Shown here piece after piece: positions 1 to 64,000 of a stretch of DNA of 64,000 nucleotides. Under the pieces are notes generated by a model. It was not told where the DNA came from and made no database searches. It worked only from the letters and a program-made list of their open reading frames with translations. Source of the stretch: Paludisphaera mucosa (lineage in GTDB: Bacteria; Planctomycetota; Planctomycetia; Isosphaerales; Isosphaeraceae); the NCBI RefSeq assembly GCF_029589435.1, contig NZ_JARRAG010000001.1, positions 672,808 through 736,807 of the forward strand, in the 5' to 3' direction. Position 1 is the first letter of the stretch; every line of letters starts with the position of its first letter. Both the position numbers and the translations under genes were made by a program.

Positions 1-1292
1 GGGTTGATGGCGTTGAACCGCGACTCGCGGTCGATGGCCTCGGCGGTGGGGTAGTAGGTCGGATTCACCGCCCGCCCCAGGGCCCGCGAGCTGGCGAGCA
101 AGGCCTCGGCCGGCTCGACGGCGATGGTCCCCGGCGCGGCGTTCTCGGCCTGCTCGAACGCCTTGTAGGCGTCGAGGAAGGCGCGCGTCTCCTTGTCGGG
201 GTAGCCGGCCTTGATCAGGGCGTCGGGGTCGGCCTTGAGCAGGACCTTCAGCGGCGTCCAGACCGAGTTCTCGGCGAGCCAGGCGGCGTACTTCTTGTCG
301 AAGGCGGCGTCCTCGCCCGGGTCGTGGCGGTCGTCGCTGGGGACGTCGTTCCAGTAGGTGTCGAGCGCCTTGAGCGCGTCGAACTCGATCGGCGAGAGGT
401 CGCGGAGGTTGGCGGCCGTGCGCGCCTTGGGGATGACGACCTTGTAGAAGTCGAGCGCCTCGCGGCCGAAGGGGCGGGGCATGATCCGGACCAGGCCGGC
501 CGACCGCATCTCCTCACCGGAGTACGCCTTGTAAGTCGCCAGCCGATGGCCGACGTCGATGGCCCGCTTCTCGACCTCGGTCAGCCGCGCCGCGAGGGTG
601 GGGCTGGAGTCGAACTTGCGCTTCTGCTCGTCGAGCTGCGCCACCCACTCCATAAACGCTTCGTCGTGGTCGCCGTGGCGGATCTTGGCCTCGTCCAGCT
701 CGTCGGGCGACAGCCACTTGTGGTCTTCCAGGAGCTTGGCCGCCACGTCCTCGAGCGCCTTGCGGTCGCTCGCCTCCAGCTTCGACGCCTTGAGGAAGTT
801 CAGCACCGCCGCGGCGTCCAGCTCTTCCACGTCGGCGAGCAGGGCCAGGCGCTGCTTGTCCTCGGCCGCGGTCTCGGGCCGGGCGGCGATCGCGGCGAAC
901 TTGGCGCGGATGGGGCCGAGCAGGATCTTCCGCTTGAGCGGCAGGTAGTCGACCAGGATGAACGGCTGCGAGTCCCAGAACTCGGGGCGGACGATCCAGT
1001 CGACGAAGGCGGCGACGGGGGTCCAGGTCTCGGCGACCTCGTTGCGGTCGTCCAGCAGCTTGACCGTCTCGCGGCCGAAGACCTGCTTGACCTCCTCGCG
1101 GGCCACGGTGTCCAGCGGCTTGACGCGGCCGTTGTGCATGACGGCCACCCGGCCGATCCGGTCGTACGCCGGCCCGACCCCGAGCTTGGCGGGCCCCGCG
1201 CCCTCGTGACCCGGGGGCGTTACGGCGGCGACCGTCACGACCAGCAGGCCGCAGAGGCCCGTTCCCACAAGCAATCGGCCGTATCGTCTCAT
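1..1292 (-). CDS. Cytochrome c biogenesis protein, CcsA-type fusion (N-terminal part, cut by window edge)
   Basis: About 430 N-terminal codons are visible and the rest lies to the left of the window. The product starts with a short signal/anchor segment (GLLVVTVAAV) followed by a large soluble region opening with RVAVMHNGRVKPLDTVARE. That motif is typical of the long periplasmic domain found ahead of the CcsA/ResC haem-export domain in Planctomycetes and Bacteroidetes. The haem-handling membrane part with the tryptophan-rich motif is not visible, so the CcsA assignment rests on the N-terminal motif and on resB lying 86 nt upstream. ATG at 1292 is chosen because GGGGAGA precedes it. Expected role: with ResB, haem delivery and thioether attachment to apocytochromes outside the cytoplasmic membrane (system II). 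Confidence 0.75.
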   Translation of the reverse strand, partial: MRRYGRLLVGTGLCGLLVVTVAAVTPPGHEGAGPAKLGVGPAYDRIGRVAVMHNGRVKPLDTVAREEVKQVFGRETVKLLDDRNEVAETWTPVAAFVDWIVRPEFWDSQPFILVDYLPLKRKILLGPIRAKFAAIAARPETAAEDKQRLALLADVEELDAAAVLNFLKASKLEASDRKALEDVAAKLLEDHKWLSPDELDEAKIRHGDHDEAFMEWVAQLDEQKRKFDSSPTLAARLTEVEKRAIDVGHRLATYKAYSGEEMRSAGLVRIMPRPFGREALDFYKVVIPKARTAANLRDLSPIEFDALKALDTYWNDVPSDDRHDPGEDAAFDKKYAAWLAENSVWTPLKVLLKADPDALIKAGYPDKETRAFLDAYKAFEQAENAAPGTIAVEPAEALLASSRALGRAVNPTYYPTAEAIDRESRFNAIN

Positions 1293-1378
1293 CGCGTATC
1301 TCCCCGGGATGGCTGAGGGGCGGTGGAAGGCGAGGCGGCCGACGCGGGCTCGGCCCCTGGGTCGCTCGTCGCGGTCGC

Positions 1379-3544
1379 TCACAAAATGTCTTCTTCGGCC
1401 TTCGCCGGCCCGGCGGGCTCGACGGGCGTCGGCAGGCCGGCCTTCTTCGCGGCCTGCTCGCGCTCGCGCCGGCCGCCGTCGGTGAACAGGCCCGCCCGCA
1501 TGTAGAACTGCAGGAAGGTCCCCAGCACGACGAGCAGGCTGCCGGCGTAGATGATCGGCCGGCCCGGGTTGCTCCCCACCTGGAAGACCGACTGGAACTG
1601 GCCGGTCCGCTGCTGGGTGCGGGGGTCGACGATCGGCGAGTAGCGCATCTGGTAGAAGGTGTAGCCGCGGTGGGTCATCGGCTCGTTCATCGAGATCGTG
1701 TGCTCGCGGCCCTTGACCCCCTGGGCGGGGTCCTCGACCTTGACCTGGCTGACGAACTTGGTCGCCTGCTCGGTGCCGGGCTCGAAGCCGACCTCGAAGT
1801 CCTCGAGCTTCAGGTCGAAGCCCAGCGGCTTGCGGTCGACGTCGTAGGCGATCTCGAACGGCCGCGAGCCGACCGGGACCGGGCGGAAGGTCGGGGCTTC
1901 GAGCGACTCGCTGCGCTGGATCCAGACCTCCTCGGTCTTCCCGTCGACGGTCAGCTCGACGAGGCAGGCGGGGACGGCCTCGTCCATCTGGTTGCCCTGA
2001 AGGAACAGGGGCCGGAAGATCCGCTTCTCGACGCCCGCCGGCAGGTAGTCGGCGACCTGGAAGTTGATCGACATCGCGGCGGCCCCGCCGCCGAAAGCGT
2101 CGACCCACTTGCCCGGGGCGATCGGCCCCGACGTCCGCAGCTCGGGCTTGCCGTCCTTGGCGCGGCCGAAGACGCGGTAATACAGCTTCTGGTCGGGCCC
2201 GGCCAGGACGTCGACCTGGCCGAACCGGCCGCTGGTCTTGGGGTCGAGGTCGGGCGGGATCATCAGGTGGACGGCGGCCAGGGCCTCGGGGGGCTTGCCG
2301 CCGTCGACCGCCGGCCGGGGGATGACGTTGGGGAACATCGGCATCGCGCCCATCGCCACGTGCTCGACCACGGAGCCCTCGCCCTTGCCGACGTCGAACA
2401 CGGCGATCGGGATCGACTCCTCGCCCACCACCTTCGCCAGGCCCGCCTCGCCGGTCGGGAAATGGGCGAGCTTCTGGAGCGAGACGGTCAGGTCGCTGTC
2501 GGGCAGCGGCACCTTCTTGTCGGCCGGCGTGTCGAGGACGAAGTCGAAGACGCGGGGCTTGCCGTCCCGGCCCGTGTACCGGAAGCGGGCGACGCCCGTC
2601 GTGCTCTTGTCCAGCGGCGGCTTGAGGAAGTCGTCGACGTAGTCGGCGCGGTCGACCGAGGCGAACGACACGAGCGCCGGCATGCCGTCGCTGCGGGCCG
2701 TCCGGTAGAAGCGGCGGTCGAGCTTGAACCACTGGTCGGATTCATCGGCGTTGGCCAGCCGGGACTCGGGCATGCCGGGGGCCTTGAACTGGAGCAGCAG
2801 CCGGGCCATCGGCTGGCCCGAGGGGTCGGCCTCGTGGAGCGTGTCCGGGGTGGAGGCGGGCAAGTAGCGCTTGACGACCAGCTTGAACGGGTCGGCCGGC
2901 TTGCTCAGGACGTCGGCCTCGTCGCGGACGATCGGGTACCGGCCGCCGGTCAGGCGGTTGAGCGCCAGGTCGAAGATGTTGCGGATCCGGGGCTGGCCGC
3001 CGCCCCAGGGGAAGGGGCCGCTCTCGTCGAACGGCATCGCGAACGACGCCGTGGTTTCCTGGTTGTGGGGGTCGACCTCGCGGAGGCGGAACATCGGGGC
3101 GTCGGTCCGGAGCATCTCGCTGCGGGTCTCGCCCTCCAGCATCCCCACCATCCCCTCGTCGCCCGACCGGAAGTGGACGTACGAGCCTAGGATCAGGATG
3201 AGCAGCCCGGCGTGCGTGACCACGAAGCCGGTCTGCCGCTTCTTCCAGGGGAACCGGATCGACGCCGCGCAGAAGATGTTGATCGCCAGGAAGGCCAGCA
3301 GGATCGAGAACCCGGCGCTCTTGTAGACGAAGGCCTGGGCGGCCTTGGTGCCGTAAGTCGACTCGAACCAGGTGGCGAAGGCGAGCGAGGCGGCCAGGCT
3401 GGAGATCGAGATCACGGCCAGCTTGAGCGACGCGAGGAACTTGTAAACCTCGTCGATCGCCGCCAGGGCCCGGCCGCCGAACGACGCCTTCGCGCCGGGC
3501 GTCGCGGGAGGGGGGCCGGATGACTTCTTGGTGGCCGTCGCCAT
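1379..3544 (-). CDS. resB: Cytochrome c biogenesis protein ResB/Ccs1
   Basis: This 721-residue membrane protein has the ResB layout. Three hydrophobic helices lie near the N terminus (about residues 38-60, 74-95 and 105-125, the last containing FVVTHAGLLILILGSYV with a conserved histidine). A long extracytoplasmic domain follows, then one C-terminal helix (PIIYAGSLLVVLGTFLQFYM, about 665-685) and a charged tail. The family works with CcsA in system II cytochrome c maturation, keeping apocytochrome thiols reduced and attaching haem. The length exceeds many ResB proteins because the periplasmic domain is large, which is usual in this phylum. It lies 86 nt upstream of the ccsA-type gene and 153 nt downstream of the haem-motif sigma factor, all in the same direction. 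Confidence 0.9.
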   Translation of the reverse strand: MATATKKSSGPPPATPGAKASFGGRALAAIDEVYKFLASLKLAVISISSLAASLAFATWFESTYGTKAAQAFVYKSAGFSILLAFLAINIFCAASIRFPWKKRQTGFVVTHAGLLILILGSYVHFRSGDEGMVGMLEGETRSEMLRTDAPMFRLREVDPHNQETTASFAMPFDESGPFPWGGGQPRIRNIFDLALNRLTGGRYPIVRDEADVLSKPADPFKLVVKRYLPASTPDTLHEADPSGQPMARLLLQFKAPGMPESRLANADESDQWFKLDRRFYRTARSDGMPALVSFASVDRADYVDDFLKPPLDKSTTGVARFRYTGRDGKPRVFDFVLDTPADKKVPLPDSDLTVSLQKLAHFPTGEAGLAKVVGEESIPIAVFDVGKGEGSVVEHVAMGAMPMFPNVIPRPAVDGGKPPEALAAVHLMIPPDLDPKTSGRFGQVDVLAGPDQKLYYRVFGRAKDGKPELRTSGPIAPGKWVDAFGGGAAAMSINFQVADYLPAGVEKRIFRPLFLQGNQMDEAVPACLVELTVDGKTEEVWIQRSESLEAPTFRPVPVGSRPFEIAYDVDRKPLGFDLKLEDFEVGFEPGTEQATKFVSQVKVEDPAQGVKGREHTISMNEPMTHRGYTFYQMRYSPIVDPRTQQRTGQFQSVFQVGSNPGRPIIYAGSLLVVLGTFLQFYMRAGLFTDGGRREREQAAKKAGLPTPVEPAGPAKAEEDIL

Positions 3545-3697
3545 GATGTCGCACCTGCCGGGGAGGGAGGATGGAAGTCGGGGATGAGTCGGGCGGGCCG
3601 GGACGGGCCGTGGTCGGCCGCCCCGAGATCTCTCGATTCTAATCCAACGCCCCCGCGAGCGGCCAGGGTCGTCGCCGGGGGGGGACGGATCGAGCGA

Positions 3698-4678
3698 TCA
3701 GGGGAGCGCGACGTGGCAACGCACGCACGTCGCGAGCAGCCGCGACGCGGCGACCGCGCCCTCGGCCCGATGGTCGGCCAGGTCGAGGGCCGCCAGCCTC
3801 GTCTCGGCCGCGAAGCCGCGCCGAGATTCCCGGACGGAGGCCGGAGCCCGCTCCGCAGACTCCTCGGCGTGCTCGACCCCGAGGTCGAGTCGCGCAGGAT
3901 CGAGGCCCTGCCATTCCTTACGCTCCAGGGCGCCGAGGAGTTCTCGAAGCTCGGAAGCCGGTTCGGCTTTATCGTTTATCGCGAGGTCGGGCCGGCGGGA
4001 GTTTATGCCCCGATCGGGGGATTCGACCGAACGGTGCGGCCCCGAGACGATCCAGGCCGCCAGGGCCAGCAGCACGCCGAGCGTCACTCCCCGGCCGACC
4101 AGGCTTTCGCGAAGCAGGGAGCGGGCGCGGACCAGGCGGCGGGAGATCGAGCCCACGGGATAGCCCAGCTCGACGGCGGCCTCGCGGTTGCTCTTGCCCT
4201 GGAGGTAGCAGAGGACCACGGGGTCGCGATACTTCCCGGGCAGGTCGTCCACGGCCCCGTCGATCGCCCTCCGGACGTCACGGCGCTCGACCTCGTCGGC
4301 GAACAGCGAGAGCGGGCATTCGGGCTCGGGCAACGCCCCCGCATCGCCGAAGTTCCAGCCGGGCGGGAGGTTGGAGACGGGGGTCTCGCGCCGGCCGCGG
4401 CGGGCAAGTTCGCTGCGAGCATGGAGGGCCAGCCGTCGGGCGACGTCCCGGACCCAGCCGCCGATCGAGGCCCGCCAGGCCACGTCGGAAGCCCGCAGGG
4501 ACAGGAGCAGGAACGTCGCCTGGAAGACGTCCTCGGCGTCGTGCTCGCTCCGAAGGAATTGCCGGCAGACGCGCCGGACGTGGGGGCCGTGCCGCTTCAC
4601 CAGTTCGGCGAACGCGGCCTCCTCCCGCCCCTCGGCGAACCGTCTCAGCAAGATCGCGTCCGTGGCCCGCTCGATCAT
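3698..4678 (-). CDS. ECF sigma factor with transmembrane anchor and C-terminal CxxCH haem motif
   Basis: This 326-residue protein has sigma region 2 at about residues 17-85 (with DAEDVFQATFLLL) and region 4 at about 132-190 (YRDPVVLCYLQGKSNREAAVELG, shortened form YLQGKSNREAA, then a helix-turn-helix). A basic stretch is followed by one hydrophobic helix at 198-213 (TLGVLLALAAWIVSG), then about 110 residues predicted to be mostly helical and outside the membrane. The protein ends ATCVRCHVALP, a CxxCH motif (C318, C321, H322) covalently binding haem in c-type cytochromes. Its position near the C terminus of a helical domain resembles cytochrome c-prime. ECF factors with long C-terminal extensions are known in Planctomycetes; the haem motif is what I find unusual. 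The gene sits 153 nt upstream of resB, and an inverted repeat lies before it (4732-4750). No anti-sigma gene is adjacent. Confidence 0.85.
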   Translation of the reverse strand: MIERATDAILLRRFAEGREEAAFAELVKRHGPHVRRVCRQFLRSEHDAEDVFQATFLLLSLRASDVAWRASIGGWVRDVARRLALHARSELARRGRRETPVSNLPPGWNFGDAGALPEPECPLSLFADEVERRDVRRAIDGAVDDLPGKYRDPVVLCYLQGKSNREAAVELGYPVGSISRRLVRARSLLRESLVGRGVTLGVLLALAAWIVSGPHRSVESPDRGINSRRPDLAINDKAEPASELRELLGALERKEWQGLDPARLDLGVEHAEESAERAPASVRESRRGFAAETRLAALDLADHRAEGAVAASRLLATCVRCHVALP

Positions 4679-4731
4679 CGCGTCTCCGGCCCTCGCCCGC
4701 CTCGGATCCCGTCGTACTCCGTATTATGTCG

Positions 4732-4750
4732 ATTCGCCCCATCGGCGAAT
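4732..4750 (-). promoter_or_regulatory. Inverted repeat upstream of the sigma factor gene, operator candidate
   Basis: ATTCGCC and GGCGAAT form a perfect 7-bp inverted repeat separated by 5 nt (CCATC on the plus strand). It lies 54-72 nt ahead of the ATG at 4678. Reading toward the gene, a CATAAT hexamer, a possible -10, follows a few bases after the repeat, so the palindrome would cover the -35/spacer region. That is a usual place for a repressor or autoregulatory site. The regulator is unknown and no classical -35 hexamer is obvious. Confidence 0.4.
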
Positions 4751-4876
4751 GCGTTTTTCTGGGAAGAGGTCGCGATTCTCTCGGAGTCGGAGTCGCGAAA
4801 CCCCCGTGCAGGGTCGTATCAAAGCGAGATTCCCTCCGGTCGAGGCCGGCCGGGCTTGAACCTCGCCGCCTGGGGG

Positions 4877-5581
4877 CTACAGGGCCGCCGCCAGCTCGCG
4901 ATAGCGGGCGGCCATCCGCGGCCCCTTGCCTTCGTCCTCGTGCTTGAAGAAGACGAAAACCTCCCGCCAGGCTTGTCCGGCCACGCGTTGCACCCAGGCC
5001 GCAAGCTCCGCGTCGCTGTAGTCGAAGCGCCGCAGCCGCAGGTAGCCCCAGTCCGCCGTGGGCACGAACGGGACGTCCAGCTCGCAGTCGGCGTCGGCCA
5101 GGCAGAGAGACGAATTGTGCTCGCGGAGCAGCCCGAAGACCTCGTCGTCGAACCAAGAGGCGTGGCGGAACTCGAACGCCGAGCGGATCGAGGCGGGGAG
5201 CAGGCCGAGGAACGCCTGCAGCCGAGGCGCGTCCTTCTTCATGTTCGGCGGGAGCTGGAACAGCAGCGGTCCCAGGCGCTCTTTCAGGGCCCCGGCGACT
5301 TCGAGCGTCTGCGCCAACGGCTCGCCGCAGTCCTTCAGCCTCCGCGTGTGCGTGATCCGCTGCGGGGCCTTGAGCACGAAGCGGAAGTCGGCCGGCACCG
5401 CGTCCGCCCACCGCTGCACGGTCGCGACGGCGGGGAGGACGCGGAACGTGCCGTTGATCTCGACCGCGCCGAAACGCTCGCCGTAGTAACGGAGCATCCC
5501 CGACGCCGGCAGCTTGCTCGGGTAGAAGCCGCCCTTCCACTCCTTGTAGGAGTAGCCGCTCGTGCCGACGTGGAGTTCCAT
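4877..5581 (-). CDS. DUF72 family protein (YecE-like)
   Basis: The 234-residue product begins MELHVGTSGYSYKEWKGGFY, the signature opening of DUF72 proteins, and continues with FYPSKLPASGMLRYYGERF and later FEFRHASWF and WGYLRLRRFD motifs of the family. DUF72 proteins have a TIM-barrel fold and no firmly established reaction, so no activity is assigned. ATG at 5581 is used because the family always starts at this conserved segment; a longer open frame upstream is not supported. The gene follows the Tat-exported TIM-barrel gene by 20 nt, suggesting co-transcription, and the sigma factor begins 198 nt downstream. Confidence 0.88.
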   Translation of the reverse strand: MELHVGTSGYSYKEWKGGFYPSKLPASGMLRYYGERFGAVEINGTFRVLPAVATVQRWADAVPADFRFVLKAPQRITHTRRLKDCGEPLAQTLEVAGALKERLGPLLFQLPPNMKKDAPRLQAFLGLLPASIRSAFEFRHASWFDDEVFGLLREHNSSLCLADADCELDVPFVPTADWGYLRLRRFDYSDAELAAWVQRVAGQAWREVFVFFKHEDEGKGPRMAARYRELAAAL

Positions 5582-5601
5582 GGGTCGCCCGCGCTTCGGC
5601 C

Positions 5602-6480
5602 TCAGTCGAACAGCAGCTTGTTCATGCGGGCGACGACGTCTTTCATGCGGTCCAGGTCGCCGAGGCCGACCTCGGCGGTGATCCAGCCGTCGTAGCCGAT
5701 CTCGGTCAGGGCGCTTCGGACCGCCGGCCAGTCGATCTCGCCCTCGCCGAGCGGGTAGTCGAACCGCTTGGGCTTGGCGTATTCCTTGATGTGGATCTTG
5801 AGGATCCGCTTGCCCAGCTCGCGGATCCACTCCTGGGGGTAGGCGAACTCGACGACGTTGCCCACGTCGAAATACGCGCCGACGGCCGGGCTCTCGAACT
5901 CGTCGATGTAGCGGGCGAACTCGATCGGGCTGAGGAGGAACTTGTTCCAGACCTCCTCGACCGCGATCTTGACGCCCGCCTGCTCGGCGAAGGGGATGAG
6001 CTTGCGGATGTGGGCCTGCGAGCGTTCCCAGGCCTGGCGGTAGGAGACCTTCTTGTTGACGACCGCCGGGACGACGAGGACGGTGGTCCCGCCGTAGGCC
6101 TTGACGTCGAGGAACTCCTGCTTGATCGCGGCCACCCCGCGCTCGACGACGGCGGGGTCGGGGTCGGAGAGCGGCTCCTGCCAGTGCCGGCCGCCGCTGA
6201 CGCCGTGGATGACTAGGCCGGTCTCGTCGCGGGCGGCGAGGACCTCCTTGAGGTCCAGCTCGTTGGGGCTGATCAGCTCGACGCCCTCGAAGCCGGCCTC
6301 CTTCAGCAGCTTGAAGGTCGGCAGGATGGGGCCCTTGGTCTGGCCGAGCATGAAGGCCCGCTTCCAGGGAGTCTTGGGTGCGAAGGCGGCCGAGGCCGTC
6401 GTCGCGCCCCAGGCCGCGCCCGCCGCGGCACCGGCGGCGGCCGCCAGGAATCCCCTCCGGTCGACGTCTTTCATCCGCAT
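5602..6480 (-). CDS. Tat-exported sugar phosphate isomerase/epimerase family protein (AP endonuclease 2-like TIM barrel)
   Basis: This 292-residue protein has a twin-arginine leader (VDRRGFLAAAAGAAAGAAWG) and then a xylose isomerase-like TIM barrel: FKLLKEAGFEGVELISPNE near the start, IAVEEVWNKFLLSP in the middle, and VGAYFDVGNVV with HIKEYAKPKR toward the end. The E, D and H residues in these strands match the divalent metal site of the AP_endonuc_2 superfamily. Such exported isomerases are abundant in Planctomycetes and are usually linked to inositol or other sugar catabolism, but the substrate cannot be read from the sequence. The gene follows gatB by 16 nt, so it probably shares its transcript even though the functions look unrelated. 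Confidence 0.85.
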   Translation of the reverse strand: MRMKDVDRRGFLAAAAGAAAGAAWGATTASAAFAPKTPWKRAFMLGQTKGPILPTFKLLKEAGFEGVELISPNELDLKEVLAARDETGLVIHGVSGGRHWQEPLSDPDPAVVERGVAAIKQEFLDVKAYGGTTVLVVPAVVNKKVSYRQAWERSQAHIRKLIPFAEQAGVKIAVEEVWNKFLLSPIEFARYIDEFESPAVGAYFDVGNVVEFAYPQEWIRELGKRILKIHIKEYAKPKRFDYPLGEGEIDWPAVRSALTEIGYDGWITAEVGLGDLDRMKDVVARMNKLLFD

Positions 6481-6496
6481 CGATTCGAGCCTTTCG

Positions 6497-7978
6497 TCAC
6501 GCGAGGAGTTCGGCGAGCTTGGCCTCCAGCAGCTCGCCCACGAGCGCCGGGTTGGCCTTGCCGCCCGTCTGCTTCATCACCTGGCCGCGCAGGAATCCCT
6601 TGACCGCGTCGGGCTTCTTCTTGCCCTTCTTGAGGTCGTCGATCGCCTGCGGGTTGGCCGCGAGGGCCGCCTCGACGGCCGCGGCGATGGCCCCGCCGTC
6701 GGAGACCATCTTGTAGCCGCCCAGCTCGATGACGGTCTCGGCCGGGTCGCCGGTCTCGATCATCCGGCCGAGGACCTCGCGGCCCTGGTTCGTGTTCAGC
6801 TCGCCGCGGCGGACGCGGTCGATCAGGTCGGCGAGCGCGTCGGGCCGGACGGGGAAGTCGGCGACGGCCTGCTTCTTGTCCTTGATCGACCGCAGGACGT
6901 CCTGCTGGATCCAGTTGCTCGCCAGCTTGTACTCGCTCGTCTTGGCGGCGACGGCGTCGTAGTACTCGGCCACGTCCTCGCCCTGCTCGACGAGGACGTT
7001 GGCGTCGTAGGGCGAGAGCCCGTAGGCCGCCTGGAACCGCGTCCGACGCGCCGCGGGAAGCTCGCCGATGGTCGCACGGACGCGGCCCAGCCACGCCTCG
7101 TCGACGACGACGGGGACGAGGTCGGGCTCGGGGAAGTAGCGGTAGTCGGCCGCCGTCTCCTTCTCGCGCTGGGGCTTGGTGACCTCGTCGGCGTCGTTCC
7201 AGCCCCGCGTGGTCTTGGGCGAATCCTTGATGGTGAGGCCGTCGTGCTCCCACTTCTTGTACTGGCGATCGGTCTCGTAGATCAGAGCCTTCTCGACGGC
7301 CCGGAAGCTGTTGAGGTTCTTGATCTCGACGATCGGCGTGGCGATCGTCTCGCCGTCCTTGTGGATGTGCAGGTTGACGTTGGCGTCGCAGCGGAGCGAG
7401 CCTTCCTGCATCTCGCAGTCGGAGACGCCGAGGTAGACGAGCGTGAGCCGCAGCTCCTCCAGGCAGCCGCGGGCGTCGGCGGCCGAGCGGATCTCGGGCT
7501 CGCTGACGATCTCCAGCAGCGGGATGCCCGCGCGGTTGAGGTCGACCTCGGAGTAGTCGCCGACGCCGTGGGTCAGCTTGCCGGTGTCCTCTTCCAGGTG
7601 CACCCGCGTCAGAGCGCAGCGGCCGCCCCCGCCGCCGTCCTTGCGCGTCGGGATGTCGAGCCAGCCGCCGGTCGAGAACGGCAGGTCGTACTGGCTGATC
7701 TGATAGTTCTTGGGGAGGTCGGGATAGTAGTAGTTCTTGCGGTCCCACTTCGTGAACGGCGCGATCTCGGCGTGCAGCGCCACGGCCGTCTTGAGCGCCA
7801 GCTCGAACGCCTTGCAGTTCATGACCGGCAGGGTGCCCGGCATCCCCAGCGACACCGGGTCCGTCTGCGTGTTCGGCGGCAGGCCGAACTCGGTGCCGCA
7901 CCACGAGAACATCTTGCTCTCGGTCTGGAGCTGGACGTGGATTTCGAGGCCGATGACGACGTCGTAGGGATGGCTCAT
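6497..7978 (-). CDS. gatB: Asp-tRNA(Asn)/Glu-tRNA(Gln) amidotransferase subunit B
   Basis: The 493-residue GatB is full length. It opens with YDVVIGLEIHVQLQTESKMF, carries the conserved SLGMPGTLPVMN and NRAGIPLLEIVSEPE motifs, and ends in the GatB/YqeY tail domain (KGFLRGQVMKQTGGKANP). GatB binds the mischarged tRNA and phosphorylates or activates the acyl group before transamidation with ammonia from GatA. It is separated from gatC and gatA by two unrelated genes in the same direction (8010-8797), an interruption of the usual gatCAB order. The next gene upstream ends 31 nt before this start, so all five are likely on one transcript. Confidence 0.97.
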   Translation of the reverse strand: MSHPYDVVIGLEIHVQLQTESKMFSWCGTEFGLPPNTQTDPVSLGMPGTLPVMNCKAFELALKTAVALHAEIAPFTKWDRKNYYYPDLPKNYQISQYDLPFSTGGWLDIPTRKDGGGGGRCALTRVHLEEDTGKLTHGVGDYSEVDLNRAGIPLLEIVSEPEIRSAADARGCLEELRLTLVYLGVSDCEMQEGSLRCDANVNLHIHKDGETIATPIVEIKNLNSFRAVEKALIYETDRQYKKWEHDGLTIKDSPKTTRGWNDADEVTKPQREKETAADYRYFPEPDLVPVVVDEAWLGRVRATIGELPAARRTRFQAAYGLSPYDANVLVEQGEDVAEYYDAVAAKTSEYKLASNWIQQDVLRSIKDKKQAVADFPVRPDALADLIDRVRRGELNTNQGREVLGRMIETGDPAETVIELGGYKMVSDGGAIAAAVEAALAANPQAIDDLKKGKKKPDAVKGFLRGQVMKQTGGKANPALVGELLEAKLAELLA

Positions 7979-8009
7979 GGAAGGGGGGCCCGCCGGGCTT
8001 CCTGGAGGA

Positions 8010-8372
8010 TCAGGGCTTGTCGTTCGTGAATTGCGGGAGTCGCCAGTATTTGTGGTAGGACGGGGCCACCGCGTACAGCCCCCCCTCGTCGGCCTTCTTC
8101 TGGCTGCGGACGTCCAAATTGATCGACTTCAAGACGTCGGGCTCGTCGCGAAGCTCCTGGCGGAGGTAGTCCCAAACGTCTCGCACGGCCTGATATTCGT
8201 CCTGGTCGTTCAGGGCCTCGGCGACGATCAGGACGTGGATCCGACCCACGTCCGGATTGGTCCGGTAGAAGATGGCGAACGACCGTGGGTCCCAGCCGCG
8301 GGAACGCCCGTATCGGTCCAACGTCGGAGCGATCAGGAACTGGGCGGCCGTCAGGCCTGTGTCGTCAACCAC
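8010..8372 (-). CDS. Small hypothetical protein, partner of the HEPN-like gene
   Basis: I do not recognise the family of this 120-residue protein. GTG at 8372 is preferred because AAGGAG lies 7 nt before it (8380-8385, minus strand). This gives a 22-nt overlap with the HEPN-like gene; a longer start at ATG 8405 is possible but lacks such a site. The sequence has an alternating sheet/helix look (SFAIFYRTNPDVGRIHVLIVAEAL, then a helix VRDVWDYLRQELRDEP) ending in an aromatic, polar tail. There is no signal peptide or membrane helix. It sits between the HEPN-like gene and gatB and its base composition looks less GC-rich than gatA or gatB, consistent with a later insertion. Confidence 0.75.
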   Translation of the reverse strand: MVDDTGLTAAQFLIAPTLDRYGRSRGWDPRSFAIFYRTNPDVGRIHVLIVAEALNDQDEYQAVRDVWDYLRQELRDEPDVLKSINLDVRSQKKADEGGLYAVAPSYHKYWRLPQFTNDKP

Positions 8373-8797
8373 GGCAGCACTCCTTCCGTCGGATGCTCCA
8401 ACCACCTTGCGGAGTCGGCCGATTGGGCCTGCGTCCAGGTCGCGGCGGGGAGATAGCGGAGGTCGTTGAGTTGCGTCGAGAAGTCCGTGAGCCTCGTCCA
8501 GTGCAATGGGACCGGGTGGGGATCGGGCAACGCGTACAACGCCGTCGACAAGCCGCTGAAAACGAGCAAGGCCTCCAGGTCGGGGATCTCCAGCTTCTTG
8601 AGCGGATTCTGGACGTCCAATCGCAGGCAGATCCGATACTTGAGGTAGATCTCCAGGGCGTAGATCCGGTAGGCGATCGCCGTCCCGTGGCGTCCGCCGG
8701 AGTCGAGGGCCGCGGCGTCGTCCAGACGATCGCGCCAGGCGGCGTCGAGGTCGGCGCGCGTGATCGCCGTATTGAACTTAGCAAACTCGCCGGCCAT
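8351..8797 (-). CDS. HEPN-like hypothetical protein inserted in the gat operon
   Basis: This is a 148-residue helical protein. The segment TAIAYRIYALEIYLKYRICLRL resembles the second helix of HEPN-fold proteins (ALExYLKxxI pattern, shown by residues YALEIYLK), followed by IPDLEALLVFSGLS where many relatives have an HDLxxLL motif. The histidine is proline here, so an RNase-type active site (RxxxxH) is not evident. HEPN proteins often act in toxin-antitoxin, defence or RNA-processing contexts, but no function is claimed. The ATG overlaps the gatA stop (TGATG), indicating translational coupling to gatA. The next gene overlaps its 3-prime end by 22 nt, so the two behave as a pair. Confidence 0.72.
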   Translation of the reverse strand: MAGEFAKFNTAITRADLDAAWRDRLDDAAALDSGGRHGTAIAYRIYALEIYLKYRICLRLDVQNPLKKLEIPDLEALLVFSGLSTALYALPDPHPVPLHWTRLTDFSTQLNDLRYLPAATWTQAQSADSARWLEHPTEGVLPWLTTQA

Positions 8798-10296
8798 CAG
8801 GACAGGCCCGGCCGCTTCCGGTGCCAGTCGGTGGCGCGTTCGAAGACGCGGGCGGTGCGGAGCAGGTTCTCCTCGGCGAAGGCGGGCGCCAGGAGCTGCA
8901 GGCCGATCGGCAGGCCCGACCTCGTGAGGCCGCAGGGGACGCTCAGGCCGGGGATGCCGGCGAGGTTCGCGGTGATCGTGTAGATGTCCGAGAGGTACAT
9001 CGCCAGCGGGTCGGCCGTGCGCTCGCCCAGCTTGAAGGCCGGCGAGGGGGACGTGGGGCCCAGGATCACGTCCACGTCCTTGAAGGCCGCGTCGAAATCG
9101 TTGCGGATCAGGCGGCGGACCTTGAGCGCCTGGTTGTAGTACTGGTCGGCGTAGCCGGCCGAGAGGGCGAACGTCCCCAGCATGATCCGCCGCTTGACCT
9201 CGGCGCCGAAGCCCTCGGCGCGGCTGGCCATCATCATGCGGACGAGGGGGTGCAGGTCCTCCTCGCCGGGGTGCTTCGGCGACCAGTCCTCGGCGCGGTG
9301 GCCGAAGATGGTGCCGTCGTAGCGGGCGAGGTTGCTGGAGCACTCGGCGGGGGCCACGATGTAATAGGCCGGCACGCCGTACTTCGAGTTCGGCAGCGAG
9401 ACCTCCTTGAGGGTCGCGCCGGCCTGCTCGTAGACCCGCATCGCCTCGCGGACGGCCGACTCGACCTCGGGGTCGAGGCCCTCGCCGAAGAACTCGCGGG
9501 CGACGCCGATGCGGAGCGACCTCGGCTTCTCGTCGAGCGTGGCCGAGTAGTCGGGCACCGGCTGGTCGACGCTCGTGGCGTCGCGTTCGTCGCGGCCGGA
9601 GATGACCTTGAGCAGCAGCGCGGCGTCGGCCAGGTCGTGGGTGAAGGGGCCGATCTGGTCGAGCGAGCTGGCGAAGGCGATCAGGCCGTAGCGGCTGACG
9701 CGGCCGTAGGTCGGCTTGATCCCGACGACGCCGCAGACGGCGGCCGGCTGGCGGATCGAGCCGCCGGTGTCGCTGCCCAGGGACAGCGGCGCCAGGTCGG
9801 CGGCCACGGCGGCGGCCGAGCCGCCCGACGAGCCGCCGGGCACGCGGGCCTCGTCCCAGGGGTTGAGTGTCGGCCCGTAGGCGCTGTTCTCGGTCGACGA
9901 GCCCATGGCGAACTCGTCCATGTTGGTCTTGCCGAAGAGGATCGCGCCGGCCTGGCGGAGCTTGACGATCACGGTGGCGTCGTAGGGGGGCCGGAAATCC
10001 TTGAGCATCCGGCTGCCGCAGGTGGTCGGCTCCTTCTCGACGCAGAGGACGTCCTTGATCGCCACCGGCACGCCCGCGAGCGGGCCGACGGCCTCGCCGG
10101 CCTTGCGTTTGGCGTCGACCGCACGGGCCTGGTCGAGGACGTTCTCGGGGTCGAGGTGGACGAAGACGTTGAGCCGCTTCAGGGCGTCGGCCCGGTCGAG
10201 ATACCCCCGGACGAGTTCCTCGCTGGTGACTTCCCCGGCGTTGAGCATCGCGAGCAGGGCCGTGGCGGTGGCGTCTTTGAGCAGGTCGGCGTTCAT
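8797..10296 (-). CDS. gatA: Asp-tRNA(Asn)/Glu-tRNA(Gln) amidotransferase subunit A
   Basis: This is a full-length 499-residue amidase-signature protein. The catalytic Ser-cisSer-Lys set is visible as K in [10 protein letters not shown], the [15 protein letters not shown] stretch, and the nucleophile serine in [17 protein letters not shown]. GatA releases ammonia from glutamine or asparagine for GatB. It starts 45 nt after gatC and its stop overlaps the start of the HEPN-like gene by one base. The protein is conventional in length and motif content, so the interruption that follows it has not damaged it. Confidence 0.97.
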
Positions 10297-10341
10297 GGGG
10301 GCGGGATCTCGGCTCGTGCGTGCGTTCGTTCGGGCGACCGG

Positions 10342-10629
10342 TCAGTCGAGGACGGCGGGGACGAGGAAGCTCTCGGAGTTCCGCTTGGGGGCGTTGGCGA
10401 GCGCCGCCTCGCGGGGCAGGGCGGGGCCGCGGACGTCGTCGCGGAAGACGTTGCGGACCTCGACGCCGTGGGCCAGGGGCTCGACGTCCGACGTGTCCGG
10501 CTCCTGGAGCTGGGCCACGTAGTCGACGATCGCGTTGAGCTGGCCGGTGAACGTCTGCAGCTCGTCCGGGCTCAGGCGGAGGCGCGCCAGCACGGCGACT
10601 TTGGCCACGTCTTCGGTCGACAGCGACAT
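10342..10629 (-). CDS. gatC: Asp-tRNA(Asn)/Glu-tRNA(Gln) amidotransferase subunit C
   Basis: The 95-residue product begins MSLSTEDVAKVAVLARLRLS and continues with QLNAIVDYVAQLQEPDTSDVEP and VFRDDV, the standard GatC pattern. GatC stabilises the GatA-GatB interface. ATG at 10629 is chosen because GAAGGAGAG lies just upstream and the family starts here; an upstream in-frame extension to 10725 is rejected. It is the first gene of the minus-strand gat operon, with a candidate promoter at 10697-10725. Confidence 0.95.
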   Translation of the reverse strand: MSLSTEDVAKVAVLARLRLSPDELQTFTGQLNAIVDYVAQLQEPDTSDVEPLAHGVEVRNVFRDDVRGPALPREAALANAPKRNSESFLVPAVLD

Positions 10630-10696
10630 CGTCCGGCTCTCTCCTTCGGGACTCGCAACCTCGCGTCCTGGCCGCCCGCGGCCGGCGCACCGGGCC

Positions 10697-10725
10697 AGTC
10701 TGACAGAATCGGCCCCGACCTTCAA
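10697..10725 (-). promoter_or_regulatory. Candidate promoter of the gatC operon
   Basis: Reading on the minus strand, TTGAAG (10725-10720) and CAGACT (10702-10697) are separated by 17 nt. Four of six and three of six positions match the sigma-70 consensus. The -10 ends about 67 nt before the gatC ATG. It is the best-spaced pair in the divergent gap but not a strong match. Confidence 0.35.
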
Positions 10726-10926
10726 GACGCGCGACGGCCCGCCCCGGTTCGGCCGCGCGGCGGGCCGGCGTCGGGGCCGAGGGGCGTCGTCTGCATCTTA
10801 GTCGTCTGGTGCCTGAGATCCCGGATCCGCATAATAAACCATTCGAAAGGGGGCGCCGAACCGTTCGTTCTCGCGAGGGGTGGGGCCAGGAAACCTACGC
10901 GGCCTACAGCGGGAAGGAGCTGCGCC

Positions 10927-12792
10927 ATGCACGACGTCGACCTCATCGTGACGCTGACCGGGGGACTGGCCGCCGCGCTCGTCCTGGGCTACATCACCTT
11001 CAAGCTAAGGCTCTCGCCGATCGTCGGCTACCTGCTGGCGGGGATCGCGGTGGGACCGACCACGCCGGGCTTCACGGCCGACCAGAACCTGGCGAATCAG
11101 CTCGCCGAGGTCGGCGTGATCCTGCTGATGTTCGGCGTCGGGCTCCAGTTCCACCTCAAGGAACTGCTCGCGGTCAAGCGCGTGGCGCTCCCGGGGGCGT
11201 TGTGCCAGTTCCTGGCGGCGACGCTCGTGGGGACGGTGATCGGGCTCGTGCACGGCTGGGACTGGCAGACCGGGCTGGTCTTCGGCCTTGCGATCGCCGT
11301 GGCGAGCACCGTGGTCGCGGTGCGGGTGCTGTCGGACAACGGCGACCTGCACACCCAGACCGGCCACATCGCGGTGGGCTGGCTGGTCGTCGAGGACCTG
11401 CTCACGGTCCTGGTCCTGGTCATGCTCCCCGTGGTCTTCGGGCCCGGCGAGAAGTCGCTGGGCGTGGTGGCGACGGCCGTCGGCCTGGCGGTGGTCAAGG
11501 TCGCCGTCATGGTGGCCTTGACGTTCGTCGTCGGCGAACGGGTCATCCCCTGGGTATTGGACAGGGCCGCGGGGACCCGCTCGAGGGAGTTGTTCACGCT
11601 GACGGTGCTGGTCGTGGCGCTGGGCATCGCCGTCACGGCCGCCAAGCTGTTCGACGTCTCGATGGCGCTGGGGGCGTTCCTCGCCGGCATGGTGGTGGGT
11701 CGGTCGCAGTTCAGCCTGCGGGCGGCGACCGAGGCCCTGCCGATGCGCGACGCCTTCGCGGTCATCTTCTTCGTCTCGGTCGGGATGCTGTTCCACCCCC
11801 GGTCGCTGCTGCATTCCCCGGGCCTGATCGGCGCGACCCTCTTCGTCATCCTGGTGGTCAACCCGCTGGCGGCGGGGACGATGGTCAAGCTGCTCGGCTA
11901 CCCGCTGCGCGCGGCGGTCTCGGTGGGCGTCGCGCTGGCGCAGATCGGCGAGTTCTCGTTCATCCTGGCGTCGGCGGGCCGGTCGCTGAAGCTCCTGGAC
12001 GACGAGGCGTCGAACGTCCTGATCGCCGCGTCGATCATCACGATCACGCTCAACCCGGTCCTGTACCGCCTGATCGGCCCCATCGAGACGTGGCTCAAGC
12101 GCTACTTCAAGGACCCGCTCCCGGTCGAGAACCGCGTGAAGCACGATTTGGAGGAGCCCGAGGAGACGGGCCGGCATCGCGTCGTCGTGATCGGCTACGG
12201 CCCCGTGGGCAAGACGCTCACTCGACTTCTCCGCGACAACCGGATCGACCCGGTCGTCATCGAGCTGAACATGGACACCGTCCGCCGCCTGGAGGGCGAG
12301 GGGGTGCGAGCCCTCTACGGCGACGCCATGCATCGCGAGGTCCTGGAGCACGCCGGGGCCGACAAGGCCGTCGGCCTGATCCTCAGCAGCTCGACGATGA
12401 GCGGCGGCAAGGAGACGATCCGGCTGGCCCGCGAGATCAACCCGGACGTCTTCATCCTCGCCCGCACCACCTATCTGCGCGAGGTCTGCGAGATGCGCGG
12501 GGCGGGGGCCGACAGCGTCTTCTCGGGCGAGGGCGAGGTCGCCCTGGCGATGACCGAATCGCTCCTCAACCGCCTCGGCGCCACCCCCGACCAGATCGAC
12601 CGCGAGCGGGCGCGCGTCCACGCCGAGTTCTCCGCCATGACCCGGCCGGCCGACGAGCCCGTCCCTGGCACGCCGCCGTCCTCCGAGCGGGCCGATGGCG
12701 AGGCGAGCGTCGCCGCCAAGGAGCGTCCTCAGCCCGTCCCGGGCCCTCCCGAGTTGTCGTCCGCGCGGCGGGAAAACCCCCTCGGCGAATGA
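10927..12792 (+). CDS. Kef-type cation:proton antiporter (CPA2) with TrkA-N domain
   Basis: The 621-residue protein has about 12 membrane helices across residues 1-390 (Na+/H+ exchanger fold; motifs LSPIVGYLLAGIAVGP, LLMFGVGLQFHL and FDVSMALGAFLAGMVV). A soluble RCK/TrkA-N domain follows from about 415, with the nucleotide-binding motif HRVVVIGYGPVGKTLTRLL. The C-terminal tail is proline- and charge-rich. This resembles YbaL/KefB proteins, which exchange K+ or Na+ for protons under nucleotide or redox control; which ion is moved cannot be told. AAGGAG precedes the ATG at 10927. The stop codon lies in the loop of a strong hairpin (12777-12805). Confidence 0.9.
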   Translation: MHDVDLIVTLTGGLAAALVLGYITFKLRLSPIVGYLLAGIAVGPTTPGFTADQNLANQLAEVGVILLMFGVGLQFHLKELLAVKRVALPGALCQFLAATLVGTVIGLVHGWDWQTGLVFGLAIAVASTVVAVRVLSDNGDLHTQTGHIAVGWLVVEDLLTVLVLVMLPVVFGPGEKSLGVVATAVGLAVVKVAVMVALTFVVGERVIPWVLDRAAGTRSRELFTLTVLVVALGIAVTAAKLFDVSMALGAFLAGMVVGRSQFSLRAATEALPMRDAFAVIFFVSVGMLFHPRSLLHSPGLIGATLFVILVVNPLAAGTMVKLLGYPLRAAVSVGVALAQIGEFSFILASAGRSLKLLDDEASNVLIAASIITITLNPVLYRLIGPIETWLKRYFKDPLPVENRVKHDLEEPEETGRHRVVVIGYGPVGKTLTRLLRDNRIDPVVIELNMDTVRRLEGEGVRALYGDAMHREVLEHAGADKAVGLILSSSTMSGGKETIRLAREINPDVFILARTTYLREVCEMRGAGADSVFSGEGEVALAMTESLLNRLGATPDQIDRERARVHAEFSAMTRPADEPVPGTPPSSERADGEASVAAKERPQPVPGPPELSSARRENPLGE

Positions 12793-12805
12793 ATCGCCGA
12801 GGGGG
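12777..12805 (+). terminator. Hairpin terminator overlapping the antiporter stop codon
   Basis: CCCCCTCGGCGA (12777-12788) and TCGCCGAGGGGG (12794-12805) form a perfect 12-bp stem with a 5-nt loop that contains most of the TGA stop at 12790-12792. Only a weak T tract (TTTC) follows. It lies between convergent genes and could also stop the minus-strand gene ending at 12837. Confidence 0.65.
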
Positions 12806-12836
12806 CCTGCTTTCGCGTCATTCGTGAGCCGGACGA

Positions 12837-13589
12837 TCAGGGCTGGGGGCGGGGCGCCTCCTCGGCCCCGGATTCGGCGGGGGGCTCGCCGACGGGCTCG
12901 GACGGGCCCGCCGCGGCCCCGTCGTCAGGCCGCTCCACCGGAACGTGGGGAGGCTGCGGCGGGCCGCCGGCGTCGGCCTTGACCGTCCGTCCCGCCTCCC
13001 CGGGGGGCGCGAGCCCGCCCCCCGTCCCCTCGCCGGGCTCGGCGTGGGGAGGTCTGGGCTCCGGGGCCCGCGGGGGCTCGACCGGGTTGAGCTTCTCCCA
13101 GATCAGCATCGCGTAGGCCAGGCCGAGCACCGCCGCCGGGAGCGGCATGAGCGCGGCCTCGCGGTGGATGTCGCACACGTAGACGCTGAAGTACAGCTGG
13201 GTCAGCACCACGTAGGAGCCCGCCTGGGCGAGGTGCGCCAGGTGATGGACGGCCCGGCGCCTCGCGCGCCCCGACTGCTCTCGGCTTCGCTGCGGAACCG
13301 GGGCGGACGACGGCGATTCGTCGTCATCCTCAAGGCGTGCGACGTAGATCATCGCCGCGACGACGATCAGGATGCAGGCCAGTTGCAGGTCGATCAGGGC
13401 GGAGGCGACCCCCTCCGCCGACTCGGCGAGGAACGTAGCGTCGCCTTCGAGGACGCCGGTCGTCGGGGGCTGGCCGTCGACGGCCAGGCCCACCAGCATG
13501 GGGAGGGCGTACAGCCCCAAAATCAGCTCGGCCCGCAGGGCCCGGCGGGCCAGTTTCACGGCCCGCTCTCTCGCAGGTCTCGATCTCAT
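12837..13589 (-). CDS. Hypothetical membrane protein with proline-rich C-terminal tail
   Basis: The family of this 250-residue protein is not recognised. It shows four likely membrane helices: LILGLYALPMLVGLAV, ALIDLQLACILIVVAAMIYVA, a helix around AGSYVVLTQLYFSVYV, and LPAAVLGLAYAMLIWEKL. A cytoplasmic loop rich in Arg and Ser lies between helices 2 and 3. The last 75 residues are a low-complexity Pro/Gly/Glu tail without structure. ATG at 13589 is chosen because GGAG lies 7 nt upstream; the longer open frame above it is not needed. It is transcribed alone, convergent with the antiporter. Confidence 0.7.
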   Translation of the reverse strand: MRSRPARERAVKLARRALRAELILGLYALPMLVGLAVDGQPPTTGVLEGDATFLAESAEGVASALIDLQLACILIVVAAMIYVARLEDDDESPSSAPVPQRSREQSGRARRRAVHHLAHLAQAGSYVVLTQLYFSVYVCDIHREAALMPLPAAVLGLAYAMLIWEKLNPVEPPRAPEPRPPHAEPGEGTGGGLAPPGEAGRTVKADAGGPPQPPHVPVERPDDGAAAGPSEPVGEPPAESGAEEAPRPQP

Positions 13590-14256
13590 GACGAGGCTCC
13601 GATGAAGTGGAGTTGGGAAGAAAAGGCGGACCCGCCGCCCTCGCGAACGCGCCGCGACGACGGATGGCCTGGGCCGCGCGGAGACGGCCCGAATCGACAT
13701 GCAAGAAATTGGATATGATCGTCCGTCGCCTGGAGGGAGGGGCGACGGCGGGCGGTCGGAATGCGGGAGGTAAAAGCAAGGGGCGTGCCAAGCTGCTGAA
13801 TCAAAAAGTGTTATAATATCAATTAAATCACGTGTTGCGACCGCGGTGCGCGTTTCGCCCGCGGCGATGTCGTTTCGACATTTCTCGGCGGTCGGATCGG
13901 CGAAGACGTGAAAACCCGGGGGGCGACTCCGCGGTTTCGACCGAATCTCAGGCGAGCGCCGCCGACGACGTCGTGCAATTGTTGGATAATTGCCGGCGCG
14001 GCCCCTCGCAGGCTCGTCCCGGCGCGGCCTGGTGGGCGTCCAAAAGTTCGCCAGCCTTGCTCAAGATGACGGCAGTCGGCCGAGGCGAGAATGGAAAACT
14101 TGAAAAGAATGCTGAGATTGGGAAAATTGGGCGCTCGGTCGTCTTCGGTCCGGCACCAGGAGTTCCGACGTTTTGCAAACTTGGTCCCGACCGCCCGTCA
14201 ATCCGACGCCCGAATGATCAATGCGTAGGCACGGTGGCGTGTCCGAGGAGCCGATG
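13590..14256. other. Non-coding gap between a divergent membrane protein gene and the Lrp-like gene
   Basis: No convincing gene is seen in these 667 bases; the open frames here lack coding character and ribosome sites. The stretch 13800-13830 is conspicuously AT-rich for this genome and contains TATAAT at 13812-13817 without a matching -35. A small inverted repeat (CAATT/AATTG around 13977-13993) is also present. A further weak pair, TTGAAA (14100-14105) with AAAATT 17 nt later, points toward the Lrp-like gene. Promoters for both flanking genes must lie here, and a small RNA cannot be excluded. Confidence 0.4.
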
Positions 14257-14814
14257 ATGTCCAATCTCAGCGATCGGTTGCTGAAGTACATCCGTCAGAA
14301 CCCTGGGAAGCTGAGGGCGGCGATCAAGAAGAAGTTCTACGCCGAGGAGCCTCATCCGCATCCCAACACGACGGCCGCGAATCTCAAGGCGTTGATCGGC
14401 GAAGGGCTCGTGGTCGAGGGCTTCTTCGTGACCGACGCCTGGAAGAAGTCGAAGCTCAAGACGTACATCCTCATCACGACCGATTTCCGGGGCAAGAAGG
14501 TCCGGGGCGACTGGGCCGTCTCCGCCGAAGGCCCGGAGGGCGTGCTCACCTATCAGCAGATTCTGGTGCGCGACATCCAGAAGGCTCTCCGTTCGGGTCC
14601 CTATCGCGAGCATCTCTTCCTCGAAAGCGTCGAGATCGTCCTCGGCGCCGAATTCGACATCATCATCGTCGTCATGGCCGACGACGTTTATCCGATCGGC
14701 GACTTCGTGACCGGATTCTTGCGCACCCAACGCGACGTCGTGAACACCAAGACCATCACGGTCTGGCCCTCGAAGTCGAACCCGCCGGCGCCGGCGCCCG
14801 ACTTCCAGGCTTGA
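14257..14814 (+). CDS. Lrp/AsnC-like protein with N-terminal winged helix
   Basis: In this 185-residue protein, residues 1-60 look like a small winged helix (SDRLLKYIRQNPGKLRAAI and then ANLKALIGEGLVVEGFF). The C-terminal half (VEIVLGAEFDIIIVVMADD, VTGFLRTQRDVVNTKTITVW) has the beta-alpha-beta-beta-alpha-beta pattern of the Lrp/AsnC RAM effector domain, including the GxxD-like turn. It therefore probably senses a small molecule and may bind DNA, although the N-terminal domain is not a textbook AsnC helix-turn-helix. ATG at 14257 is favoured over 14254 because GAGGAG then lies 6 nt upstream. The gene looks less GC-rich than its neighbours. Confidence 0.75.
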   Translation: MSNLSDRLLKYIRQNPGKLRAAIKKKFYAEEPHPHPNTTAANLKALIGEGLVVEGFFVTDAWKKSKLKTYILITTDFRGKKVRGDWAVSAEGPEGVLTYQQILVRDIQKALRSGPYREHLFLESVEIVLGAEFDIIIVVMADDVYPIGDFVTGFLRTQRDVVNTKTITVWPSKSNPPAPAPDFQA

Positions 14815-14860
14815 TCGGACCTCGGCCGAGCCGCATGCGTCAGGGAGCATGCACCCGCGT

Positions 14861-14890
14861 TTGACGCGGGCGTGGGGCGTTTCCTATGAT
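14861..14890 (+). promoter_or_regulatory. Sigma-70-type promoter of glmU
   Basis: TTGACG (14861-14866) and TATGAT (14885-14890) are separated by 18 nt, each matching the consensus at five of six positions. The -10 lies 80 nt before the glmU ATG. The -35 overlaps a 7-bp hairpin (CCCGCGT 14854-14860, ACGCGGG 14864-14870) that could end the Lrp-like transcript. Confidence 0.7.
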
Positions 14891-14970
14891 GCGCTCGCGC
14901 GAGAGGTCGTCGAGCATCGCTCTCGGAGCGGGACGGCGTTCGGAATTCATCGAGGCCGGGGCGGGACTTC

Positions 14971-16242
14971 ATGGCGATCGAAGGGCCGGTGGCGATCATC
15001 CTGGCGGCGGGCCAGGGCAAGCGGATGAAGTCGGACCGGGCGAAGGTCCTGCACGAGGTCTGCGGGCGGCCGATGATCGGCTACGTGGTCGACGCGGCGC
15101 GGGGGGCCGGGGCGAAGACGATCGTCGTGGTCGTCGGCTACGCGGCCGAGCAGCTCTACGCGGCCCTCGAGGGCGAGCCCGACATCCGCTTCGCCGTGCA
15201 GGCCGAGCAGCTCGGCACGGGCCACGCCGTCAAGGTCTGCCGGCCCCTGCTGGAAGGGTACGAGGGGCCGATCCTGGTCCTCGTCGGCGACGAGCCCTTG
15301 CTCCGTCCCGAGCCCCTGGCCGACCTGCTCGACCGCCAGCGCCGGGAGGAGGCCGCCTGCCTGCTGGGCACGGCCGAGGTCGACGACCCGATGGGCTTCG
15401 GCCGCATCCTCCGCGACTCGGCCGGGCGGTTCCTGCGGATCGTCGAGGAGCGCGACTGCAACCCCGAGGAGAAGGCGATCCGCGAGGTCAACCCGAGCTG
15501 CTACGTCTTCGAACTCCCCGTCCTCTGGGACGCCCTCGATCAGATCGACACCAGCAACGCCCAGGGCGAATACTACCTGACCGACGCCCCCGAGCAGTTG
15601 ATGCGCATGGGCCGGAAGGTGGTGGCGACCAACGTGCTCTCGGCCGACGACATCCTGGGCGTCAACACTCGCCAGCACCTGGCGCAGGCCGGGGCGATCA
15701 TGCAGGCCCGGATCCAGGACCACTGGATGACCGAGGGGGTCTCGATCGTCGACCCCCGGAACACCTACATCGACGGCCGAGCCGTCCTCGGCCGCGACAC
15801 CGTGGTTTATCCCTTCAGCGTCATCAACGGCGCGGTGACGATCGGCGAGCGCTGCAAGGTCGGCCCGTTCGCCCACCTCCGGCCGGGCACGGAACTAGCC
15901 GACGGCGTCGAGGTCGGCGCGTTCGTCGAGATCAACCGATCGTCGCTCGACGCCGGCACGGTCGTCCGCCACCTGGCCTACCTCGGCGACGCCCGCGTGG
16001 GCGCGAACGTGAACGTCGGCTGCGGCGCGATCACCGCCAACTTCGACGGCGTCGGCAAGCACCCGACGACCATCGGCGACGACGCCCGGATCGGGTCGGG
16101 CGCCGTCCTGATCGCCCCCGTCGAGGTCGGCAAGGGGGCCGTCGTCGGCGCCGGCGCCGTCGTCACCAAGGGCCGCGACGTCGCCGCGGGCGAGACCGTC
16201 GTCGGCGTCCCGGCGCGGCCGATCGGGTCGAAGCCGCGCTGA
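14971..16242 (+). CDS. glmU: GlmU-type UDP-GlcNAc pyrophosphorylase / GlcN-1-P acetyltransferase
   Basis: Residues 1-230 of this 423-residue protein are the nucleotidyltransferase domain (IILAAGQGKRMKSDRAKVLH, EQLGTGHAV, LVGDEPLL). Residues 250-423 form a left-handed beta helix (PFSVINGAVTIGERCKVGPF, LRPG, YLGDARVGANVNVG). It would make UDP-GlcNAc for peptidoglycan and lipopolysaccharide. Compared with E. coli GlmU, the acetyltransferase residues R333, H363, Y366, N377, N386 and K392 have counterparts, but the position of K351 is N322 here. The signature GTRM..PKVLH reads GKRM..AKVLH. It is shorter than E. coli GlmU (456 residues) because the C-terminal tail is missing. A good promoter precedes it. 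Confidence 0.88.
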   Translation: MAIEGPVAIILAAGQGKRMKSDRAKVLHEVCGRPMIGYVVDAARGAGAKTIVVVVGYAAEQLYAALEGEPDIRFAVQAEQLGTGHAVKVCRPLLEGYEGPILVLVGDEPLLRPEPLADLLDRQRREEAACLLGTAEVDDPMGFGRILRDSAGRFLRIVEERDCNPEEKAIREVNPSCYVFELPVLWDALDQIDTSNAQGEYYLTDAPEQLMRMGRKVVATNVLSADDILGVNTRQHLAQAGAIMQARIQDHWMTEGVSIVDPRNTYIDGRAVLGRDTVVYPFSVINGAVTIGERCKVGPFAHLRPGTELADGVEVGAFVEINRSSLDAGTVVRHLAYLGDARVGANVNVGCGAITANFDGVGKHPTTIGDDARIGSGAVLIAPVEVGKGAVVGAGAVVTKGRDVAAGETVVGVPARPIGSKPR

Positions 16243-16253
16243 GCGAGGGCCGC

Positions 16254-18035
16254 CTACGGACCCGAGGACGCGGCCTCGGTGGAGGGCGCGCATCGAAGGG
16301 TCTGCGTGAAGTCTTCGAAGAATCGGGCGATCAGGCGGCCCGAGAAGTGCGCGAGGATCGGCAGGTGGAACAAGGGGTTGGAGGTCGCGAAGACGAGCGG
16401 GAGCACCGCGTCGCCGACCCGGTAATCGACCCGCGCCGAGACGGCCTCGCCGGCCTTCAGGGGCCAGAAATCGGCCACGTCTTCGCCCAGGATGACGTAC
16501 CGGTGCGACAGGCCCTCGAACACGACCCGGCGGTTCTCGCGGTCGAAGAAGGCGACGCCCAGGTCGTCGCCGACGAGCTTCGACTTGCTCGATTTGCCGT
16601 CCTGGAGCGAGAGGATCCGCCGCGGCAGGTCGGGCCTCAGGTCGAGCAGCGAGCCCGGCCGATTCCGGAGCCGTCGCTCCACCATCCGCCGCCAGGGCCG
16701 GACCCCGCCCGTCCAGAAATACAGGCCCGGCAGGCCGAAGACGCAGAAGCCGACGCCGAAGATCACAAGGAGCGTCCGGCCCAGAGGCGACGCCTCGCCG
16801 ATCATCAAGGCGGCCACGCCGACGCCGAACGAGGCGAAGAAGCCGGCCATCAGGCCGTACTGGACCAGGGCGATCCGCCGGGCCGCGCTCCGCAATTCGC
16901 CGGGGCCGTCGTCCGACGCCGGCAGGCAGAGCGACGTCCGAGCCTCGTCCAGGTTCGCGGCCGGCCGATTCCCGCAGCTCGCGCGGCTCGCGGCGACCGC
17001 CGGGTCGCGGAAATCGCCGGTCGGCGGCGCGGGGGGCGGGGCTTCCAGCAAGGCGCGAGGTTCGGAGGCGAGCCCGATGCGCTCGAGCGATTCCTGCAAG
17101 GCCGAGCCCTTCGCGGCCGGGACGGGCGTCGGCCCGCTCGCCGGCCGCTTCAGCTCCGGAAATTCGCGGGCGACGGCGTCCATCTGGTCGAAGGGGATCT
17201 CGCGCTGGAGGATCAGGTTCGCCTTGCCGCCGCCTCGGCCCAGGAGCACGCTGACGAACGCCGGCTCGTCCGGATCGGAGGCGAAATGCTCGATCCGCAG
17301 GAGGACGGTCGGCATGTTGACGTCGGCCTTGCTCGTCGTCCAGGGCAGGGCCCCGATCGCGGCCCAGTCGCCGCGGTCGACGGCGGCGAGCACCTGCTCG
17401 GTCGTCGCGATCGGCAGGCTGAAATCGGTCGAGTCCGCCCATCTCCGGAGTCGTTCGGAGAAGGCCCGCGACGCGGCCGACCGCCCGACGGCGACCGCGA
17501 TGCCGACGACGAGCAGCGTCTCCGCGCCGAAGAAGAGGCCGTTGAAGCCGACGTCGAACCAGCCGGGCGGTCGCGCCGCCTGATTTTTCCCGCGGTCGCG
17601 TACGTCGACCGGCCGGCTCGTCCGGCACCGGAAGACGACGTAGCCGGGGAGGCCGGGCAGACCGCCCATGGCCTCCGTGATCGCGACCATCGCCGGGCCC
17701 CGCGCGACCACGTTGACGAGATAGCTGATCTCCCAGTAGCCGGCGTAGTACGCGAACGCCAGCAGCAACCCCACGAAACCCGCGAATCCCCGATTGCGAC
17801 AGCGACCGCCCCGCACCACCAGCCAGACCATCCCGAACACGGGCGCGCCGAGGATCAGGGGCGTGATCAGGTAGAAGTAAAACCGACTCTCGGCCCTCAG
17901 GAGCAGGAAGGCCATGACCAGGGCTACGACGGCGCCGACGAGCAACAGGGGGACCAGCCGCAGGAGGTCGATCCTTCCGCTCGGAACATAGGTCGCCGGG
18001 GCCTCCTGCGCCGGTTCGACGTCTTCGGGCGTCAC
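16254..18035 (-). CDS. Hypothetical polytopic membrane protein
   Basis: The family of this 593-residue protein is not recognised. Four hydrophobic helices occupy the first third (LVPLLLVGAVVALVMAFLLL, then FYLITPLILGAPVFGMVWL, a glycine-rich helix near 85-110, and FFGAETLLVVGIAVAVG). A soluble domain of about 200 residues follows, then two further helices (FFASFGVGVAALMIG and LLVIFGVGFCVFGLPGLYFW) and a C-terminal soluble domain of about 170 residues with beta-strand character. GTG at 18035 is chosen because GGAG lies 8 nt upstream and the frame above it belongs to the kinase gene in another frame. It follows the FGGY kinase by 44 nt. Confidence 0.78.
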   Translation of the reverse strand: MTPEDVEPAQEAPATYVPSGRIDLLRLVPLLLVGAVVALVMAFLLLRAESRFYFYLITPLILGAPVFGMVWLVVRGGRCRNRGFAGFVGLLLAFAYYAGYWEISYLVNVVARGPAMVAITEAMGGLPGLPGYVVFRCRTSRPVDVRDRGKNQAARPPGWFDVGFNGLFFGAETLLVVGIAVAVGRSAASRAFSERLRRWADSTDFSLPIATTEQVLAAVDRGDWAAIGALPWTTSKADVNMPTVLLRIEHFASDPDEPAFVSVLLGRGGGKANLILQREIPFDQMDAVAREFPELKRPASGPTPVPAAKGSALQESLERIGLASEPRALLEAPPPAPPTGDFRDPAVAASRASCGNRPAANLDEARTSLCLPASDDGPGELRSAARRIALVQYGLMAGFFASFGVGVAALMIGEASPLGRTLLVIFGVGFCVFGLPGLYFWTGGVRPWRRMVERRLRNRPGSLLDLRPDLPRRILSLQDGKSSKSKLVGDDLGVAFFDRENRRVVFEGLSHRYVILGEDVADFWPLKAGEAVSARVDYRVGDAVLPLVFATSNPLFHLPILAHFSGRLIARFFEDFTQTLRCAPSTEAASSGP

Positions 18036-18079
18036 GGGGCGTTCTCCGCAAATCGGGGGGCGGGCGAGGGCCTGGAACG

Positions 18080-19600
18080 TCACACGGGGTCGTTGAGCCT
18101 TCGATAGAGGTCGACGTAGCGGGCGAACAGCTCGTCGTAGACGTCGACGTGCTTCGGGTTGGGCTCGACGACGCGCTCGACGGCGACCATGGCCTGGGCG
18201 GCCTCGTCGAAGTCCTTGTAGACGCCGGCGGCGACGGCGGCGGTCATGGCGGAGCCCAGGGCGCACGACTCGCCCTCGCGGGTCAGGTGGATGGGCTTCT
18301 TGAGGACGTCGGCGTGGATCTGCAGCCAGAGGGGCGACTTGGCGCCGCCGCCGCCGATGAAGACGCGCTCGACCTTCAGGCCGAAATGCGAGGCGTCGTC
18401 GAGGATGTGCCGCGTCCCCATGGCGGTCGCCTCGTAGAGGGCGCGGAAGACGTGGCCGGGGCCGTGCGCCAGCGAGAGGCCGACGATCGCGCCCCGGGCC
18501 TGCGGGTTCTTGTAGGGGGAGCGGTTCCCCTGCCAGTCCTCGCGGACGACGAGCCCCTCCGCGCCCGGGGGGACGACGGCGGCCTTCTCGTCGAGGATCG
18601 TGTAGACGTTGACGCCGCGGGCGTCGGCCTCGACCTGCTCGCGGCCGGCGAAGTGGCGGCGGTACCAGTCGAGGATCGAGCCGGTGGCGGTCTGGCCGGC
18701 CTCGATCGTGTACAGTCCCTCGACGGTCGCGTCGGGGTAGCAGCCGCCGGCGCCGGAGCCGAAGACGCCGTCGCGCGTCTGCGCCAGATGGCAGGTGCTG
18801 GAGCCGACGATGAGCGCGACGTCGCCGTCGCCGGTCGCCCCCAGGCCGAGCATCCCCAGGTAGGCGTCGATGCCCCCCTGGGCGACGGGCGTGCCGGCCT
18901 TGAGGCCCAGTTGCTCGGCTGCCGAAGTGCTCAGGACGGCGTCGCCCTTGCCCAGGGGGACGATCGCCTCGGGCCACTTGGCGGGGAGGTCGTGAAGCCC
19001 GACGGCCGCGATCATGGCGAGCGGCCAGCCGCCGTCGGGGCGGGCGTAGTTCCACTTCACGGCCAGGTGGTTCAGCGAGAGCGTCCACGCCCCGGTCAGC
19101 CGGTGCATCATCCAGTCGGTGCATTCGACGATCCGCGCGGCGCGGTCGAACGTCTCGGGTTCGTTCCGCTTGAGCCAGAGGGCCTTGGGCAGCATCCACT
19201 CGGGCGAGACCCGGCCCGAAACGTAGCGGAGCACGGGGTCGCCCGTGGCGCTGATCTCGTCGGCCTCGCGGAAGGCCCGCTGGTCCATCCAGAGCAGCGC
19301 CGGCCGCAGGGGCTCGCCGTCGATCCCGCAGGCGACGACCGTGCAGGCCGTGCAGTCGAGGCCGATCGCGACCACCTGGTCGGGGCTCGCGCCGGCCTTC
19401 GCGAGCGCGGCCCGGGTCGCGGCCTTCGCGGCGCGCCACCAGTCGCGGGGCTGCTGCTCGGCCCAGGAGGGCCGGGGGTAGGTCGTCTCGATCGGCTCGA
19501 CGCCGTAGGCCACGGTCTTGCCGTCGAGGTCCACCAGGGCGGCGCGGAGGCTCTGGGTGCCGACGTCGAGCCCCAGGACGATCGGTTGATGGCTGCTCAT
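18080..19600 (-). CDS. FGGY-family carbohydrate kinase
   Basis: This 506-residue sugar kinase has the N-terminal phosphate loop VLGLDVGTQSLRAALVD, the WMDQRA and VECTDWMMHRLTG motifs, and the C-terminal signature GGGGAKSPLWLQIHADVL. FGGY kinases phosphorylate ketoses or polyols with ATP. TACTVVACG and IVGSSTCHLAQ suggest the ribulokinase/xylulokinase side of the family, but the exact sugar cannot be fixed from sequence alone. The ATG at 19600 starts 31 nt after dtd, and the membrane protein gene follows. No isomerase or transporter for a pentose is adjacent. Confidence 0.9.
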   Translation of the reverse strand: MSSHQPIVLGLDVGTQSLRAALVDLDGKTVAYGVEPIETTYPRPSWAEQQPRDWWRAAKAATRAALAKAGASPDQVVAIGLDCTACTVVACGIDGEPLRPALLWMDQRAFREADEISATGDPVLRYVSGRVSPEWMLPKALWLKRNEPETFDRAARIVECTDWMMHRLTGAWTLSLNHLAVKWNYARPDGGWPLAMIAAVGLHDLPAKWPEAIVPLGKGDAVLSTSAAEQLGLKAGTPVAQGGIDAYLGMLGLGATGDGDVALIVGSSTCHLAQTRDGVFGSGAGGCYPDATVEGLYTIEAGQTATGSILDWYRRHFAGREQVEADARGVNVYTILDEKAAVVPPGAEGLVVREDWQGNRSPYKNPQARGAIVGLSLAHGPGHVFRALYEATAMGTRHILDDASHFGLKVERVFIGGGGAKSPLWLQIHADVLKKPIHLTREGESCALGSAMTAAVAAGVYKDFDEAAQAMVAVERVVEPNPKHVDVYDELFARYVDLYRRLNDPV

Positions 19601-19631
19601 GAGAGAGGTCTCGTCGGGAGGGGGGGATGGC

Positions 19632-20081
19632 TCAGAAGAGGCGGCGGCTGTCGATCAGGAAGGTCACCGGGCCGTCGTTCACCAGCTCGACGGCCATCGT
19701 CGCGCGGAAGACGCCGGTGGCGACCTCGAGCCCGGAGTCGGCGACCCGCCGGGCGAATTCGAGATAGAGGGCCTCGGCCTTCGCCGGCTCGGCGGCGTCG
19801 GTGAACCCCGGTCGGCGGCCGGCGCGGCAGTCGGCCATGACGGTGAACTGGCTGACGACGAGGACGCCGCCGCCGACGTCGACGACGCTGCGGTTCATCT
19901 TGCCGGCCTCGTCGTCGAAGGCGCGGAGGTTCACGACCTTGTCGGCCAGGCGGGCGACGTCCTCGGGCCCGTCGTCGCGGGCCACGCCGAGCAGGACCAG
20001 CCAGCCCCGGCCGATCGCGCCGACGGTCGCGCCTTCGACCGCGACCGAGGCGCGGGTGACTCTCTGGACGACGGCTCGCAT
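19632..20081 (-). CDS. dtd: D-aminoacyl-tRNA deacylase
   Basis: This 149-residue Dtd begins [17 protein letters not shown] and carries the two active-site motifs: SQFT in [19 protein letters not shown] and the cross-subunit GPVT in [11 protein letters not shown]. The enzyme hydrolyses D-amino acids (and glycine from tRNA-Ala) off mischarged tRNA. ATG at 20081 is the conserved family start; an in-frame ATG 7 codons upstream is not favoured. It is probably the first gene of a dtd-kinase-membrane protein transcript. Confidence 0.96.
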
Positions 20082-20259
20082 CGGACCCTGGCTCCTCCGC
20101 ACGGACCTCGCTTCGCCGACATCTTAGCGGGCGCGAGAGGCCCGCGGTAGGGCGTGCGGCCTTCCGGGTGGCCGGGCGGGCGGCGAGTTGCTAACCTTTG
20201 TGAGCCGCGGCCGGGGGCCGACGAGACGGCGAACGGGGCGGGGGACGAGGAGGCGGGCC

Positions 20260-21330
20260 TTGGAAGACGCGTCGAAACCGAAACGGCTCCGGGTCGGGGT
20301 CGTCGGCCTGGGCCGCCTCTGGGAGAGCCGCCACAAGCCGTCGCTGCTGCGACTCCAGGATCGGTTTCGCATCACCGCGCTCTACGACCAGGTCGCCCGC
20401 CGGGCCGAGATCGAGGCGCAACAGCTCGGCTGCGCCGCCTGCGAGGGCCTGGCGAGCCTGATCGAGCGGCCCGACGTCGACGTCGTCTACCTCCTCTCGC
20501 CGCAATGGTTCGGGCTCCACCCCGCGCACCTGGCCTGCGCCGCCGGCAAGCCGGTGTACTGCGCCCTGCCGCTCTCGGGCGACCTGCCCGAGCTGGAGGC
20601 CCTGGTCGCGCGCGTCGAGGAGACGGGCGTGGCGTTCATGCCCGAGTTCGCGAGGCGTTGCTACCCGGCGACGCTCCGGCTCCAGGAGCTGCTGGCGACG
20701 ACCCTGGGAAAGCCCCGGCTCGTGATGGGCCAGTCGCGACTCTACGGCTTCGACCGCTACGCGCAGCCCGGCCCGACCACGCAGGTCGTCCCCGTGCCGC
20801 TCTCGATCGACCCGGGGAGCTACCTGCTCGACTGGTGCGCGTTCGTCTTCCGCGCCCTGCCGACCTCGATCGGCTCGACCCGATCCGTCGTCCTCCCCGC
20901 GACCGGCGACGAGGCGGGGGAGCCCGACTTCGAGAGCTTCACCGCCGCCTTCCCCGGGGGGGCGACGGCTCAGATCTCCTACGGCCGCTACCACCGCGCG
21001 GAGTGGGGCGACGCCAGCCGATTCCTCCCCCCCGCGGGCTTCCAGGTCTTCGCGGAACGCGGCGCGGCGTGGGTCGAGATGCCCGACCGGATCCAGTGGT
21101 GGGACGCCGACGGCGGCCACGAGGAACGCCTGCCGCTGGAGCCCACCGTGGGCGACGTGCTCAACGAGCAGTTCTTCAGGCTCGTCCACAAGGCCCCCTC
21201 GCTGGCCCCGACGGTCCGCGACGCCCTGGAAGTCGCCCGCCTCGTCCACGACCTGGAGCGAAGCCAGGGCGAGGGCCACGCGGTCGAAAGCCCGGGCGCG
21301 TCCGTCGAGTCCGCCTCTCCCACGAGCTAG
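20260..21330 (+). CDS. Gfo/Idh/MocA-type oxidoreductase
   Basis: This 356-residue protein has an N-terminal Rossmann domain (RLRVGVVGLGRLWESRHKP) and the strand VDVVYLLSPQ. The usual EKP motif of the family is replaced by KPVYCALPL, so the lysine of the classical active site is not conserved in place. A C-terminal alpha/beta dimerisation domain follows. The start is TTG at 20260, because GAGGAGG lies 6 nt upstream and no ATG exists before the Rossmann strand. The family oxidises sugar or cyclitol hydroxyls with NAD(P); the substrate is unknown and the altered motif may mean a non-classical role. It is 10 nt upstream of a membrane glycosyltransferase, so a role in cell-surface sugar work is possible. 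Confidence 0.82.
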   Translation: MEDASKPKRLRVGVVGLGRLWESRHKPSLLRLQDRFRITALYDQVARRAEIEAQQLGCAACEGLASLIERPDVDVVYLLSPQWFGLHPAHLACAAGKPVYCALPLSGDLPELEALVARVEETGVAFMPEFARRCYPATLRLQELLATTLGKPRLVMGQSRLYGFDRYAQPGPTTQVVPVPLSIDPGSYLLDWCAFVFRALPTSIGSTRSVVLPATGDEAGEPDFESFTAAFPGGATAQISYGRYHRAEWGDASRFLPPAGFQVFAERGAAWVEMPDRIQWWDADGGHEERLPLEPTVGDVLNEQFFRLVHKAPSLAPTVRDALEVARLVHDLERSQGEGHAVESPGASVESASPTS

Positions 21331-21340
21331 GACGAGCGTC

Positions 21341-23050
21341 GTGACCACCGAGCCTCCCAAACCCGGCGACCGCCGGCCGCTCGCCTGGACGGTCGCCGCG
21401 GCCGTCGTCGGGCTGGCGCTCGTCGGGCAGGCCGCGACGTCGTCGTCGGCGACCTACGACGAGACGACGTACCTGAACGTCGGCGCGCGGTGGTGGCGCG
21501 AAGGCGACCGGGTCGGGATCACCCGCATGGGCTCGCCCCTGCTGTTCTGGAAGATCCAGCAGGCCCCCGTCTTCTGGGCGCTCGACCGCCTGGGCCGCGG
21601 CGACCTGATCGACGACCAGCCTCGCCGCCAGGCCGAGCTGCTGCCGCTGGCGAGGCTGGGGGCCTCGTGGATCTGGCTCGCGGGGCTCGCGCTCGTGGCC
21701 TGGTGGGCCGGGCGGCTGAACGGGCCGTGGGCGATGGCCTACGCCGCCTGGCTGTACGCGCTGAGCCCGAACCTCGTCGCCCACGGCGCGCTCGTCACGA
21801 TGGAGACGCCCGTGACGGTCGCCACCACGGCCTCGTTCCTGGCCTTCTGGGGCTTCCTGACGACCGGCCGACGGCGCTGGTTCTGGGCCTCGGCGGCCGC
21901 CGCCGGGCTGGCCTTCTCGTGCAAGTTCACGGCCGCCGTCTACCCGCCGATCCTGGGCCTGGTCTGGTGGGCGGACGGGCTCTCGCGGGACGCGAATCTC
22001 GCGGGTCGCCTGCGGAGGACGGCCCGAGTGGCGATGGGCACGGGGGCCTTCGTGCTCATCATGCTGGCGAGCGACTTCGCCCTGACCGGTTTCGCGACGC
22101 TGCCGCTGAGCCCGCGATCGGGCCGCCACCCGAGCGCTTCGGGATGGTTCGGCGCGTTGGGGCCGCTCGCGGCCCGGATTTATGAGACGCCCATCCCCCA
22201 GGACTGGGTCGGCTTCGCCGCGCAGATTCGGCACCAGGCGTCGGGCGGGCCGGGCTACCTGCTGGGCGAGCGCCGGATGGGGGGGTGGCGGTACTACTAT
22301 CTCGTGGCGCTGGCCGTGAAGACGCCGCCCTTGATCTGGCTGCTGGCGGCCTGCCGGATCCGTCTCGACGGCCTGCGAGCGTGCCTGACTCGGCAGCCCG
22401 ACCGCATGCTGCTCCAGGCCGTCCTGATCTTCTTCCTGATCGCTTCGGCCGGTTCGTCTCGGAACTACGGAGTCCGGTATTTGCTGCCGATGGTCCCGCT
22501 GGCCGTCGTCTGGCTCTCCCGGTTGGCGCGCATCGAGGGCGAGGCGGGCTCCCGTGCGGTGAAGCTTCGCCGCCTGGTCCTGGGCGCCGGCCTGCTCGGG
22601 CAGGCGGTCGCCGTGGCGAGCGTCCACCCCGAGCCGCTGACGTATTTCAACGCGTTCGCGGGGGGCCGGATCGGCGGTCGGCTCATCCTGGCCGACTCGA
22701 ACCTCGACTGGGGGCAGGGGCTGAGGTCTCTGGGCCGGCTCCAGCGGGCCCGTCCCGAGTTCCGCGACCTCACGCTCTACGACTTCGGCGACGTCGACCC
22801 CGCATATTACGGGATCGCAGGCGACGTCCACGTCATCAACGCCGACGAGGGCCAACCGCCGCCGCCTCGGGTCGAGGACGTGTCGACGCCGTACCTGGCC
22901 GTCTCGGCCTCGCTCCAGCACGGCCCGTGGGGGCCCGAAGGGTTCTTTCGATCGCTCGACGGCCGGACGCCCGTCGCCTGGACCGACGACGCGACGATCG
23001 CGATCTACCGGACGGCCGACGTGAGGGCCGAACCGGCTCGGCCTCAGTAG
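21341..23050 (+). CDS. GT-C membrane glycosyltransferase (ArnT/PMT-like)
   Basis: This 569-residue protein has about nine membrane helices. The first loop carries SSSATYDETTYLNVG, where the DE-containing motif matches the catalytic acidic residue region of dolichyl/undecaprenyl-phosphate-dependent GT-C enzymes. The C-terminal soluble part contains SNLDWGQGLRSL, found in many planctomycete and acidobacterial members. These enzymes transfer a sugar from a polyprenyl phosphate to a protein or lipid outside the membrane. GTG at 21341 starts 10 nt after the oxidoreductase. Its 3-prime end overlaps the convergent zinc-ribbon gene by 7 nt. Confidence 0.85.
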   Translation: MTTEPPKPGDRRPLAWTVAAAVVGLALVGQAATSSSATYDETTYLNVGARWWREGDRVGITRMGSPLLFWKIQQAPVFWALDRLGRGDLIDDQPRRQAELLPLARLGASWIWLAGLALVAWWAGRLNGPWAMAYAAWLYALSPNLVAHGALVTMETPVTVATTASFLAFWGFLTTGRRRWFWASAAAAGLAFSCKFTAAVYPPILGLVWWADGLSRDANLAGRLRRTARVAMGTGAFVLIMLASDFALTGFATLPLSPRSGRHPSASGWFGALGPLAARIYETPIPQDWVGFAAQIRHQASGGPGYLLGERRMGGWRYYYLVALAVKTPPLIWLLAACRIRLDGLRACLTRQPDRMLLQAVLIFFLIASAGSSRNYGVRYLLPMVPLAVVWLSRLARIEGEAGSRAVKLRRLVLGAGLLGQAVAVASVHPEPLTYFNAFAGGRIGGRLILADSNLDWGQGLRSLGRLQRARPEFRDLTLYDFGDVDPAYYGIAGDVHVINADEGQPPPPRVEDVSTPYLAVSASLQHGPWGPEGFFRSLDGRTPVAWTDDATIAIYRTADVRAEPARPQ

Positions 23051-23640
23051 ATGTCGCGGCCGCGCGAGAGGCGGTCTTCGAGGCCGTCGGCCGCGGCGGC
23101 GATGCGGCGGAGGACGGCGGCGGCGTCGAGGGGGGGGAGAAGCTCGACGGGCAGGTTCTCGACGAAGACGAAGTATTCCTCGCCGCGGAGCACGCGGATG
23201 GCGAAGCAGCCGTCGATCATCCGGGCGTTGAGCTTGAGCAGGATCCGGCAGTCCCGCTCGACGGCCGGGCCGCAGACCGAGACGAAGCCGACGAGCGAGC
23301 GGCCCTCGGCGTCGACCCCGGCCGGGCCGACGTAGATCGCCTGCTTGCGGTCGAGGCCGAGCGCGACGGTCGTCCGCCAGCCCCGGCCCGCGGGGGCGAG
23401 CGGCCCCCCCGAGCGGGTCAGGAAGTCGTGGATGGCGCGGCCGACGTCGGGGTCGGCCGGGTCGGGGGCCTCGTACGGACCGAGGGCGTCGAGCCCGGCG
23501 TCGGCGTCGGGCTGCATGCCGCCGATCGGCAGCCCGCAGCCCGCGCAGAAGCGGTCCGTCTCGTAGTTCGACGACGTGCACCGCGCACAGACGATCGTCA
23601 CGGACGCCATCGCTCCGGCCCCCTCGGGATCGGATGTCAT
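23044..23640 (-). CDS. Zinc-ribbon hypothetical protein
   Basis: This 198-residue protein opens with a zinc ribbon (CARCTSSNYETDRFCAGCG: two CxxC pairs). An acidic linker follows, then an alpha/beta domain of about 140 residues (TVALGLDRKQAIYVGP, LVGFVSVCGPAV, YFVFVENLPVELLPPL) that I do not recognise. The ATG at 23640 overlaps the stop of the upstream secreted-protein gene as ATGA, so the two are coupled; a second ATG at 23610 is also possible. The C-terminal domain looks like a small binding or chaperone-like fold, but nothing fixes its role. Confidence 0.75.
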   Translation of the reverse strand: MTSDPEGAGAMASVTIVCARCTSSNYETDRFCAGCGLPIGGMQPDADAGLDALGPYEAPDPADPDVGRAIHDFLTRSGGPLAPAGRGWRTTVALGLDRKQAIYVGPAGVDAEGRSLVGFVSVCGPAVERDCRILLKLNARMIDGCFAIRVLRGEEYFVFVENLPVELLPPLDAAAVLRRIAAAADGLEDRLSRGRDIY

Positions 23641-24215
23641 TTGCCGCCCGCGTCGAGCGTCTTGATCAGCTCGTCGAACTGGGGGCTGATTTCCTTCATC
23701 GTCTTGTCGGGCCCGACCATCTTCAGGAAGTAGCCGAACTTGTCGGTGACGACGATCGCGCCCAGCAGCCGCGCGTTGGGCCGGTCGGGCTCGACGGGCA
23801 TGCCGGGGAAGGCCGTGGGATGGTACAGGCCGGAGATCTCCACCCGCGAGGCCTCGACGCCCTTGGCCTCCACCTTCTTGGTCTCGACCTCGGGTTCCTT
23901 GCCGTCGGCCCCCTTGAACTGCTTCTTCCAGCGCTCGACGTTGGCGTCGACCGAGCCGGCGCCGCCGGGGAAGACGTAGACGACCAGGTCGGCCGGGAAG
24001 TCGTCCCCCTTGATCGGGTCGACGCGGAGCTGCGCGGCGCGCATCTGCGAGGTGGTCGCGATCTTCTTCCAGCCGGCGGGGGCCTGGAAGGTCAGGCCTC
24101 GGGCCTCGATTGTCTGCGTCTTGGGGTCGTCGGCGGCCGCGAGGGCCGCGACGGCGGCCAGGCCGGCCGCCAGGATCGACCACCGGCGGGCGGTCTCGGA
24201 ACGAAGGGAATTCAT
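23637..24215 (-). CDS. Hypothetical secreted protein
   Basis: The 192-residue product has a signal peptide (RWSILAAGLAAVAALAAADDP, likely cleaved after AAA) and a compact domain with GLTFQAPAGWKKIATTSQM, typical of exported PsbP-like or surface-binding domains in Planctomycetes. No enzymatic motif is visible. It is the first gene of a two-gene unit with the zinc-ribbon gene (4-nt overlap) and lies divergent from the ThuA-like gene, sharing a 125-nt gap that must hold both promoters. Confidence 0.78.
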   Translation of the reverse strand: MNSLRSETARRWSILAAGLAAVAALAAADDPKTQTIEARGLTFQAPAGWKKIATTSQMRAAQLRVDPIKGDDFPADLVVYVFPGGAGSVDANVERWKKQFKGADGKEPEVETKKVEAKGVEASRVEISGLYHPTAFPGMPVEPDRPNARLLGAIVVTDKFGYFLKMVGPDKTMKEISPQFDELIKTLDAGGK

Positions 24216-24340
24216 AGCTCGGCCTCGCTGTTCACGGCTGTCGGGGACGCCGCCGCTTGCGACGCCCCGGGATTGCGAATACGCTGGCCCTGGCCCCCGG
24301 TTCTCGACTCGATCACCGCAATTCGCCAAGGAGCGCCGTC

Positions 24341-25114
24341 ATGACTCGGTCCGCGATCGCCTGGAGCTGCACGTGCCTGTTCCTCGCCGGGCCCTGGATC
24401 GCCCCGGCGATGGCCCAGAAGAAGGCCCCGGACGGCGCCAAGGTGCTCCTGCTCTCCGGCGGCCAGCGTCAGCACCACGGCTATCGCGACCAGGCATTCT
24501 ACCTGAGCGCGGCGCTGGAAGACACGGGCAGATACGAGGTCACCCAGACCGAGGAGGCCGCCGTCCTGGAGTCGCCCGCGCTCGCCAAGTACGACCTGAT
24601 CATCGGCCTGGCCGACCGCCGCGATCCCGAGTTCAAGATGACCAAGGCCCAGCAGCAGGCCCTTTTCGCCTACGTCCGGGGCGGCGGCGGCTACGTCTCG
24701 ATCCACGGGGCCGACAACTCTCCCGCCGACTGGGAGCCCGAGTGGAAGCCCATGCTGGGCGCGGTCTTCTCGCACTTCGGCCTGCCCGACGGCAAGGTCC
24801 GCAAGGGGGAGTACACCGTCCGCCTCGTGGATTCGTCGAGCCCCGTCGCCAAGGGGCTGCAGGACTTCCCGCTGAAGGACGAGCTGTACTACCACCTCCA
24901 GATCGAGCCCGACGTCAAGCCGCTGGCCGTGGTGGCGTACGAGGGCGTCGACTGGCCCGTGGCCTGGACCCGGACCTACGGCGAGGGCCGCGTCTTCCAC
25001 ACCGTCTTCGGCCACCGCGACTTCGGGCCGGGCAAAGACGACCCCCTTCGCGACCCCAACTTCGGCCGCCTGGTCCTCCAGGGGATCGACTGGGTCGCGG
25101 CGAAAAAGAAGTGA
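24341..25114 (+). CDS. Secreted ThuA-like domain protein
   Basis: This 257-residue protein has a signal peptide (CTCLFLAGPWIAPAMAQ) and a ThuA/glutamine amidotransferase-like fold: KVLLLSGGQRQHHGYRD, YVRGGGGYVSIHGAD and AWTRTYGEGRVFHTVFGHRD. The GGGxVxIH(G/S) motif and the final RVFHT...GH are family marks. ThuA was described in trehalose utilisation, but planctomycete ThuA-like proteins are numerous and mostly uncharacterised, often fused or linked to secreted glycan enzymes. AAGGAG precedes ATG 24341 at good spacing. Confidence 0.88.
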   Translation: MTRSAIAWSCTCLFLAGPWIAPAMAQKKAPDGAKVLLLSGGQRQHHGYRDQAFYLSAALEDTGRYEVTQTEEAAVLESPALAKYDLIIGLADRRDPEFKMTKAQQQALFAYVRGGGGYVSIHGADNSPADWEPEWKPMLGAVFSHFGLPDGKVRKGEYTVRLVDSSSPVAKGLQDFPLKDELYYHLQIEPDVKPLAVVAYEGVDWPVAWTRTYGEGRVFHTVFGHRDFGPGKDDPLRDPNFGRLVLQGIDWVAAKKK

Positions 25115-25207
25115 TCCGGCGCCCGGCTTGCAGCTAAGCTGGAGTTCCGAATCAACCTTTGTTTGACGTCCGACCCCGACACCCGGAAAAGCGGAGGCTC
25201 GCCCGCC

Positions 25208-26197
25208 ATGGAACCGACCGACCCCTCGATCTCGCGCCGGCGCTTCGTCCGAACCGGCGCCGTCCTGGGCGGCGTCGCCGCCGGCCTGCCGCTGGCCGCG
25301 AAGGGGGCCGACGACCCCGCGCCCGGATCGATCCCCCAGGTCGTCCTGGGCCGGACCGGGGCCAAGGTCTCGCGACTGGGGATCGGCTGCGCGTACTTCC
25401 AGCGCGACAAGGTCACGCCCGACACCGTCGGCGCCACGATCCACCGCGCGCTCGAGCTGGGCGTCAACTACCTCGACACCGCGCCCGCCTACGGCACGGC
25501 CGAGGAGAAGATGGGCCCGACGATCAAGGAGGTCCGCGACAAGGTCTTCCTCGTCACCAAGACCCCCGACGCGACCTACGAGGGGACCTGGAAGTCGCTG
25601 CGGCACAGCCTCAAGATGCTCCAGACCGACCACATCGACCTGGTGCATCTGCACAACTTCGGCGACGAGAACACCTGGGGCGACGACAAGATGGTCTTCG
25701 GCGACAAGGGGGCCGTCGGCGCCCTGCGCGAAGCCAAGAAGCAGGGCGTGGTCCGCTTCATCGGGGCCAGCGGCCACCTGCACCCCAGCCGCTTCCACGC
25801 CGCGATGGACACGGGCGAGATCGACGTCCTGATGAACGCCGTCAACTTCGTCGTCCGCCACAACTACGACTTCGAGCACAAAGTCTGGTCGCGCGCCCGC
25901 CACATGAATCTGGGCCTCGTCGCCATGAAGGTCCTCGGCGGCGCGGGGCGCCCCGAAGGGGGCTTCAAGATGGACGAGCGTCACTACGAGCAGGCGGTGC
26001 GTTACGTCCTCTCGATCCCCGGCCTGGCGGTCGCCGTCATGGGCCTGGAGAACGTCGCCGAGCTGGAGAAGGCCGTCGCGACCGTCTCCAAGGCCAAACC
26101 CTTCTCGCCCGAGGAAGAGCTGGAAGTGTCCCGCCTCGGCCTCCAGCTCGCCGCCTCCCCCGAGTGGAAGACGGCCTACGGCACGCCGCTGACCTGA
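25208..26197 (+). CDS. Tat-exported aldo/keto reductase
   Basis: The 329-residue product has a twin-arginine leader (SRRRFVRTGAVLGGVAAG) ahead of an aldo/keto reductase barrel. The catalytic tetrad is intact: D90, Y95 (YLDTAPAYG), K118 (LVTKTPD) and H149 (VHLHNFGD). The family reduces carbonyls with NAD(P)H; export by Tat implies the cofactor is loaded before translocation, as for other planctomycete exported oxidoreductases. ATG at 25208 has GGAGG about 10 nt upstream; an earlier TTG at 25163 is less likely. It lies 93 nt downstream of the ThuA-like gene. Confidence 0.9.
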   Translation: MEPTDPSISRRRFVRTGAVLGGVAAGLPLAAKGADDPAPGSIPQVVLGRTGAKVSRLGIGCAYFQRDKVTPDTVGATIHRALELGVNYLDTAPAYGTAEEKMGPTIKEVRDKVFLVTKTPDATYEGTWKSLRHSLKMLQTDHIDLVHLHNFGDENTWGDDKMVFGDKGAVGALREAKKQGVVRFIGASGHLHPSRFHAAMDTGEIDVLMNAVNFVVRHNYDFEHKVWSRARHMNLGLVAMKVLGGAGRPEGGFKMDERHYEQAVRYVLSIPGLAVAVMGLENVAELEKAVATVSKAKPFSPEEELEVSRLGLQLAASPEWKTAYGTPLT

Positions 26198-26219
26198 CGC
26201 GGCGCGGATGTCTCAAATC

Positions 26220-26252
26220 ACGGGACGCGGGCCGTCGGCGCTCGCGTCCCGT
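26220..26252. terminator. Hairpin between convergent genes
   Basis: ACGGGACGCG (26220-26229) pairs with CGCGTCCCGT (26243-26252) in a 10-bp stem with a 13-nt loop, exactly between the aldo/keto reductase end and the stop of the minus-strand gene at 26252. No T tract is present on the plus side; a short one (GATTTGAG) follows on the minus side. Bidirectional stop candidate. Confidence 0.5.
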
Positions 26253-27553
26253 CAGGTGCATTGCCAGAGGTGCCCGCTGACCTTGCAACGGTCGCACCAC
26301 GACACGAAGCCGATGCCGCCGCTCCCCCAGAGCCACTCGCCCCCCTCGCCGGTGGGGAGGTCGGAATCGAGCTGCATCAGGTGGCCCATGACCCGGCCGC
26401 AGGTCGGGCAATCGGGGTGTTCGGCGTCCTGGATCCAGCCGGGCTCGCCCCCGATTCGAGTCAGGTTCTCGCGGCTGTTGCTCAGGCCCCAGTCCTGCCA
26501 ACGCCAGCGCCCGGGCGTGACTGCCAGACGAACCTCGGATTCACGCAGGGCCTCGGCGGGAAACTGAGGGATGATGGTGGGCCCGTGGTATGCCACGCCG
26601 ACCGCGTGGCCGTTCTCCGCGTGGTGGTAGAACAGGGGGGCCAGCTCCCAGCCCAGGCAGGGTAGACAGGTCGCGATCTCCAGGCGACCCAGGCCCGTGA
26701 CGCCGAGGTCGCTCGGCACCGGATCCAGGTCGATGAGCCGGTGCAGTCGGCCGCGGCAGAGCGGGCATTCGCCGTCGGCGCGGCCGCCGAAACGCATCGG
26801 CGGGAATTCGGGGCTCGGTTCCAGGGTCCAGGTCGGGTGGACCCGCGCGAGCCAGGGCGGACGGGGCTGTTCGAAGAAGCCTCCCGGGAAGACGACGTGG
26901 AAGAGCCCGTCCGGGGCGAGACGCCGGATCCCCGCGCCGTCGCGGGTTAGCCCCGCCTGACGAAGGCAGGCCTCGACGCCCGCCTCCGGACCGAATCCCG
27001 CCACGACCGGATGCACCCGATTCGCCAGCGCGAGCGCCCGGGCCACGGCGCCGGGAGACCGGGTCTCCAGCAGGATCCGCCAGGCCTTCTGCCGGAGTTC
27101 GTCGGCGAGGCCCGGGTCCTCGATCCGGCGCACCTGCGGTTCGACGTCGCGGTCGCCGGACTCCCGCCAGGGCCAGTTCTCGTAATTCGTCCCCGCGTTG
27201 GGGCGGAGGCGGAAGAGCCGGTCGAGCTGGCCGTGGAGCGACGGCAAGGCCTGGAGGCCGGCGTGGGCGATCACGGCGTCGGCCGCCTCGTTCTCGCCGT
27301 CGCGATCCAGGGCGTCGAGCGCGAGGCCTACGAGCCCATCCCACCGATCGTCGGGGAGGTAGCCGAGCGCGGCGTCCAGGAACGTCCCGCCGTCGGGGAA
27401 GCGATCGACCACGGCCGCCGCGAGATCGAAGACCGCCTCGGGGCTGGATCGCCCGAGTTCGACGGCCTCTTCTACGGGCGCCGCCCGCACGCCTTGCTCC
27501 TCCAGGGCTCGGAGGATCGCTCCGAGCCGTCGCGTCGCTTCGGAATCCGCCAT
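26252..27553 (-). CDS. Cysteine-rich zinc-binding hypothetical protein
   Basis: The first 150 residues of this 433-residue protein are helical and repetitive in a HEAT-like way. The C-terminal half carries four Cys pairs: CPLC, CLPC, CPTC and a final CDRC followed by HLWQC, arranged as two probable zinc sites. The segment MGHLMQLDSDLPTGEGGEWLW resembles the DUF1963/YwqG pattern (HxxQxD...), shown by HLMQLDSD and WLWGSGGIGF. No enzyme motif is seen. The gene starts 17 nt after the alpha-2-macroglobulin stop and is probably co-transcribed with it, though a functional link is not evident. Confidence 0.75.
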   Translation of the reverse strand: MADSEATRRLGAILRALEEQGVRAAPVEEAVELGRSSPEAVFDLAAAVVDRFPDGGTFLDAALGYLPDDRWDGLVGLALDALDRDGENEAADAVIAHAGLQALPSLHGQLDRLFRLRPNAGTNYENWPWRESGDRDVEPQVRRIEDPGLADELRQKAWRILLETRSPGAVARALALANRVHPVVAGFGPEAGVEACLRQAGLTRDGAGIRRLAPDGLFHVVFPGGFFEQPRPPWLARVHPTWTLEPSPEFPPMRFGGRADGECPLCRGRLHRLIDLDPVPSDLGVTGLGRLEIATCLPCLGWELAPLFYHHAENGHAVGVAYHGPTIIPQFPAEALRESEVRLAVTPGRWRWQDWGLSNSRENLTRIGGEPGWIQDAEHPDCPTCGRVMGHLMQLDSDLPTGEGGEWLWGSGGIGFVSWCDRCKVSGHLWQCT

Positions 27554-27570
27554 GGTCGAACCCCCGCGCG

Positions 27571-30500
27571 TCAGTCGACGACCTCCAGGCGGATCTCGTC
27601 GGAGTTCCCCTTCAGCTCGGGGGCGTACATGGCCTCGCCGCGGGCGGGGAGGGCGTGGAACTTGCCGGGGATCTCGGCGCGGAGGCGGTAGGCGACGCCG
27701 TGCTTGCCGCGTGAGAGCGTCGGGACGAAGAAGGCGACCCGTTCGTCGCGGAACTCGACGTAGGCGCCCATGTCGTTGCCGTTGTAGCCGCTGCGGACCT
27801 CGACGGGCTCGAAGCCGGCGGCCTTGAAGTCCTCGAAGACGAGGTACTCGTAGTCGTTCTTGCTCTCGATCTCCAGCTCGACCTCGACCAGCTCGCCGCT
27901 CTTGAGCGTCGCGCCGTCGGCGAGCGGCTCGCGGCGGTACTTCTCCACCCGCTGGGATACGGCCTGGCCGCGGCCGCCGGCCACGTCGACGGCCTTGTCG
28001 TCGCGGATCAGGCGGTAGACCTTGCGATCGACCTTCACTTCGAGGCCCGCGTGGGCGATCGGGTCTTCGAGGGTGAAGTTCGTCAGGTAGGTGTTGAAGT
28101 AGAGCGGACCCGAACCCTTCTTGGTGAAGGTGATCGCGTGCTCGCCCGAGTCCAGCTCGGCCCCTTCGAGGACGAGCGAGGCGTCGAAGCTGAAGAGGTT
28201 CGCGGGGGTGATCGTCACCTCCTTGCGGACCTTGCCGTCGACGGCGATGGCGACCGAGAGGTTCGGTTTGTCCTCGCCGCTGGCCTTGAGGTACTCGGCG
28301 AGGGCCTCGACGTTGTAGGCCGTGTCGCGGGTCGATCGCCAGTAAGAGCCGTGCTCGCGGTTGTTGAGGATGTACTTCACCAGCCGCGAGGCCAGCCGGC
28401 CCTTGGGGTCGGTGCGGGCCAGGAGCTTGAGATAGAAGGCGTCGGTCTCGGTCTCGCTGCCGTACCAGTTCCACCAGCTCCCCTCGTTGGGCAGCTTGAG
28501 CCAGGCGGTCTGGTTCTCTTCGTCCTCGACGACGTACTGGCTCACGTTCTGCAGGACCTTCGCCAGCTTGTCGGCGTCGCCGATCTTGTGCAGGGCGAGG
28601 CCGTACAGGCACTTGCCGTAGACCGAGAGCCCGGGGCGGTCGCGCTCCAGGAATTCGATCATGCCGGGAGTCTGGACGTCGGCGTCGCCGAGGATCATGA
28701 AGACCAGCGCGTCGAGGTCGTCGGCCGCCTTCTTGTAAGGCTTCGTCTCGGTGAGCCCGTTCTTCAGCAGGTTGACCTGTTCGGCCTGGTGGTTCGTCAG
28801 CCAGGCGACGCCCCGTTCCAACATGCCGGGGGGCAGCGCCAGGTCGTTGCGGCGGGCGATCTGGAGGCCGTGGACGACCTGGGCCGTCGTGTGGGGGTAG
28901 GAGTGCTCGCCGTAGCCCGAGAACCATCCCCAGCCGCCGTCGGAGAGCTGCATCTCGGCCAGGCGGTCGAGCCCGGCTCGGGACATCCTGGCGATCTCGT
29001 CGAGTTCGAAGATCGGGTTCTTCTTGACCCGGTGATCGCCCTGGAGCCGCGGCCGATTGGGGCCGAGTTCCTGGGCGTTGAGGTTCGTGTGCGCGGCCTG
29101 GATCGCCTTGAGGTCGACGCCCAGGTCGATGATCGTCTTCTGGGTTATGACCGACGGCAGGAACCGGTTGAGGGTCTGCTCGGTGCAGCCGTAAGGGTAG
29201 TCGGCGAGGTAGGGGAGCGCGTCGACAAGGGCCCCGGCGAGGGTCGGCGAGTAGCGGACTTCGAGCCGGGTCTGCTCGGGGCGGCGTTCGGCGGGGACCT
29301 TGATCGTCACCGTGGCGTCGGTCTGGTCGGGGCGGATCGAGCCGGCGATCGCCTCCATCTTGAGCATGCCGTGGACGAAGGCGGGGAAGGTCATCTGGGC
29401 GGCGTCGGAGTCGGAGTCGGCGATCGCCTTCATGCGGACGACGGCCTGGCCCTCGTGCGCGACCTTCACGCGCCAGTCGACGCGGGCCTCGCCGCCGGCG
29501 GCCAGCTCGATCGTCTTCGAAGTCTCGGTCAGCGGCTCGAGGACGCTGCCGTCCAGCTCCAGCGCGACCTGGACGGACTTGGCCTCTTTGAGCTTGCTAT
29601 GCACGACGGCCGAGAGGACGACCTCGTCCTTCTGGACGAAGAACCGGGGGGCCTGGAGCCGGACGAGCAGGTCCTTGGTTGTCACGAACTCGGCTTCGGC
29701 CTGTCCCACGCGGGTGCCCGGGCCCATCGTCCAGGTGCGGGCCTTCCAGGTGGTCAGGCTGTCGGGGAGCGGGAACTCCAACTCGGCCGAGCCGTCGGCC
29801 TTCGTCTCGATCGCGGCCGACCAGTAGGCGGTGTCGGCGAAGTTCGTGCGGACGACCGGGGCCGGGCCGGCTTCGTCGCCGGCTGGGGCGGCGTCGAACG
29901 CCATGCGCGAGTCGTCGCCCTTGGCCTTCTCCATCCGTAACTCCATCACGGCCATCCCGGCCTCCATCGGGGCCCCCGCCGGCGCGGGCGCCGCCATCGC
30001 CATGGGGGCGGCGGGCGCCGCGCCGAGCATGGCCATGCCGCCCATCATCCCGCCGCCCATCCTCCCGCGGCCGAACATCACGCGCGGGGCGGGGCCGCCC
30101 CCGAAGGTGCCGAGGTCGAGCATCGGCGTCTCATTCTCCTTGAGGAGGTTGTAGAAGTTGCGAGCCAGGCTCGATTCGGTCTGCGGGTTGTGCGACCGCT
30201 TCCACTTCCAGAAGACGTCCTTGATGGCCTCGACGTTCGAGCCGCCCGAGATGTACTCGACGGCCTTGTCGTAGACCGTCAGGACGGTCGAGCCCACGAA
30301 GGGTTTGCCGTCGGGCCCGGTGAGCTTGAGGGCGAGCTTGGCCTTCTCGACGGGCTTGTACGTCGCCTGCGACGGCGCGACCTCGACGTTCACGACCCGC
30401 GACTCGGGGGGCACGGCGATCTCGCGGGCCTGGTCGTGGACCTTGCCGTTCGAGACCGTGAGCGCCTCGATGAAGAGGTTGGGCATGTCGCCGACGGCGA

Positions 30501-33500
30501 CGCCGACCTCGACGGTCTCGGTCTTGCCCCGCATCCGGAAGGTCGACGGGGCGGCGTAGACGCCGTTCGTCGGGCGGAGGAACAGCAGCACGGTCGAATC
30601 GGCCCGGTCGGTGTTGACGAGCAGGCGGATCTTCTCGCCGGCGCGGTATTCCTTCTTGTCGGGGATGATCTCCAGGTCGTCGAACCGGTAGCTCGCGCCG
30701 TTGAAGCCCTGGCCGGCGACGGTCAGCAGGTAGCCCCCCTCGATCGCGTGGCCCTGGCCGTCGTCGACGCGGGCCGAGACCCGATACTGGCCCGGCTCGG
30801 CCGCCTTGATGGTCTGAGCCGTACGCCCGTCGGCGTCGAGCTTCAGGGGCCAGGACTCGACCGGGGTCTCGACGGGCTTGCCGTCGGCCTCGTACGTCAC
30901 CTTCAACAACTTGAGCGTCCCCTCGCCGACGACCGGCTTGCGGTCGAGCGTCTGGGCGCGGATCTCGGCCTGGATCGTGTCGCCGGCGCGGTAGTGGCCG
31001 CGGTCGACCCAGGCGTAGACGGTGAACGGCTTGCGCGAGACGAGCACGTCGCCCGTGCCGACGATCGTCCGCCGCGACTGGTCGGTCACCTGGGCCTCGA
31101 CCTCGTATTTGTGGTCGCGGTCGGGGTGGGCGGCCTTGGCGAAGGCGGTGTCGATCTCGATCTCGACCTTGCCGTCGGGGCCGATGGGGACCTCGGCGTC
31201 GGCGACGACCTCGGGCGGCCCCTCGGGGCGGCTCCACCACCAGGGCTGCGGCGCCCGCATGCCCCAGGCGTTCCAGCCGGGATACCAGGGGCGGTCCGAC
31301 GCGAACCACCAGTACCCCGAGCCGTAGAGCCAATCCCAGCGGGCGACGGGGAACCAGCGGTCGTCGGCGTTGCGACGCGTGATCTTGTACTTGACCGTGG
31401 CCTGGGTGACGGGCCCGCCGAAGTAGTAGTCGGCCTGGATCGTCGCCTTGACCTTCTCGCCCAGCGCGACGGGCTTCGAGGGAGCGTCGACCTTCACCTC
31501 GAACTCGGGCTTCTTGTACTCCTCGACGCGGAACGTCCCGCCGCCGTGGCCGACGACGCTGACCGAATACACGCCGAGGGTCGCGTCGGACGGCAGCTCG
31601 TACTCGCCGTCGATCCCGCCGAAGGCGTCGGCCCGGAAGGACTTCGCGAAGATCCGCTCGCCCTTGGGGTTGTTGATCTCGACCGGGAACTCGACGCCGG
31701 CGAATTCGGAGGCGTCCGGCTGGTCGTAGCGGGCGCGGGCGACCCAGAACTTGAACTTCACCGGGCCGCCGGGGCGGTAGACCGGTCGGTCGGTGACGGC
31801 GAGGACCTTCACCTCGTTGTAACGATCCTCGTCCCGGCCCAGCGGCCAGATCGGCGTGAAGCCCAGGTAGGCGAGCCGGCCGTCGGGTGTGCGGGCGGTC
31901 GCCAGCCACTGGTGCGGCCCGGTGTTGGGGTCGGGAGGGGTGATCGGGGCGACGACCTGGCCCTTGGGGTCGGTCTGGTAGGTCCCCTCCTTGACGTCCA
32001 CCTGGAAGCGCGCGCCCCCGTCCACCTGGCGCATCACCCAGCCGAACAGCTCCAGGCTCGCCCCGGCGACCGGGGCCCCGGTGCGGGCGTCGGCCGCGAA
32101 GTAGAACGAGCTCATGCTCATCGGCTTGCGGATCAGCGCCGTGTCGTCGAGCCAGACGACGACGCGGCCGACGTTGCCCCCCTCGACGCGGGCCGTCAGC
32201 AAGTACGCGCCGGCCTTCTGGAGGGGCGTCGTCACGGTGATCCGGCGGTCGAAGTGGTCGGCCGCGGGGTCGAGGTCCAGGTCCCACCTGGCGACGGATT
32301 CGCCCTGGTACTGGGCCTGGTTCAGCGTGACCAGCCGGGCGCCGACCTCGTTGACGTCGGTCCGCTGCCAGTCGACCTGCGGCGGCCTGCTCCGGATGTA
32401 ATCCTTGACGTCCTTCAGCAGCTTGTCGACGAGGATCCGGTGGGCCTCGAACTGGACCTTGCGGCCGTTGCGGAAGGTGAAGTCGACGGTCGCCCCCCGG
32501 CCGGCGGGGTGGGTCATGATCGGTTCGAACCGGCCCCAGGGGTTCTCGATCTGGTCGATGCGGCCCCGATAGACGCCGTTGACGTCGCCGTAATTGGCCT
32601 TCGCCAGCTTCCAGAACCCGGCCGCGCGGACGAACTGGCGACGGTTCTCGAAGAGGCCTGCGAGCGCGTCCGTCGCCTGCTGCGCCTGGCCGGTTTTGGG
32701 ATCGTCGAGGATGGACTGGTAGATCTTGATCGGGTTGAACTCGTCGGGCAGCGTGAACCGCTTGATCCCCGAGGCCAGGCGGGCGACCGTCTTGTCGTCG
32801 CTCAGGGTTTCGAGGGCGTAGAGGCTCGTTCCGGGCTTCTCGGGCCGGCCGTCGCCGTCCTCGTCGTGGAAGATCTGGGGGCCGGCCTGCAAGGTCTGCG
32901 TGCCGAACTGGCTCAGCGCGAAGTCGGCGAGCGTCATGCGCACGGTGTTGAGCAGCCCGGCGTCGGCCTCGACCGACTGCACGAGGGCCCATCGCCAGCG
33001 CTCGCCGTCGTTGCCGGCCTTCGCCAGGCTCTCCGGCGTGCGGTAGTAGACGGGCCCGCCCTGGGCGTCGACCGGGGCCCCGTTCTGCGACCCGCCGCCG
33101 CCCCACATCGGGTGGAAGGACTCGTCGAAGTCGGGCAGGTCGTCGATCGCCGTCAGGCTCTGGAGCCGCCAGGGCGCGCCGGGGATCCGGCCCCAGGCCA
33201 GCGCGCGCGACAGGGTCTGGAAGAATCGCCCCGCGCGGGCCCGGTCCGGTTGGGCCTTCGCGAGGTCGACGGCCGGCATGAGGATCTGGAGGGCCCGGAC
33301 GCGGTCGCGATCGCCGACGTCGACGTATCGGCCGTCCTGCCGCCTCTGGCGGCCGCGCGAGAACTCGCCGGCGATCACGAAGCCCTGGTGCGTGACCGCG
33401 TCGAGATAGCAGGACGCGACGGCGGTCGCCGTGCGGACGTCGCCCTTGCGCGCGGCGAGCGCCGCCTCGAGGAACGCGTCCGACTCGTCGGGTCGTCCCA

Positions 33501-33738
33501 GGCGTCCCAGGCAGAGGAGGCCCCGGCCTAAGGAATCCTCGACCACCCCCGGATCGGCCGCGGGGTCCGCGACCAGGGTCCGGTAGACGTCGTAGGCGTC
33601 CTTGAAATTCCCCTGGCCGAAGAGGGCGTCGGCCGCCGGCTTGGACGGGGGGCCTTCGGCCGTCGGGAAGCCGTAAATCGCCCCGCAGAGCACGACCAGC
33701 AACGCAGCGGCGAGTAACGCCAGGGTGATCATTCTCAT
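27571..33738 (-). CDS. Alpha-2-macroglobulin family protein with intact thioester motif
   Basis: This 2055-residue exported protein has a signal-anchor helix (LALLAAALLVVLCGAIYGF), TPR-like helices to about residue 450, then a series of macroglobulin MG-type beta domains. A bait-like region rich in Met, Gly, Ala and Pro (about 1215-1270) follows, then the core with the thioester motif C1518-TEQ (YPYGCTEQTLNRF) and the alpha-helical thioester barrel to about 1850. A receptor-type beta domain ends the protein. Bacterial macroglobulins trap proteases and are thought to protect the cell surface. The N terminus is not a good lipobox (LC rather than [AG]C), so anchoring is likely by the uncleaved helix. 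The pbpC gene that often accompanies macroglobulins is absent. Confidence 0.93.
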   Translation of the reverse strand: MRMITLALLAAALLVVLCGAIYGFPTAEGPPSKPAADALFGQGNFKDAYDVYRTLVADPAADPGVVEDSLGRGLLCLGRLGRPDESDAFLEAALAARKGDVRTATAVASCYLDAVTHQGFVIAGEFSRGRQRRQDGRYVDVGDRDRVRALQILMPAVDLAKAQPDRARAGRFFQTLSRALAWGRIPGAPWRLQSLTAIDDLPDFDESFHPMWGGGGSQNGAPVDAQGGPVYYRTPESLAKAGNDGERWRWALVQSVEADAGLLNTVRMTLADFALSQFGTQTLQAGPQIFHDEDGDGRPEKPGTSLYALETLSDDKTVARLASGIKRFTLPDEFNPIKIYQSILDDPKTGQAQQATDALAGLFENRRQFVRAAGFWKLAKANYGDVNGVYRGRIDQIENPWGRFEPIMTHPAGRGATVDFTFRNGRKVQFEAHRILVDKLLKDVKDYIRSRPPQVDWQRTDVNEVGARLVTLNQAQYQGESVARWDLDLDPAADHFDRRITVTTPLQKAGAYLLTARVEGGNVGRVVVWLDDTALIRKPMSMSSFYFAADARTGAPVAGASLELFGWVMRQVDGGARFQVDVKEGTYQTDPKGQVVAPITPPDPNTGPHQWLATARTPDGRLAYLGFTPIWPLGRDEDRYNEVKVLAVTDRPVYRPGGPVKFKFWVARARYDQPDASEFAGVEFPVEINNPKGERIFAKSFRADAFGGIDGEYELPSDATLGVYSVSVVGHGGGTFRVEEYKKPEFEVKVDAPSKPVALGEKVKATIQADYYFGGPVTQATVKYKITRRNADDRWFPVARWDWLYGSGYWWFASDRPWYPGWNAWGMRAPQPWWWSRPEGPPEVVADAEVPIGPDGKVEIEIDTAFAKAAHPDRDHKYEVEAQVTDQSRRTIVGTGDVLVSRKPFTVYAWVDRGHYRAGDTIQAEIRAQTLDRKPVVGEGTLKLLKVTYEADGKPVETPVESWPLKLDADGRTAQTIKAAEPGQYRVSARVDDGQGHAIEGGYLLTVAGQGFNGASYRFDDLEIIPDKKEYRAGEKIRLLVNTDRADSTVLLFLRPTNGVYAAPSTFRMRGKTETVEVGVAVGDMPNLFIEALTVSNGKVHDQAREIAVPPESRVVNVEVAPSQATYKPVEKAKLALKLTGPDGKPFVGSTVLTVYDKAVEYISGGSNVEAIKDVFWKWKRSHNPQTESSLARNFYNLLKENETPMLDLGTFGGGPAPRVMFGRGRMGGGMMGGMAMLGAAPAAPMAMAAPAPAGAPMEAGMAVMELRMEKAKGDDSRMAFDAAPAGDEAGPAPVVRTNFADTAYWSAAIETKADGSAELEFPLPDSLTTWKARTWTMGPGTRVGQAEAEFVTTKDLLVRLQAPRFFVQKDEVVLSAVVHSKLKEAKSVQVALELDGSVLEPLTETSKTIELAAGGEARVDWRVKVAHEGQAVVRMKAIADSDSDAAQMTFPAFVHGMLKMEAIAGSIRPDQTDATVTIKVPAERRPEQTRLEVRYSPTLAGALVDALPYLADYPYGCTEQTLNRFLPSVITQKTIIDLGVDLKAIQAAHTNLNAQELGPNRPRLQGDHRVKKNPIFELDEIARMSRAGLDRLAEMQLSDGGWGWFSGYGEHSYPHTTAQVVHGLQIARRNDLALPPGMLERGVAWLTNHQAEQVNLLKNGLTETKPYKKAADDLDALVFMILGDADVQTPGMIEFLERDRPGLSVYGKCLYGLALHKIGDADKLAKVLQNVSQYVVEDEENQTAWLKLPNEGSWWNWYGSETETDAFYLKLLARTDPKGRLASRLVKYILNNREHGSYWRSTRDTAYNVEALAEYLKASGEDKPNLSVAIAVDGKVRKEVTITPANLFSFDASLVLEGAELDSGEHAITFTKKGSGPLYFNTYLTNFTLEDPIAHAGLEVKVDRKVYRLIRDDKAVDVAGGRGQAVSQRVEKYRREPLADGATLKSGELVEVELEIESKNDYEYLVFEDFKAAGFEPVEVRSGYNGNDMGAYVEFRDERVAFFVPTLSRGKHGVAYRLRAEIPGKFHALPARGEAMYAPELKGNSDEIRLEVVD

Positions 33739-33960
33739 ATCGGCCTCGCGCGAGACGGACGGAACTCGGGGCCGGCGCTCCGTGCCGGACTGCTGACTCC
33801 AACTATAACGACGCTCCCGGGCGTTTCTTAGGGTGCACTCGCGTCCCGGACGCCTTCATGAAATCGGCGGGGTCCGAGGATACCCGAGAAGAAGCCGGCG
33901 AGAGCGGCGAATAGCCAAGGGGCGCGATCCGCGTCCCTTGCCCGACGGAGGTCGCTTTCC

Positions 33961-34428
33961 ATGAAACACCTGTACGACGAACGCCGGCTGATGGGTTACC
34001 TGGTCCTGAGCGCCGGGATCGGCCTGATGTTCCTGATCATCGGCGGCGGCGGATTCCTGGCGGCGACGAACGCGGCCTACTGGTGCGGGGTGCTCCTGAC
34101 CTCGTTCCTGGCGGGCCTGGCGTTTCCGGGGACCTGGCTGGCCTATCAAGCCGGGCGCAACACGGCGGCGTCGTCGACCAGCCCGACGGTCGGACGCGAT
34201 CGGTGGTCGTGGAGCGAGGCGGGGCGCGGCCTGCTCTTCGGGTCGCTGCAAGCGGCGATGTTCGTGGCGGCGCTGGCCTATTTCCGCTCGGCCTTCTTCG
34301 CCACCGATCCGGGACGCTACCTGTTCGTGATCCCGATGGGGATCGCCTGCGGATCGCTGACGATGCTGGGCGCTGGGATCCTCGTCGCGACCGCGGGCAA
34401 GCCGGCGACCGACGACCGCCTGCTCTGA
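33961..34428 (+). CDS. Hypothetical small membrane protein
   Basis: This 155-residue protein has four predicted membrane helices (YLVLSAGIGLMFLIIGGGGF, VLLTSFLAGLAFPGTWLAY, LLFGSLQAAMFVAALAYF and FVIPMGIACGSLTMLGAGIL), with a Ser/Thr-rich cytoplasmic or periplasmic loop between helices 2 and 3. No family recognised. ATG at 33961 has GGAGG about 9 nt upstream. It lies alone, divergent from the macroglobulin gene (222-nt gap) and convergent with the GH38-like gene (4-nt gap). Confidence 0.7.
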   Translation: MKHLYDERRLMGYLVLSAGIGLMFLIIGGGGFLAATNAAYWCGVLLTSFLAGLAFPGTWLAYQAGRNTAASSTSPTVGRDRWSWSEAGRGLLFGSLQAAMFVAALAYFRSAFFATDPGRYLFVIPMGIACGSLTMLGAGILVATAGKPATDDRLL

Positions 34429-34432
34429 CCGA

Positions 34433-37423
34433 TCAGCCGAACGCCACGACCACGCGGTAAAGCTCGCCGGCCATCAGGTCGAGCCAGACGGCGTCGCCCT
34501 CGACGGAGAGGTCGCCCTGGGTCTCGCCCTGGAAATCGTACTGGCGGGCCCACGTCGGGTTGCGGAAGAACTGGAGCCGACAGCGTGCGTGGTATCCGGT
34601 GGTCTCGACGAGGTGGACGTCGAGACCCCAGCCGCGGCCGTCGAAGGTCTCGGGCAGGAAGCCGACGTGGGTGACCGCCACGGACCTGGAGTCGGTCCGC
34701 ATCAGCCAGCCGCGGTCGCCGATCGGCGGCGGGCCGGTGTCGGTCGCCACGACGGGGGCGGGGGCCAGGAAGTCCTGCGCCGCCTGGTGGGGATGCTCGT
34801 CGTCCAGGACGATGGCCAGGCGGAAGTCGCGGCCCGTCTCGGACCCGGCGACGAGCAGGGTGTCGAGCATCCGGCCGCCGACCTTCTTGTGATACGGCAG
34901 GCCGCCGAAGACCATGGCGGTGCGCTGGCGGCGGGTCGAGACGTCGATGGCGTCGGGCGTCTCGGGGCGTTCGGCGGCGGTCGTCTCGGGGGCGAGGAAG
35001 GCGAGCCGGCGGATCGTGGAAGTGGCGTCGGGCCAGGCCCAGCGGCAGGCCAGGTGGTGCTCCCAAGGGTCGGCCCCGGCGGCGTGCCCGACCCAGGTCG
35101 AATCCAGGTCGCGGACGCCCAGGTCCAACTCGACGATCGGCCGGCCGGTCCAGAGCCGGCAGCGTAGGACGATCCGCGCCAGCGTGTTGCCTCGGGTCGG
35201 ATGAATGAGGACGGACGTCGAGACCGCCTGCACCAGCGCGGGGCCGGCGAACTCCACCTCGAACTTCTCGCGCTTCATCCGGGCGACGGCCGGCTTGCCG
35301 TCGACCGGGCGGCCGACGCCCGTCATGACGACCTGCAGGGCGAGCCGGGCCGTCGACTCGCCGATGGCCAGCACCCCGCGCAGGCCGCCCGAATCGGGGT
35401 CGAACTCGACCTCGACCGTCTCGTTCTTGAGGACGTTGCCGCTCGCCGAGACCTTGCCCGGCTCGGCCGCGGGCCTTTCGAGATCGGTGTCGCGGGGGAT
35501 CCAGGCGAAGCCGAAGGCCGGCAGGTCGACGACCGCGGCGACCCCTTCGTCGGTCAATTGCGCGGCGATCAGGGCGCCTTCCGGACGCAGGTCCGGCGAG
35601 GCGTCCGGCAGCATGACCGCGAGCTTCCGCGCCACGCCCAGGGGGTTGAACACCAGGTAGCCGGGCCGGGCGTCGGGCCGGGCCTCGGCGGCAATGCTGC
35701 GGGCCAGGGCCCCCGACCACTCCGTTTCGAGGGCGTCGAGGGCCGGGTCGGCCTCGTCGTAGCGGCGGGTCTCGAGCGCGGCCTCGGCCTCGTCGATCGG
35801 GGACTGGTCGACGGCGATCGACTCGGCGGCGGCGTCCGGTCGCGAGGCCGCGACGGCCTTCGCCAGGGCGCGGAGCCACGACGCCGATTCGATCCGGGCC
35901 CTCAGCCGGTGGTGCCGCGCGAATCGCGAGATCGGCGCCGGGTCGCGGGCCGCGACCGCCTGGGCGAGATACGGCGAGGCGTACTCGTCGGGCTCGGGGC
36001 GGAAGGTCTCGTAGGGGCGGTCGGTGAGCTGGAAGTAGTCGTTGAGCGTGGCCCAGCGGCCGAAGACCGGCGAATGCGTCGCCGCCCGGCGGAGGTCGAG
36101 ATACCACGAGGCCACGGGCGCAGGCCAGTGGATCAGGGGGAGGGTGGCGACGTGGTCGATACGCATCGTCGCGGCCAGCTTCCAGGGGAACATCAACCCC
36201 TGCGAGGGCCGATCGGCCGCGATCGGCGGCCGGAAGAGCGTCTCCAGGCTCGATCCCTCGGGACTCTCCCAGAGCCGTTTGGGCTCGCGACGGACCGGGA
36301 ATCGGCCGCCGTCGAGCGCGACGTGGACGGCGAAGCGGTAGCCGTGGCGGCGGCCGAGCTGCGGGACCTGGGGCCAGAGCCCGGACCGACGGCGGGCGTA
36401 GGTCTCGACGTTGCGGTCGTCGAGGTGGTCGCGGTAGACCTCGCCGCCCCGACGGAACTGCCAGAGCGTCGACTCGATCGGCAGCAAGGGGTCCTCGGCC
36501 TCGGCGTAGGTCCCGCCGATCACGTCCGCCCAGCCGTCGGTGATCGCCTGGTTGAGCGCGGCCGCCGCCTCGGGGTCGAGCGTCGCCTGCGCCTCGATCG
36601 CCGCCGCGGGGGCCAGGAACGTGATCGCGAGCTTCGTCTCCAGCATCGCCGCGATCGAGCCGGCGGGCAGGGCCGGGTCGAGCAGGCAGATGTCGACGAG
36701 GTAGGCGTCGACCGAATAGACGCTCTCGCGGGCCTGGGTGAGGATCTCGAAGGCGGCCTTGAGGCGGCCGGCGACGGCCCCGGAGTCGCCGCCGACCCAG
36801 GCGTCGGCCGCGGCGAGCGTCTCGCGCGCCAGGGCCTCCTCGTTGATGGCGTCGGGACGCCCCATCGCCGACGCCAGGTCGCGGACCATCCAGCGCACGA
36901 GTCCGAGCGCCAGGAAGTCGCGGGCCGAGTCGTCGGGGAGGGCCGATTCCGGGACGGCGAGGTCGAGCCGCGTCTGCAGCTCGCGGACGGTCCGGTCGCG
37001 GCCGGGGCTCGATTCGAGGAGGACCGCGCCGGCGTCCTCGGCCTGCGTCGCGTATCCCGAGGGGAGCCGGTCGAGCAGGCCGTGGACGACCAGGCGGAGC
37101 TCGTCGCGTCCGGGCGAGGTGGGGGCCGTGATCGACTCGATCCGGGGGACCGCCGCGGCTCGCGCCAGCAGCGAGGGGTGCCAGAGCGCCGTGACGGCGC
37201 ACCAGACGGCCTGGGCCTCGGCGTCGGTGAGGCCCGCCGAGGGCTCGCGTCCTGCGTCGGGGATCAGGGCGGTCAAGGTCCAGCCGGTCCGGGGCGGGGC
37301 GTCGGCCGCTTCCGGAGCCGGGGTCGGCGCGGGGGGCTCGGTGTAGGGGTCGAGGATCCCGGCGGGCGGCTCGGGAGCGGGGGCGGGGGAGGGCTCGTTG
37401 GGCTCGGCGTCGGGCGTGGTCAT
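34433..37423 (-). CDS. GH38-like (alpha-mannosidase-like) large protein, catalytic metal motif not found
   Basis: The N terminus of this 996-residue protein is proline- and acid-rich (about 1-45). The middle shows GH38-like segments (ITDGWADVIGGTYAEAED, LPIESTLWQFRRGGEVY, LWPQVPQLGRRHGYRFAVH). The C-terminal half resembles the GH38 C-terminal beta domains (VFNPLGVARKLAVML, NVLKNETVEVEFDPDSGGL, RIVLRCRLWTGRPIVELDL). The HxHxD and WxIDPFGHS zinc-site motifs of active GH38 mannosidases are not seen at the expected places, so it may be an inactive or altered relative. The assignment is by pattern only. It starts 5 nt after the yceH-like gene and was probably acquired or kept as a pair with it. 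No signal peptide. Confidence 0.55.
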   Translation of the reverse strand: MTTPDAEPNEPSPAPAPEPPAGILDPYTEPPAPTPAPEAADAPPRTGWTLTALIPDAGREPSAGLTDAEAQAVWCAVTALWHPSLLARAAAVPRIESITAPTSPGRDELRLVVHGLLDRLPSGYATQAEDAGAVLLESSPGRDRTVRELQTRLDLAVPESALPDDSARDFLALGLVRWMVRDLASAMGRPDAINEEALARETLAAADAWVGGDSGAVAGRLKAAFEILTQARESVYSVDAYLVDICLLDPALPAGSIAAMLETKLAITFLAPAAAIEAQATLDPEAAAALNQAITDGWADVIGGTYAEAEDPLLPIESTLWQFRRGGEVYRDHLDDRNVETYARRRSGLWPQVPQLGRRHGYRFAVHVALDGGRFPVRREPKRLWESPEGSSLETLFRPPIAADRPSQGLMFPWKLAATMRIDHVATLPLIHWPAPVASWYLDLRRAATHSPVFGRWATLNDYFQLTDRPYETFRPEPDEYASPYLAQAVAARDPAPISRFARHHRLRARIESASWLRALAKAVAASRPDAAAESIAVDQSPIDEAEAALETRRYDEADPALDALETEWSGALARSIAAEARPDARPGYLVFNPLGVARKLAVMLPDASPDLRPEGALIAAQLTDEGVAAVVDLPAFGFAWIPRDTDLERPAAEPGKVSASGNVLKNETVEVEFDPDSGGLRGVLAIGESTARLALQVVMTGVGRPVDGKPAVARMKREKFEVEFAGPALVQAVSTSVLIHPTRGNTLARIVLRCRLWTGRPIVELDLGVRDLDSTWVGHAAGADPWEHHLACRWAWPDATSTIRRLAFLAPETTAAERPETPDAIDVSTRRQRTAMVFGGLPYHKKVGGRMLDTLLVAGSETGRDFRLAIVLDDEHPHQAAQDFLAPAPVVATDTGPPPIGDRGWLMRTDSRSVAVTHVGFLPETFDGRGWGLDVHLVETTGYHARCRLQFFRNPTWARQYDFQGETQGDLSVEGDAVWLDLMAGELYRVVVAFG

Positions 37424-37428
37424 TCGGT

Positions 37429-38163
37429 TCAGGCTCCGAGGGCGGTCCGGAGTTCGCGAAGCTCGGCGGCCAGCGTTTCGACGCGGCCGCGCAGCTCCTC
37501 GACCTCCGTACGCAGGCCGGCCGCCTCGTCGCGCCAGCCCGGGGCGGATTCGCCCCGCGGCGCGGACGACCGCGCGGGGGCCTCGTCATCTTCGGCGACG
37601 GCGGCGTGGGCGAAGGCCTGGCGGACCTTCTCCAGCTCCGCCGGGGGGTAGATCCCGTGCGTCACCACCACCCCCCGCTTCTGGCCGCGGGGCGAGAGGT
37701 AGACGACCAGGTTCCGATCCGCCAGGGCTTCCAGGTGGGTCTGCAGGGCGGCCAGGTCGGCGAGCGGCTCCATCCGGCTGGCCCGCGCCCGCAGGTCGCC
37801 TTCGGTCTGGGGGCCGCGGAGGAGCAGTTCGGTGACGACGGCCAGCTCCACCTTGCTCACCTTCAGCCAGTCGTAGAGGGTGTGCTTCCAGCGCGCGACG
37901 CGGCCGCCGGCCTCGACGAGGATCGCTGCCCCCTTCTTGCGGAGGGCGTGCAGGACGTCCTCGACGTCGTCGGCGTCGTAGTCGACCACGGGGTCGCGGT
38001 TGCTCTTCTGGTTGCAGCCCGTGACGATGGCGGCGATCGTCATGGGGTAGTACTCGGGCGTCGTCTTGGCCTTCTCGGCCAGCACGCCCAGCACGCGCCG
38101 CTCGGGCGCGGTGAGCGGCGTCCAGGAGGCCGCCGGGGCGGCCGTCGATTCGTTCTCGCTCAT
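37429..38163 (-). CDS. YceH-family protein (DUF480)
   Basis: This 244-residue protein shows the DUF480 pattern: LTAPERRVLGVLAEKAKTTP, YYPMTIAAIVTGCNQKSNRDPVV and LLLRGPQTEGDLRARASRM, which together form a double winged-helix. The C-terminal 60 residues are a charged coiled coil (GLRTEVEELRGRVETLAAEL). Relatives are widespread and of unproven role, though the fold suggests DNA or nucleotide binding. ATG at 38163 is chosen because homologous starts lie just before LTAPE; an upstream ATG in the same frame is less likely. The GH38-like gene begins 5 nt after its stop. Confidence 0.9.
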   Translation of the reverse strand: MSENESTAAPAASWTPLTAPERRVLGVLAEKAKTTPEYYPMTIAAIVTGCNQKSNRDPVVDYDADDVEDVLHALRKKGAAILVEAGGRVARWKHTLYDWLKVSKVELAVVTELLLRGPQTEGDLRARASRMEPLADLAALQTHLEALADRNLVVYLSPRGQKRGVVVTHGIYPPAELEKVRQAFAHAAVAEDDEAPARSSAPRGESAPGWRDEAAGLRTEVEELRGRVETLAAELRELRTALGA

Positions 38164-38247
38164 GATCGGTCCCATCCTCGTGTCGAGGCGCGGGGCTCGC
38201 CCCCCGCCGGGCCCATGGTAGCCGGGCCTGCGCGGGCCGAACAAGCC

Positions 38248-39033
38248 TCAGGAGATCTGCGCGACCCGTTCCACGACCGCCTTGAACTGCCGCGCCGGGT
38301 CGGCCGGGGGCTCGGGCCAGACGGTCAGGAAGCCGTGGTAGGCGATCTCTTCGAGGGCCCCGACGTACTCCTCCCAGTCGAGCGCGCCGGGCGGGAAGCC
38401 GACGCCTCGGGGATTGCGGGCGCTCGCCTTCGCGCCGGTCGGGTCGCCGGCGTAGGCGTGGGCGACCCAGGCGTGCAGCGTGCGGGCCGACGCCACCGGG
38501 TCGATCCCGGCGCGGAGCAGGTTGGGAGGGTCGATGCTGACGGCGAGCGAGGGTTGAGCCAAACCGTCGAGGAACGCGCGGAGCGTCTCGGCGGGGTCGG
38601 CCCCGGTCTCGATGGTCAAGCGGACGCCCCGGTGGTCGCCCCTGGCCCCGAGCGAGGCGAGGGCGTGAGTGAAGACCTCGCGACGGGGCAGGTCGTCCTC
38701 GGCCGGGACGGGGCCGACCTGCGACAGGACGAGCCGACTCCCCAGGTCGAACGCCAGGGCGAACACGGCGTCGGCGCGGCGGATGCGGTCGTCGAGCTGA
38801 TCGGTCGTGTCGAACGCGCGGCGCGTGGGGAGGGCCAGGGCGATCAGCGCGACCTCGACCGAGCGGAGCTGATTCTTGAGGTCGCGGCGGCCGGTCTCGC
38901 CCAGCCGGTGGGGCGCGAGGTCGCCGGACGCCTCCAGCACGACCCCCCGCGCGCCCAGGCGCGCGGCCTGGCGGATCTGGTCGCGGATCGGTCCGTTGGG
39001 GTCGAGCCTGAGGCCGAGAGGGTTTCGTATCAT
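38248..39033 (-). CDS. Sugar phosphate isomerase/epimerase-like TIM barrel protein
   Basis: The 261-residue cytoplasmic protein opens LGLRLDPNGPIRDQIRQAARLGARGVVLEA, the strand-helix start of AP_endonuc_2 barrels. It keeps RLTIETGADPAETL and LAVSIDPPNLLRAG with E and D residues that match metal ligands of the family. The last ligand region is less clear. No signal peptide, unlike the exported relative at 5602-6480. It is divergent from pabB; the 117-nt gap holds a TATACT -10 for the latter. Reaction unknown. Confidence 0.78.
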   Translation of the reverse strand: MIRNPLGLRLDPNGPIRDQIRQAARLGARGVVLEASGDLAPHRLGETGRRDLKNQLRSVEVALIALALPTRRAFDTTDQLDDRIRRADAVFALAFDLGSRLVLSQVGPVPAEDDLPRREVFTHALASLGARGDHRGVRLTIETGADPAETLRAFLDGLAQPSLAVSIDPPNLLRAGIDPVASARTLHAWVAHAYAGDPTGAKASARNPRGVGFPPGALDWEEYVGALEEIAYHGFLTVWPEPPADPARQFKAVVERVAQIS

Positions 39034-39074
39034 CGTGCGGGTCGGCGGAGCCTGGGTTGAAGCCGGCGGGGCTT

Positions 39075-39101
39075 TTGGACGATCATCGACTCTCCTATAC
39101 T
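39075..39101 (+). promoter_or_regulatory. Candidate promoter of the pabB-pabC-nif3-like operon
   Basis: TATACT (39096-39101) is a good -10 hexamer. The nearest -35, TTGGAC (39075-39080), leaves a short 15-nt spacer. The -10 lies 50 nt before the GTG start of pabB. The same TATACT hexamer is used in the better feoA promoter of this window. Confidence 0.45.
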
Positions 39102-39150
39102 TCCCCCTTAGACTACGCGACGCCGACCGGTTTGGTGAGGTCAATCCTCC

Positions 39151-40574
<1,424 letters not shown>

Positions 40575-40578
<4 letters not shown>

Positions 40579-41393
40579 TCTGGACCCGCGGCGCGATCCT
40601 GGCCGACGACGCCCTGGTGATCTCCGCCCGCGATCGGGCCTTCGAGCACGGCCTGGGCCTGTTCGAGACGCTCCGGACCTGGAACGGCCGTCCCACGCTG
40701 CTCCCCCGCCACCTGGACCGGCTGCGACGGTCGGCCGAGGCGCTGGGGATTCCGCTCGACCTCGGTGCGTTGCCCACGGCGGACGATGCGCGAAGCCTCC
40801 TGGCGGCCGACCGCCGCGACGGCGACGCGATGCTGCGGATCACCCTGACGGGAGGGCTCTCGGCGAGCGAGGGCTCGACGCTCTGGATGCGGTCGTCGCC
40901 CTTGCCGCCAACGGCCGTCGGCGGGATCCGGCTGGGGACCATCGGCCCGGCACGGCAGGATCCGCTCGCCGGCCACAAATCCCTGAACTACTGGTCGTAT
41001 CGTCTGCTGCAAGAGCAGGCGCGGGCCGAGGGCTGCGACGAGGGCCTGCTGATCGACAAGGCCGGCTGCGTCCTGGAAGGGAGCCGCACCAACGTCTTCT
41101 TCGTCATCCGCGGCGGCCTGACGACGCCGCCTTGCGACGGCCGCATCGTCCCGGGGATCATGCGGGGCCTGGTCGTCGAACGGGCCCGCGCATCGGGGCT
41201 CGACGTTGGGGAGGCGCCGCTCGGCCTGCTCGACCGTCGCCTCGATCCGGAGGAGGTCTTCCTCACCAATGCCGTGCGGGGCGTGATCCCGGTCGGCCGC
41301 TGGGGCGAGGCCCATTTCCCGGCGCCGGGCCCGACGACGGCGCGGGTTCGCGAGGCCGTGTTGCACTGGCTGGAAGCGGGAGGCTCACCGTGA
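40575..41393 (+). CDS. pabC: Aminotransferase class IV, probable 4-amino-4-deoxychorismate lyase
   Basis: This 272-residue fold-type IV PLP enzyme has FEHGLGLFETLRTWNGRP at the start, the PLP lysine K135 in GHKSLNYW, and EGSRTNVFFV and NAVRGVIPV motifs in the C-terminal half. In the family these mark either branched-chain aminotransferase/D-amino-acid aminotransferase or PabC; direct ATGA coupling to pabB makes the ADC lyase role (releasing p-aminobenzoate and pyruvate) the best choice. Its stop overlaps the next start (GTGA). Confidence 0.88.
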
Positions 41394-42511
41394 GGACCGT
41401 CACCGAGGTGGCCGCGTGGCTGGAGGGGTTCGCCCCCTCGCGCCTGGCCGAGTCGTGGGACAACGTCGGGTTGCTGTGGGGCGATCCCGACGCGCCCGTC
41501 GAGCGCGTGATGACCTGCCTGACCGTCACCGCCGAGTCGGCGGACGAGGCCGTGCGCGAGGGCGTGGGGTTGATCGTGAGCCATCATCCGATCCTCTTCC
41601 GCGAGACCAAGCGGATCCGGGCGGACCTGCCCGCGACGGCCCCGCTCTGGAAGCTCGCCCGCGCGGGCGTCGCGGTCGCCAGCCCGCACACCGCGTTCGA
41701 TAGCGCGACGGACGGCGTCAACGCCGGGCTCTGCCGCCGTCTCGGGCTGGTGGACGTCGAGCCGTTGAGGCCGATCGCCGGGGCCTCCGCGTACAAGGTC
41801 GTCGTCTTCACTCCCGAGTCGGACCGCGACGCCGTGCTCGCCGGGGCCTTCGGGGCCGGCGCGGGGCGGATCGGCGATTATTCCGAATGCTCGTTCGCGA
41901 TCCCGGGCCGGGGGACGTTCCTCGGCGGCGAGTCGACCGACCCGACCGTCGGAGTCAAGGGACGGCGGGAGACGGTCGAGGAGCTGCGGATCGAGATGGT
42001 CTGCCCGGCCGCCCGGCTGGCTTCGGTGCTGGCCGCGATCCGCGCCCGCCATTCGTACGAGGAGCCGGCGATCGACGTCTATCCGCTCGAATCCCCGCCG
42101 TCGTCGCTGGGGGCGGGGCGTATCGGCGGCCTGGAAGGTCCGCGCCCGCTCGGCGAGTTCGCCCGCGCGGCCTCAGAAGCCCTGGGAGGGGCGACGCTGC
42201 ATGTGGCCGGCGACCTGGGGATGCCGGTCGAGCGCGTGGCCGTCGCCTGCGGCGCGGGGGACGACTTCCTGGTCGACGCCGCGCGGCTGGGCGCGCAGGT
42301 CTTGTTGACCGGCGAGGCCCGATTCCATCGAGTTTTGGAGGCCCGATCGATCGGGGTGGGTCTCGTCGTCGCCGGCCATTACGCGACCGAGCGGCCGGGC
42401 GTGGAGGACCTCGCCGAGCGGATCGCGCGGGCCTTCCCGGACCTGCACGTCTGGCCGAGCCGCGACGAGTCGGATCCGCTGGCGATCGTCGCCGAGCCGC
42501 CCCGGCCCTGA
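41390..42511 (+). CDS. Nif3-like dinuclear metal-centre protein
   Basis: This 373-residue protein keeps the Nif3/YbgI pattern: PSRLAESWDNVGLLWGD, the metal-binding LIVSHHPILF, ASPHTAFDSATDGVN, and the C-terminal GHYATERPG. An insert of about 115 residues (YKVVVFTPE onward, with GIG-like loops) sits between the halves, as in the long Nif3 variety (PII-like insert). The family often has GTP cyclohydrolase-like or unassigned activity; no substrate is claimed. GTG at 41390 overlaps the pabC stop and has GGGAGG 6 nt upstream. Its link with pabB/pabC suggests a pterin or folate connection by context only. Confidence 0.9.
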   Translation: MRTVTEVAAWLEGFAPSRLAESWDNVGLLWGDPDAPVERVMTCLTVTAESADEAVREGVGLIVSHHPILFRETKRIRADLPATAPLWKLARAGVAVASPHTAFDSATDGVNAGLCRRLGLVDVEPLRPIAGASAYKVVVFTPESDRDAVLAGAFGAGAGRIGDYSECSFAIPGRGTFLGGESTDPTVGVKGRRETVEELRIEMVCPAARLASVLAAIRARHSYEEPAIDVYPLESPPSSLGAGRIGGLEGPRPLGEFARAASEALGGATLHVAGDLGMPVERVAVACGAGDDFLVDAARLGAQVLLTGEARFHRVLEARSIGVGLVVAGHYATERPGVEDLAERIARAFPDLHVWPSRDESDPLAIVAEPPRP

Positions 42512-42545
42512 CCCTCGCAGGCGGATCGGAGAGGGGAAAAGAAAA

Positions 42546-42567
42546 CCCCCCGGAGGACTCCGGGGGG
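42546..42567 (-). terminator. Intrinsic terminator of the minus-strand acidic protein gene
   Basis: On the minus strand a 9-bp GC stem (arms 42546-42554 and 42559-42567, GGAC-type 4-nt loop) is followed by TTTTCTTTT (42545-42537). This is the clearest rho-independent terminator in the window and lies 49 nt downstream of the stop at 42616. Confidence 0.85.
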
Positions 42568-42615
42568 AGAAGGGAAGGCGGCCGTCCGTCACTCAAGCCA
42601 CGGGGCGGGGGCCGG

Positions 42616-43035
42616 TCACTTGCTCTTGGACTTGGATCCGCCGGTCTCCAGCAGATCGTCTTCTTCGTCTTCGACCTCCTCGACCTCGGTCTCGACCGCG
42701 ACGGCCAGGCCGTTTTCGAGCTCGCCGTCCATCTCGATTTCACCGTCGACGTCGCCTTCGGCGTCGCCGCCGGGGGCCTTCCCGGTTCGGGTCGCCGGGA
42801 CGGCGAGGTAGGTCTGGTGCTCCCACTGGCCCGACCAGAACTGGCCGGTCCACCGCTGGAGGGAGATGGCGCGAACCGTGGGACGATCCTCGTCCCGGAT
42901 CACTTCGCCCCAGGCCCCGGCGTAGGCGGCGCGGACCTGCGAGGAGCTTTCGCCCACGCAGAGGAGACGTTCGCCGGTCGGCGCGAGGCAAGCGATCGCC
43001 CGCCAGTCTTGAGCACCACTCGTTCCGCTACTCAT
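42616..43035 (-). CDS. Hypothetical protein with acidic C-terminal tail
   Basis: The family of this 139-residue protein is not recognised. Residues 1-80 form a compact domain with QDWRAIACLAPTGERLLCVG and SLQRWTGQFWSGQWEHQTYL, a tryptophan-rich beta-sheet look. Residues 85-130 are strongly acidic (ETEVEEVEDEEDD) and the end is SKSKSK. There is no signal peptide. ATG at 43035 has GGGGA upstream. It has its own strong terminator and stands alone, so is probably well expressed; the acidic tail suggests binding to nucleic acid-binding or basic proteins, as an inference only. Confidence 0.75.
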   Translation of the reverse strand: MSSGTSGAQDWRAIACLAPTGERLLCVGESSSQVRAAYAGAWGEVIRDEDRPTVRAISLQRWTGQFWSGQWEHQTYLAVPATRTGKAPGGDAEGDVDGEIEMDGELENGLAVAVETEVEEVEDEEDDLLETGGSKSKSK

Positions 43036-43514
43036 CTGGATTATTCCCCGCCCAACGCGATCGGGCCCTCGCATCCTGCGCTTCGTTCGTCGACTCGACG
43101 TCGCGTCGGGACTTGGTCTGTACGACCCGCCGAAATACGGTCGGGTGTCGTCATGCAAGTCATTCGTCCAAAAGGCCGCCGGGCCGCGTCGGGCCGACGC
43201 TCCGAACCCCGCGCGACGGGAAAACACGAAGAACCGGCGTTTGACCGAATCCTCATGATGCCAGCACGATGGGGGAGCGGGGCGAGGCCGGAGATGGCGG
43301 GCGTTCAACGTCGAAGCGGCGGCAAACCATGGCACGATCGCAGGATCGGTCCGGTGGCTCCCCGTTTTCGCTCACGTCGAGGGACTCTACTCCAAGAAAT
43401 TGTAGCGTCCCCCCCCGACATCGGCGAATGAAATCTCAAAAACTCGCAAGGCCCGCGGCCCCCCGGGTCGTTGAAATCCCACGCGCCGACCGCGTTCCCC
43501 GTCGGACCCGGAGA
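43036..43514. other. Non-coding gap of 479 bases
   Basis: This gap lies upstream of the acidic protein gene and downstream of the enoyl reductase-like gene. Open frames on either strand have neither ribosome sites nor coding character. The part nearest 43036-43150 must hold the promoter of the acidic protein gene, but no clear -35/-10 pair was found. No RNA gene recognised. Confidence 0.4.
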
Positions 43515-44528
43515 TCAGCTGACGGCGGAGCGTCCGGCGGCCGACATCCGGAGCAGCACCTTACCCCCGCGGCCCACGGCGGCGGCCTCGCGGACGGCCT
43601 CGCCGACCTGGTCGAGGGGGTAGGTCTTGCCCACGTCGGCGTCGAGCACCCCCTCGCGGATCAGGGCGGCGACCTCGCGAAACAGGAGCAGGGCGCCGGG
43701 GATGCTGCGTTCGGACATCCAGTAGCCCAGCCAGAAGCCCTCGACGGACGTCCGCGAGGAGATCAGCGACCGGGGGTCGACCTGGATCGGCTCGTCGGTG
43801 AGCGAGCCGTAGACGACCAGCCGCCCCCCTTTGCCCAGCGACCGGTAGATCGCCGTGCCGGCCTCGCCGCCGATCGGGTCGATGGCGTAACGCGGGCCGT
43901 CGTCGCCGGTGATCTTCCGGACCTGCTCCGGGACCGGGCCTTCCGACGAACTGACGACCGCGTCGGCGCCCAGGTCGATCAGCTCGCGCTTGGCCTCGCT
44001 CCGGCGGACGACGCAGAGGGTCTTGAAGCCGTCGCGCCGGCCCAGCTTGACTATCATCTTGCCCAGCGTCGACCCGGCCGCCGAGAGCAGCAGCCATTCC
44101 CCCTTCGGGACCGCCAAAACGTGCCGCACCATCGCCAGCGCCGTGACCGGGTTGACGAAGAAGGTCGCGGCCTGGTCGTCGGCGATGTCGTCCGGGAGCG
44201 GCCGGGCTTGCTTCCAGGGGATCACGGCGTACTCGGCCCAGTTGCCGCCCCTCTGGTTGATGGCGACGACCCGCTTGCCGACCAGGAATCGCCCCATGAG
44301 GCCCGGACCCGCCTTGTCGACCACGCCGACGCCCTCGAAGCCGGGCGTGGCGGGGAGCTTCGGCAGCACGCCGTAGCGGCCCTCGACGACCATCGTGTCG
44401 GACGGGTTGACGGGGCTGGCGATCATCCGGACGCGGACCTCTCCGGGGCCCGGCTCGGGCGTGGGGACGTCCTGGACCTTCAGAACTTCGGAGGGATCCC
44501 CGAACGATAAGAAGACGGCGGCTTTCAT
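43515..44528 (-). CDS. Zinc-independent quinone/enoyl reductase (MDR superfamily, MECR-like)
   Basis: This 337-residue medium-chain reductase has an N-terminal GroES-like domain (PSEVLKVQDVPTPEPGPGEV, NPSDTMVVEGRYG), FFVNPVTALAMV, and a nucleotide-binding domain with LLLSAAGSTLGKMIVKLGR and a basic CVVRRSEAKRELI loop suggesting NADPH. The structural zinc cysteines are absent. NPVTA and the long N-terminal motif resemble trans-2-enoyl-CoA reductase (MECR) and quinone oxidoreductases, which cannot be distinguished here. It is divergent from the rhodanese gene. Confidence 0.85.
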   Translation of the reverse strand: MKAAVFLSFGDPSEVLKVQDVPTPEPGPGEVRVRMIASPVNPSDTMVVEGRYGVLPKLPATPGFEGVGVVDKAGPGLMGRFLVGKRVVAINQRGGNWAEYAVIPWKQARPLPDDIADDQAATFFVNPVTALAMVRHVLAVPKGEWLLLSAAGSTLGKMIVKLGRRDGFKTLCVVRRSEAKRELIDLGADAVVSSSEGPVPEQVRKITGDDGPRYAIDPIGGEAGTAIYRSLGKGGRLVVYGSLTDEPIQVDPRSLISSRTSVEGFWLGYWMSERSIPGALLLFREVAALIREGVLDADVGKTYPLDQVGEAVREAAAVGRGGKVLLRMSAAGRSAVS

Positions 44529-44563
44529 GTCGATTCGTTTCTTTCCGGCTCGGCGCGGATCTC

Positions 44564-44592
44564 TTGGGGAACGGTCGAGTCCTGGTTATCTT
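44564..44592 (+). promoter_or_regulatory. Candidate promoter of the rhodanese gene
   Basis: TTGGGG (44564-44569) and TATCTT (44587-44592) are 17 nt apart, matching the consensus at three and four positions. The -10 lies 38 nt before the ATG at 44630. Moderate quality only. Confidence 0.3.
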
Positions 44593-44629
44593 AAGGTCGA
44601 GGAACGAGAAAACCCACAGGGACTCCCCC

Positions 44630-45499
44630 ATGCCCGACCCCCGCGACCCGCTCGTCACGCCCGAATGGCTCGAACTCCACCTCGACGACCCCGACGTCCG
44701 CGTCGTCGACGTCCGCGGCTACGTCGTCGCCAGGCCGGTCGCCCCGGGGGTCGAGGAGGCCGACTACAAGGGGGCGCCCGAGGAGTTCCGGGCGGGCCAC
44801 ATCCCGGGCTCGGTCTACGTCGACTGGACCCGCGACATCGTCGACCTCGACGACCCGGTGAAGGCCCAGATCGCCCGTCCCGAGGCGTTCGCCCGGGCGA
44901 TGGCCGCGCGGGGGATCGGCGACGCGACCCACGTCGTCGCCGTCGACCACGTGGGAGGCCAGTACGCCACCCGCCTCTGGTGGGCCCTCGCCTACTACGG
45001 CCACGATCGCGTCAGCGTCTTGCAAGGGGGCTGGAACCGCTGGGTCGAGGAGGAACGGCCCACGACGACCGAGGTCGCGGCCCCGCCCCTCGCGACGTTC
45101 ACGCCTCGCGAGCGGCCGGCGCTCCGGCTGACGGCCGCGCAGCTGGCCGCCAGGCTGGGCGAGCCCGGCCTCCAGCTCATCGACGCCCGGGACCCCGGCC
45201 AGTACACGGCGGCCCGGCGCCGAGGCCCGCGCGGCGGCCACATCCCCGGCGCGGTGAACGTCCCTCGCGAGCGGTTCTTCGCGGAAGGGGGCGGCTTCCT
45301 GCCGATCGAGGAGCTGCGGACGCTCGTCGACCGCGAGAGGATCGACGCCGGCCGGCCGGTCGTCGCCTACTGCAACGGCGGCGTGGCGGCGACGGTCGTC
45401 CTGTTCAACCTGGCCCGACTCGGCTACACGGACCTGGCGAACTACGACGGCTCGTGGAACGAGTGGGGCGAGCGCCTGGACCTGCCGATCGAGCCCTGA
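44630..45499 (+). CDS. Tandem rhodanese-domain sulfurtransferase
   Basis: This 289-residue protein has two rhodanese domains. The N-terminal one (EWLELHLDDPDVRVVDVRGY, AGHIPGSVYVDW) has Asp in place of the catalytic Cys (VAVDHVGGQYAT). The C-terminal one has the active cysteine C248 in VVAYCNGGVAATVV. This is the usual arrangement of thiosulfate or 3-mercaptopyruvate sulfurtransferases, which move sulfane sulfur to cyanide or thiols. The active loop CNGGVAAT differs from the classical thiosulfate (CRKGVT) and mercaptopyruvate (CGSGVT) loops, so the donor is not assigned. ATG at 44630; an upstream TTG is not favoured. Confidence 0.92.
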   Translation: MPDPRDPLVTPEWLELHLDDPDVRVVDVRGYVVARPVAPGVEEADYKGAPEEFRAGHIPGSVYVDWTRDIVDLDDPVKAQIARPEAFARAMAARGIGDATHVVAVDHVGGQYATRLWWALAYYGHDRVSVLQGGWNRWVEEERPTTTEVAAPPLATFTPRERPALRLTAAQLAARLGEPGLQLIDARDPGQYTAARRRGPRGGHIPGAVNVPRERFFAEGGGFLPIEELRTLVDRERIDAGRPVVAYCNGGVAATVVLFNLARLGYTDLANYDGSWNEWGERLDLPIEP

Positions 45500-45538
45500 G
45501 GGCGAGCGATCGCGCGGGCCGCGGCGCTCCGTCCCCGC

Positions 45539-45778
45539 TCAGCCGAGGGGCTTGATCTTCGGCAAGGCCTTCATGGCGACCACGGGCGATCCGGCGAACG
45601 CGTCGACGGCGCCTTCGGCCTCGGGATCGAGCTCGCCCTCGCCCTGCAGGGGGTCGGCCTGCTTGATCGCGCACTGGGGATGGACGCCGGCCTTCGAGTA
45701 GACCGACTGGCGACAGACCGGGCAGCGGCGGCGGCGGTCGTCGGGGAGGGGGGAGTGGGAGTTCCTGGGGTTGATCAT
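45539..45778 (-). CDS. Small zinc-finger-like hypothetical protein
   Basis: This 79-residue protein has a basic N terminus, then CPVC and HPQC (a Cys2-His-Cys type site, RRCPVCRQSVYSKAGVHPQC) and an acidic/alanine-rich tail ending KALPKIKPLG. It probably binds one zinc. AAGGAAGG precedes the ATG at 45778. Family not recognised beyond the metal site. Its promoter region includes the 12-bp direct repeat at 45914-45947, shared with the tiny gene on the other strand. Confidence 0.72.
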   Translation of the reverse strand: MINPRNSHSPLPDDRRRRCPVCRQSVYSKAGVHPQCAIKQADPLQGEGELDPEAEGAVDAFAGSPVVAMKALPKIKPLG

Positions 45779-45913
45779 GGTGTGGCCCGCCTTCCTTGGT
45801 TCCGGGGACGTTCAAGATGCGTCGACGGCTTCCCCGCCGACCGGCGAAGAGGCTAACAGGAACATCCGGATCCGGGAAGCCCGGAATCGCGTCCGATCCG
45901 TGGGCCGGGAACG

Positions 45914-45947
45914 CGGGATTTTCGGGCGAAACCGCCGGGATTTTCGG
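45914..45947. repeat. Two 12-bp direct repeats, operator candidate
   Basis: CGGGATTTTCGG occurs at 45914-45925 and again at 45936-45947, 22 bp apart start to start, which puts both copies on the same face of the helix. They lie between the divergent genes at 45778 (minus) and 46071 (plus). The repeat is T-rich within a GC-rich gap. Binding protein unknown. Confidence 0.5.
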
Positions 45948-46070
45948 CTTCTTCGTCTTGAACTCGGCCTGTGGGCCGGTCATCTTCAAGGACGTCGCCG
46001 CCTCCTTCGACGGCGATCGAACCCTTTCCGCCAGACCGTCCGGTCCACAATCCCGAAGGAGTGCCAACCG

Positions 46071-46187
46071 ATGGGCGACGCTCGCGACACCGCCAAGAAG
46101 AAGAAGGCCGACGAGAAGTCGAAGAAGTCGGGCAAGGCGGCCCCCGCCCCCCCGGCCAAGACCGAGGCCAAGGCGCCCAAGAAGTAA
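46071..46187 (+). CDS. 38-residue lysine- and alanine-rich peptide
   Basis: MGDARDTAKKKKADEKSKK opens a 38-residue product that continues with alternating Lys, Ala, Pro and Glu and ends KAPKK. GAAGGAG lies 9 nt before the ATG at 46071, good evidence of translation for such a small gene. The composition resembles bacterial histone H1-like tails and could bind DNA or acidic partners, but this is only a compositional resemblance. It ends 112 nt before the convergent gene, with a hairpin between. Confidence 0.65.
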   Translation: MGDARDTAKKKKADEKSKKSGKAAPAPPAKTEAKAPKK

Positions 46188-46222
46188 GTCACCCTCGCGC
46201 GTCACGGACGCGGATCCTCATG

Positions 46223-46267
46223 AAGGCCGGCCGCCGCTCGACCACCCGGTCGGGCGTCGCCGGCCTT
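46223..46267. terminator. Long hairpin between convergent genes
   Basis: AAGGCCGGC (46223-46231) pairs with GCCGGCCTT (46259-46267), and an inner CGACC/GGTCG hairpin sits in the loop. It lies between the lysine-rich peptide gene and the minus-strand gene ending at 46300 and is followed by GTCGTTTCG on the plus strand. Probable bidirectional transcription stop without a strong T tract. Confidence 0.5.
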
Positions 46268-46299
46268 GTCGTTTCGAAGCCGCGGGTCGTCGGCTCCGG

Positions 46300-47466
46300 T
46301 CAGCCTCGGCGGGGGTCGGACGCGGTCCCGAGCCGCCGCTGCGCCTCGTGCAGGCTGCGGGTGGAGAGGGCCACGGTGAAGGGGTGGGAAGGGACGGCGT
46401 ACTGGGGGTCGGCGAGCTGGCCGGCCAGGACGCCCGCCGCGAGCGAGAGCTCGGCCTCGTCGGCCGCCTCCCAGAAGAAGGCCATCCACAGGAGCATCCG
46501 GCGGTACAGCTCCAGGCGGTGGAGGATCCGCCGCTCGAAGAGGAACCGATAGGCGCCGGCGTCGCGGTAGGGGTCGGCGGCGGCCCTGCGCTCGCGGACG
46601 CTGATCTCCTCGGCCAGGTCGAACGTGAGAGACGAGCGGTCGACCCAGCTCGGGCAGGCCTCCAGCACGCGCCAGGAGCGTTCCGCCATGGTCGCCGTCT
46701 CGACGGACGCCGAGCCCCATTCGGGCCGGGCCGAGAGGAAGGCCCCGGCGTGGAATCCGCGCCCGAGCGTCACGTCGAGCCACTCGCGGACGGCCGGGGG
46801 CGTGTCGCGGCCCGAGAGCAACAGGCTGCCGGCGAGCAGCCCCGTCGCCAGCGCGGGGACGTCCTCGACGAGAGGTCGCAGGGCCAGCTCCGGGAATCGC
46901 TCGAACGGGTCGACGGCGGCGTCGGGATCGTCGTCGGACGCCCCCATGACGTCGCGGAGCCCGCCCCGGACGTCGCAGAGGAACGCGGCCGTGGAGGTCC
47001 GCCCCCCCTGGACGCTGACGACGACCACCGCGGCGACGCCCTCGCCGTCGACGGCCGTGGCCATCGACCGGACGAGCCGCGGCGGATCGCGGTCGACGAC
47101 GGCCGGGAGCGTCGACGCGGGAGGAAGCGGCGGAGCCGGGGCCTCCTCGATCGGCGTCGTCTGCGATCGCCGGCTCGTCCCGAGGGCCTCGCGGACCGTC
47201 TCGCGGACGGCGTCGTCGCGGCTCGCCCCCATCATGTGCAGGAGCCGGAACAGGCCCTCGCTCGGCGGGGCGGCGAGCAGTTCCCGGACGATGTGCGACC
47301 GGATCTCCGGGTCGAGCGACTCCAGGCCCTGGAAGGCGTTCCACGACTCCTCGGGGTCGTGCTCGAGCCCGTCGAGGAGGTCGGCGATGATGGAGGAGGG
47401 CTCTTCGAGGTCGTCCACGGGCGGGGCCGGGTCGACGCGCTCGGTCCGACGGGCGGTGGAATCCAT
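46300..47466 (-). CDS. Hypothetical protein, third gene of the uvrD unit
   Basis: The family of this 388-residue protein is not recognised. The first 100 residues are helical with a HEAT-like repeat look (IIADLLDGLEHDPEESWNAF, IRSHIVRELLAAPPSEGLFR). A proline-rich linker (about 103-120) leads to an alpha/beta region (GEGVAAVVVVSVQGGRTSTA), and the last 120 residues are helical again. No signal peptide and no enzyme motif. It starts 3 nt after the stop of the secreted propeller gene, so it is translated from the same message, despite the different cellular location expected. Confidence 0.75.
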   Translation of the reverse strand: MDSTARRTERVDPAPPVDDLEEPSSIIADLLDGLEHDPEESWNAFQGLESLDPEIRSHIVRELLAAPPSEGLFRLLHMMGASRDDAVRETVREALGTSRRSQTTPIEEAPAPPLPPASTLPAVVDRDPPRLVRSMATAVDGEGVAAVVVVSVQGGRTSTAAFLCDVRGGLRDVMGASDDDPDAAVDPFERFPELALRPLVEDVPALATGLLAGSLLLSGRDTPPAVREWLDVTLGRGFHAGAFLSARPEWGSASVETATMAERSWRVLEACPSWVDRSSLTFDLAEEISVRERRAAADPYRDAGAYRFLFERRILHRLELYRRMLLWMAFFWEAADEAELSLAAGVLAGQLADPQYAVPSHPFTVALSTRSLHEAQRRLGTASDPRRG

Positions 47467-47469
47467 TCG

Positions 47470-49404
47470 TCACCAGACCTGCGTGGGCCCCGGGTTCTTC
47501 CAGACGCGTCCGACGGGCTGCGGCGAGCGCCGCCAGCCCTCGATCGCGCGATCCGGGTCGATGGAGAACGTCCGTTGCGTGCTTCCTTCCCTGGAGTATT
47601 CGTAGATCGGCGTCGTTTCCGCAAGCCGGGATTCGGGGCGGAGGATGCAGAATCGGAGCGCGGGCCCGGCGACGGCGGGGTCGGCCAGCGCCAGCGTCTT
47701 GCCGCCCCGATCGTCGGCGACCTCGACGACGCCGATCTCGGCCGTCCCGGGACGATCCGGCGCGAAGAACGCGATCGCCTTCCCTCGCGCCCCGTGGGCC
47801 AGGGCCGGTCCCGTCGCCAGGCCCCCCGTCGCGAGCATCGGGTCGACCTCGTAAACGGCCGCGGGCAGGCTCAAGCGGGCGTCGGACAGGTCGAGCCGGT
47901 ACATCATCTGGTTGTACTCGTAGCGCGGGGTCTGCTCCTTCGCGCCCGAGAAGCTCGCCGTGTACGTCCCCTCGAAGTAGACCACGCGCCCGCCGTCCTG
48001 GTCGAACATGGCATGCTGCTTCGGGTTGTAGAACGAGTACGTGTCGTGAGTGGCGATCTTCCGGGCGTGGACCCACGGCCCCAGCGGCGTGTCGGCCTCG
48101 CTGAACCACATCTCGCCGAGCATCGAGGTCCCGCCGATCTCGACGAAAAGCAGGACCCAGCGGCGACGATACGCGTTCCACGCCGCTGAGCCGCCGTGCG
48201 CCAGCACCCGCTTCCCGGTGGTCGCGTCGCGGAGTTGCAGCAGCGCCTCCTCGGCCTTCAACTTCCCGGCCTTTACCAGGCGATCCTGCCCCCGCTGGTC
48301 GAGTCGTTGCGTCGCCTTCTTCCAGCTGTACCGGAGCCGGCCCTCGTCGTCGCGGTCGAGCTTCTCCTGGTCGATCCGAGTCCCCGCTTCCAGACAGGTG
48401 AAGACCTCGACGGCCTTCTCGTCGATGATGCTGGCAGGATCGGCCGGGACCCGGGTCAGGGGGAAGGGATTGCAATAGTAGACGTAGTCTCGGTCCCCGT
48501 CGCGATGCTGGAACGTGTGGCCGCTGAGCGTCTCGCCGGTGCTGGTCTCGGGCGGGCCCGAATAAACCGCGCGTTTGACGAACTCGTTCTTCGCCGGGTC
48601 CCATTCGACGGCCCCCAGCTCGTAGGTCGTCATCGGGGGCTTGATCTTGGCGTAGTTGGCGAACATCCGCTCACGGCCCTGGTCGTCGGTCAGGACGGCG
48701 AGCCCGGTGATCCAGGTCGGCCCCTCGCCGGGCATTTTCGAGGTCGGCTTCGCGAAGCCCTTCTCGTCCACGAAATAGATCAGGTCGACGCCCCGCGACG
48801 GGTCGAGCCCGCCCTTCCCGGGCAGGTCCGAGACGGCCCCCGGCGTGTGGAAGTTGCCCAGGGGATACGCGGGCTGGTTGGTGTCGCCCCAGAACCAGTG
48901 GATCTTGCCTCGATAGACGGCGCTCAGCACGCTGTCCTGTCCCAGCACCAGGCCGTCGAGCAAGGGCTCGCGGGTCGGGGCCGGGACGCCGGTCAGCAGG
49001 CTGTCGCGATAGATCCCCGCGCCGGTGACGCGGTAAAGCCGCTCGGCGACGTTCAGCCGCTTGATTTTCAAACGGGCCTCGCCGCCCGGGCTGGTGTCGA
49101 GCGCCGCCCCGACGATTCCGAAGCCGTCCTTGGGGGACTCGTAGCCGTGGCTCTTGATCGCGAAGAAGACCCGGCGGCCGATCAAGCCCGGCTCGTCGAA
49201 CGCGACGACGCCGTTGGAGTCGGTGACGTACAGGATCTGGTTGACCGTCCGCAGCTCGACCAGCGGAACGCCCCGGCCGGTCTGCTCGTCGACGACCACG
49301 ATCCTGAATGGCTTCGATGGCGAGGCGGATTCCTCGGCCGGGGCCGACGCGGCCGCCAGGATCGCCAGCCAGGCCGCCCCCGCGCGAATCCAGGAAGTCG
49401 TCAT
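47470..49404 (-). CDS. Secreted beta-propeller-like protein (DUF4185-like), uncharacterised
   Basis: This 644-residue protein has a signal peptide (AGAAWLAILAAASAPAEES), a carboxypeptidase-regulatory-like beta domain (FRIVVVDEQTGRGVPLVELR), then a propeller-like body. The body has GQDSVLSAVYRGKIHWFWGDTN and GEMWFSEADTPLGPWVHARKI, patterns found in five-bladed propeller glycosidases and DUF4185 proteins (LGQD, FWGDT, ADTPLGPW). No catalytic residues can be assigned. Its ATG overlaps the uvrD stop (ATGA at 49401-49404), which is odd for a secreted protein and a cytoplasmic helicase. Possibly a polysaccharide-binding or -cleaving protein. Confidence 0.78.
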   Translation of the reverse strand: MTTSWIRAGAAWLAILAAASAPAEESASPSKPFRIVVVDEQTGRGVPLVELRTVNQILYVTDSNGVVAFDEPGLIGRRVFFAIKSHGYESPKDGFGIVGAALDTSPGGEARLKIKRLNVAERLYRVTGAGIYRDSLLTGVPAPTREPLLDGLVLGQDSVLSAVYRGKIHWFWGDTNQPAYPLGNFHTPGAVSDLPGKGGLDPSRGVDLIYFVDEKGFAKPTSKMPGEGPTWITGLAVLTDDQGRERMFANYAKIKPPMTTYELGAVEWDPAKNEFVKRAVYSGPPETSTGETLSGHTFQHRDGDRDYVYYCNPFPLTRVPADPASIIDEKAVEVFTCLEAGTRIDQEKLDRDDEGRLRYSWKKATQRLDQRGQDRLVKAGKLKAEEALLQLRDATTGKRVLAHGGSAAWNAYRRRWVLLFVEIGGTSMLGEMWFSEADTPLGPWVHARKIATHDTYSFYNPKQHAMFDQDGGRVVYFEGTYTASFSGAKEQTPRYEYNQMMYRLDLSDARLSLPAAVYEVDPMLATGGLATGPALAHGARGKAIAFFAPDRPGTAEIGVVEVADDRGGKTLALADPAVAGPALRFCILRPESRLAETTPIYEYSREGSTQRTFSIDPDRAIEGWRRSPQPVGRVWKNPGPTQVW

Positions 49405-51461
49405 GTCGCCTTCTTTCCGTCCGCCTGGCCTTCGAGGCTCTTCCGGAGTTCGCGCTCGACGTCGAGGACGTCGAATTCGTGCTCCAGCTCGGCGCGTTCG
49501 TAGAGTTCGGGGTCGACCTCGGTGATGAAGCGGCTGGGGGTCGAGAATGTGGTCGGGCCGTAGCCGCCGCGGCTGACGGTCGAGGGGTACGAGAGCATCA
49601 GCTCGTTCTTGGCCCGGCTGACGGCGACGTAGAAGATGCGCCGCTCTTCCTCCTCGCCGCCGGGCTCGTCGACGGCCCGGCGGTTGGGGAAGCCGTCGTC
49701 GACCAGGCGGATGACGAAGACGTGCGACCATTCCAGGCCCTTGGCCTGGTGGACCGAGCTGAGGACGAGCAGGTCCTGGGGCTCCTCGCCGCCGCTCGAC
49801 TCGACGCCGTAGAGGTCGCCGGCGAGCATGAGGTCGGCGACCAGGCGTTCGAGGCTCTCGTACTTCGCGGCCAGCACGGCGAACTGCTCGACGTCCTTGA
49901 TGCGGTTGTCGGGCTTGTCGTAGCGCTGGCGGACCGTCGCCGGGTAGCCGCCGGCGAGCACGGCCTGGATCGCGGCGGCCGGGCGGTTCTCGGGGTCGGT
50001 CGCGCGGATCAGGTTCAGGTCGTTGACGAACGCGGCGAACAGGCCCCGGCTCTTGGGCGGGACGGTCGCCATCGTCTCGGCGGCGGCCACGGCCGAGAAC
50101 GGGTCGCCGCCGGCCGCGAGCCGCTGGTAGACGGCACCCGCCTTGGCCGGGCCGATGCCGGGCAGGAGGAGCAGCAGCCGCCGCCACGAGGCCTCGTCGC
50201 GAGGGTTGAGCACCACGCGGAGGAACGCCAGCACGTCCTTCACGTGCGCCTGTTCGAAGAACCGGATCCCGCTGCGGACGTTGTAGGGGATGTTCCGCGC
50301 CAGCAGCTCGCCCTGGAGCACCACGCTGTCGTAATGGTTGCGATAGAGCACGGCCATCTCGGCCAGGGGGATGCCGCGGTCGCGAGTCTCCAGGATCTGC
50401 TGGCAGACGAGCGCCGCCTCCTCGTAGACGTCGGCGACGGCCACGACCACCGGCTTGAGGCCGTCGGGGCGGGCCGAGACGAGTTCTTTCGGGAAGCCCG
50501 ACTGGTTGCGCGCTATGGACGCCTGCGTGAGCGCGACGATCTGGGGCGTCGAGCGGTAGTTGACGTCCAGGCGGAAGATCCGCGACCCCGCGTGGCGCTC
50601 GGGGAATTTGAGGATGTTGTCGTAGTCGGCCCCGCGGAACCGGTAGATCGACTGGGCGTCGTCGCCGACCGCCGTCAGGTTGCCCTCGCCGGCGGCGGCG
50701 ATCTTCTCGACGACCTCGATCTGGAGCGCGTTCGTGTCCTGCATCTCGTCGACCAGGATGTGGCGGAACATCTTCCCCTGCTCGGCCAGGCGTGCGGGGT
50801 GCTCGTCGAGGAGCTTGAGCCAGAGGACGAGCAGGTCGTCGTAGTCCATGCAGTTGCTGGCCAGCTTCCGCGCGGCATAGGCGTCGGCGACGCGGCGGAT
50901 CTCGTCGGTCCACTCGATCATGTCCCCGGCCGTCTCGGCGACGACGTCTTCCAGCGTCTTGCGGGTGTTGACCGCGAAGCTGATGAGGTGCTGGACTTGC
51001 GACGGCTTGGGGGCCAGCTTGTTCTTGGAAGCCAGCCCGCCGTCGTCCATCGCCAGGCGGATCAGGTCGGTCTGGTCCTCGCCGTCGAGGATCGTGAAAT
51101 TGGCCTGGAAACCCAGCTCGCGGGCCGCGCGGCGCAGCAGGCGGTTGCCGACGTGGTGGAACGTCCCCGCCCAGACCCGGCCGGCCTCGTTGCCGACGAG
51201 CCCCCCGAGCCGCCCGACCATCTCCCGCGCCGCGCGGCGGGTGAACGTGGCGAGCAGGATCGACTCGGACGGGACGCGGCGGCCGATCAGCCAGGCGACG
51301 CGATACGTGATGACCCGGGTCTTCCCCGACCCCGGCCCGGCGAGGATCAGGTTGTACCCGTCCGCCGCCGTCGCCGCCTCGCGCTGGGACGGGTTGAGGT
51401 CGTCCGCCAGTTGCCGGGCCAGCCCCGGAGGCGGCGTGTGCTTCAGCGTGATCTTGCGCAT
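49401..51461 (-). CDS. UvrD/Rep-type DNA helicase
   Basis: The 686-residue product is a superfamily 1A helicase: LNPSQREAATAADG, Walker A AGPGSGKT (41-48), TFTRRAAREM, Walker B ILVDEMQDTN, VGDDAQSIYRFRGAD, LDVNYRSTP, VHQAKGLEW and FYVAVSRAK. DEMQD replaces the common DExQD, a small and tolerated change. It unwinds DNA 3-prime to 5-prime in repair or replication restart. Length matches UvrD/PcrA, but the C-terminal tail is charged and shorter. ATG at 51461; its stop overlaps the next gene. Confidence 0.94.
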   Translation of the reverse strand: MRKITLKHTPPPGLARQLADDLNPSQREAATAADGYNLILAGPGSGKTRVITYRVAWLIGRRVPSESILLATFTRRAAREMVGRLGGLVGNEAGRVWAGTFHHVGNRLLRRAARELGFQANFTILDGEDQTDLIRLAMDDGGLASKNKLAPKPSQVQHLISFAVNTRKTLEDVVAETAGDMIEWTDEIRRVADAYAARKLASNCMDYDDLLVLWLKLLDEHPARLAEQGKMFRHILVDEMQDTNALQIEVVEKIAAAGEGNLTAVGDDAQSIYRFRGADYDNILKFPERHAGSRIFRLDVNYRSTPQIVALTQASIARNQSGFPKELVSARPDGLKPVVVAVADVYEEAALVCQQILETRDRGIPLAEMAVLYRNHYDSVVLQGELLARNIPYNVRSGIRFFEQAHVKDVLAFLRVVLNPRDEASWRRLLLLLPGIGPAKAGAVYQRLAAGGDPFSAVAAAETMATVPPKSRGLFAAFVNDLNLIRATDPENRPAAAIQAVLAGGYPATVRQRYDKPDNRIKDVEQFAVLAAKYESLERLVADLMLAGDLYGVESSGGEEPQDLLVLSSVHQAKGLEWSHVFVIRLVDDGFPNRRAVDEPGGEEEERRIFYVAVSRAKNELMLSYPSTVSRGGYGPTTFSTPSRFITEVDPELYERAELEHEFDVLDVERELRKSLEGQADGKKAT

Positions 51462-51610
51462 GGCGTCCTGGCCGCGGGGGCGGGCGGGGGGTGGCCCGAG
51501 ACGTCGAGACCGGCGAATCCCCCGATTCTATCAGACCCCTCGACCCACCGTCACGCCTGTTCAGCCGGCCGCGTCCACTCGCCCTCGGCGGGTCCGACGC
51601 GGCGGACTCG

Positions 51611-53424
51611 TCAGCGGGGGGACGTCTTCCCGAGCTGCTCTTCGAGCATCGCCTCCAGTCGGCCGGGCTCCCGCGCGTCCGCGGGCCCGAGGACCTTTCC
51701 GTCGGCGCCGATGACATAAGTGGTCGGGAAATAGACGACCTTGTAGCGATCGCAGCTCACTCCTCGACCGATCGTCGAATCCCCTTCGCCGACGGCGGGG
51801 TCGGGGCCGTCGAGGGCGACGCGGAAGGGCAGTTCGCGGTCCCCCCAGACGTTGTGCTTCACGCCGGCGAGCTTCCGGTCGTATTCGTCCCGCGTCCGGA
51901 CCGACTGGTCGTGCACGGCCAGGACCACGACCTGGCGGTCCTTGAATCGGTCATGGACTTCCATGAGCCTGGGCATCGAGCCGATGCAGGGTCCGCACCA
52001 GTAGCCCCAGAAGTCCAGGACCACGACCTTGCCGCGGAAATCGGCCAGTTTGACCGGCTCGCCCGTATCCAGGTCTCGGGCTTCGATCTCGGGCGCGGGC
52101 TGGCCCATCAGCTTCCGCTGCGGCAGGGACGTCAGTCGCAACGTCGGAAGCGTAAGCGGCCCATCGCCGGGGGGGACCACGATTTCGATGGTCGTCTCCT
52201 CCAACCCCTTCTCGGCCACGGGGTCGGCCGAGTGGACGGTCAGCCGATACCGGCCCTCGGGCCAATAAGCCTCCAACCGCTCCCCCTCCGCGGGCTGCGG
52301 GTCCACCACACCGCTCATCACGAAAATCGACTCCCGCGGCCCGCCCGCTCCGAGGAGGGCGGAAATCTCCCACCAGACTTCGATCTTGCCGGACGGCGAG
52401 GCGACCTCGTGCTCCAGCGGGATGAGGACTCGCCGGGCCGGCTTCACGACGACCTCGTAAGCGGGTTTCACGTCGCTCGGGTCGAACCCCAGGAACGCGA
52501 CGCGGCGCAGGGCCTCGTCGGCGAAGCAGAGGGGCTGAAGCCACGTCCGGAACGAGCCCGACGCGTCCAGCGATCGGCTGTCGAGGTGGATGGCGGGCCG
52601 CAGGTCGAACCGGCCCTCGGCGTCGAGCTTCGCGGGCTCGTCCGAGCCCTGCATCTCATAGAGGACGAGCGGCAACTGATCGCCGGGAGCGTCCGCGTTG
52701 TAATTCGGGGCGATCAGCCGACCGACCTGGATTCCGGGCTGGGGCCGGCCCTCGGGGTCGACCACGCGGCCGCGGATCGGGTCGGAGAGGGGGATCGCGA
52801 CCTCCATCGGGTCGTCCGCGACGCCCCGAAACCCGACGGACGTCGGCAAATGGTCTTTAGAACGGGCCTCGATCGAGTAGCCGGATCCCGCCGCCATCGC
52901 GACGCGACAGCGGCCGTCGCGACCGCTCTTGAGGGTCTCCCAGACGAGCTTGCGGCCGATCAGGACGTCCACGTCGACGTCGCCGACAGGGCCGCCCCGA
53001 CGGTCGACGAATCGGAAGACGGTCTCTCGCCACGGTTCCGGCGTGAGCCGGATTTGGACGTCCGTCGGCCCGGGACCGGGCTCGATCTGGCCGAGCCCCG
53101 GACGGTGTCCGGCGGCGAGGGCGAGGAACCGGAGCGGGCCCGTCGCCGCCTGACGGTCGGGACCGGAAGCGAAGCCCTTCAGCTCGATCCGATATCGCCC
53201 CTCGGCGTCGATGGAGGTCGTCGCGTCCCTGGTGAAGGAGGCCCGGGCCGACTGCGGGGCGAAGAGGATCTTGCCCGCGCCGACCGGTTTTCCCCTGCGT
53301 CGACGACCCGGCCCTCGACGATCCGCACCGTCACCTCCGGCTTCGCGGCCGAGACGCCTCCGCCGTCCGGAGCCTGGCACGCGAGCGAGGCGAGGGTGAT
53401 CAACGCGGCGGCGATCTGCGGCAT
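51611..53424 (-). pseudogene. TlpA-like thioredoxin with carboxypeptidase-regulatory domains, frameshifted near 53288-53295
   Basis: The intended protein begins at ATG 53424 with a signal peptide (MPQIAAALITLASLACQ) and VRIVEGRVVDAG, then should continue KPVGAGKILFAPQS, which is in the -1 frame. The break is at a GGGGAAAA run (53288-53295 on the minus strand): one missing G would restore VVDAGGKPVGAG, a typical regulatory-domain motif. Downstream the frame is intact for about 560 residues, with two or three beta domains and a C-terminal thioredoxin domain with FWGYWCGPC and FPTTYVIG. It may be a real mutation, a sequencing error in a homopolymer, or -1 frameshifting. If intact it would be a periplasmic or surface thiol-disulfide protein. 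Confidence 0.8.
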
Positions 53425-53509
53425 GGGCGGTCCCCGAACGAAGCGGCGGCCCGGAGCGGTTCGAGAGGAGGCTGAAGGCTAACCCGCTCGCCGGGTGGCG
53501 GCAAGGCTC

Positions 53510-54760
53510 TCACCCGGCCGCGTCCGCCGCCCAGATGGCCTTGATCGCCGCCTCCTCGCCGAAGCCGTCGGGGACGGCGGCGCTCGGGGTGTTGGCGTAA
53601 TACCAGTGCTTGTCGCCGACGGGGGTGTGGAGGACGCGCGAGCCGGGCATCTGGAGGAAAGCGGCGGGGTCGTGCTCGCGGACCCACCTCCAGGCGTAGC
53701 GGAGCCAGTCGCCCCGCTGGTCGTCGGGCTGGTGGGCGAACCAGCCGATCTCGTCGTAACCCCAGACCCACACGCCCCCCTGGCCGGGCTCGCCGGGCTT
53801 CTTGCTGCCTCCCCAGTTGTCCAGCTCGACGAGATAGGGCAGGTGGTCGCACGACCAGCCGCTGTGGGTCGTCCCGCCCCGGCTGCGGCCGTAGAGGCCG
53901 TCGCTGAAGCCGATTTCCAGGATCCCCTCCATCCTGCGCTCGGGTACCTCCTTGATCCGCAGGGGGAAGGAATGGAAGTCCAGCAACAGCTTGCCTTCGC
54001 GCACCAGGCCGCCGCCGGGGACGTGGGCGTCGCAGAGGACCATCCCCCGGCGCGCCTTCTCGGCCGCATGGGCGCGGGCGCGTTCGAAGACCTTGGCGTA
54101 GTGGGTCAGGTCGCGGTCGTTGCGGTTCATCAGCTCGACCTGGCCGTAATGGAGGGCCTCGACGCCGATGTCGATGTACGACGCCGCCAGGAAATGGAAC
54201 CAGAGCTGCGTCTCGGGCCGGCTGACGTCCGGGACCGTCGTCCCCCGGCCCCACTGGTCGCGAAACTTGCCGTCGGCGAAGGCCATGTCGGCGAACCGGA
54301 AGTTGCGGGCCTCGGCCGGCAGTCCGAGCGCCTCGAACGCCCAGGCCGGGATCGGGACCTGGTCGACCTGGCGGGTGACGATCTCGAAGATGCAGGCCTG
54401 GACGACCATGTCGGGGTCGACCTGGTGCGCCTTCGGGATCGTCCGCCGGGCCTGCTCCAGCCTGGCGATCAGGCGCGACTCCTGGCCCCAGAAGCAGAGG
54501 CTTCGGCCCAGGAACTTGGCCCCGAGGTCCCTGAGCATCCGCAGGTTGTCGGCGAGGTCGCCCTGGCCGGCGAACAGGTCCTGCACGGTGATCGCCCTCG
54601 CCAGGTAGTGTTCCAGCACCTCGCGGGAGATCGTCCGTTCGAAGCGGTAGTCGCGGCCGGCGGCCTTTGCGGCCCACGTCGGCGCAGCGGCGGCGGACCA
54701 GGCGCCGAGGCCGAGCGCCATGCGGGAGAAGTCGCGACGATTCCAGGATCGGCGAGTCAT
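53510..54760 (-). CDS. Tat-exported hypothetical protein
   Basis: The 416-residue product has a twin-arginine leader (WNRRDFSRMALGLGAWSA) and a body with no recognised family. Motifs include FAGQGDLADNLRMLRDLGAKFLGRS (short GQGDLADNL), HYGQVELMNRNDRDLTHY, GGTTHSGWSCDHLPYLVELDN and GYDEIGWFAHQ. The GWSCDH segment and WVWGYDEIGWFAHQP have the look of a glycan-binding or glycosidase domain with conserved acidic residues, but no catalytic assignment is possible. ATG at 54760 has AAAGG upstream. It is divergent from the GT87-like gene, 223 nt away. Confidence 0.75.
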   Translation of the reverse strand: MTRRSWNRRDFSRMALGLGAWSAAAAPTWAAKAAGRDYRFERTISREVLEHYLARAITVQDLFAGQGDLADNLRMLRDLGAKFLGRSLCFWGQESRLIARLEQARRTIPKAHQVDPDMVVQACIFEIVTRQVDQVPIPAWAFEALGLPAEARNFRFADMAFADGKFRDQWGRGTTVPDVSRPETQLWFHFLAASYIDIGVEALHYGQVELMNRNDRDLTHYAKVFERARAHAAEKARRGMVLCDAHVPGGGLVREGKLLLDFHSFPLRIKEVPERRMEGILEIGFSDGLYGRSRGGTTHSGWSCDHLPYLVELDNWGGSKKPGEPGQGGVWVWGYDEIGWFAHQPDDQRGDWLRYAWRWVREHDPAAFLQMPGSRVLHTPVGDKHWYYANTPSAAVPDGFGEEAAIKAIWAADAAG

Positions 54761-54983
54761 GGCTGCACCTTTCGCGGAAGAGATCCCCCGGAGGGACCGG
54801 GCTTGGGGAGAAGGGCGATTCTCGCGCGCCCGATCGGCCGTCGCCACCGCCGGCCGGCGCGGGCTTGCCGCCGGGGGGTGGCGGCCGTTACCTTCGGGAC
54901 CGCACCGAGGAATCGACAGGCAGACACGGAAGTCGACGCATCGCCGGCCCCGTCGGGACGCGTCGGGAAGGGGCCAAGCGATC

Positions 54984-56276
54984 ATGAACAGGGGATGGCG
55001 GATCGCCATCGCGGCGGCCTTCGCCGCGTGGGTCGGGCTGACGGCGTACGACGTCCGCCGCAAGGGCCACTTCGAGGAGCGCGACCTGGTCCGCAACTGG
55101 GTGGTCGGCAAGTACGTCGTCGCCGGCCGCGACCCCTATTCGCTCTCGCGGGACATCCTGATCGCCGAGTACGGCGTCGCCAATCCGAAGGGGGCCTGGG
55201 TCTCGAAGATTCCGAGCGCCGTCCCCGAGGCTCGGCGAGCCGACGTGATCCCCGAGTACGGCCCGCCCGAGGCCACCTACCCGCCGGGGGCGATCGGCTT
55301 CCTGGCCCTGGGCCTGGGCGCGATCGACGACCCGGCCACCGTCCTGGGGGGCTGGTTCGTCCTCGACGTCCTCCTGACGCTGGCGGTCGCGGCCCTGCTC
55401 GCTCGCCTCTGGACGACGCCCCCGATCCCCCCGGGGCCCGACGGCGACTTCTGGTGGATCCTGCTGGTCGCGATCCTGTTCACGCCGGTCTACGCGACGC
55501 TCGACCGCGCGCAGTTCTCGCTGCTCGTCCTCGCGCTGATGCTCATCGTCGACGACCCGAAGTTCGCCTGGCCCGTGCGGGGGGTGGCACTGGGGCTCGC
55601 CCTGCTCAAGCCGAGCGTCTGCATGCCCCTCTTCCTCCTGCCCCTGATCCGCCGGGAGTGGCGGGTGCTGGCCACGGCCGCCCTGGTGCAACTGGGCTCG
55701 ACGCTCTACGTGGCGGCCAAGATCGGCCGAGAGCCGGTCTCGATCTTCCGCGACTGGCTGGCGGTCTCGCGCTATTTCCTGTCGGCGGGGATGTACACGG
55801 TCCAGGAATGGGTGCTGCCCCTGAGCACGCGGCTCCCCTGGGTCGTCCCGCTGGTGCCGCTCTTGCTGCTCGCGTTCTGCGCGGCGACGTTGTATCTCCA
55901 CCGCGACGCCCCCCGCGCCCGGCTCTTCTCGCTGGCGGGCGTGACGGCCGTATTCTGGACCTATCACGGGACTTACGACGCCGTACTGCTCTTGCCGATG
56001 CTCCTGCGACGCATGGGCTGGTCCAACGACGCCACATCGAGGCCGCTGGCGAGGGGCGGCGTCCTCCTCTTCGCGGCGCTCTCCATCGCCTACATGGACG
56101 GCGTCGTCGGCAGCCCGGCGGCCGGCTGGCACGCCTACCGCTGGGCCGTCCGCCTCGGCATGATCGTCCTGGTCGTCCTCGAGTACGTCGAACTCTACCG
56201 CGACGGTCGCCGGGGGGCGTTCCCGCGGGCGCCGACGTTCGTCCCGAGGTCGGATAACGCGCCGGAGGTCGCCTGA
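54984..56276 (+). CDS. GT87-like membrane mannosyltransferase (DUF2029)
   Basis: This 430-residue protein has about ten membrane helices and the GT-C pattern of GT87: GRDPYSLSRDI near the first loop, PEYGPPEATYPPGAIGFLALGL, and LLKPSVCMPLFLLPLI. Family members add mannose or arabinose to lipids or polysaccharides from polyprenyl phosphate donors; which sugar is not known. GT87 is best known in Actinobacteria and is widespread in Planctomycetes. ATG at 54984. Confidence 0.85.
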   Translation: MNRGWRIAIAAAFAAWVGLTAYDVRRKGHFEERDLVRNWVVGKYVVAGRDPYSLSRDILIAEYGVANPKGAWVSKIPSAVPEARRADVIPEYGPPEATYPPGAIGFLALGLGAIDDPATVLGGWFVLDVLLTLAVAALLARLWTTPPIPPGPDGDFWWILLVAILFTPVYATLDRAQFSLLVLALMLIVDDPKFAWPVRGVALGLALLKPSVCMPLFLLPLIRREWRVLATAALVQLGSTLYVAAKIGREPVSIFRDWLAVSRYFLSAGMYTVQEWVLPLSTRLPWVVPLVPLLLLAFCAATLYLHRDAPRARLFSLAGVTAVFWTYHGTYDAVLLLPMLLRRMGWSNDATSRPLARGGVLLFAALSIAYMDGVVGSPAAGWHAYRWAVRLGMIVLVVLEYVELYRDGRRGAFPRAPTFVPRSDNAPEVA

Positions 56277-56332
56277 ACGAGACGGACGTCGCGGAGGTGC
56301 GGCGACGAAATTCGGCGGTTGGTTGAAATCGA

Positions 56333-56361
56333 TTGTCATCCAATTCTCTTGCCGCTATACT
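56333..56361 (+). promoter_or_regulatory. Sigma-70-type promoter of the feo operon
   Basis: TTGTCA (56333-56338) and TATACT (56356-56361) are exactly 17 nt apart, each matching the consensus at five of six positions. It lies 80 nt before the feoA ATG at 56441. It is flanked by AATCGATT (56327-56334) upstream and by a palindrome at the expected start site. Confidence 0.75.
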
Positions 56362-56367
56362 TGCCAT

Positions 56368-56382
56368 TGAGATTCGGTCTCA
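56368..56382. promoter_or_regulatory. Operator-like palindrome at the feo transcription start
   Basis: TGAGA (56368-56372) and TCTCA (56378-56382) flank TTCGG, a 15-bp inverted repeat starting 7 nt after the -10 of the feo promoter, at the likely +1. The position is typical for iron repressors (Fur, DtxR or IdeR type), but the sequence does not match the E. coli Fur consensus, so the regulator is open. Confidence 0.5.
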
Positions 56383-56440
56383 TTCCCGCGAGGTCTCGGC
56401 GGGCGGAGCGGATTCGAGTTCCCAGGAATCGGGGTCCAGC

Positions 56441-56716
56441 ATGCAGGCACAGGCGCTGGCGGGGCAGGGCGAGGAGACGGGTGAGATGGTTCCGCTGGGC
56501 TTGCTCCGGGCCGGGCAGTCCGGGAGCGTCGGCGAGGTCGTGGGCAACCTGGAGCTGGTGCATCGGCTTCGCGAGATGGGCCTGTACCACGGCGCGACGG
56601 TCCGCATGATCCGGCCGGGGAGCCCCTGCATCATCGGCCTGGAAGGCCAACGCCTGGGCTTCCGCGGCGACGACCTGGCGCGGGTGCTGGTCCGCGTCCC
56701 GGCCATGGCCTCCTGA
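56441..56716 (+). CDS. feoA: FeoA-type ferrous iron transport protein
   Basis: This 91-residue SH3-like protein has MVPLGLLRAGQSGSVGEVVG, LVHRLREMGLYHGATVRMI and LEGQRLGFRGDDLARVLV, the FeoA core, preceded by about 15 extra residues. FeoA binds FeoB and supports ferrous iron uptake. ATG at 56441 is chosen because GGGG precedes it and the upstream in-frame extension would include the promoter. feoB starts 80 nt downstream. Confidence 0.92.
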   Translation: MQAQALAGQGEETGEMVPLGLLRAGQSGSVGEVVGNLELVHRLREMGLYHGATVRMIRPGSPCIIGLEGQRLGFRGDDLARVLVRVPAMAS

Positions 56717-56796
56717 GCCAGGCTCCCGGGTTCGTTCCCGACGGACGGAGCCGCCGTCGCCCCGCCCATCCTCCCTGAGGATCCTCCCAACTCGCC

Positions 56797-59049
56797 ATGG
56801 CGGTCGCCTCGGAAAAGACAACCTGGTCGATCGCCCTCGTGGGCAATCCCAACACCGGCAAGTCGACGCTTTTCGGGGCCCTCTCGGGCGTCGCCCAGCG
56901 CGTCGGCAACTATCCCGGCGTGACCGTCGAGAAGAAGCTGGGCGAGGTCGTCCACGACGGCCGCCGCTGGGTCTTGATCGACCTCCCGGGCACCTACAGC
57001 CTGGCCCCGCGCTCGCCCGACGAGATGGTGACGGTCGACGTCCTGCTGGGCCGCCAGGCCGACCTCCCGCCGCCGGACGTCGTGGTCTGCGTCGTCGCGG
57101 CCGGCAACCTCAATCGCAACCTGTACCTGCTCAGCCAGGTCATGGAGCTGGGTCGGCCGGTGGTCGTGGCCTTGACCATGAACGACCTGGCCGAGGCCGA
57201 GGGGGTCTCGGTCGACGCCGCCCTGCTCGCGCGCCGGCTGGGCGTGCCGGTGGTCCCCATCCAGGCCCGTCGCGGCGAGGGCCTCGACGTCCTTAAAGCC
57301 GCGGTCGAGCGGGCCGGGGCGGGCGATCCCCCCGCCCCCGTCGAGATCTTCCCAGAACCGTTCCGCCGCGAGGTCGACCGGCTGGCCGACGAGCTGGACG
57401 GCAAGCTCGGCGGCGTCGGGACGACCCACTCGCCGCGCTACCTGGTCGAGCGGCTGGTCCTGGACGCCGGCTCGTACATCGAGGCCCGGCTCGACCTGAC
57501 CGACGCCGGGCGACGCGACCTTCGCGACCGTGTCGAGGAGGCCCGCGAGCGGCTGGCCGAGGCGGGCTGCCGCGTGCCCGACGTGGAGACGACGTCGCGC
57601 TACGCCTGGGTCGCTCGATCGACCGAGGGGGTCGTCCAGGACTCCGGTGGGGCCGGCCCGCGCTTCGCCGATCGGCTCGACTCCATCCTGACGCATCGCC
57701 TCTGGGGCTCGTTGGTCCTGATCGCCGTGTTGCTCCTGACCTTCAGCGCCGTCTTCTCGTGGGCGACGGTCCCGATGGACCTCGTCGACGCCGGCTTCGA
57801 GGCCCTGGGCTCGGCGATCGAGGGGGCCCTGCCCGAGGGGGCGATCCGCAGCCTGCTGGTCGGCGGGATCGTCAAGGGCCTGGGCGCGGTCGTCATCTTC
57901 CTGCCGCAGATCCTCATCCTCTTCGGCATTTTGACGGCCCTGGAGGAATGCGGCTACCTGTCGCGCGCGGCCTACCTGATGGACCGGATCATGGTCCGCG
58001 TGGGGCTGAGCGGCAAGTCGTTCATCCCGCTGCTTTCTTCGTTCGCCTGCGCGATCCCGGGCGTGATGGCGACGCGGGTGATCGAGAACCGCCGCGACCG
58101 CCTGACGACGATCCTGATCGCCCCCCTGATGAGCTGCAGCGCCCGGCTGCCGGTCTACACGCTGATGATCGGGGCGTTCATCCCCAAACGGGCGTACCTG
58201 GGAGGCTGGCTCCAGCTCCAGGGCCTGACGATGCTGGCGATGTACCTCGTCGGCGTCGTCGTGGCCGCGCTGGTCGCCCTGCTTTTGAAGCGCACGTTCC
58301 TCCGCAGCGCCACGCCCGTCTTCCTCATGGAGATGCCGGCCTACCAGTGGCCCTCGCCGATCGTCGTGGCCCGGCGGATGCTCGAACGGGGCTGGGACTT
58401 CCTCTACAACGCCGGCACGATCATCTTCGCCGTCTCGATCGTCATGTGGGGGCTGCTGTACTACCCTCGGCTCTCGGAAGCGGACCTGGCCCCGATGCTC
58501 GCGGGCAAGGCGCAGGTCGAGCGCGAGCTGGAGACGGCCCGCGCGGCGAACGACGCGGCCGGGGCCGAGGCCCTCGAAGCCTCGGTCCGCGAGGCCGAGA
58601 ATCACATCGCCGGGGCCCAGGAGCGGCAGAGCCTGCTGGGCCGGATGGGCCGGTTCATCGAGCCCGTCGTCCGGCCCCTGGGGTGGGACTGGCGGATCGG
58701 GGCCGCGGCGATCGCGTCGTTCCCGGCCCGCGAGGTCGTCGTCGCCACGCTCGGCGTGATCTTCGACGTGGGCGAGGACGTCGAGGAGGGCGAGGGCGAA
58801 CAGCGCCTCACGCAGGCGCTCCAGTCGGCGACCTGGCCGGAATCGGGCCGGCCGCTCTTCACGATGCCGGTCGCGCTCTCGATCATGGTCTTCTTCGCCC
58901 TCTGCGCCCAGTGCGTGTCGACGCTGGCCGTGATCTGGCGCGAGACGGGCAGCTGGACCTGGCCGGCCCTGTCGTTCGCATATATGACCCTCCTGGCCTA
59001 CGTCGGGGCCTTCGCGACTTACCAGGTAGGGACGTGGCTCGTCTCCTGA
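56797..59049 (+). CDS. feoB: Ferrous iron transporter FeoB
   Basis: The 750-residue product has an N-terminal G domain (GNPNTGKST at 16-24, DLPGTYSL, TMNDLAEAEG) and two nucleoside-recognition Gate domains with conserved cysteines (ECGYLSRAAYLMDRIM, PLMSCSARLPVYTLMIGAF). An insertion of about 60 residues predicted as charged coiled coil (ADLAPMLAGKAQVERELETA onward) separates the last helices, before GWDWRIGAAAIASFPAREVV. GTP hydrolysis drives Fe(II) entry. Typical length for FeoB with this insert. It lies between feoA and the Cys-rich partner in an apparent operon; feoC is absent. Confidence 0.97.
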   Translation: MAVASEKTTWSIALVGNPNTGKSTLFGALSGVAQRVGNYPGVTVEKKLGEVVHDGRRWVLIDLPGTYSLAPRSPDEMVTVDVLLGRQADLPPPDVVVCVVAAGNLNRNLYLLSQVMELGRPVVVALTMNDLAEAEGVSVDAALLARRLGVPVVPIQARRGEGLDVLKAAVERAGAGDPPAPVEIFPEPFRREVDRLADELDGKLGGVGTTHSPRYLVERLVLDAGSYIEARLDLTDAGRRDLRDRVEEARERLAEAGCRVPDVETTSRYAWVARSTEGVVQDSGGAGPRFADRLDSILTHRLWGSLVLIAVLLLTFSAVFSWATVPMDLVDAGFEALGSAIEGALPEGAIRSLLVGGIVKGLGAVVIFLPQILILFGILTALEECGYLSRAAYLMDRIMVRVGLSGKSFIPLLSSFACAIPGVMATRVIENRRDRLTTILIAPLMSCSARLPVYTLMIGAFIPKRAYLGGWLQLQGLTMLAMYLVGVVVAALVALLLKRTFLRSATPVFLMEMPAYQWPSPIVVARRMLERGWDFLYNAGTIIFAVSIVMWGLLYYPRLSEADLAPMLAGKAQVERELETARAANDAAGAEALEASVREAENHIAGAQERQSLLGRMGRFIEPVVRPLGWDWRIGAAAIASFPAREVVVATLGVIFDVGEDVEEGEGEQRLTQALQSATWPESGRPLFTMPVALSIMVFFALCAQCVSTLAVIWRETGSWTWPALSFAYMTLLAYVGAFATYQVGTWLVS

Positions 59050-59063
59050 AGCCGAGGTGACCG

Positions 59064-59279
59064 ATGGGCTGGCAAGACGTCGTCGCGATCGCCGCGGTCC
59101 TGGGGGCCGCCTCCTACCTGGGCAGCCTCGTCTGGCGGGGCCTCGCCGGCGAGAAGTCGGCCGGCTGCGGGTCGTCGTGCGGCAAATGCTCGTCCGCCGG
59201 CGGGACGGAGCCCGCACAGCTCGTCTCGATCGGCCTGGCGTCGCCCGCCAAGGGCCGCGAACGCTCGGGATCGCTCTGA
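59064..59279 (+). CDS. FeoB-associated Cys-rich membrane protein
   Basis: This 71-residue protein has one N-terminal membrane helix (VVAIAAVLGAASYLGSLVW) and then the cysteine motif CGSSCGKC, followed by a short polar tail. This matches the small FeoB-associated family found next to feoB in bacteria lacking feoC. The cysteines may bind iron or act as a redox switch for FeoB, by inference. It begins 14 nt after the feoB stop. Confidence 0.88.
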   Translation: MGWQDVVAIAAVLGAASYLGSLVWRGLAGEKSAGCGSSCGKCSSAGGTEPAQLVSIGLASPAKGRERSGSL

Positions 59280-59439
59280 ATTCTTTCAGGGTGAAAAAGG
59301 ATTCGGGGACGGGCGCGAGGGCTTGAATCCGCGGCCCGTCGGACGATAACTTAAACCTCCGTGCGGTTCGAACCAGTCCGGCCCCGCTCGTCTCACATCC
59401 ATGACGGGGCCCATCGAGCGAGCGACGACCACCCAGTCC

Positions 59440-59871
59440 ATGACGCCTAGACGCGCCGAGACATCCCTGTTCGCGCTCCGCCTGGGGGCGTTCCTGGCGG
59501 CGTGGGTTTTGGCCCTCGCCTCGCCCTCGAACGCGCTCGCGGGCTGCACGGGACTGGCTCACCGGTCGGGCGACGACCACCGCACCGGCCCCCTGGGACT
59601 TTCGGCCGAGCTGATCGCGGACGCCGGAAGCCCCGACTCCTCGGGCGATACGCCGTTGAAGCCCGGGGGTTGCACCGGGGCCTTCTGCTCGAAGCCCGTC
59701 GACCTCCCCGGCATGGACTTCAGCGGCGGCGTCGACCTGCGCGTGGAACTTTGGGCCGACTCCCTCGACCCGGCCGTCCTCCGGGGCCCCGGCCGTTCGC
59801 GGCCGATCCAGGGCGGCGACGACCTCGCTCCCATCCTGCGCCGGGATTTCATCTTCCACCCGCCCCGCTGA
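59440..59871 (+). CDS. Hypothetical secreted protein
   Basis: This 143-residue protein has a signal peptide (FALRLGAFLAAWVLALASPSN) and a short mature part with GCTG, GGCTGAFCSKPVDLPG and a polar C terminus ending FHPPR. The cysteine pattern recalls small exported Planctomycetes proteins of unknown role. ATG at 59440 is favoured because it directly precedes the signal peptide; ATG 59401 in the same frame is possible. No ribosome site is clear, so confidence is moderate. Confidence 0.5.
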   Translation: MTPRRAETSLFALRLGAFLAAWVLALASPSNALAGCTGLAHRSGDDHRTGPLGLSAELIADAGSPDSSGDTPLKPGGCTGAFCSKPVDLPGMDFSGGVDLRVELWADSLDPAVLRGPGRSRPIQGGDDLAPILRRDFIFHPPR

Positions 59872-60108
59872 TCGCCGCCGTCCCACGGCCCCCTTCGCGC
59901 CCGGATTGCGTCGCGCGCCCTCCTTGTGACGCGTGACGCCGTCGTCCGGCTCGCCATGAGTCCGTCGCCTGCGCCCCCTCCCGCGTGCAAGGTCCGACGC
60001 CGTCGACGTCGAAATTTCCTTCGCGACCCGGCTCCGCTCCGCGCATCGACGCGCCCGGCGCGATCGTTCGATCTCATCCCCCATCTTGTTCGTTCGAAAG
60101 GTCTTCTC

Positions 60109-61518
60109 ATGATCACGAGACGACTCGCGGCCTCGTTCACGCTCGCGTCCGCCCTTCTTGCACCCGCCGTCAAGGCCGGCGACGAGGGCGCGCCCTCGCC
60201 GGTCGCGGTCACCCGGCCGGGCCTCAAGGAGGTGCTCGAAGGGTCGAAAAAGAGCCAGCCCCGGCTGCCGCTCCCCCCGCTCACCCCGGAAGAGAAGGCT
60301 CGCGCCGAGAAGGCGGCGGCGAACCCGAACGGGGGCGTCTTCGCCGGCATCGTCAACAACGGCCGGATGCGAAATTTCTACCTCGCGCCCGAATTCCGCA
60401 GCGAGTTCTACGTGCGGCCGTCGGATGCGGGGAAGACCGACCCCAAGACGATCCTGCGCTGGGGCGCCGGCGATCCGGCGATGCCGCTCGACCCCACGGT
60501 GCGCATCATGTTCTTCTGGCTCGTCGCCCGGGCCAACAACTGCTACTACTGCCTGGGCCACCAGGAGGTGAAGCTCAAGGCGGCCGGCGTCAGCGACGAC
60601 CAACTCGCCGCGCTCGACACCGACTGGTCCTCGTTCAAGCCGGCCGACGCCGCGGCGTTCGCCTTCGTGAAGAAGCTGGCGCGGACGCCCCAGGAGATCG
60701 CGACCGCCGACGTCGAGGCGCTCCGTCGCCATCACGACGACCTGGCGATCCTCGACATGATCTTCTCGACGGGCAACTACTGCGCGATGACCCGCTGGAC
60801 CGGCGGCCTGGCCATCCCCCAGGAGGATCACCGCGACTACCTGACCCCGACGGCCGCGGCCTATCGACAACTCCCCAGCCTGGTCGCGCCGCTGGATCCG
60901 GAAAGGGGCGGGTCGCAGGTCGTCTGCAAGCCCGCCGCCGCGAACCGGCCGGCGTTGGAGTCGCGACCGGACGTGGAGGCCGCCCTGGCCGCGGCCCGCG
61001 AGCGGAAGCCGCGGCTGACGCTGGTCGACGAGGAGAAGGCCCGCAAGATACTCCCCGACGACTGGTCCGCAGCGCCGCTGTCGAACTGGGTCCGGCTGCT
61101 CGCCAACTTCCCCGAGGCCGGCAAGGCCCGCATCCTGAGCATCACGGCCGGCGCCGCGGCCGACAAGGGCGTCCTCGACCCCACGCTCCGCGCCCAGATC
61201 GCCTGGATCGCCGCCCGCCAGGACCGCGCCTGGTACGCCCTGGGACAGGCCAGGAAGCGGCTGCACGACCTCGGCCAGTCGGACGATGCGATCTTCGCGA
61301 TCGACGCGCCGGACGACCGCTTCTCCGCGGGCCAGAAGGCCGTGTTCCACCTGGCGAAGAAGCTGACCGCCGACCCGGCGCTCGTCACCGACGCCGACGT
61401 CGCGGCCGTCCGCAAGCATTTCTCCGATCGCGAGACCGCCGAGGTCGTCTACTTCGTCACCGTCGCGGCCTTCTTCGACCGCGTGACCGAGGCCGCCGGC
61501 ATTCCCCTGGAATCCTGA
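60109..61518 (+). CDS. Exported tandem AhpD-like (carboxymuconolactone decarboxylase fold) protein
   Basis: The signal peptide (LAASFTLASALLAPAVKAG) of this 469-residue protein is followed by two AhpD-like halves. The first has the peroxidase-type site C145-x-x-C148 and H151 in ANNCYYCLGHQEVKLK. The second (about 330-460) has the same helical pattern, but the place of the CxxC is AWYA (DRAWYALGQARKRL), so it is probably inactive. A family role in thiol peroxidase or decarboxylase chemistry is known for single-domain relatives; an exported double copy is unusual. AAAGG precedes ATG 60109. The DUF1559 gene follows after 56 nt. Confidence 0.83.
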   Translation: MITRRLAASFTLASALLAPAVKAGDEGAPSPVAVTRPGLKEVLEGSKKSQPRLPLPPLTPEEKARAEKAAANPNGGVFAGIVNNGRMRNFYLAPEFRSEFYVRPSDAGKTDPKTILRWGAGDPAMPLDPTVRIMFFWLVARANNCYYCLGHQEVKLKAAGVSDDQLAALDTDWSSFKPADAAAFAFVKKLARTPQEIATADVEALRRHHDDLAILDMIFSTGNYCAMTRWTGGLAIPQEDHRDYLTPTAAAYRQLPSLVAPLDPERGGSQVVCKPAAANRPALESRPDVEAALAAARERKPRLTLVDEEKARKILPDDWSAAPLSNWVRLLANFPEAGKARILSITAGAAADKGVLDPTLRAQIAWIAARQDRAWYALGQARKRLHDLGQSDDAIFAIDAPDDRFSAGQKAVFHLAKKLTADPALVTDADVAAVRKHFSDRETAEVVYFVTVAAFFDRVTEAAGIPLES

Positions 61519-61574
61519 TCCCGCCGTTCCCGTCTCGTCCCCTTCATCGAATCCTTCATTCGGAGAACCGAGCC

Positions 61575-62600
61575 ATGACCATGCCTGGAGAGGCCCGCCG
61601 TCGCGGGTTCACGCTGATCGAACTGCTGGTGGTGATCGCGATCATCGCCGTCCTCATCGCGCTGCTCTTGCCGGCGGTGCAGGCGGCGCGCGAGGCCGCG
61701 CGCCGCGCCCAGTGCGTCAACAACCTGAAGCAGATCGGCCTGGCGGTGCACAACTACCACGACAGCCACCAGAGGTTCCCCCTGGGACGCGTGGTCGAGG
61801 TCGGCGCGGGCGGGGCCGTGAGCATCACGCGCGCCTACTCGCCCCACTCGCAGATCCTCCCCTTCCTGGAGCAGTCCGCGATCTACCAGGCGATCAACTT
61901 CAACCTGACCTGGAACCCCGACCCGAACAACGGCGGCTACGACGGCAACCAGACCGCGAGGGCCACGGTCGTCTCGGGCTTCCTCTGCCCGTCCGACGCC
62001 CAGAGTTCCGTGCCCCAGGGTTACGCGGGCACCAACTACCGGGCCAGCGAGGGCTCGAACTTCCTGTTCGGCTCCGGCAAGTCCGACCCCGGCGGCGTGA
62101 ACGCCTCGATGAGGGCCCCGGACGGCCTCTTCTTCGCGAACGAGGCGAAGGGGATCGCCGAGGCCACCGACGGCACGTCCAACACCGCGATGTTCAGCGA
62201 GCACGTGAAGGGCGACTTCAGCCAGGCCCTCGCCACCGAGAACGCCGACACCTTCCAGCCCGGCGTCTACCCGACGACCCAGGACGAGGTCGTCCAGATC
62301 TGCCGCGACGTGAACTGGCGCGACATCACCAAGCAGGGCTTCTCGGACGTCGGCGCTCCCTGGCTGTACGGATATCACTCGACGACCGCGTATTACCACG
62401 TCGCCCCGCCGTCGACCCGCTCGTGCATGTTCCCGCCCTTGCGGATCTCGACCACCGCCAACAGCCGGCACCCCGGCGGCGTGAACGTGCTGCTGGGCGA
62501 CGGATCGGTCAAGTTCGTCAAGGACTCGATCAGCATCCAGACGTGGCGGGCGATGGGCTCTCGCAACCTGGGCGAGATCATCAGCAGCGACGCCCTGTGA
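61575..62600 (+). CDS. DUF1559 pseudopilin-like protein
   Basis: This 341-residue protein has the prepilin-type leader RRRGFTLIELLVVIAIIAVL (cut after G), then LLPAVQAAREAARRAQCVNN and the DUF1559 body with C-terminal HPGGVNVLLGDGSVKFV. The DUF1559 family is greatly expanded in Planctomycetes and its members are thought to assemble on the cell surface through type II secretion or pilus-like machinery. No particular target is evident. GGAGAA lies 9 nt before the ATG at 61575. The lipoprotein gene follows after 14 nt, a common pairing. Confidence 0.93.
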   Translation: MTMPGEARRRGFTLIELLVVIAIIAVLIALLLPAVQAAREAARRAQCVNNLKQIGLAVHNYHDSHQRFPLGRVVEVGAGGAVSITRAYSPHSQILPFLEQSAIYQAINFNLTWNPDPNNGGYDGNQTARATVVSGFLCPSDAQSSVPQGYAGTNYRASEGSNFLFGSGKSDPGGVNASMRAPDGLFFANEAKGIAEATDGTSNTAMFSEHVKGDFSQALATENADTFQPGVYPTTQDEVVQICRDVNWRDITKQGFSDVGAPWLYGYHSTTAYYHVAPPSTRSCMFPPLRISTTANSRHPGGVNVLLGDGSVKFVKDSISIQTWRAMGSRNLGEIISSDAL

Positions 62601-62614
62601 CCGGAGCCTTTGAC

Positions 62615-63013
62615 ATGTCCGCTCGACCATGCGTCCGACCTTTATGGACCGTCGCCTTCCTCGCCGCCTGGTGCGCGGCGGGGTGCGGCGATTCGGCCCC
62701 GCCGGCCACCGACGCGGCGGCCGCGAAGCAACACCTCTCGGCGGCCCTCGACGCCTGGAAGGCCGGCGGCGCGCAGGCCGACCTCGCCAAGCAGTCGCCG
62801 CCGCTGCACGTCCTCGACCGCGACTGGGAGAAGGGGGCGAAGGTCTCCGCCTACCAGATCGAGGGCGAGGGCCAGGCGCTCGGCGCGGGCGTGCAATGGC
62901 CCGTCTCGCTGACCCTCACCAACGACAAGGGCAAGACGGCCAGCAAGCGCGTCGTCTACGTCGTCAACACCGGCGACGTCGTCTCGATCGCCCGGCAGGA
63001 CGCCGATTTCTAG
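62615..63013 (+). CDS. Small lipoprotein paired with the DUF1559 protein
   Basis: The 132-residue product has a lipoprotein signal (TVAFLAAWCAAGCGDS; acylated Cys in AAGC) and a mature domain with helix and beta strands (AAKQHLSAALDAWKAGG, VSLTLTNDKGKTASKRVVYVV). Lipoproteins of this sort are frequently found directly behind DUF1559 genes in Planctomycetes. Role unknown; likely surface assembly or anchoring by context. Its TAG stop shares CTAG with the folA stop on the other strand. Confidence 0.85.
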   Translation: MSARPCVRPLWTVAFLAAWCAAGCGDSAPPATDAAAAKQHLSAALDAWKAGGAQADLAKQSPPLHVLDRDWEKGAKVSAYQIEGEGQALGAGVQWPVSLTLTNDKGKTASKRVVYVVNTGDVVSIARQDADF

Positions 63014-63534
63014 CCCGATGCGGCCTCCGCCGGGGCCGCCACTCGCTCGTAGATCCGATACGACGCGTCGAACGGATTCGACGCGTCGGCCTCCCATCGC
63101 TCCTCGTGTTCGAGCCGCCATCCCGACGATCCCGTCAGGTCGAACGGGAAGTAGGTGTCGCCTTCGAAGGCCCCCTCGACCAGCGTGAGGTGGATCGTCG
63201 AACAGAGCGGCAGGAACGCCTCGTAAACCTGGCCGCCGCCGATGACCGCGGCCTCGTCGCTACCGGTGAGCCGGGCCAGTTCCAGGGCTTCCTCGACCGA
63301 GCGCGCGACCTGCACCTCGGGCGGGTGCGGGAGCGACCCGCGCGAGAGGACGATGTTCGTCCGCCCCGGCAGGGCGCGGCCGAGCGATTCGTAGGTCTTA
63401 CGACCCATGATAATTGGCTTACCCATTGTAAGCCGTCGGAATAGCTTCAAATCCCGAGGGAGTCGCCACGGAAGATGCCCTTCGTAGCCGATCACACGGT
63501 CTCGAGTCGTCGCGACCACTAATGAAACATCCAT
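63010..63534 (-). CDS. folA: Dihydrofolate reductase
   Basis: The 174-residue DHFR starts MDVSLVVATTRDRVIGYEGH and has LPWRLPRDLKLFRRLTMG, IIMGRKTYESLGRALPGRTN and AAVIGGGQVYEAFLP. ATG at 63534 follows AAGGAGGAG; an in-frame ATG 9 codons upstream is rejected. It reduces dihydrofolate with NADPH and lies 23 nt downstream of thyA. The first 47 or so codons are less GC-rich and use codons such as TCA, TTA, CTA and ATT that are rare elsewhere in the window. Confidence 0.95.
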   Translation of the reverse strand: MDVSLVVATTRDRVIGYEGHLPWRLPRDLKLFRRLTMGKPIIMGRKTYESLGRALPGRTNIVLSRGSLPHPPEVQVARSVEEALELARLTGSDEAAVIGGGQVYEAFLPLCSTIHLTLVEGAFEGDTYFPFDLTGSSGWRLEHEERWEADASNPFDASYRIYERVAAPAEAASG

Positions 63535-63557
63535 TCGCCGACTCCTCCTTGAGTCGC

Positions 63558-64000
63558 TCACACCGCTACCTCGCCACGCAGTGCGGGGAGTGATCTGTAT
63601 CCAACCAGCGTGAATTGGGCCCGCTCGACGCTCGCCAGGTCGACCACCGCCGGGTCGATCTCCAGCCGGGGCAAGGGGAGGGGCTCGCGACCGAGCTGCT
63701 CGTCCACCTGGTCCAGGTGGTTCGTGTAGATATGGGCGTCGCCGAACGTGTGGATGAACTCGCCGGCCTGCAGGCCGGCCACCTGCCCCGTCAGGTGGGT
63801 GAGCAAGGCGTAGCTGGCGATGTTGAACGGGACCCCCAGGAACAGGTCGGCCGAGCGCTGGTAGAGCTGGCAGGAGAGCCGGCCGGCGGCCACGCTGAAC
63901 TGGAAGAGCGTGTGGCAGGGGGGGAGGGCCATCTCGCCGACCTCCGCGGGGTTCCAGGCCGAGACGATCAGGCGACGGCCGACGGACGCGGTCGGGTCGG
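63558..64000 (-). CDS. thyA: Thymidylate synthase (C-terminal part, cut by window edge)
   Basis: About 147 C-terminal residues are visible. [11 protein letters not shown] contains the catalytic cysteine; [22 protein letters not shown] and [16 protein letters not shown] match the dUMP- and folate-binding regions. The enzyme methylates dUMP to dTMP, turning methylene-THF into DHF, which the downstream folA product recycles. The start lies beyond the right edge. Confidence 0.97.

Follow-up and report, generated by a model that had tools for sequence, protein, structure and literature searches.

In a 64,000-nucleotide stretch of Paludisphaera mucosa DNA (hereafter the window), the minus strand carries at 3698..4678 a gene for an ECF sigma factor whose chain continues into a predicted membrane helix and ends in a haem c motif (CxxCH), and the next genes downstream on the same strand are resB-like and ccsA-like genes of cytochrome c maturation System II. 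The adjacency to haem-attachment genes points to a tail that would let the cell know if its cytochrome factory is working. We give about an even chance to the explanation that the product is a one-protein transmembrane sigma factor reporting on cytochrome c maturation. The fuller version is somewhat less secure than that: a single-chain gauge in which the tail would be matured by ResB-CcsA and its matured or unmatured state would set how strongly its own gene and, by read-through, resB-ccsA are transcribed.

The reading frame starts with ATG and comprises 326 codons plus the stop. Sigma region 2 (residues 26-92, 4403..4603) matched PF04542 (Sigma70_r2) with E 3.7e-9 and region 4 (residues 137-188, 4115..4270) matched PF08281 (Sigma70_r4_2) with E 2.9e-11, both exceeding the curated Pfam cut-offs, and NCBIfam TIGR02937 placed the protein in the ECF superfamily with 73.1 bits against 42.9. 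The protein thus has the two regions, 2 and 4, that define the ECF type. An earlier note, made from the sequence alone, had put an ECF sigma factor at 3698-4678; the assignment and the coordinates were right, and the strand, which it had omitted, is the minus strand.

Between region 4 and the tail lies an uncharged hydrophobic stretch (residues 197-215, 4034..4090, minus strand) with a best 19-residue Kyte-Doolittle mean of 2.02, predicted to form a single membrane helix; AlphaFold2 gave pLDDT below 50 over most of it. A hydrophobic helix at 198-213 had been proposed earlier, and a corresponding stretch follows region 4 in all 18 Isosphaeraceae relatives described below (19-residue means 1.48-2.29, the values below 1.6 being those of G028 and G039) and is kept in 19 of 19 relatives when the single Gemmataceae member, G290, is counted. 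The earlier argument that a basic flank keeps the sigma part inside also held: in each of the 19 relatives the 15 residues preceding the stretch were more positively charged than the 15 following it, with a margin in the window protein of just +3 versus +2. Since the DNA-binding part must be inside, this charge distribution implies that the CxxCH would lie outside the membrane, which is where System II attaches haem. From these sequence features we infer a cytoplasmic sigma part, a predicted membrane insertion and an outward-facing motif.

Relatives were sought in 45 Isosphaeraceae genomes with a profile built from the first seven found. Full-length relatives were detected in 18 genomes with E values up to 3e-82, the next ECF factor among the matches listed having 1.1e-57; in 17 of them the match covered the model completely or almost completely, and in the eighteenth, G004, which is crossed by an N gap, it covered the part of the sequence available. 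They include Paludisphaera soli, of the same genus as the window genome, Aquisphaera insulae and Singulisphaera acidiphila. The other 27 of the 45 genomes yielded no full-length relative, with at most 49 candidates scored per genome, so System II can do without the sigma protein. A class-wide sample of 397 genomes (at most five candidates scored in each) added one relative, L113 of the Gemmataceae genome G290, which also remained the only full-length relative in 95 Gemmataceae genomes (at most 22 candidates each); G258 matched there over the sigma part alone. Given these limits of 49, 5 and 22 candidates per genome, misses do not prove absence.

The haem c motif of the window protein, CVRCH (residues 318-322, with C318, C321 and H322; 3713..3727, minus strand), is separated from the stop codon by four residues. 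All 18 Isosphaeraceae relatives and G290, 19 of 19 in total, have a CxxCH in the corresponding position. The homologue comparison proposed in the earlier note therefore came out in its favour, as both helix and motif are retained throughout, and the observations it had named as speaking against its reading, namely relatives lacking the CxxCH or the helix, or a disordered tail, did not materialise. By this conservation in 19 genomes, and by the lack of any CxxCH in 25 other ECF frames of the same genome (five of which run beyond the DNA examined, their ends unseen), the CxxCH is not a chance motif, and that explanation was rejected.

The window genome (G000, 8.2 Mb) is rich in ECF paralogs, with 39 ECF match rows counting the window protein, some of them pieces of one gene; this abundance is what could be said for a chance or decaying paralog with a meaningless tail. 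We regard that as very improbable, because the protein is kept in 19 genomes of two families, its promoter motif and gene order are conserved, and its members group together on the sigma part. In a quick tree of the sigma part of 70 ECF rows, the CxxCH proteins formed one group with SH-aLRT 93, below the 95 mark. This grouping, obtained without the tail, makes a single acquisition of the tail probable.

The predicted extracytoplasmic tail (residues 216-326, 3701..4033, minus strand) is helical in models and, by profiles, cytochrome c'-like in relatives. The earlier description of about 110 residues ending in CxxCH was accurate; its comparison with cytochrome c' fared unevenly. PF01322 (cytochrome c') matched 11 of 17 tails at E values up to 5, the best being 7.5e-7, and single tails also hit unrelated families (DUF6415, 3.3e-4; ExsE, 9.4e-4). 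When seven tails were scanned singly against the curated cut-off of 26.5 bits, only that of the Gemmataceae relative L113 exceeded it (30.0 bits); L102 (26.2), L103 (25.3), L100 (24.2), L095 (23.6) and G002 (18.8) stayed below, and L094 had no PF01322 match. The window's own tail matched neither PF01322 nor, significantly, any other Pfam family. Searched against PDB sequences, the tail profile found designed helical proteins first, followed by cytochrome b562 (E 0.0058) and cytochromes c' (0.05). The tails of many members end in CxxCHxxFR, which we take to be the class II cytochrome c signature. A tail-only profile run on 392 genomes of the phylum at E up to 1e-8 revealed no close stand-alone relative, its two matches being the sigma proteins themselves; about 11 candidates per genome were scored in the rows shown, which is no proof of absence.

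Structure prediction agreed with a helical character. For the window tail AlphaFold2 gave four helices at low confidence (10-residue pLDDT means of 41-76 from residue 241 on, and below 50 over residues 199-240), whereas the tail of L102 from Singulisphaera acidiphila gave a better bundle (pLDDT 79.4, pTM 0.73). The first Foldseek matches of the L102 model were the Kuenenia small cytochrome pair and cytochromes c', the best with E 0.015 and none at E 0.001 or lower; for the full-length model, the listed Foldseek matches were to sigma factors or to complexes containing them and gave nothing on the tail. VIA-align ranked 6r6o, 6r6m and 6r6n on top for the L102 tail with Z 13.4, 13.3 and 12.5 (for 6r6o, rmsd 2.6 over 103 residues) against a helical-bundle background of 11-12; helical models can reach such Z values without kinship, and the rows past the third were mostly unrelated helical bundles and fusion constructs. 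We take the Kuenenia pair of PDB entries 6r6m and 6r6o to be NaxLS. The structural comparison suggested in the earlier note was thus in line with a helical tail, while the window model had low confidence and the class II likeness of the relative was not significant on its own; likewise a cytochrome c'-type tail received support from PF01322 in relatives, one of them above the cut-off, and none from the window's own tail. The sCache_heme fold (PF11845) was also tried and rejected, since only 2 of 17 tails matched it, at best with E 0.1, and L103 reached 13.0 bits against 24.1.

Class II cytochromes c (PF01322) and the Kuenenia pair carry their CxxCH near the C terminus of a helical bundle. The same position close to the C terminus was found in all 18 Isosphaeraceae relatives and G290, with roughly 100 residues following in five, namely G009 and the four members of genus g17 (G021, G034, G044 and G040). 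In contrast to those cytochromes, the tail here is fused to a sigma factor and poorly conserved outside the CxxCH helix. We read it as a reduced class II haem c domain with predicted haem attachment, on the combined ground of profiles and models.

CxxC pairs can act as redox switches, and the window tail is unrecognised by Pfam, so that a thiol/disulfide or metal site without haem has to be weighed. We consider this quite improbable: the histidine, too, is invariant in 18 of 18 Isosphaeraceae and G290, many members have the CxxCHxxFR ending of the class II signature, and L113 exceeds the PF01322 cut-off.

Among 17 aligned tails (G004 and the near-copy G044 omitted), mean column identity was 37% and the sole invariant residues were the two cysteines and the histidine of the motif. 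This pattern bears on what the tail would sense. The main rival to sensing of haem attachment is a gas or redox sensor, in which a cytochrome c'-like haem would bind NO, CO or O2, or change its redox state, and thereby switch the sigma factor, resB-ccsA merely maturing the tail. It is the main rival because of the cytochrome c' likeness seen in relatives and because of the sCache_heme sensors: NO-binding extracytoplasmic c-type haem sensors exist in other signalling proteins (PMC12889525). However, with only C, C and H invariant in the 17 tails, no fixed ligand pocket is visible, and in the G004 tail the middle is shorter by about 24 residues, yet the CxxCH is kept (at another point of this gene the contig is broken by an N gap). 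We therefore hold a gas or redox sensor to be unlikely, if still well ahead of the other alternatives. Conserved C, C and H amid a drifting remainder fits a part made to be matured rather than a fine ligand pocket, and this pattern together with the adjacency to resB-ccsA favours sensing of haem attachment. The earlier note's proposal of a tethered sigma factor whose haem c tail faces outward stands as an inference; as to the signal, for which it had named redox, gas or haem status, haem attachment is favoured over gas or redox.

A passive device was considered as well, in which haem would only anchor or stabilise the protein and an unlinked partner such as an anti-sigma factor would set activity. 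The faster evolution of the tail would agree with it: going by the printed values, the tail had a higher dN/dS than the sigma part in every one of 8 pairs, with the pair G034-G044 too close to tell. But the tail itself had dN/dS below 1 in 8 of 8 pairs (simple Nei-Gojobori counts), the haem motif is kept in all 19 proteins, and no anti-sigma-like gene was seen among the relatives' neighbours, few of which were scanned with Pfam. We judge such a device improbable.

The SnoaL-like, TPR and cysteine-rich extensions of ECF factors are, as far as known, cytoplasmic, whereas the window protein has a predicted membrane helix leading to an outer haem c-type tail. CorE-type metal-sensing ECF factors have a soluble C-terminal cysteine-rich domain; the tail here has only C318 and C321 and comes after the hydrophobic stretch, so the protein is not of this type. 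What it shares with ECF41, ECF42, ECF56 and CorE/ECF44-ECF238 is the order of regions 2 and 4 followed by a fused, presumably regulatory domain; these C-terminal extensions are thought to control activity (PMC8103513), and ECF56 likewise has one (PMC7730460). In planctomycetes, ECF sigma factors fused to WD40 repeats are known, and ECF sigma factors of Tuwongella are reported in detergent fractions (PMC8567305). Long C-terminal extensions with a hydrophobic segment are common in the window genome, where 18 of 25 paralogs examined reach a 19-residue mean of 1.6; unlike the window protein, the 25 paralog frames show no CxxCH in the DNA examined, and the CxxCH proteins group apart.

The sCache_heme (DUF3365/Tll0287) proteins likewise place a haem c motif in an outer sensor domain, in kinases, chemoreceptors and c-di-GMP enzymes (PMC12889525). 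They differ in fold and in output, which is by kinase, chemotaxis or c-di-GMP, and the word sigma does not appear in the text examined of PMC12889525. A precedent for responding to an unmatured c-type cytochrome is the TorC/TorS circuit of E. coli, which responds to apocytochrome (PMC11727998, PMC8534201), though TorS is reported to bind TorC equally well with and without haem, which warns against models that are too simple (PMC11727998). TorC and TorS are separate proteins and the system is a two-component one, whereas here sensor and sigma factor would be one chain and the linked genes encode the maturation machine.

The resB-like gene (1379..3544, minus strand; PF05140, E 1.8e-18) begins 153 bases after the sigma stop codon and is followed by the ccsA-like gene (1..1292, minus strand), whose N-terminal part lies in the window and whose full version in L052 carries WADYSWGRFWGWDPKEVW. 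A pattern search of resB for the canonical ResB motif VNx1-4P found none, and the ResB call rests on Pfam and similarity. The CcsA protein of the relative G001 matches PF01578, and the tryptophan-rich haem motif WADxSWGRFWGWDxKEVW was found in 15 of 15 loci searched, including the window genome and two unlinked Singulisphaera loci. Both this motif and the attachment of haem outside the membrane by System II are described in PMC4222556. A System II locus, ResB beside CcsA, is thus present next to the sigma gene.

In 16 of 18 Isosphaeraceae, resB is the gene that directly follows the sigma gene, one of these contigs (G040) stopping after resB. The exceptions are two Singulisphaera genomes, G031 and G014, in which resB-ccsA is located elsewhere; the G031 sigma gene adjoins a Gfo/Idh/MocA oxidoreductase gene and G014 looks alike. 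In G290 the order is sigma, a gene for a 356-residue lipoprotein-like protein, and resB. No sigma gene was seen at this site in G011, where a xylose-isomerase-like gene, a frequent upstream neighbour, directly precedes resB (L226). As judged from gene order, the sigma-resB linkage is old yet not obligatory, because it is kept in 16 of 18 genomes and nearly so in G290, broken in Singulisphaera, and the sigma gene is absent from the corresponding site of G011. The L226 locus could serve in comparisons as a naturally vacant site. Upstream of the sigma gene, the window encodes at 4880-5830 a DUF72 protein (PF01904, E 3.1e-62); on visual inspection of the relatives' neighbourhoods, a DUF72-like start was recognised in L048 alone.

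Upstream of the sigma gene lies a conserved, bipartite promoter-like motif, GCATTCG-N15-GACATAAT (4723..4752, minus strand), probably an autoregulated ECF promoter. Its group form, GCATYYG, 14-15 bases, then GRCATNAT or a close variant, stands upstream of the start codons. The corresponding search expression matched 17 of 18 sigma upstream regions versus 0 of 18 downstream regions and 0 of 25 paralog upstream regions, and a mean of 0.04 of 18 simulated regions; as it was derived from these same sequences, the controls weigh more than the hits. In the eighteenth upstream region, that of G003, CGCATAAT replaces GGCATAAT. ECF factors direct RNA polymerase to bipartite promoters, often those of their own genes; the motif has the pattern of such an autoregulated factor and is a candidate promoter. 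No copy of it was seen ahead of resB in Singulisphaera, where that gene is detached, or in 11 further genomes of the family that were tested.

The minus strand from 1200 to 5000, which includes the interval between sigma and resB, showed no terminator-like site, so read-through is possible. The spacer also holds TAGAAT (3636..3641, minus strand), a -10-like element and possible separate resB promoter; since such an element occurs in 14 of the 15 resB spacers inspected, resB may also be transcribed from a promoter of its own. An inverted repeat, ATTCGCC-CCATC-GGCGAAT on the plus strand (4732-4750), overlaps the spacer of the proposed promoter and is not obvious by eye in all relatives.

Searched genome-wide in G000, GCATYYG-N13/16-GRCATDA gave two sites versus five for the reversed control, one being the sigma gene's own motif and the other (L247) reading as within an ABC transporter coding sequence; with up to two mismatches at spacing 15, the sigma gene's own site was the only one, versus 0 for the control. 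Across 17 relative genomes there were 14 exact sites, five of them before the sigma gene (control 0), and seven relative genomes searched with up to two mismatches at spacing 15 gave 18 sites, two before the sigma gene (control 5). Other sigma targets in relatives are therefore possible. The 25 further matches in relatives (L248-L279), more than in the reversed control, may be such targets; a crude frame test put 16 of the 25 inside long frames, but likewise 5 of 7 true sigma sites, and was uninformative.

Taken as a gauge of cytochrome c maturation, the protein could work as follows. The N-terminal sigma part would remain in the cytoplasm, with one helix spanning the membrane and the outer tail forming a reduced class II (cytochrome c'-like) haem c domain; ResB-CcsA (System II) would attach haem to it at the CxxCH, not far from the C terminus. 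The sigma gene would drive itself from its own promoter (GCATYYG-N14/15-GRCATNAT), from which transcription could continue into resB-ccsA. The apo or holo (or thiol) state of the tail would decide the available sigma activity, for example through stability or membrane proteolysis, and in the simplest circuit the operon would feed back on the haem-attachment machinery by supplying more or less ResB-CcsA. Counted against this reading are the window tail, with no cytochrome match and a weak model, the hits of single tails on unrelated families, the designed helical proteins ahead of cytochromes in the PDB search, the unlinked genes of Singulisphaera, the possible separate promoter of resB, and the family genomes in which no full-length relative was found.

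How bacteria match haem-attachment machinery to demand is, to our knowledge, little understood. A sigma factor carrying its own cytochrome-like substrate tail would allow this control to be tested in a single protein. It would also bring covalent haem sensing to the sigma factors, most of whose C-terminal extensions are uncharacterised, together with a transmembrane one-component design that has no anti-sigma factor. Already known are C-terminally extended ECF factors, planctomycete WD40 ECF factors and c-type haem sensors in kinases and chemoreceptors. New here, as far as the literature searched, is the combination of a c-type haem motif with a sigma factor, a membrane helix and resB-ccsA linkage, of which no description was found in that literature, key ECF papers being outside its scope.

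Other CxxCH proteins were also observed. Upstream of resB in G010, L235 encodes at 1500-1856 a protein of 119 residues whose start is signal-like and which has a single CxxCH towards its end; at 2098-3429 the opposite strand encodes a 444-residue protein containing seven CxxCH motifs. A second, different fusion occurs in Planctomycetia MAG-36, the genome of G290, where a 1628-residue open frame (L109:3622-8505) contains ECF regions 2 and 4, two CxxCH far downstream and a match to the hydrazine synthase alpha middle domain (PF18582, E 1.1e-11).
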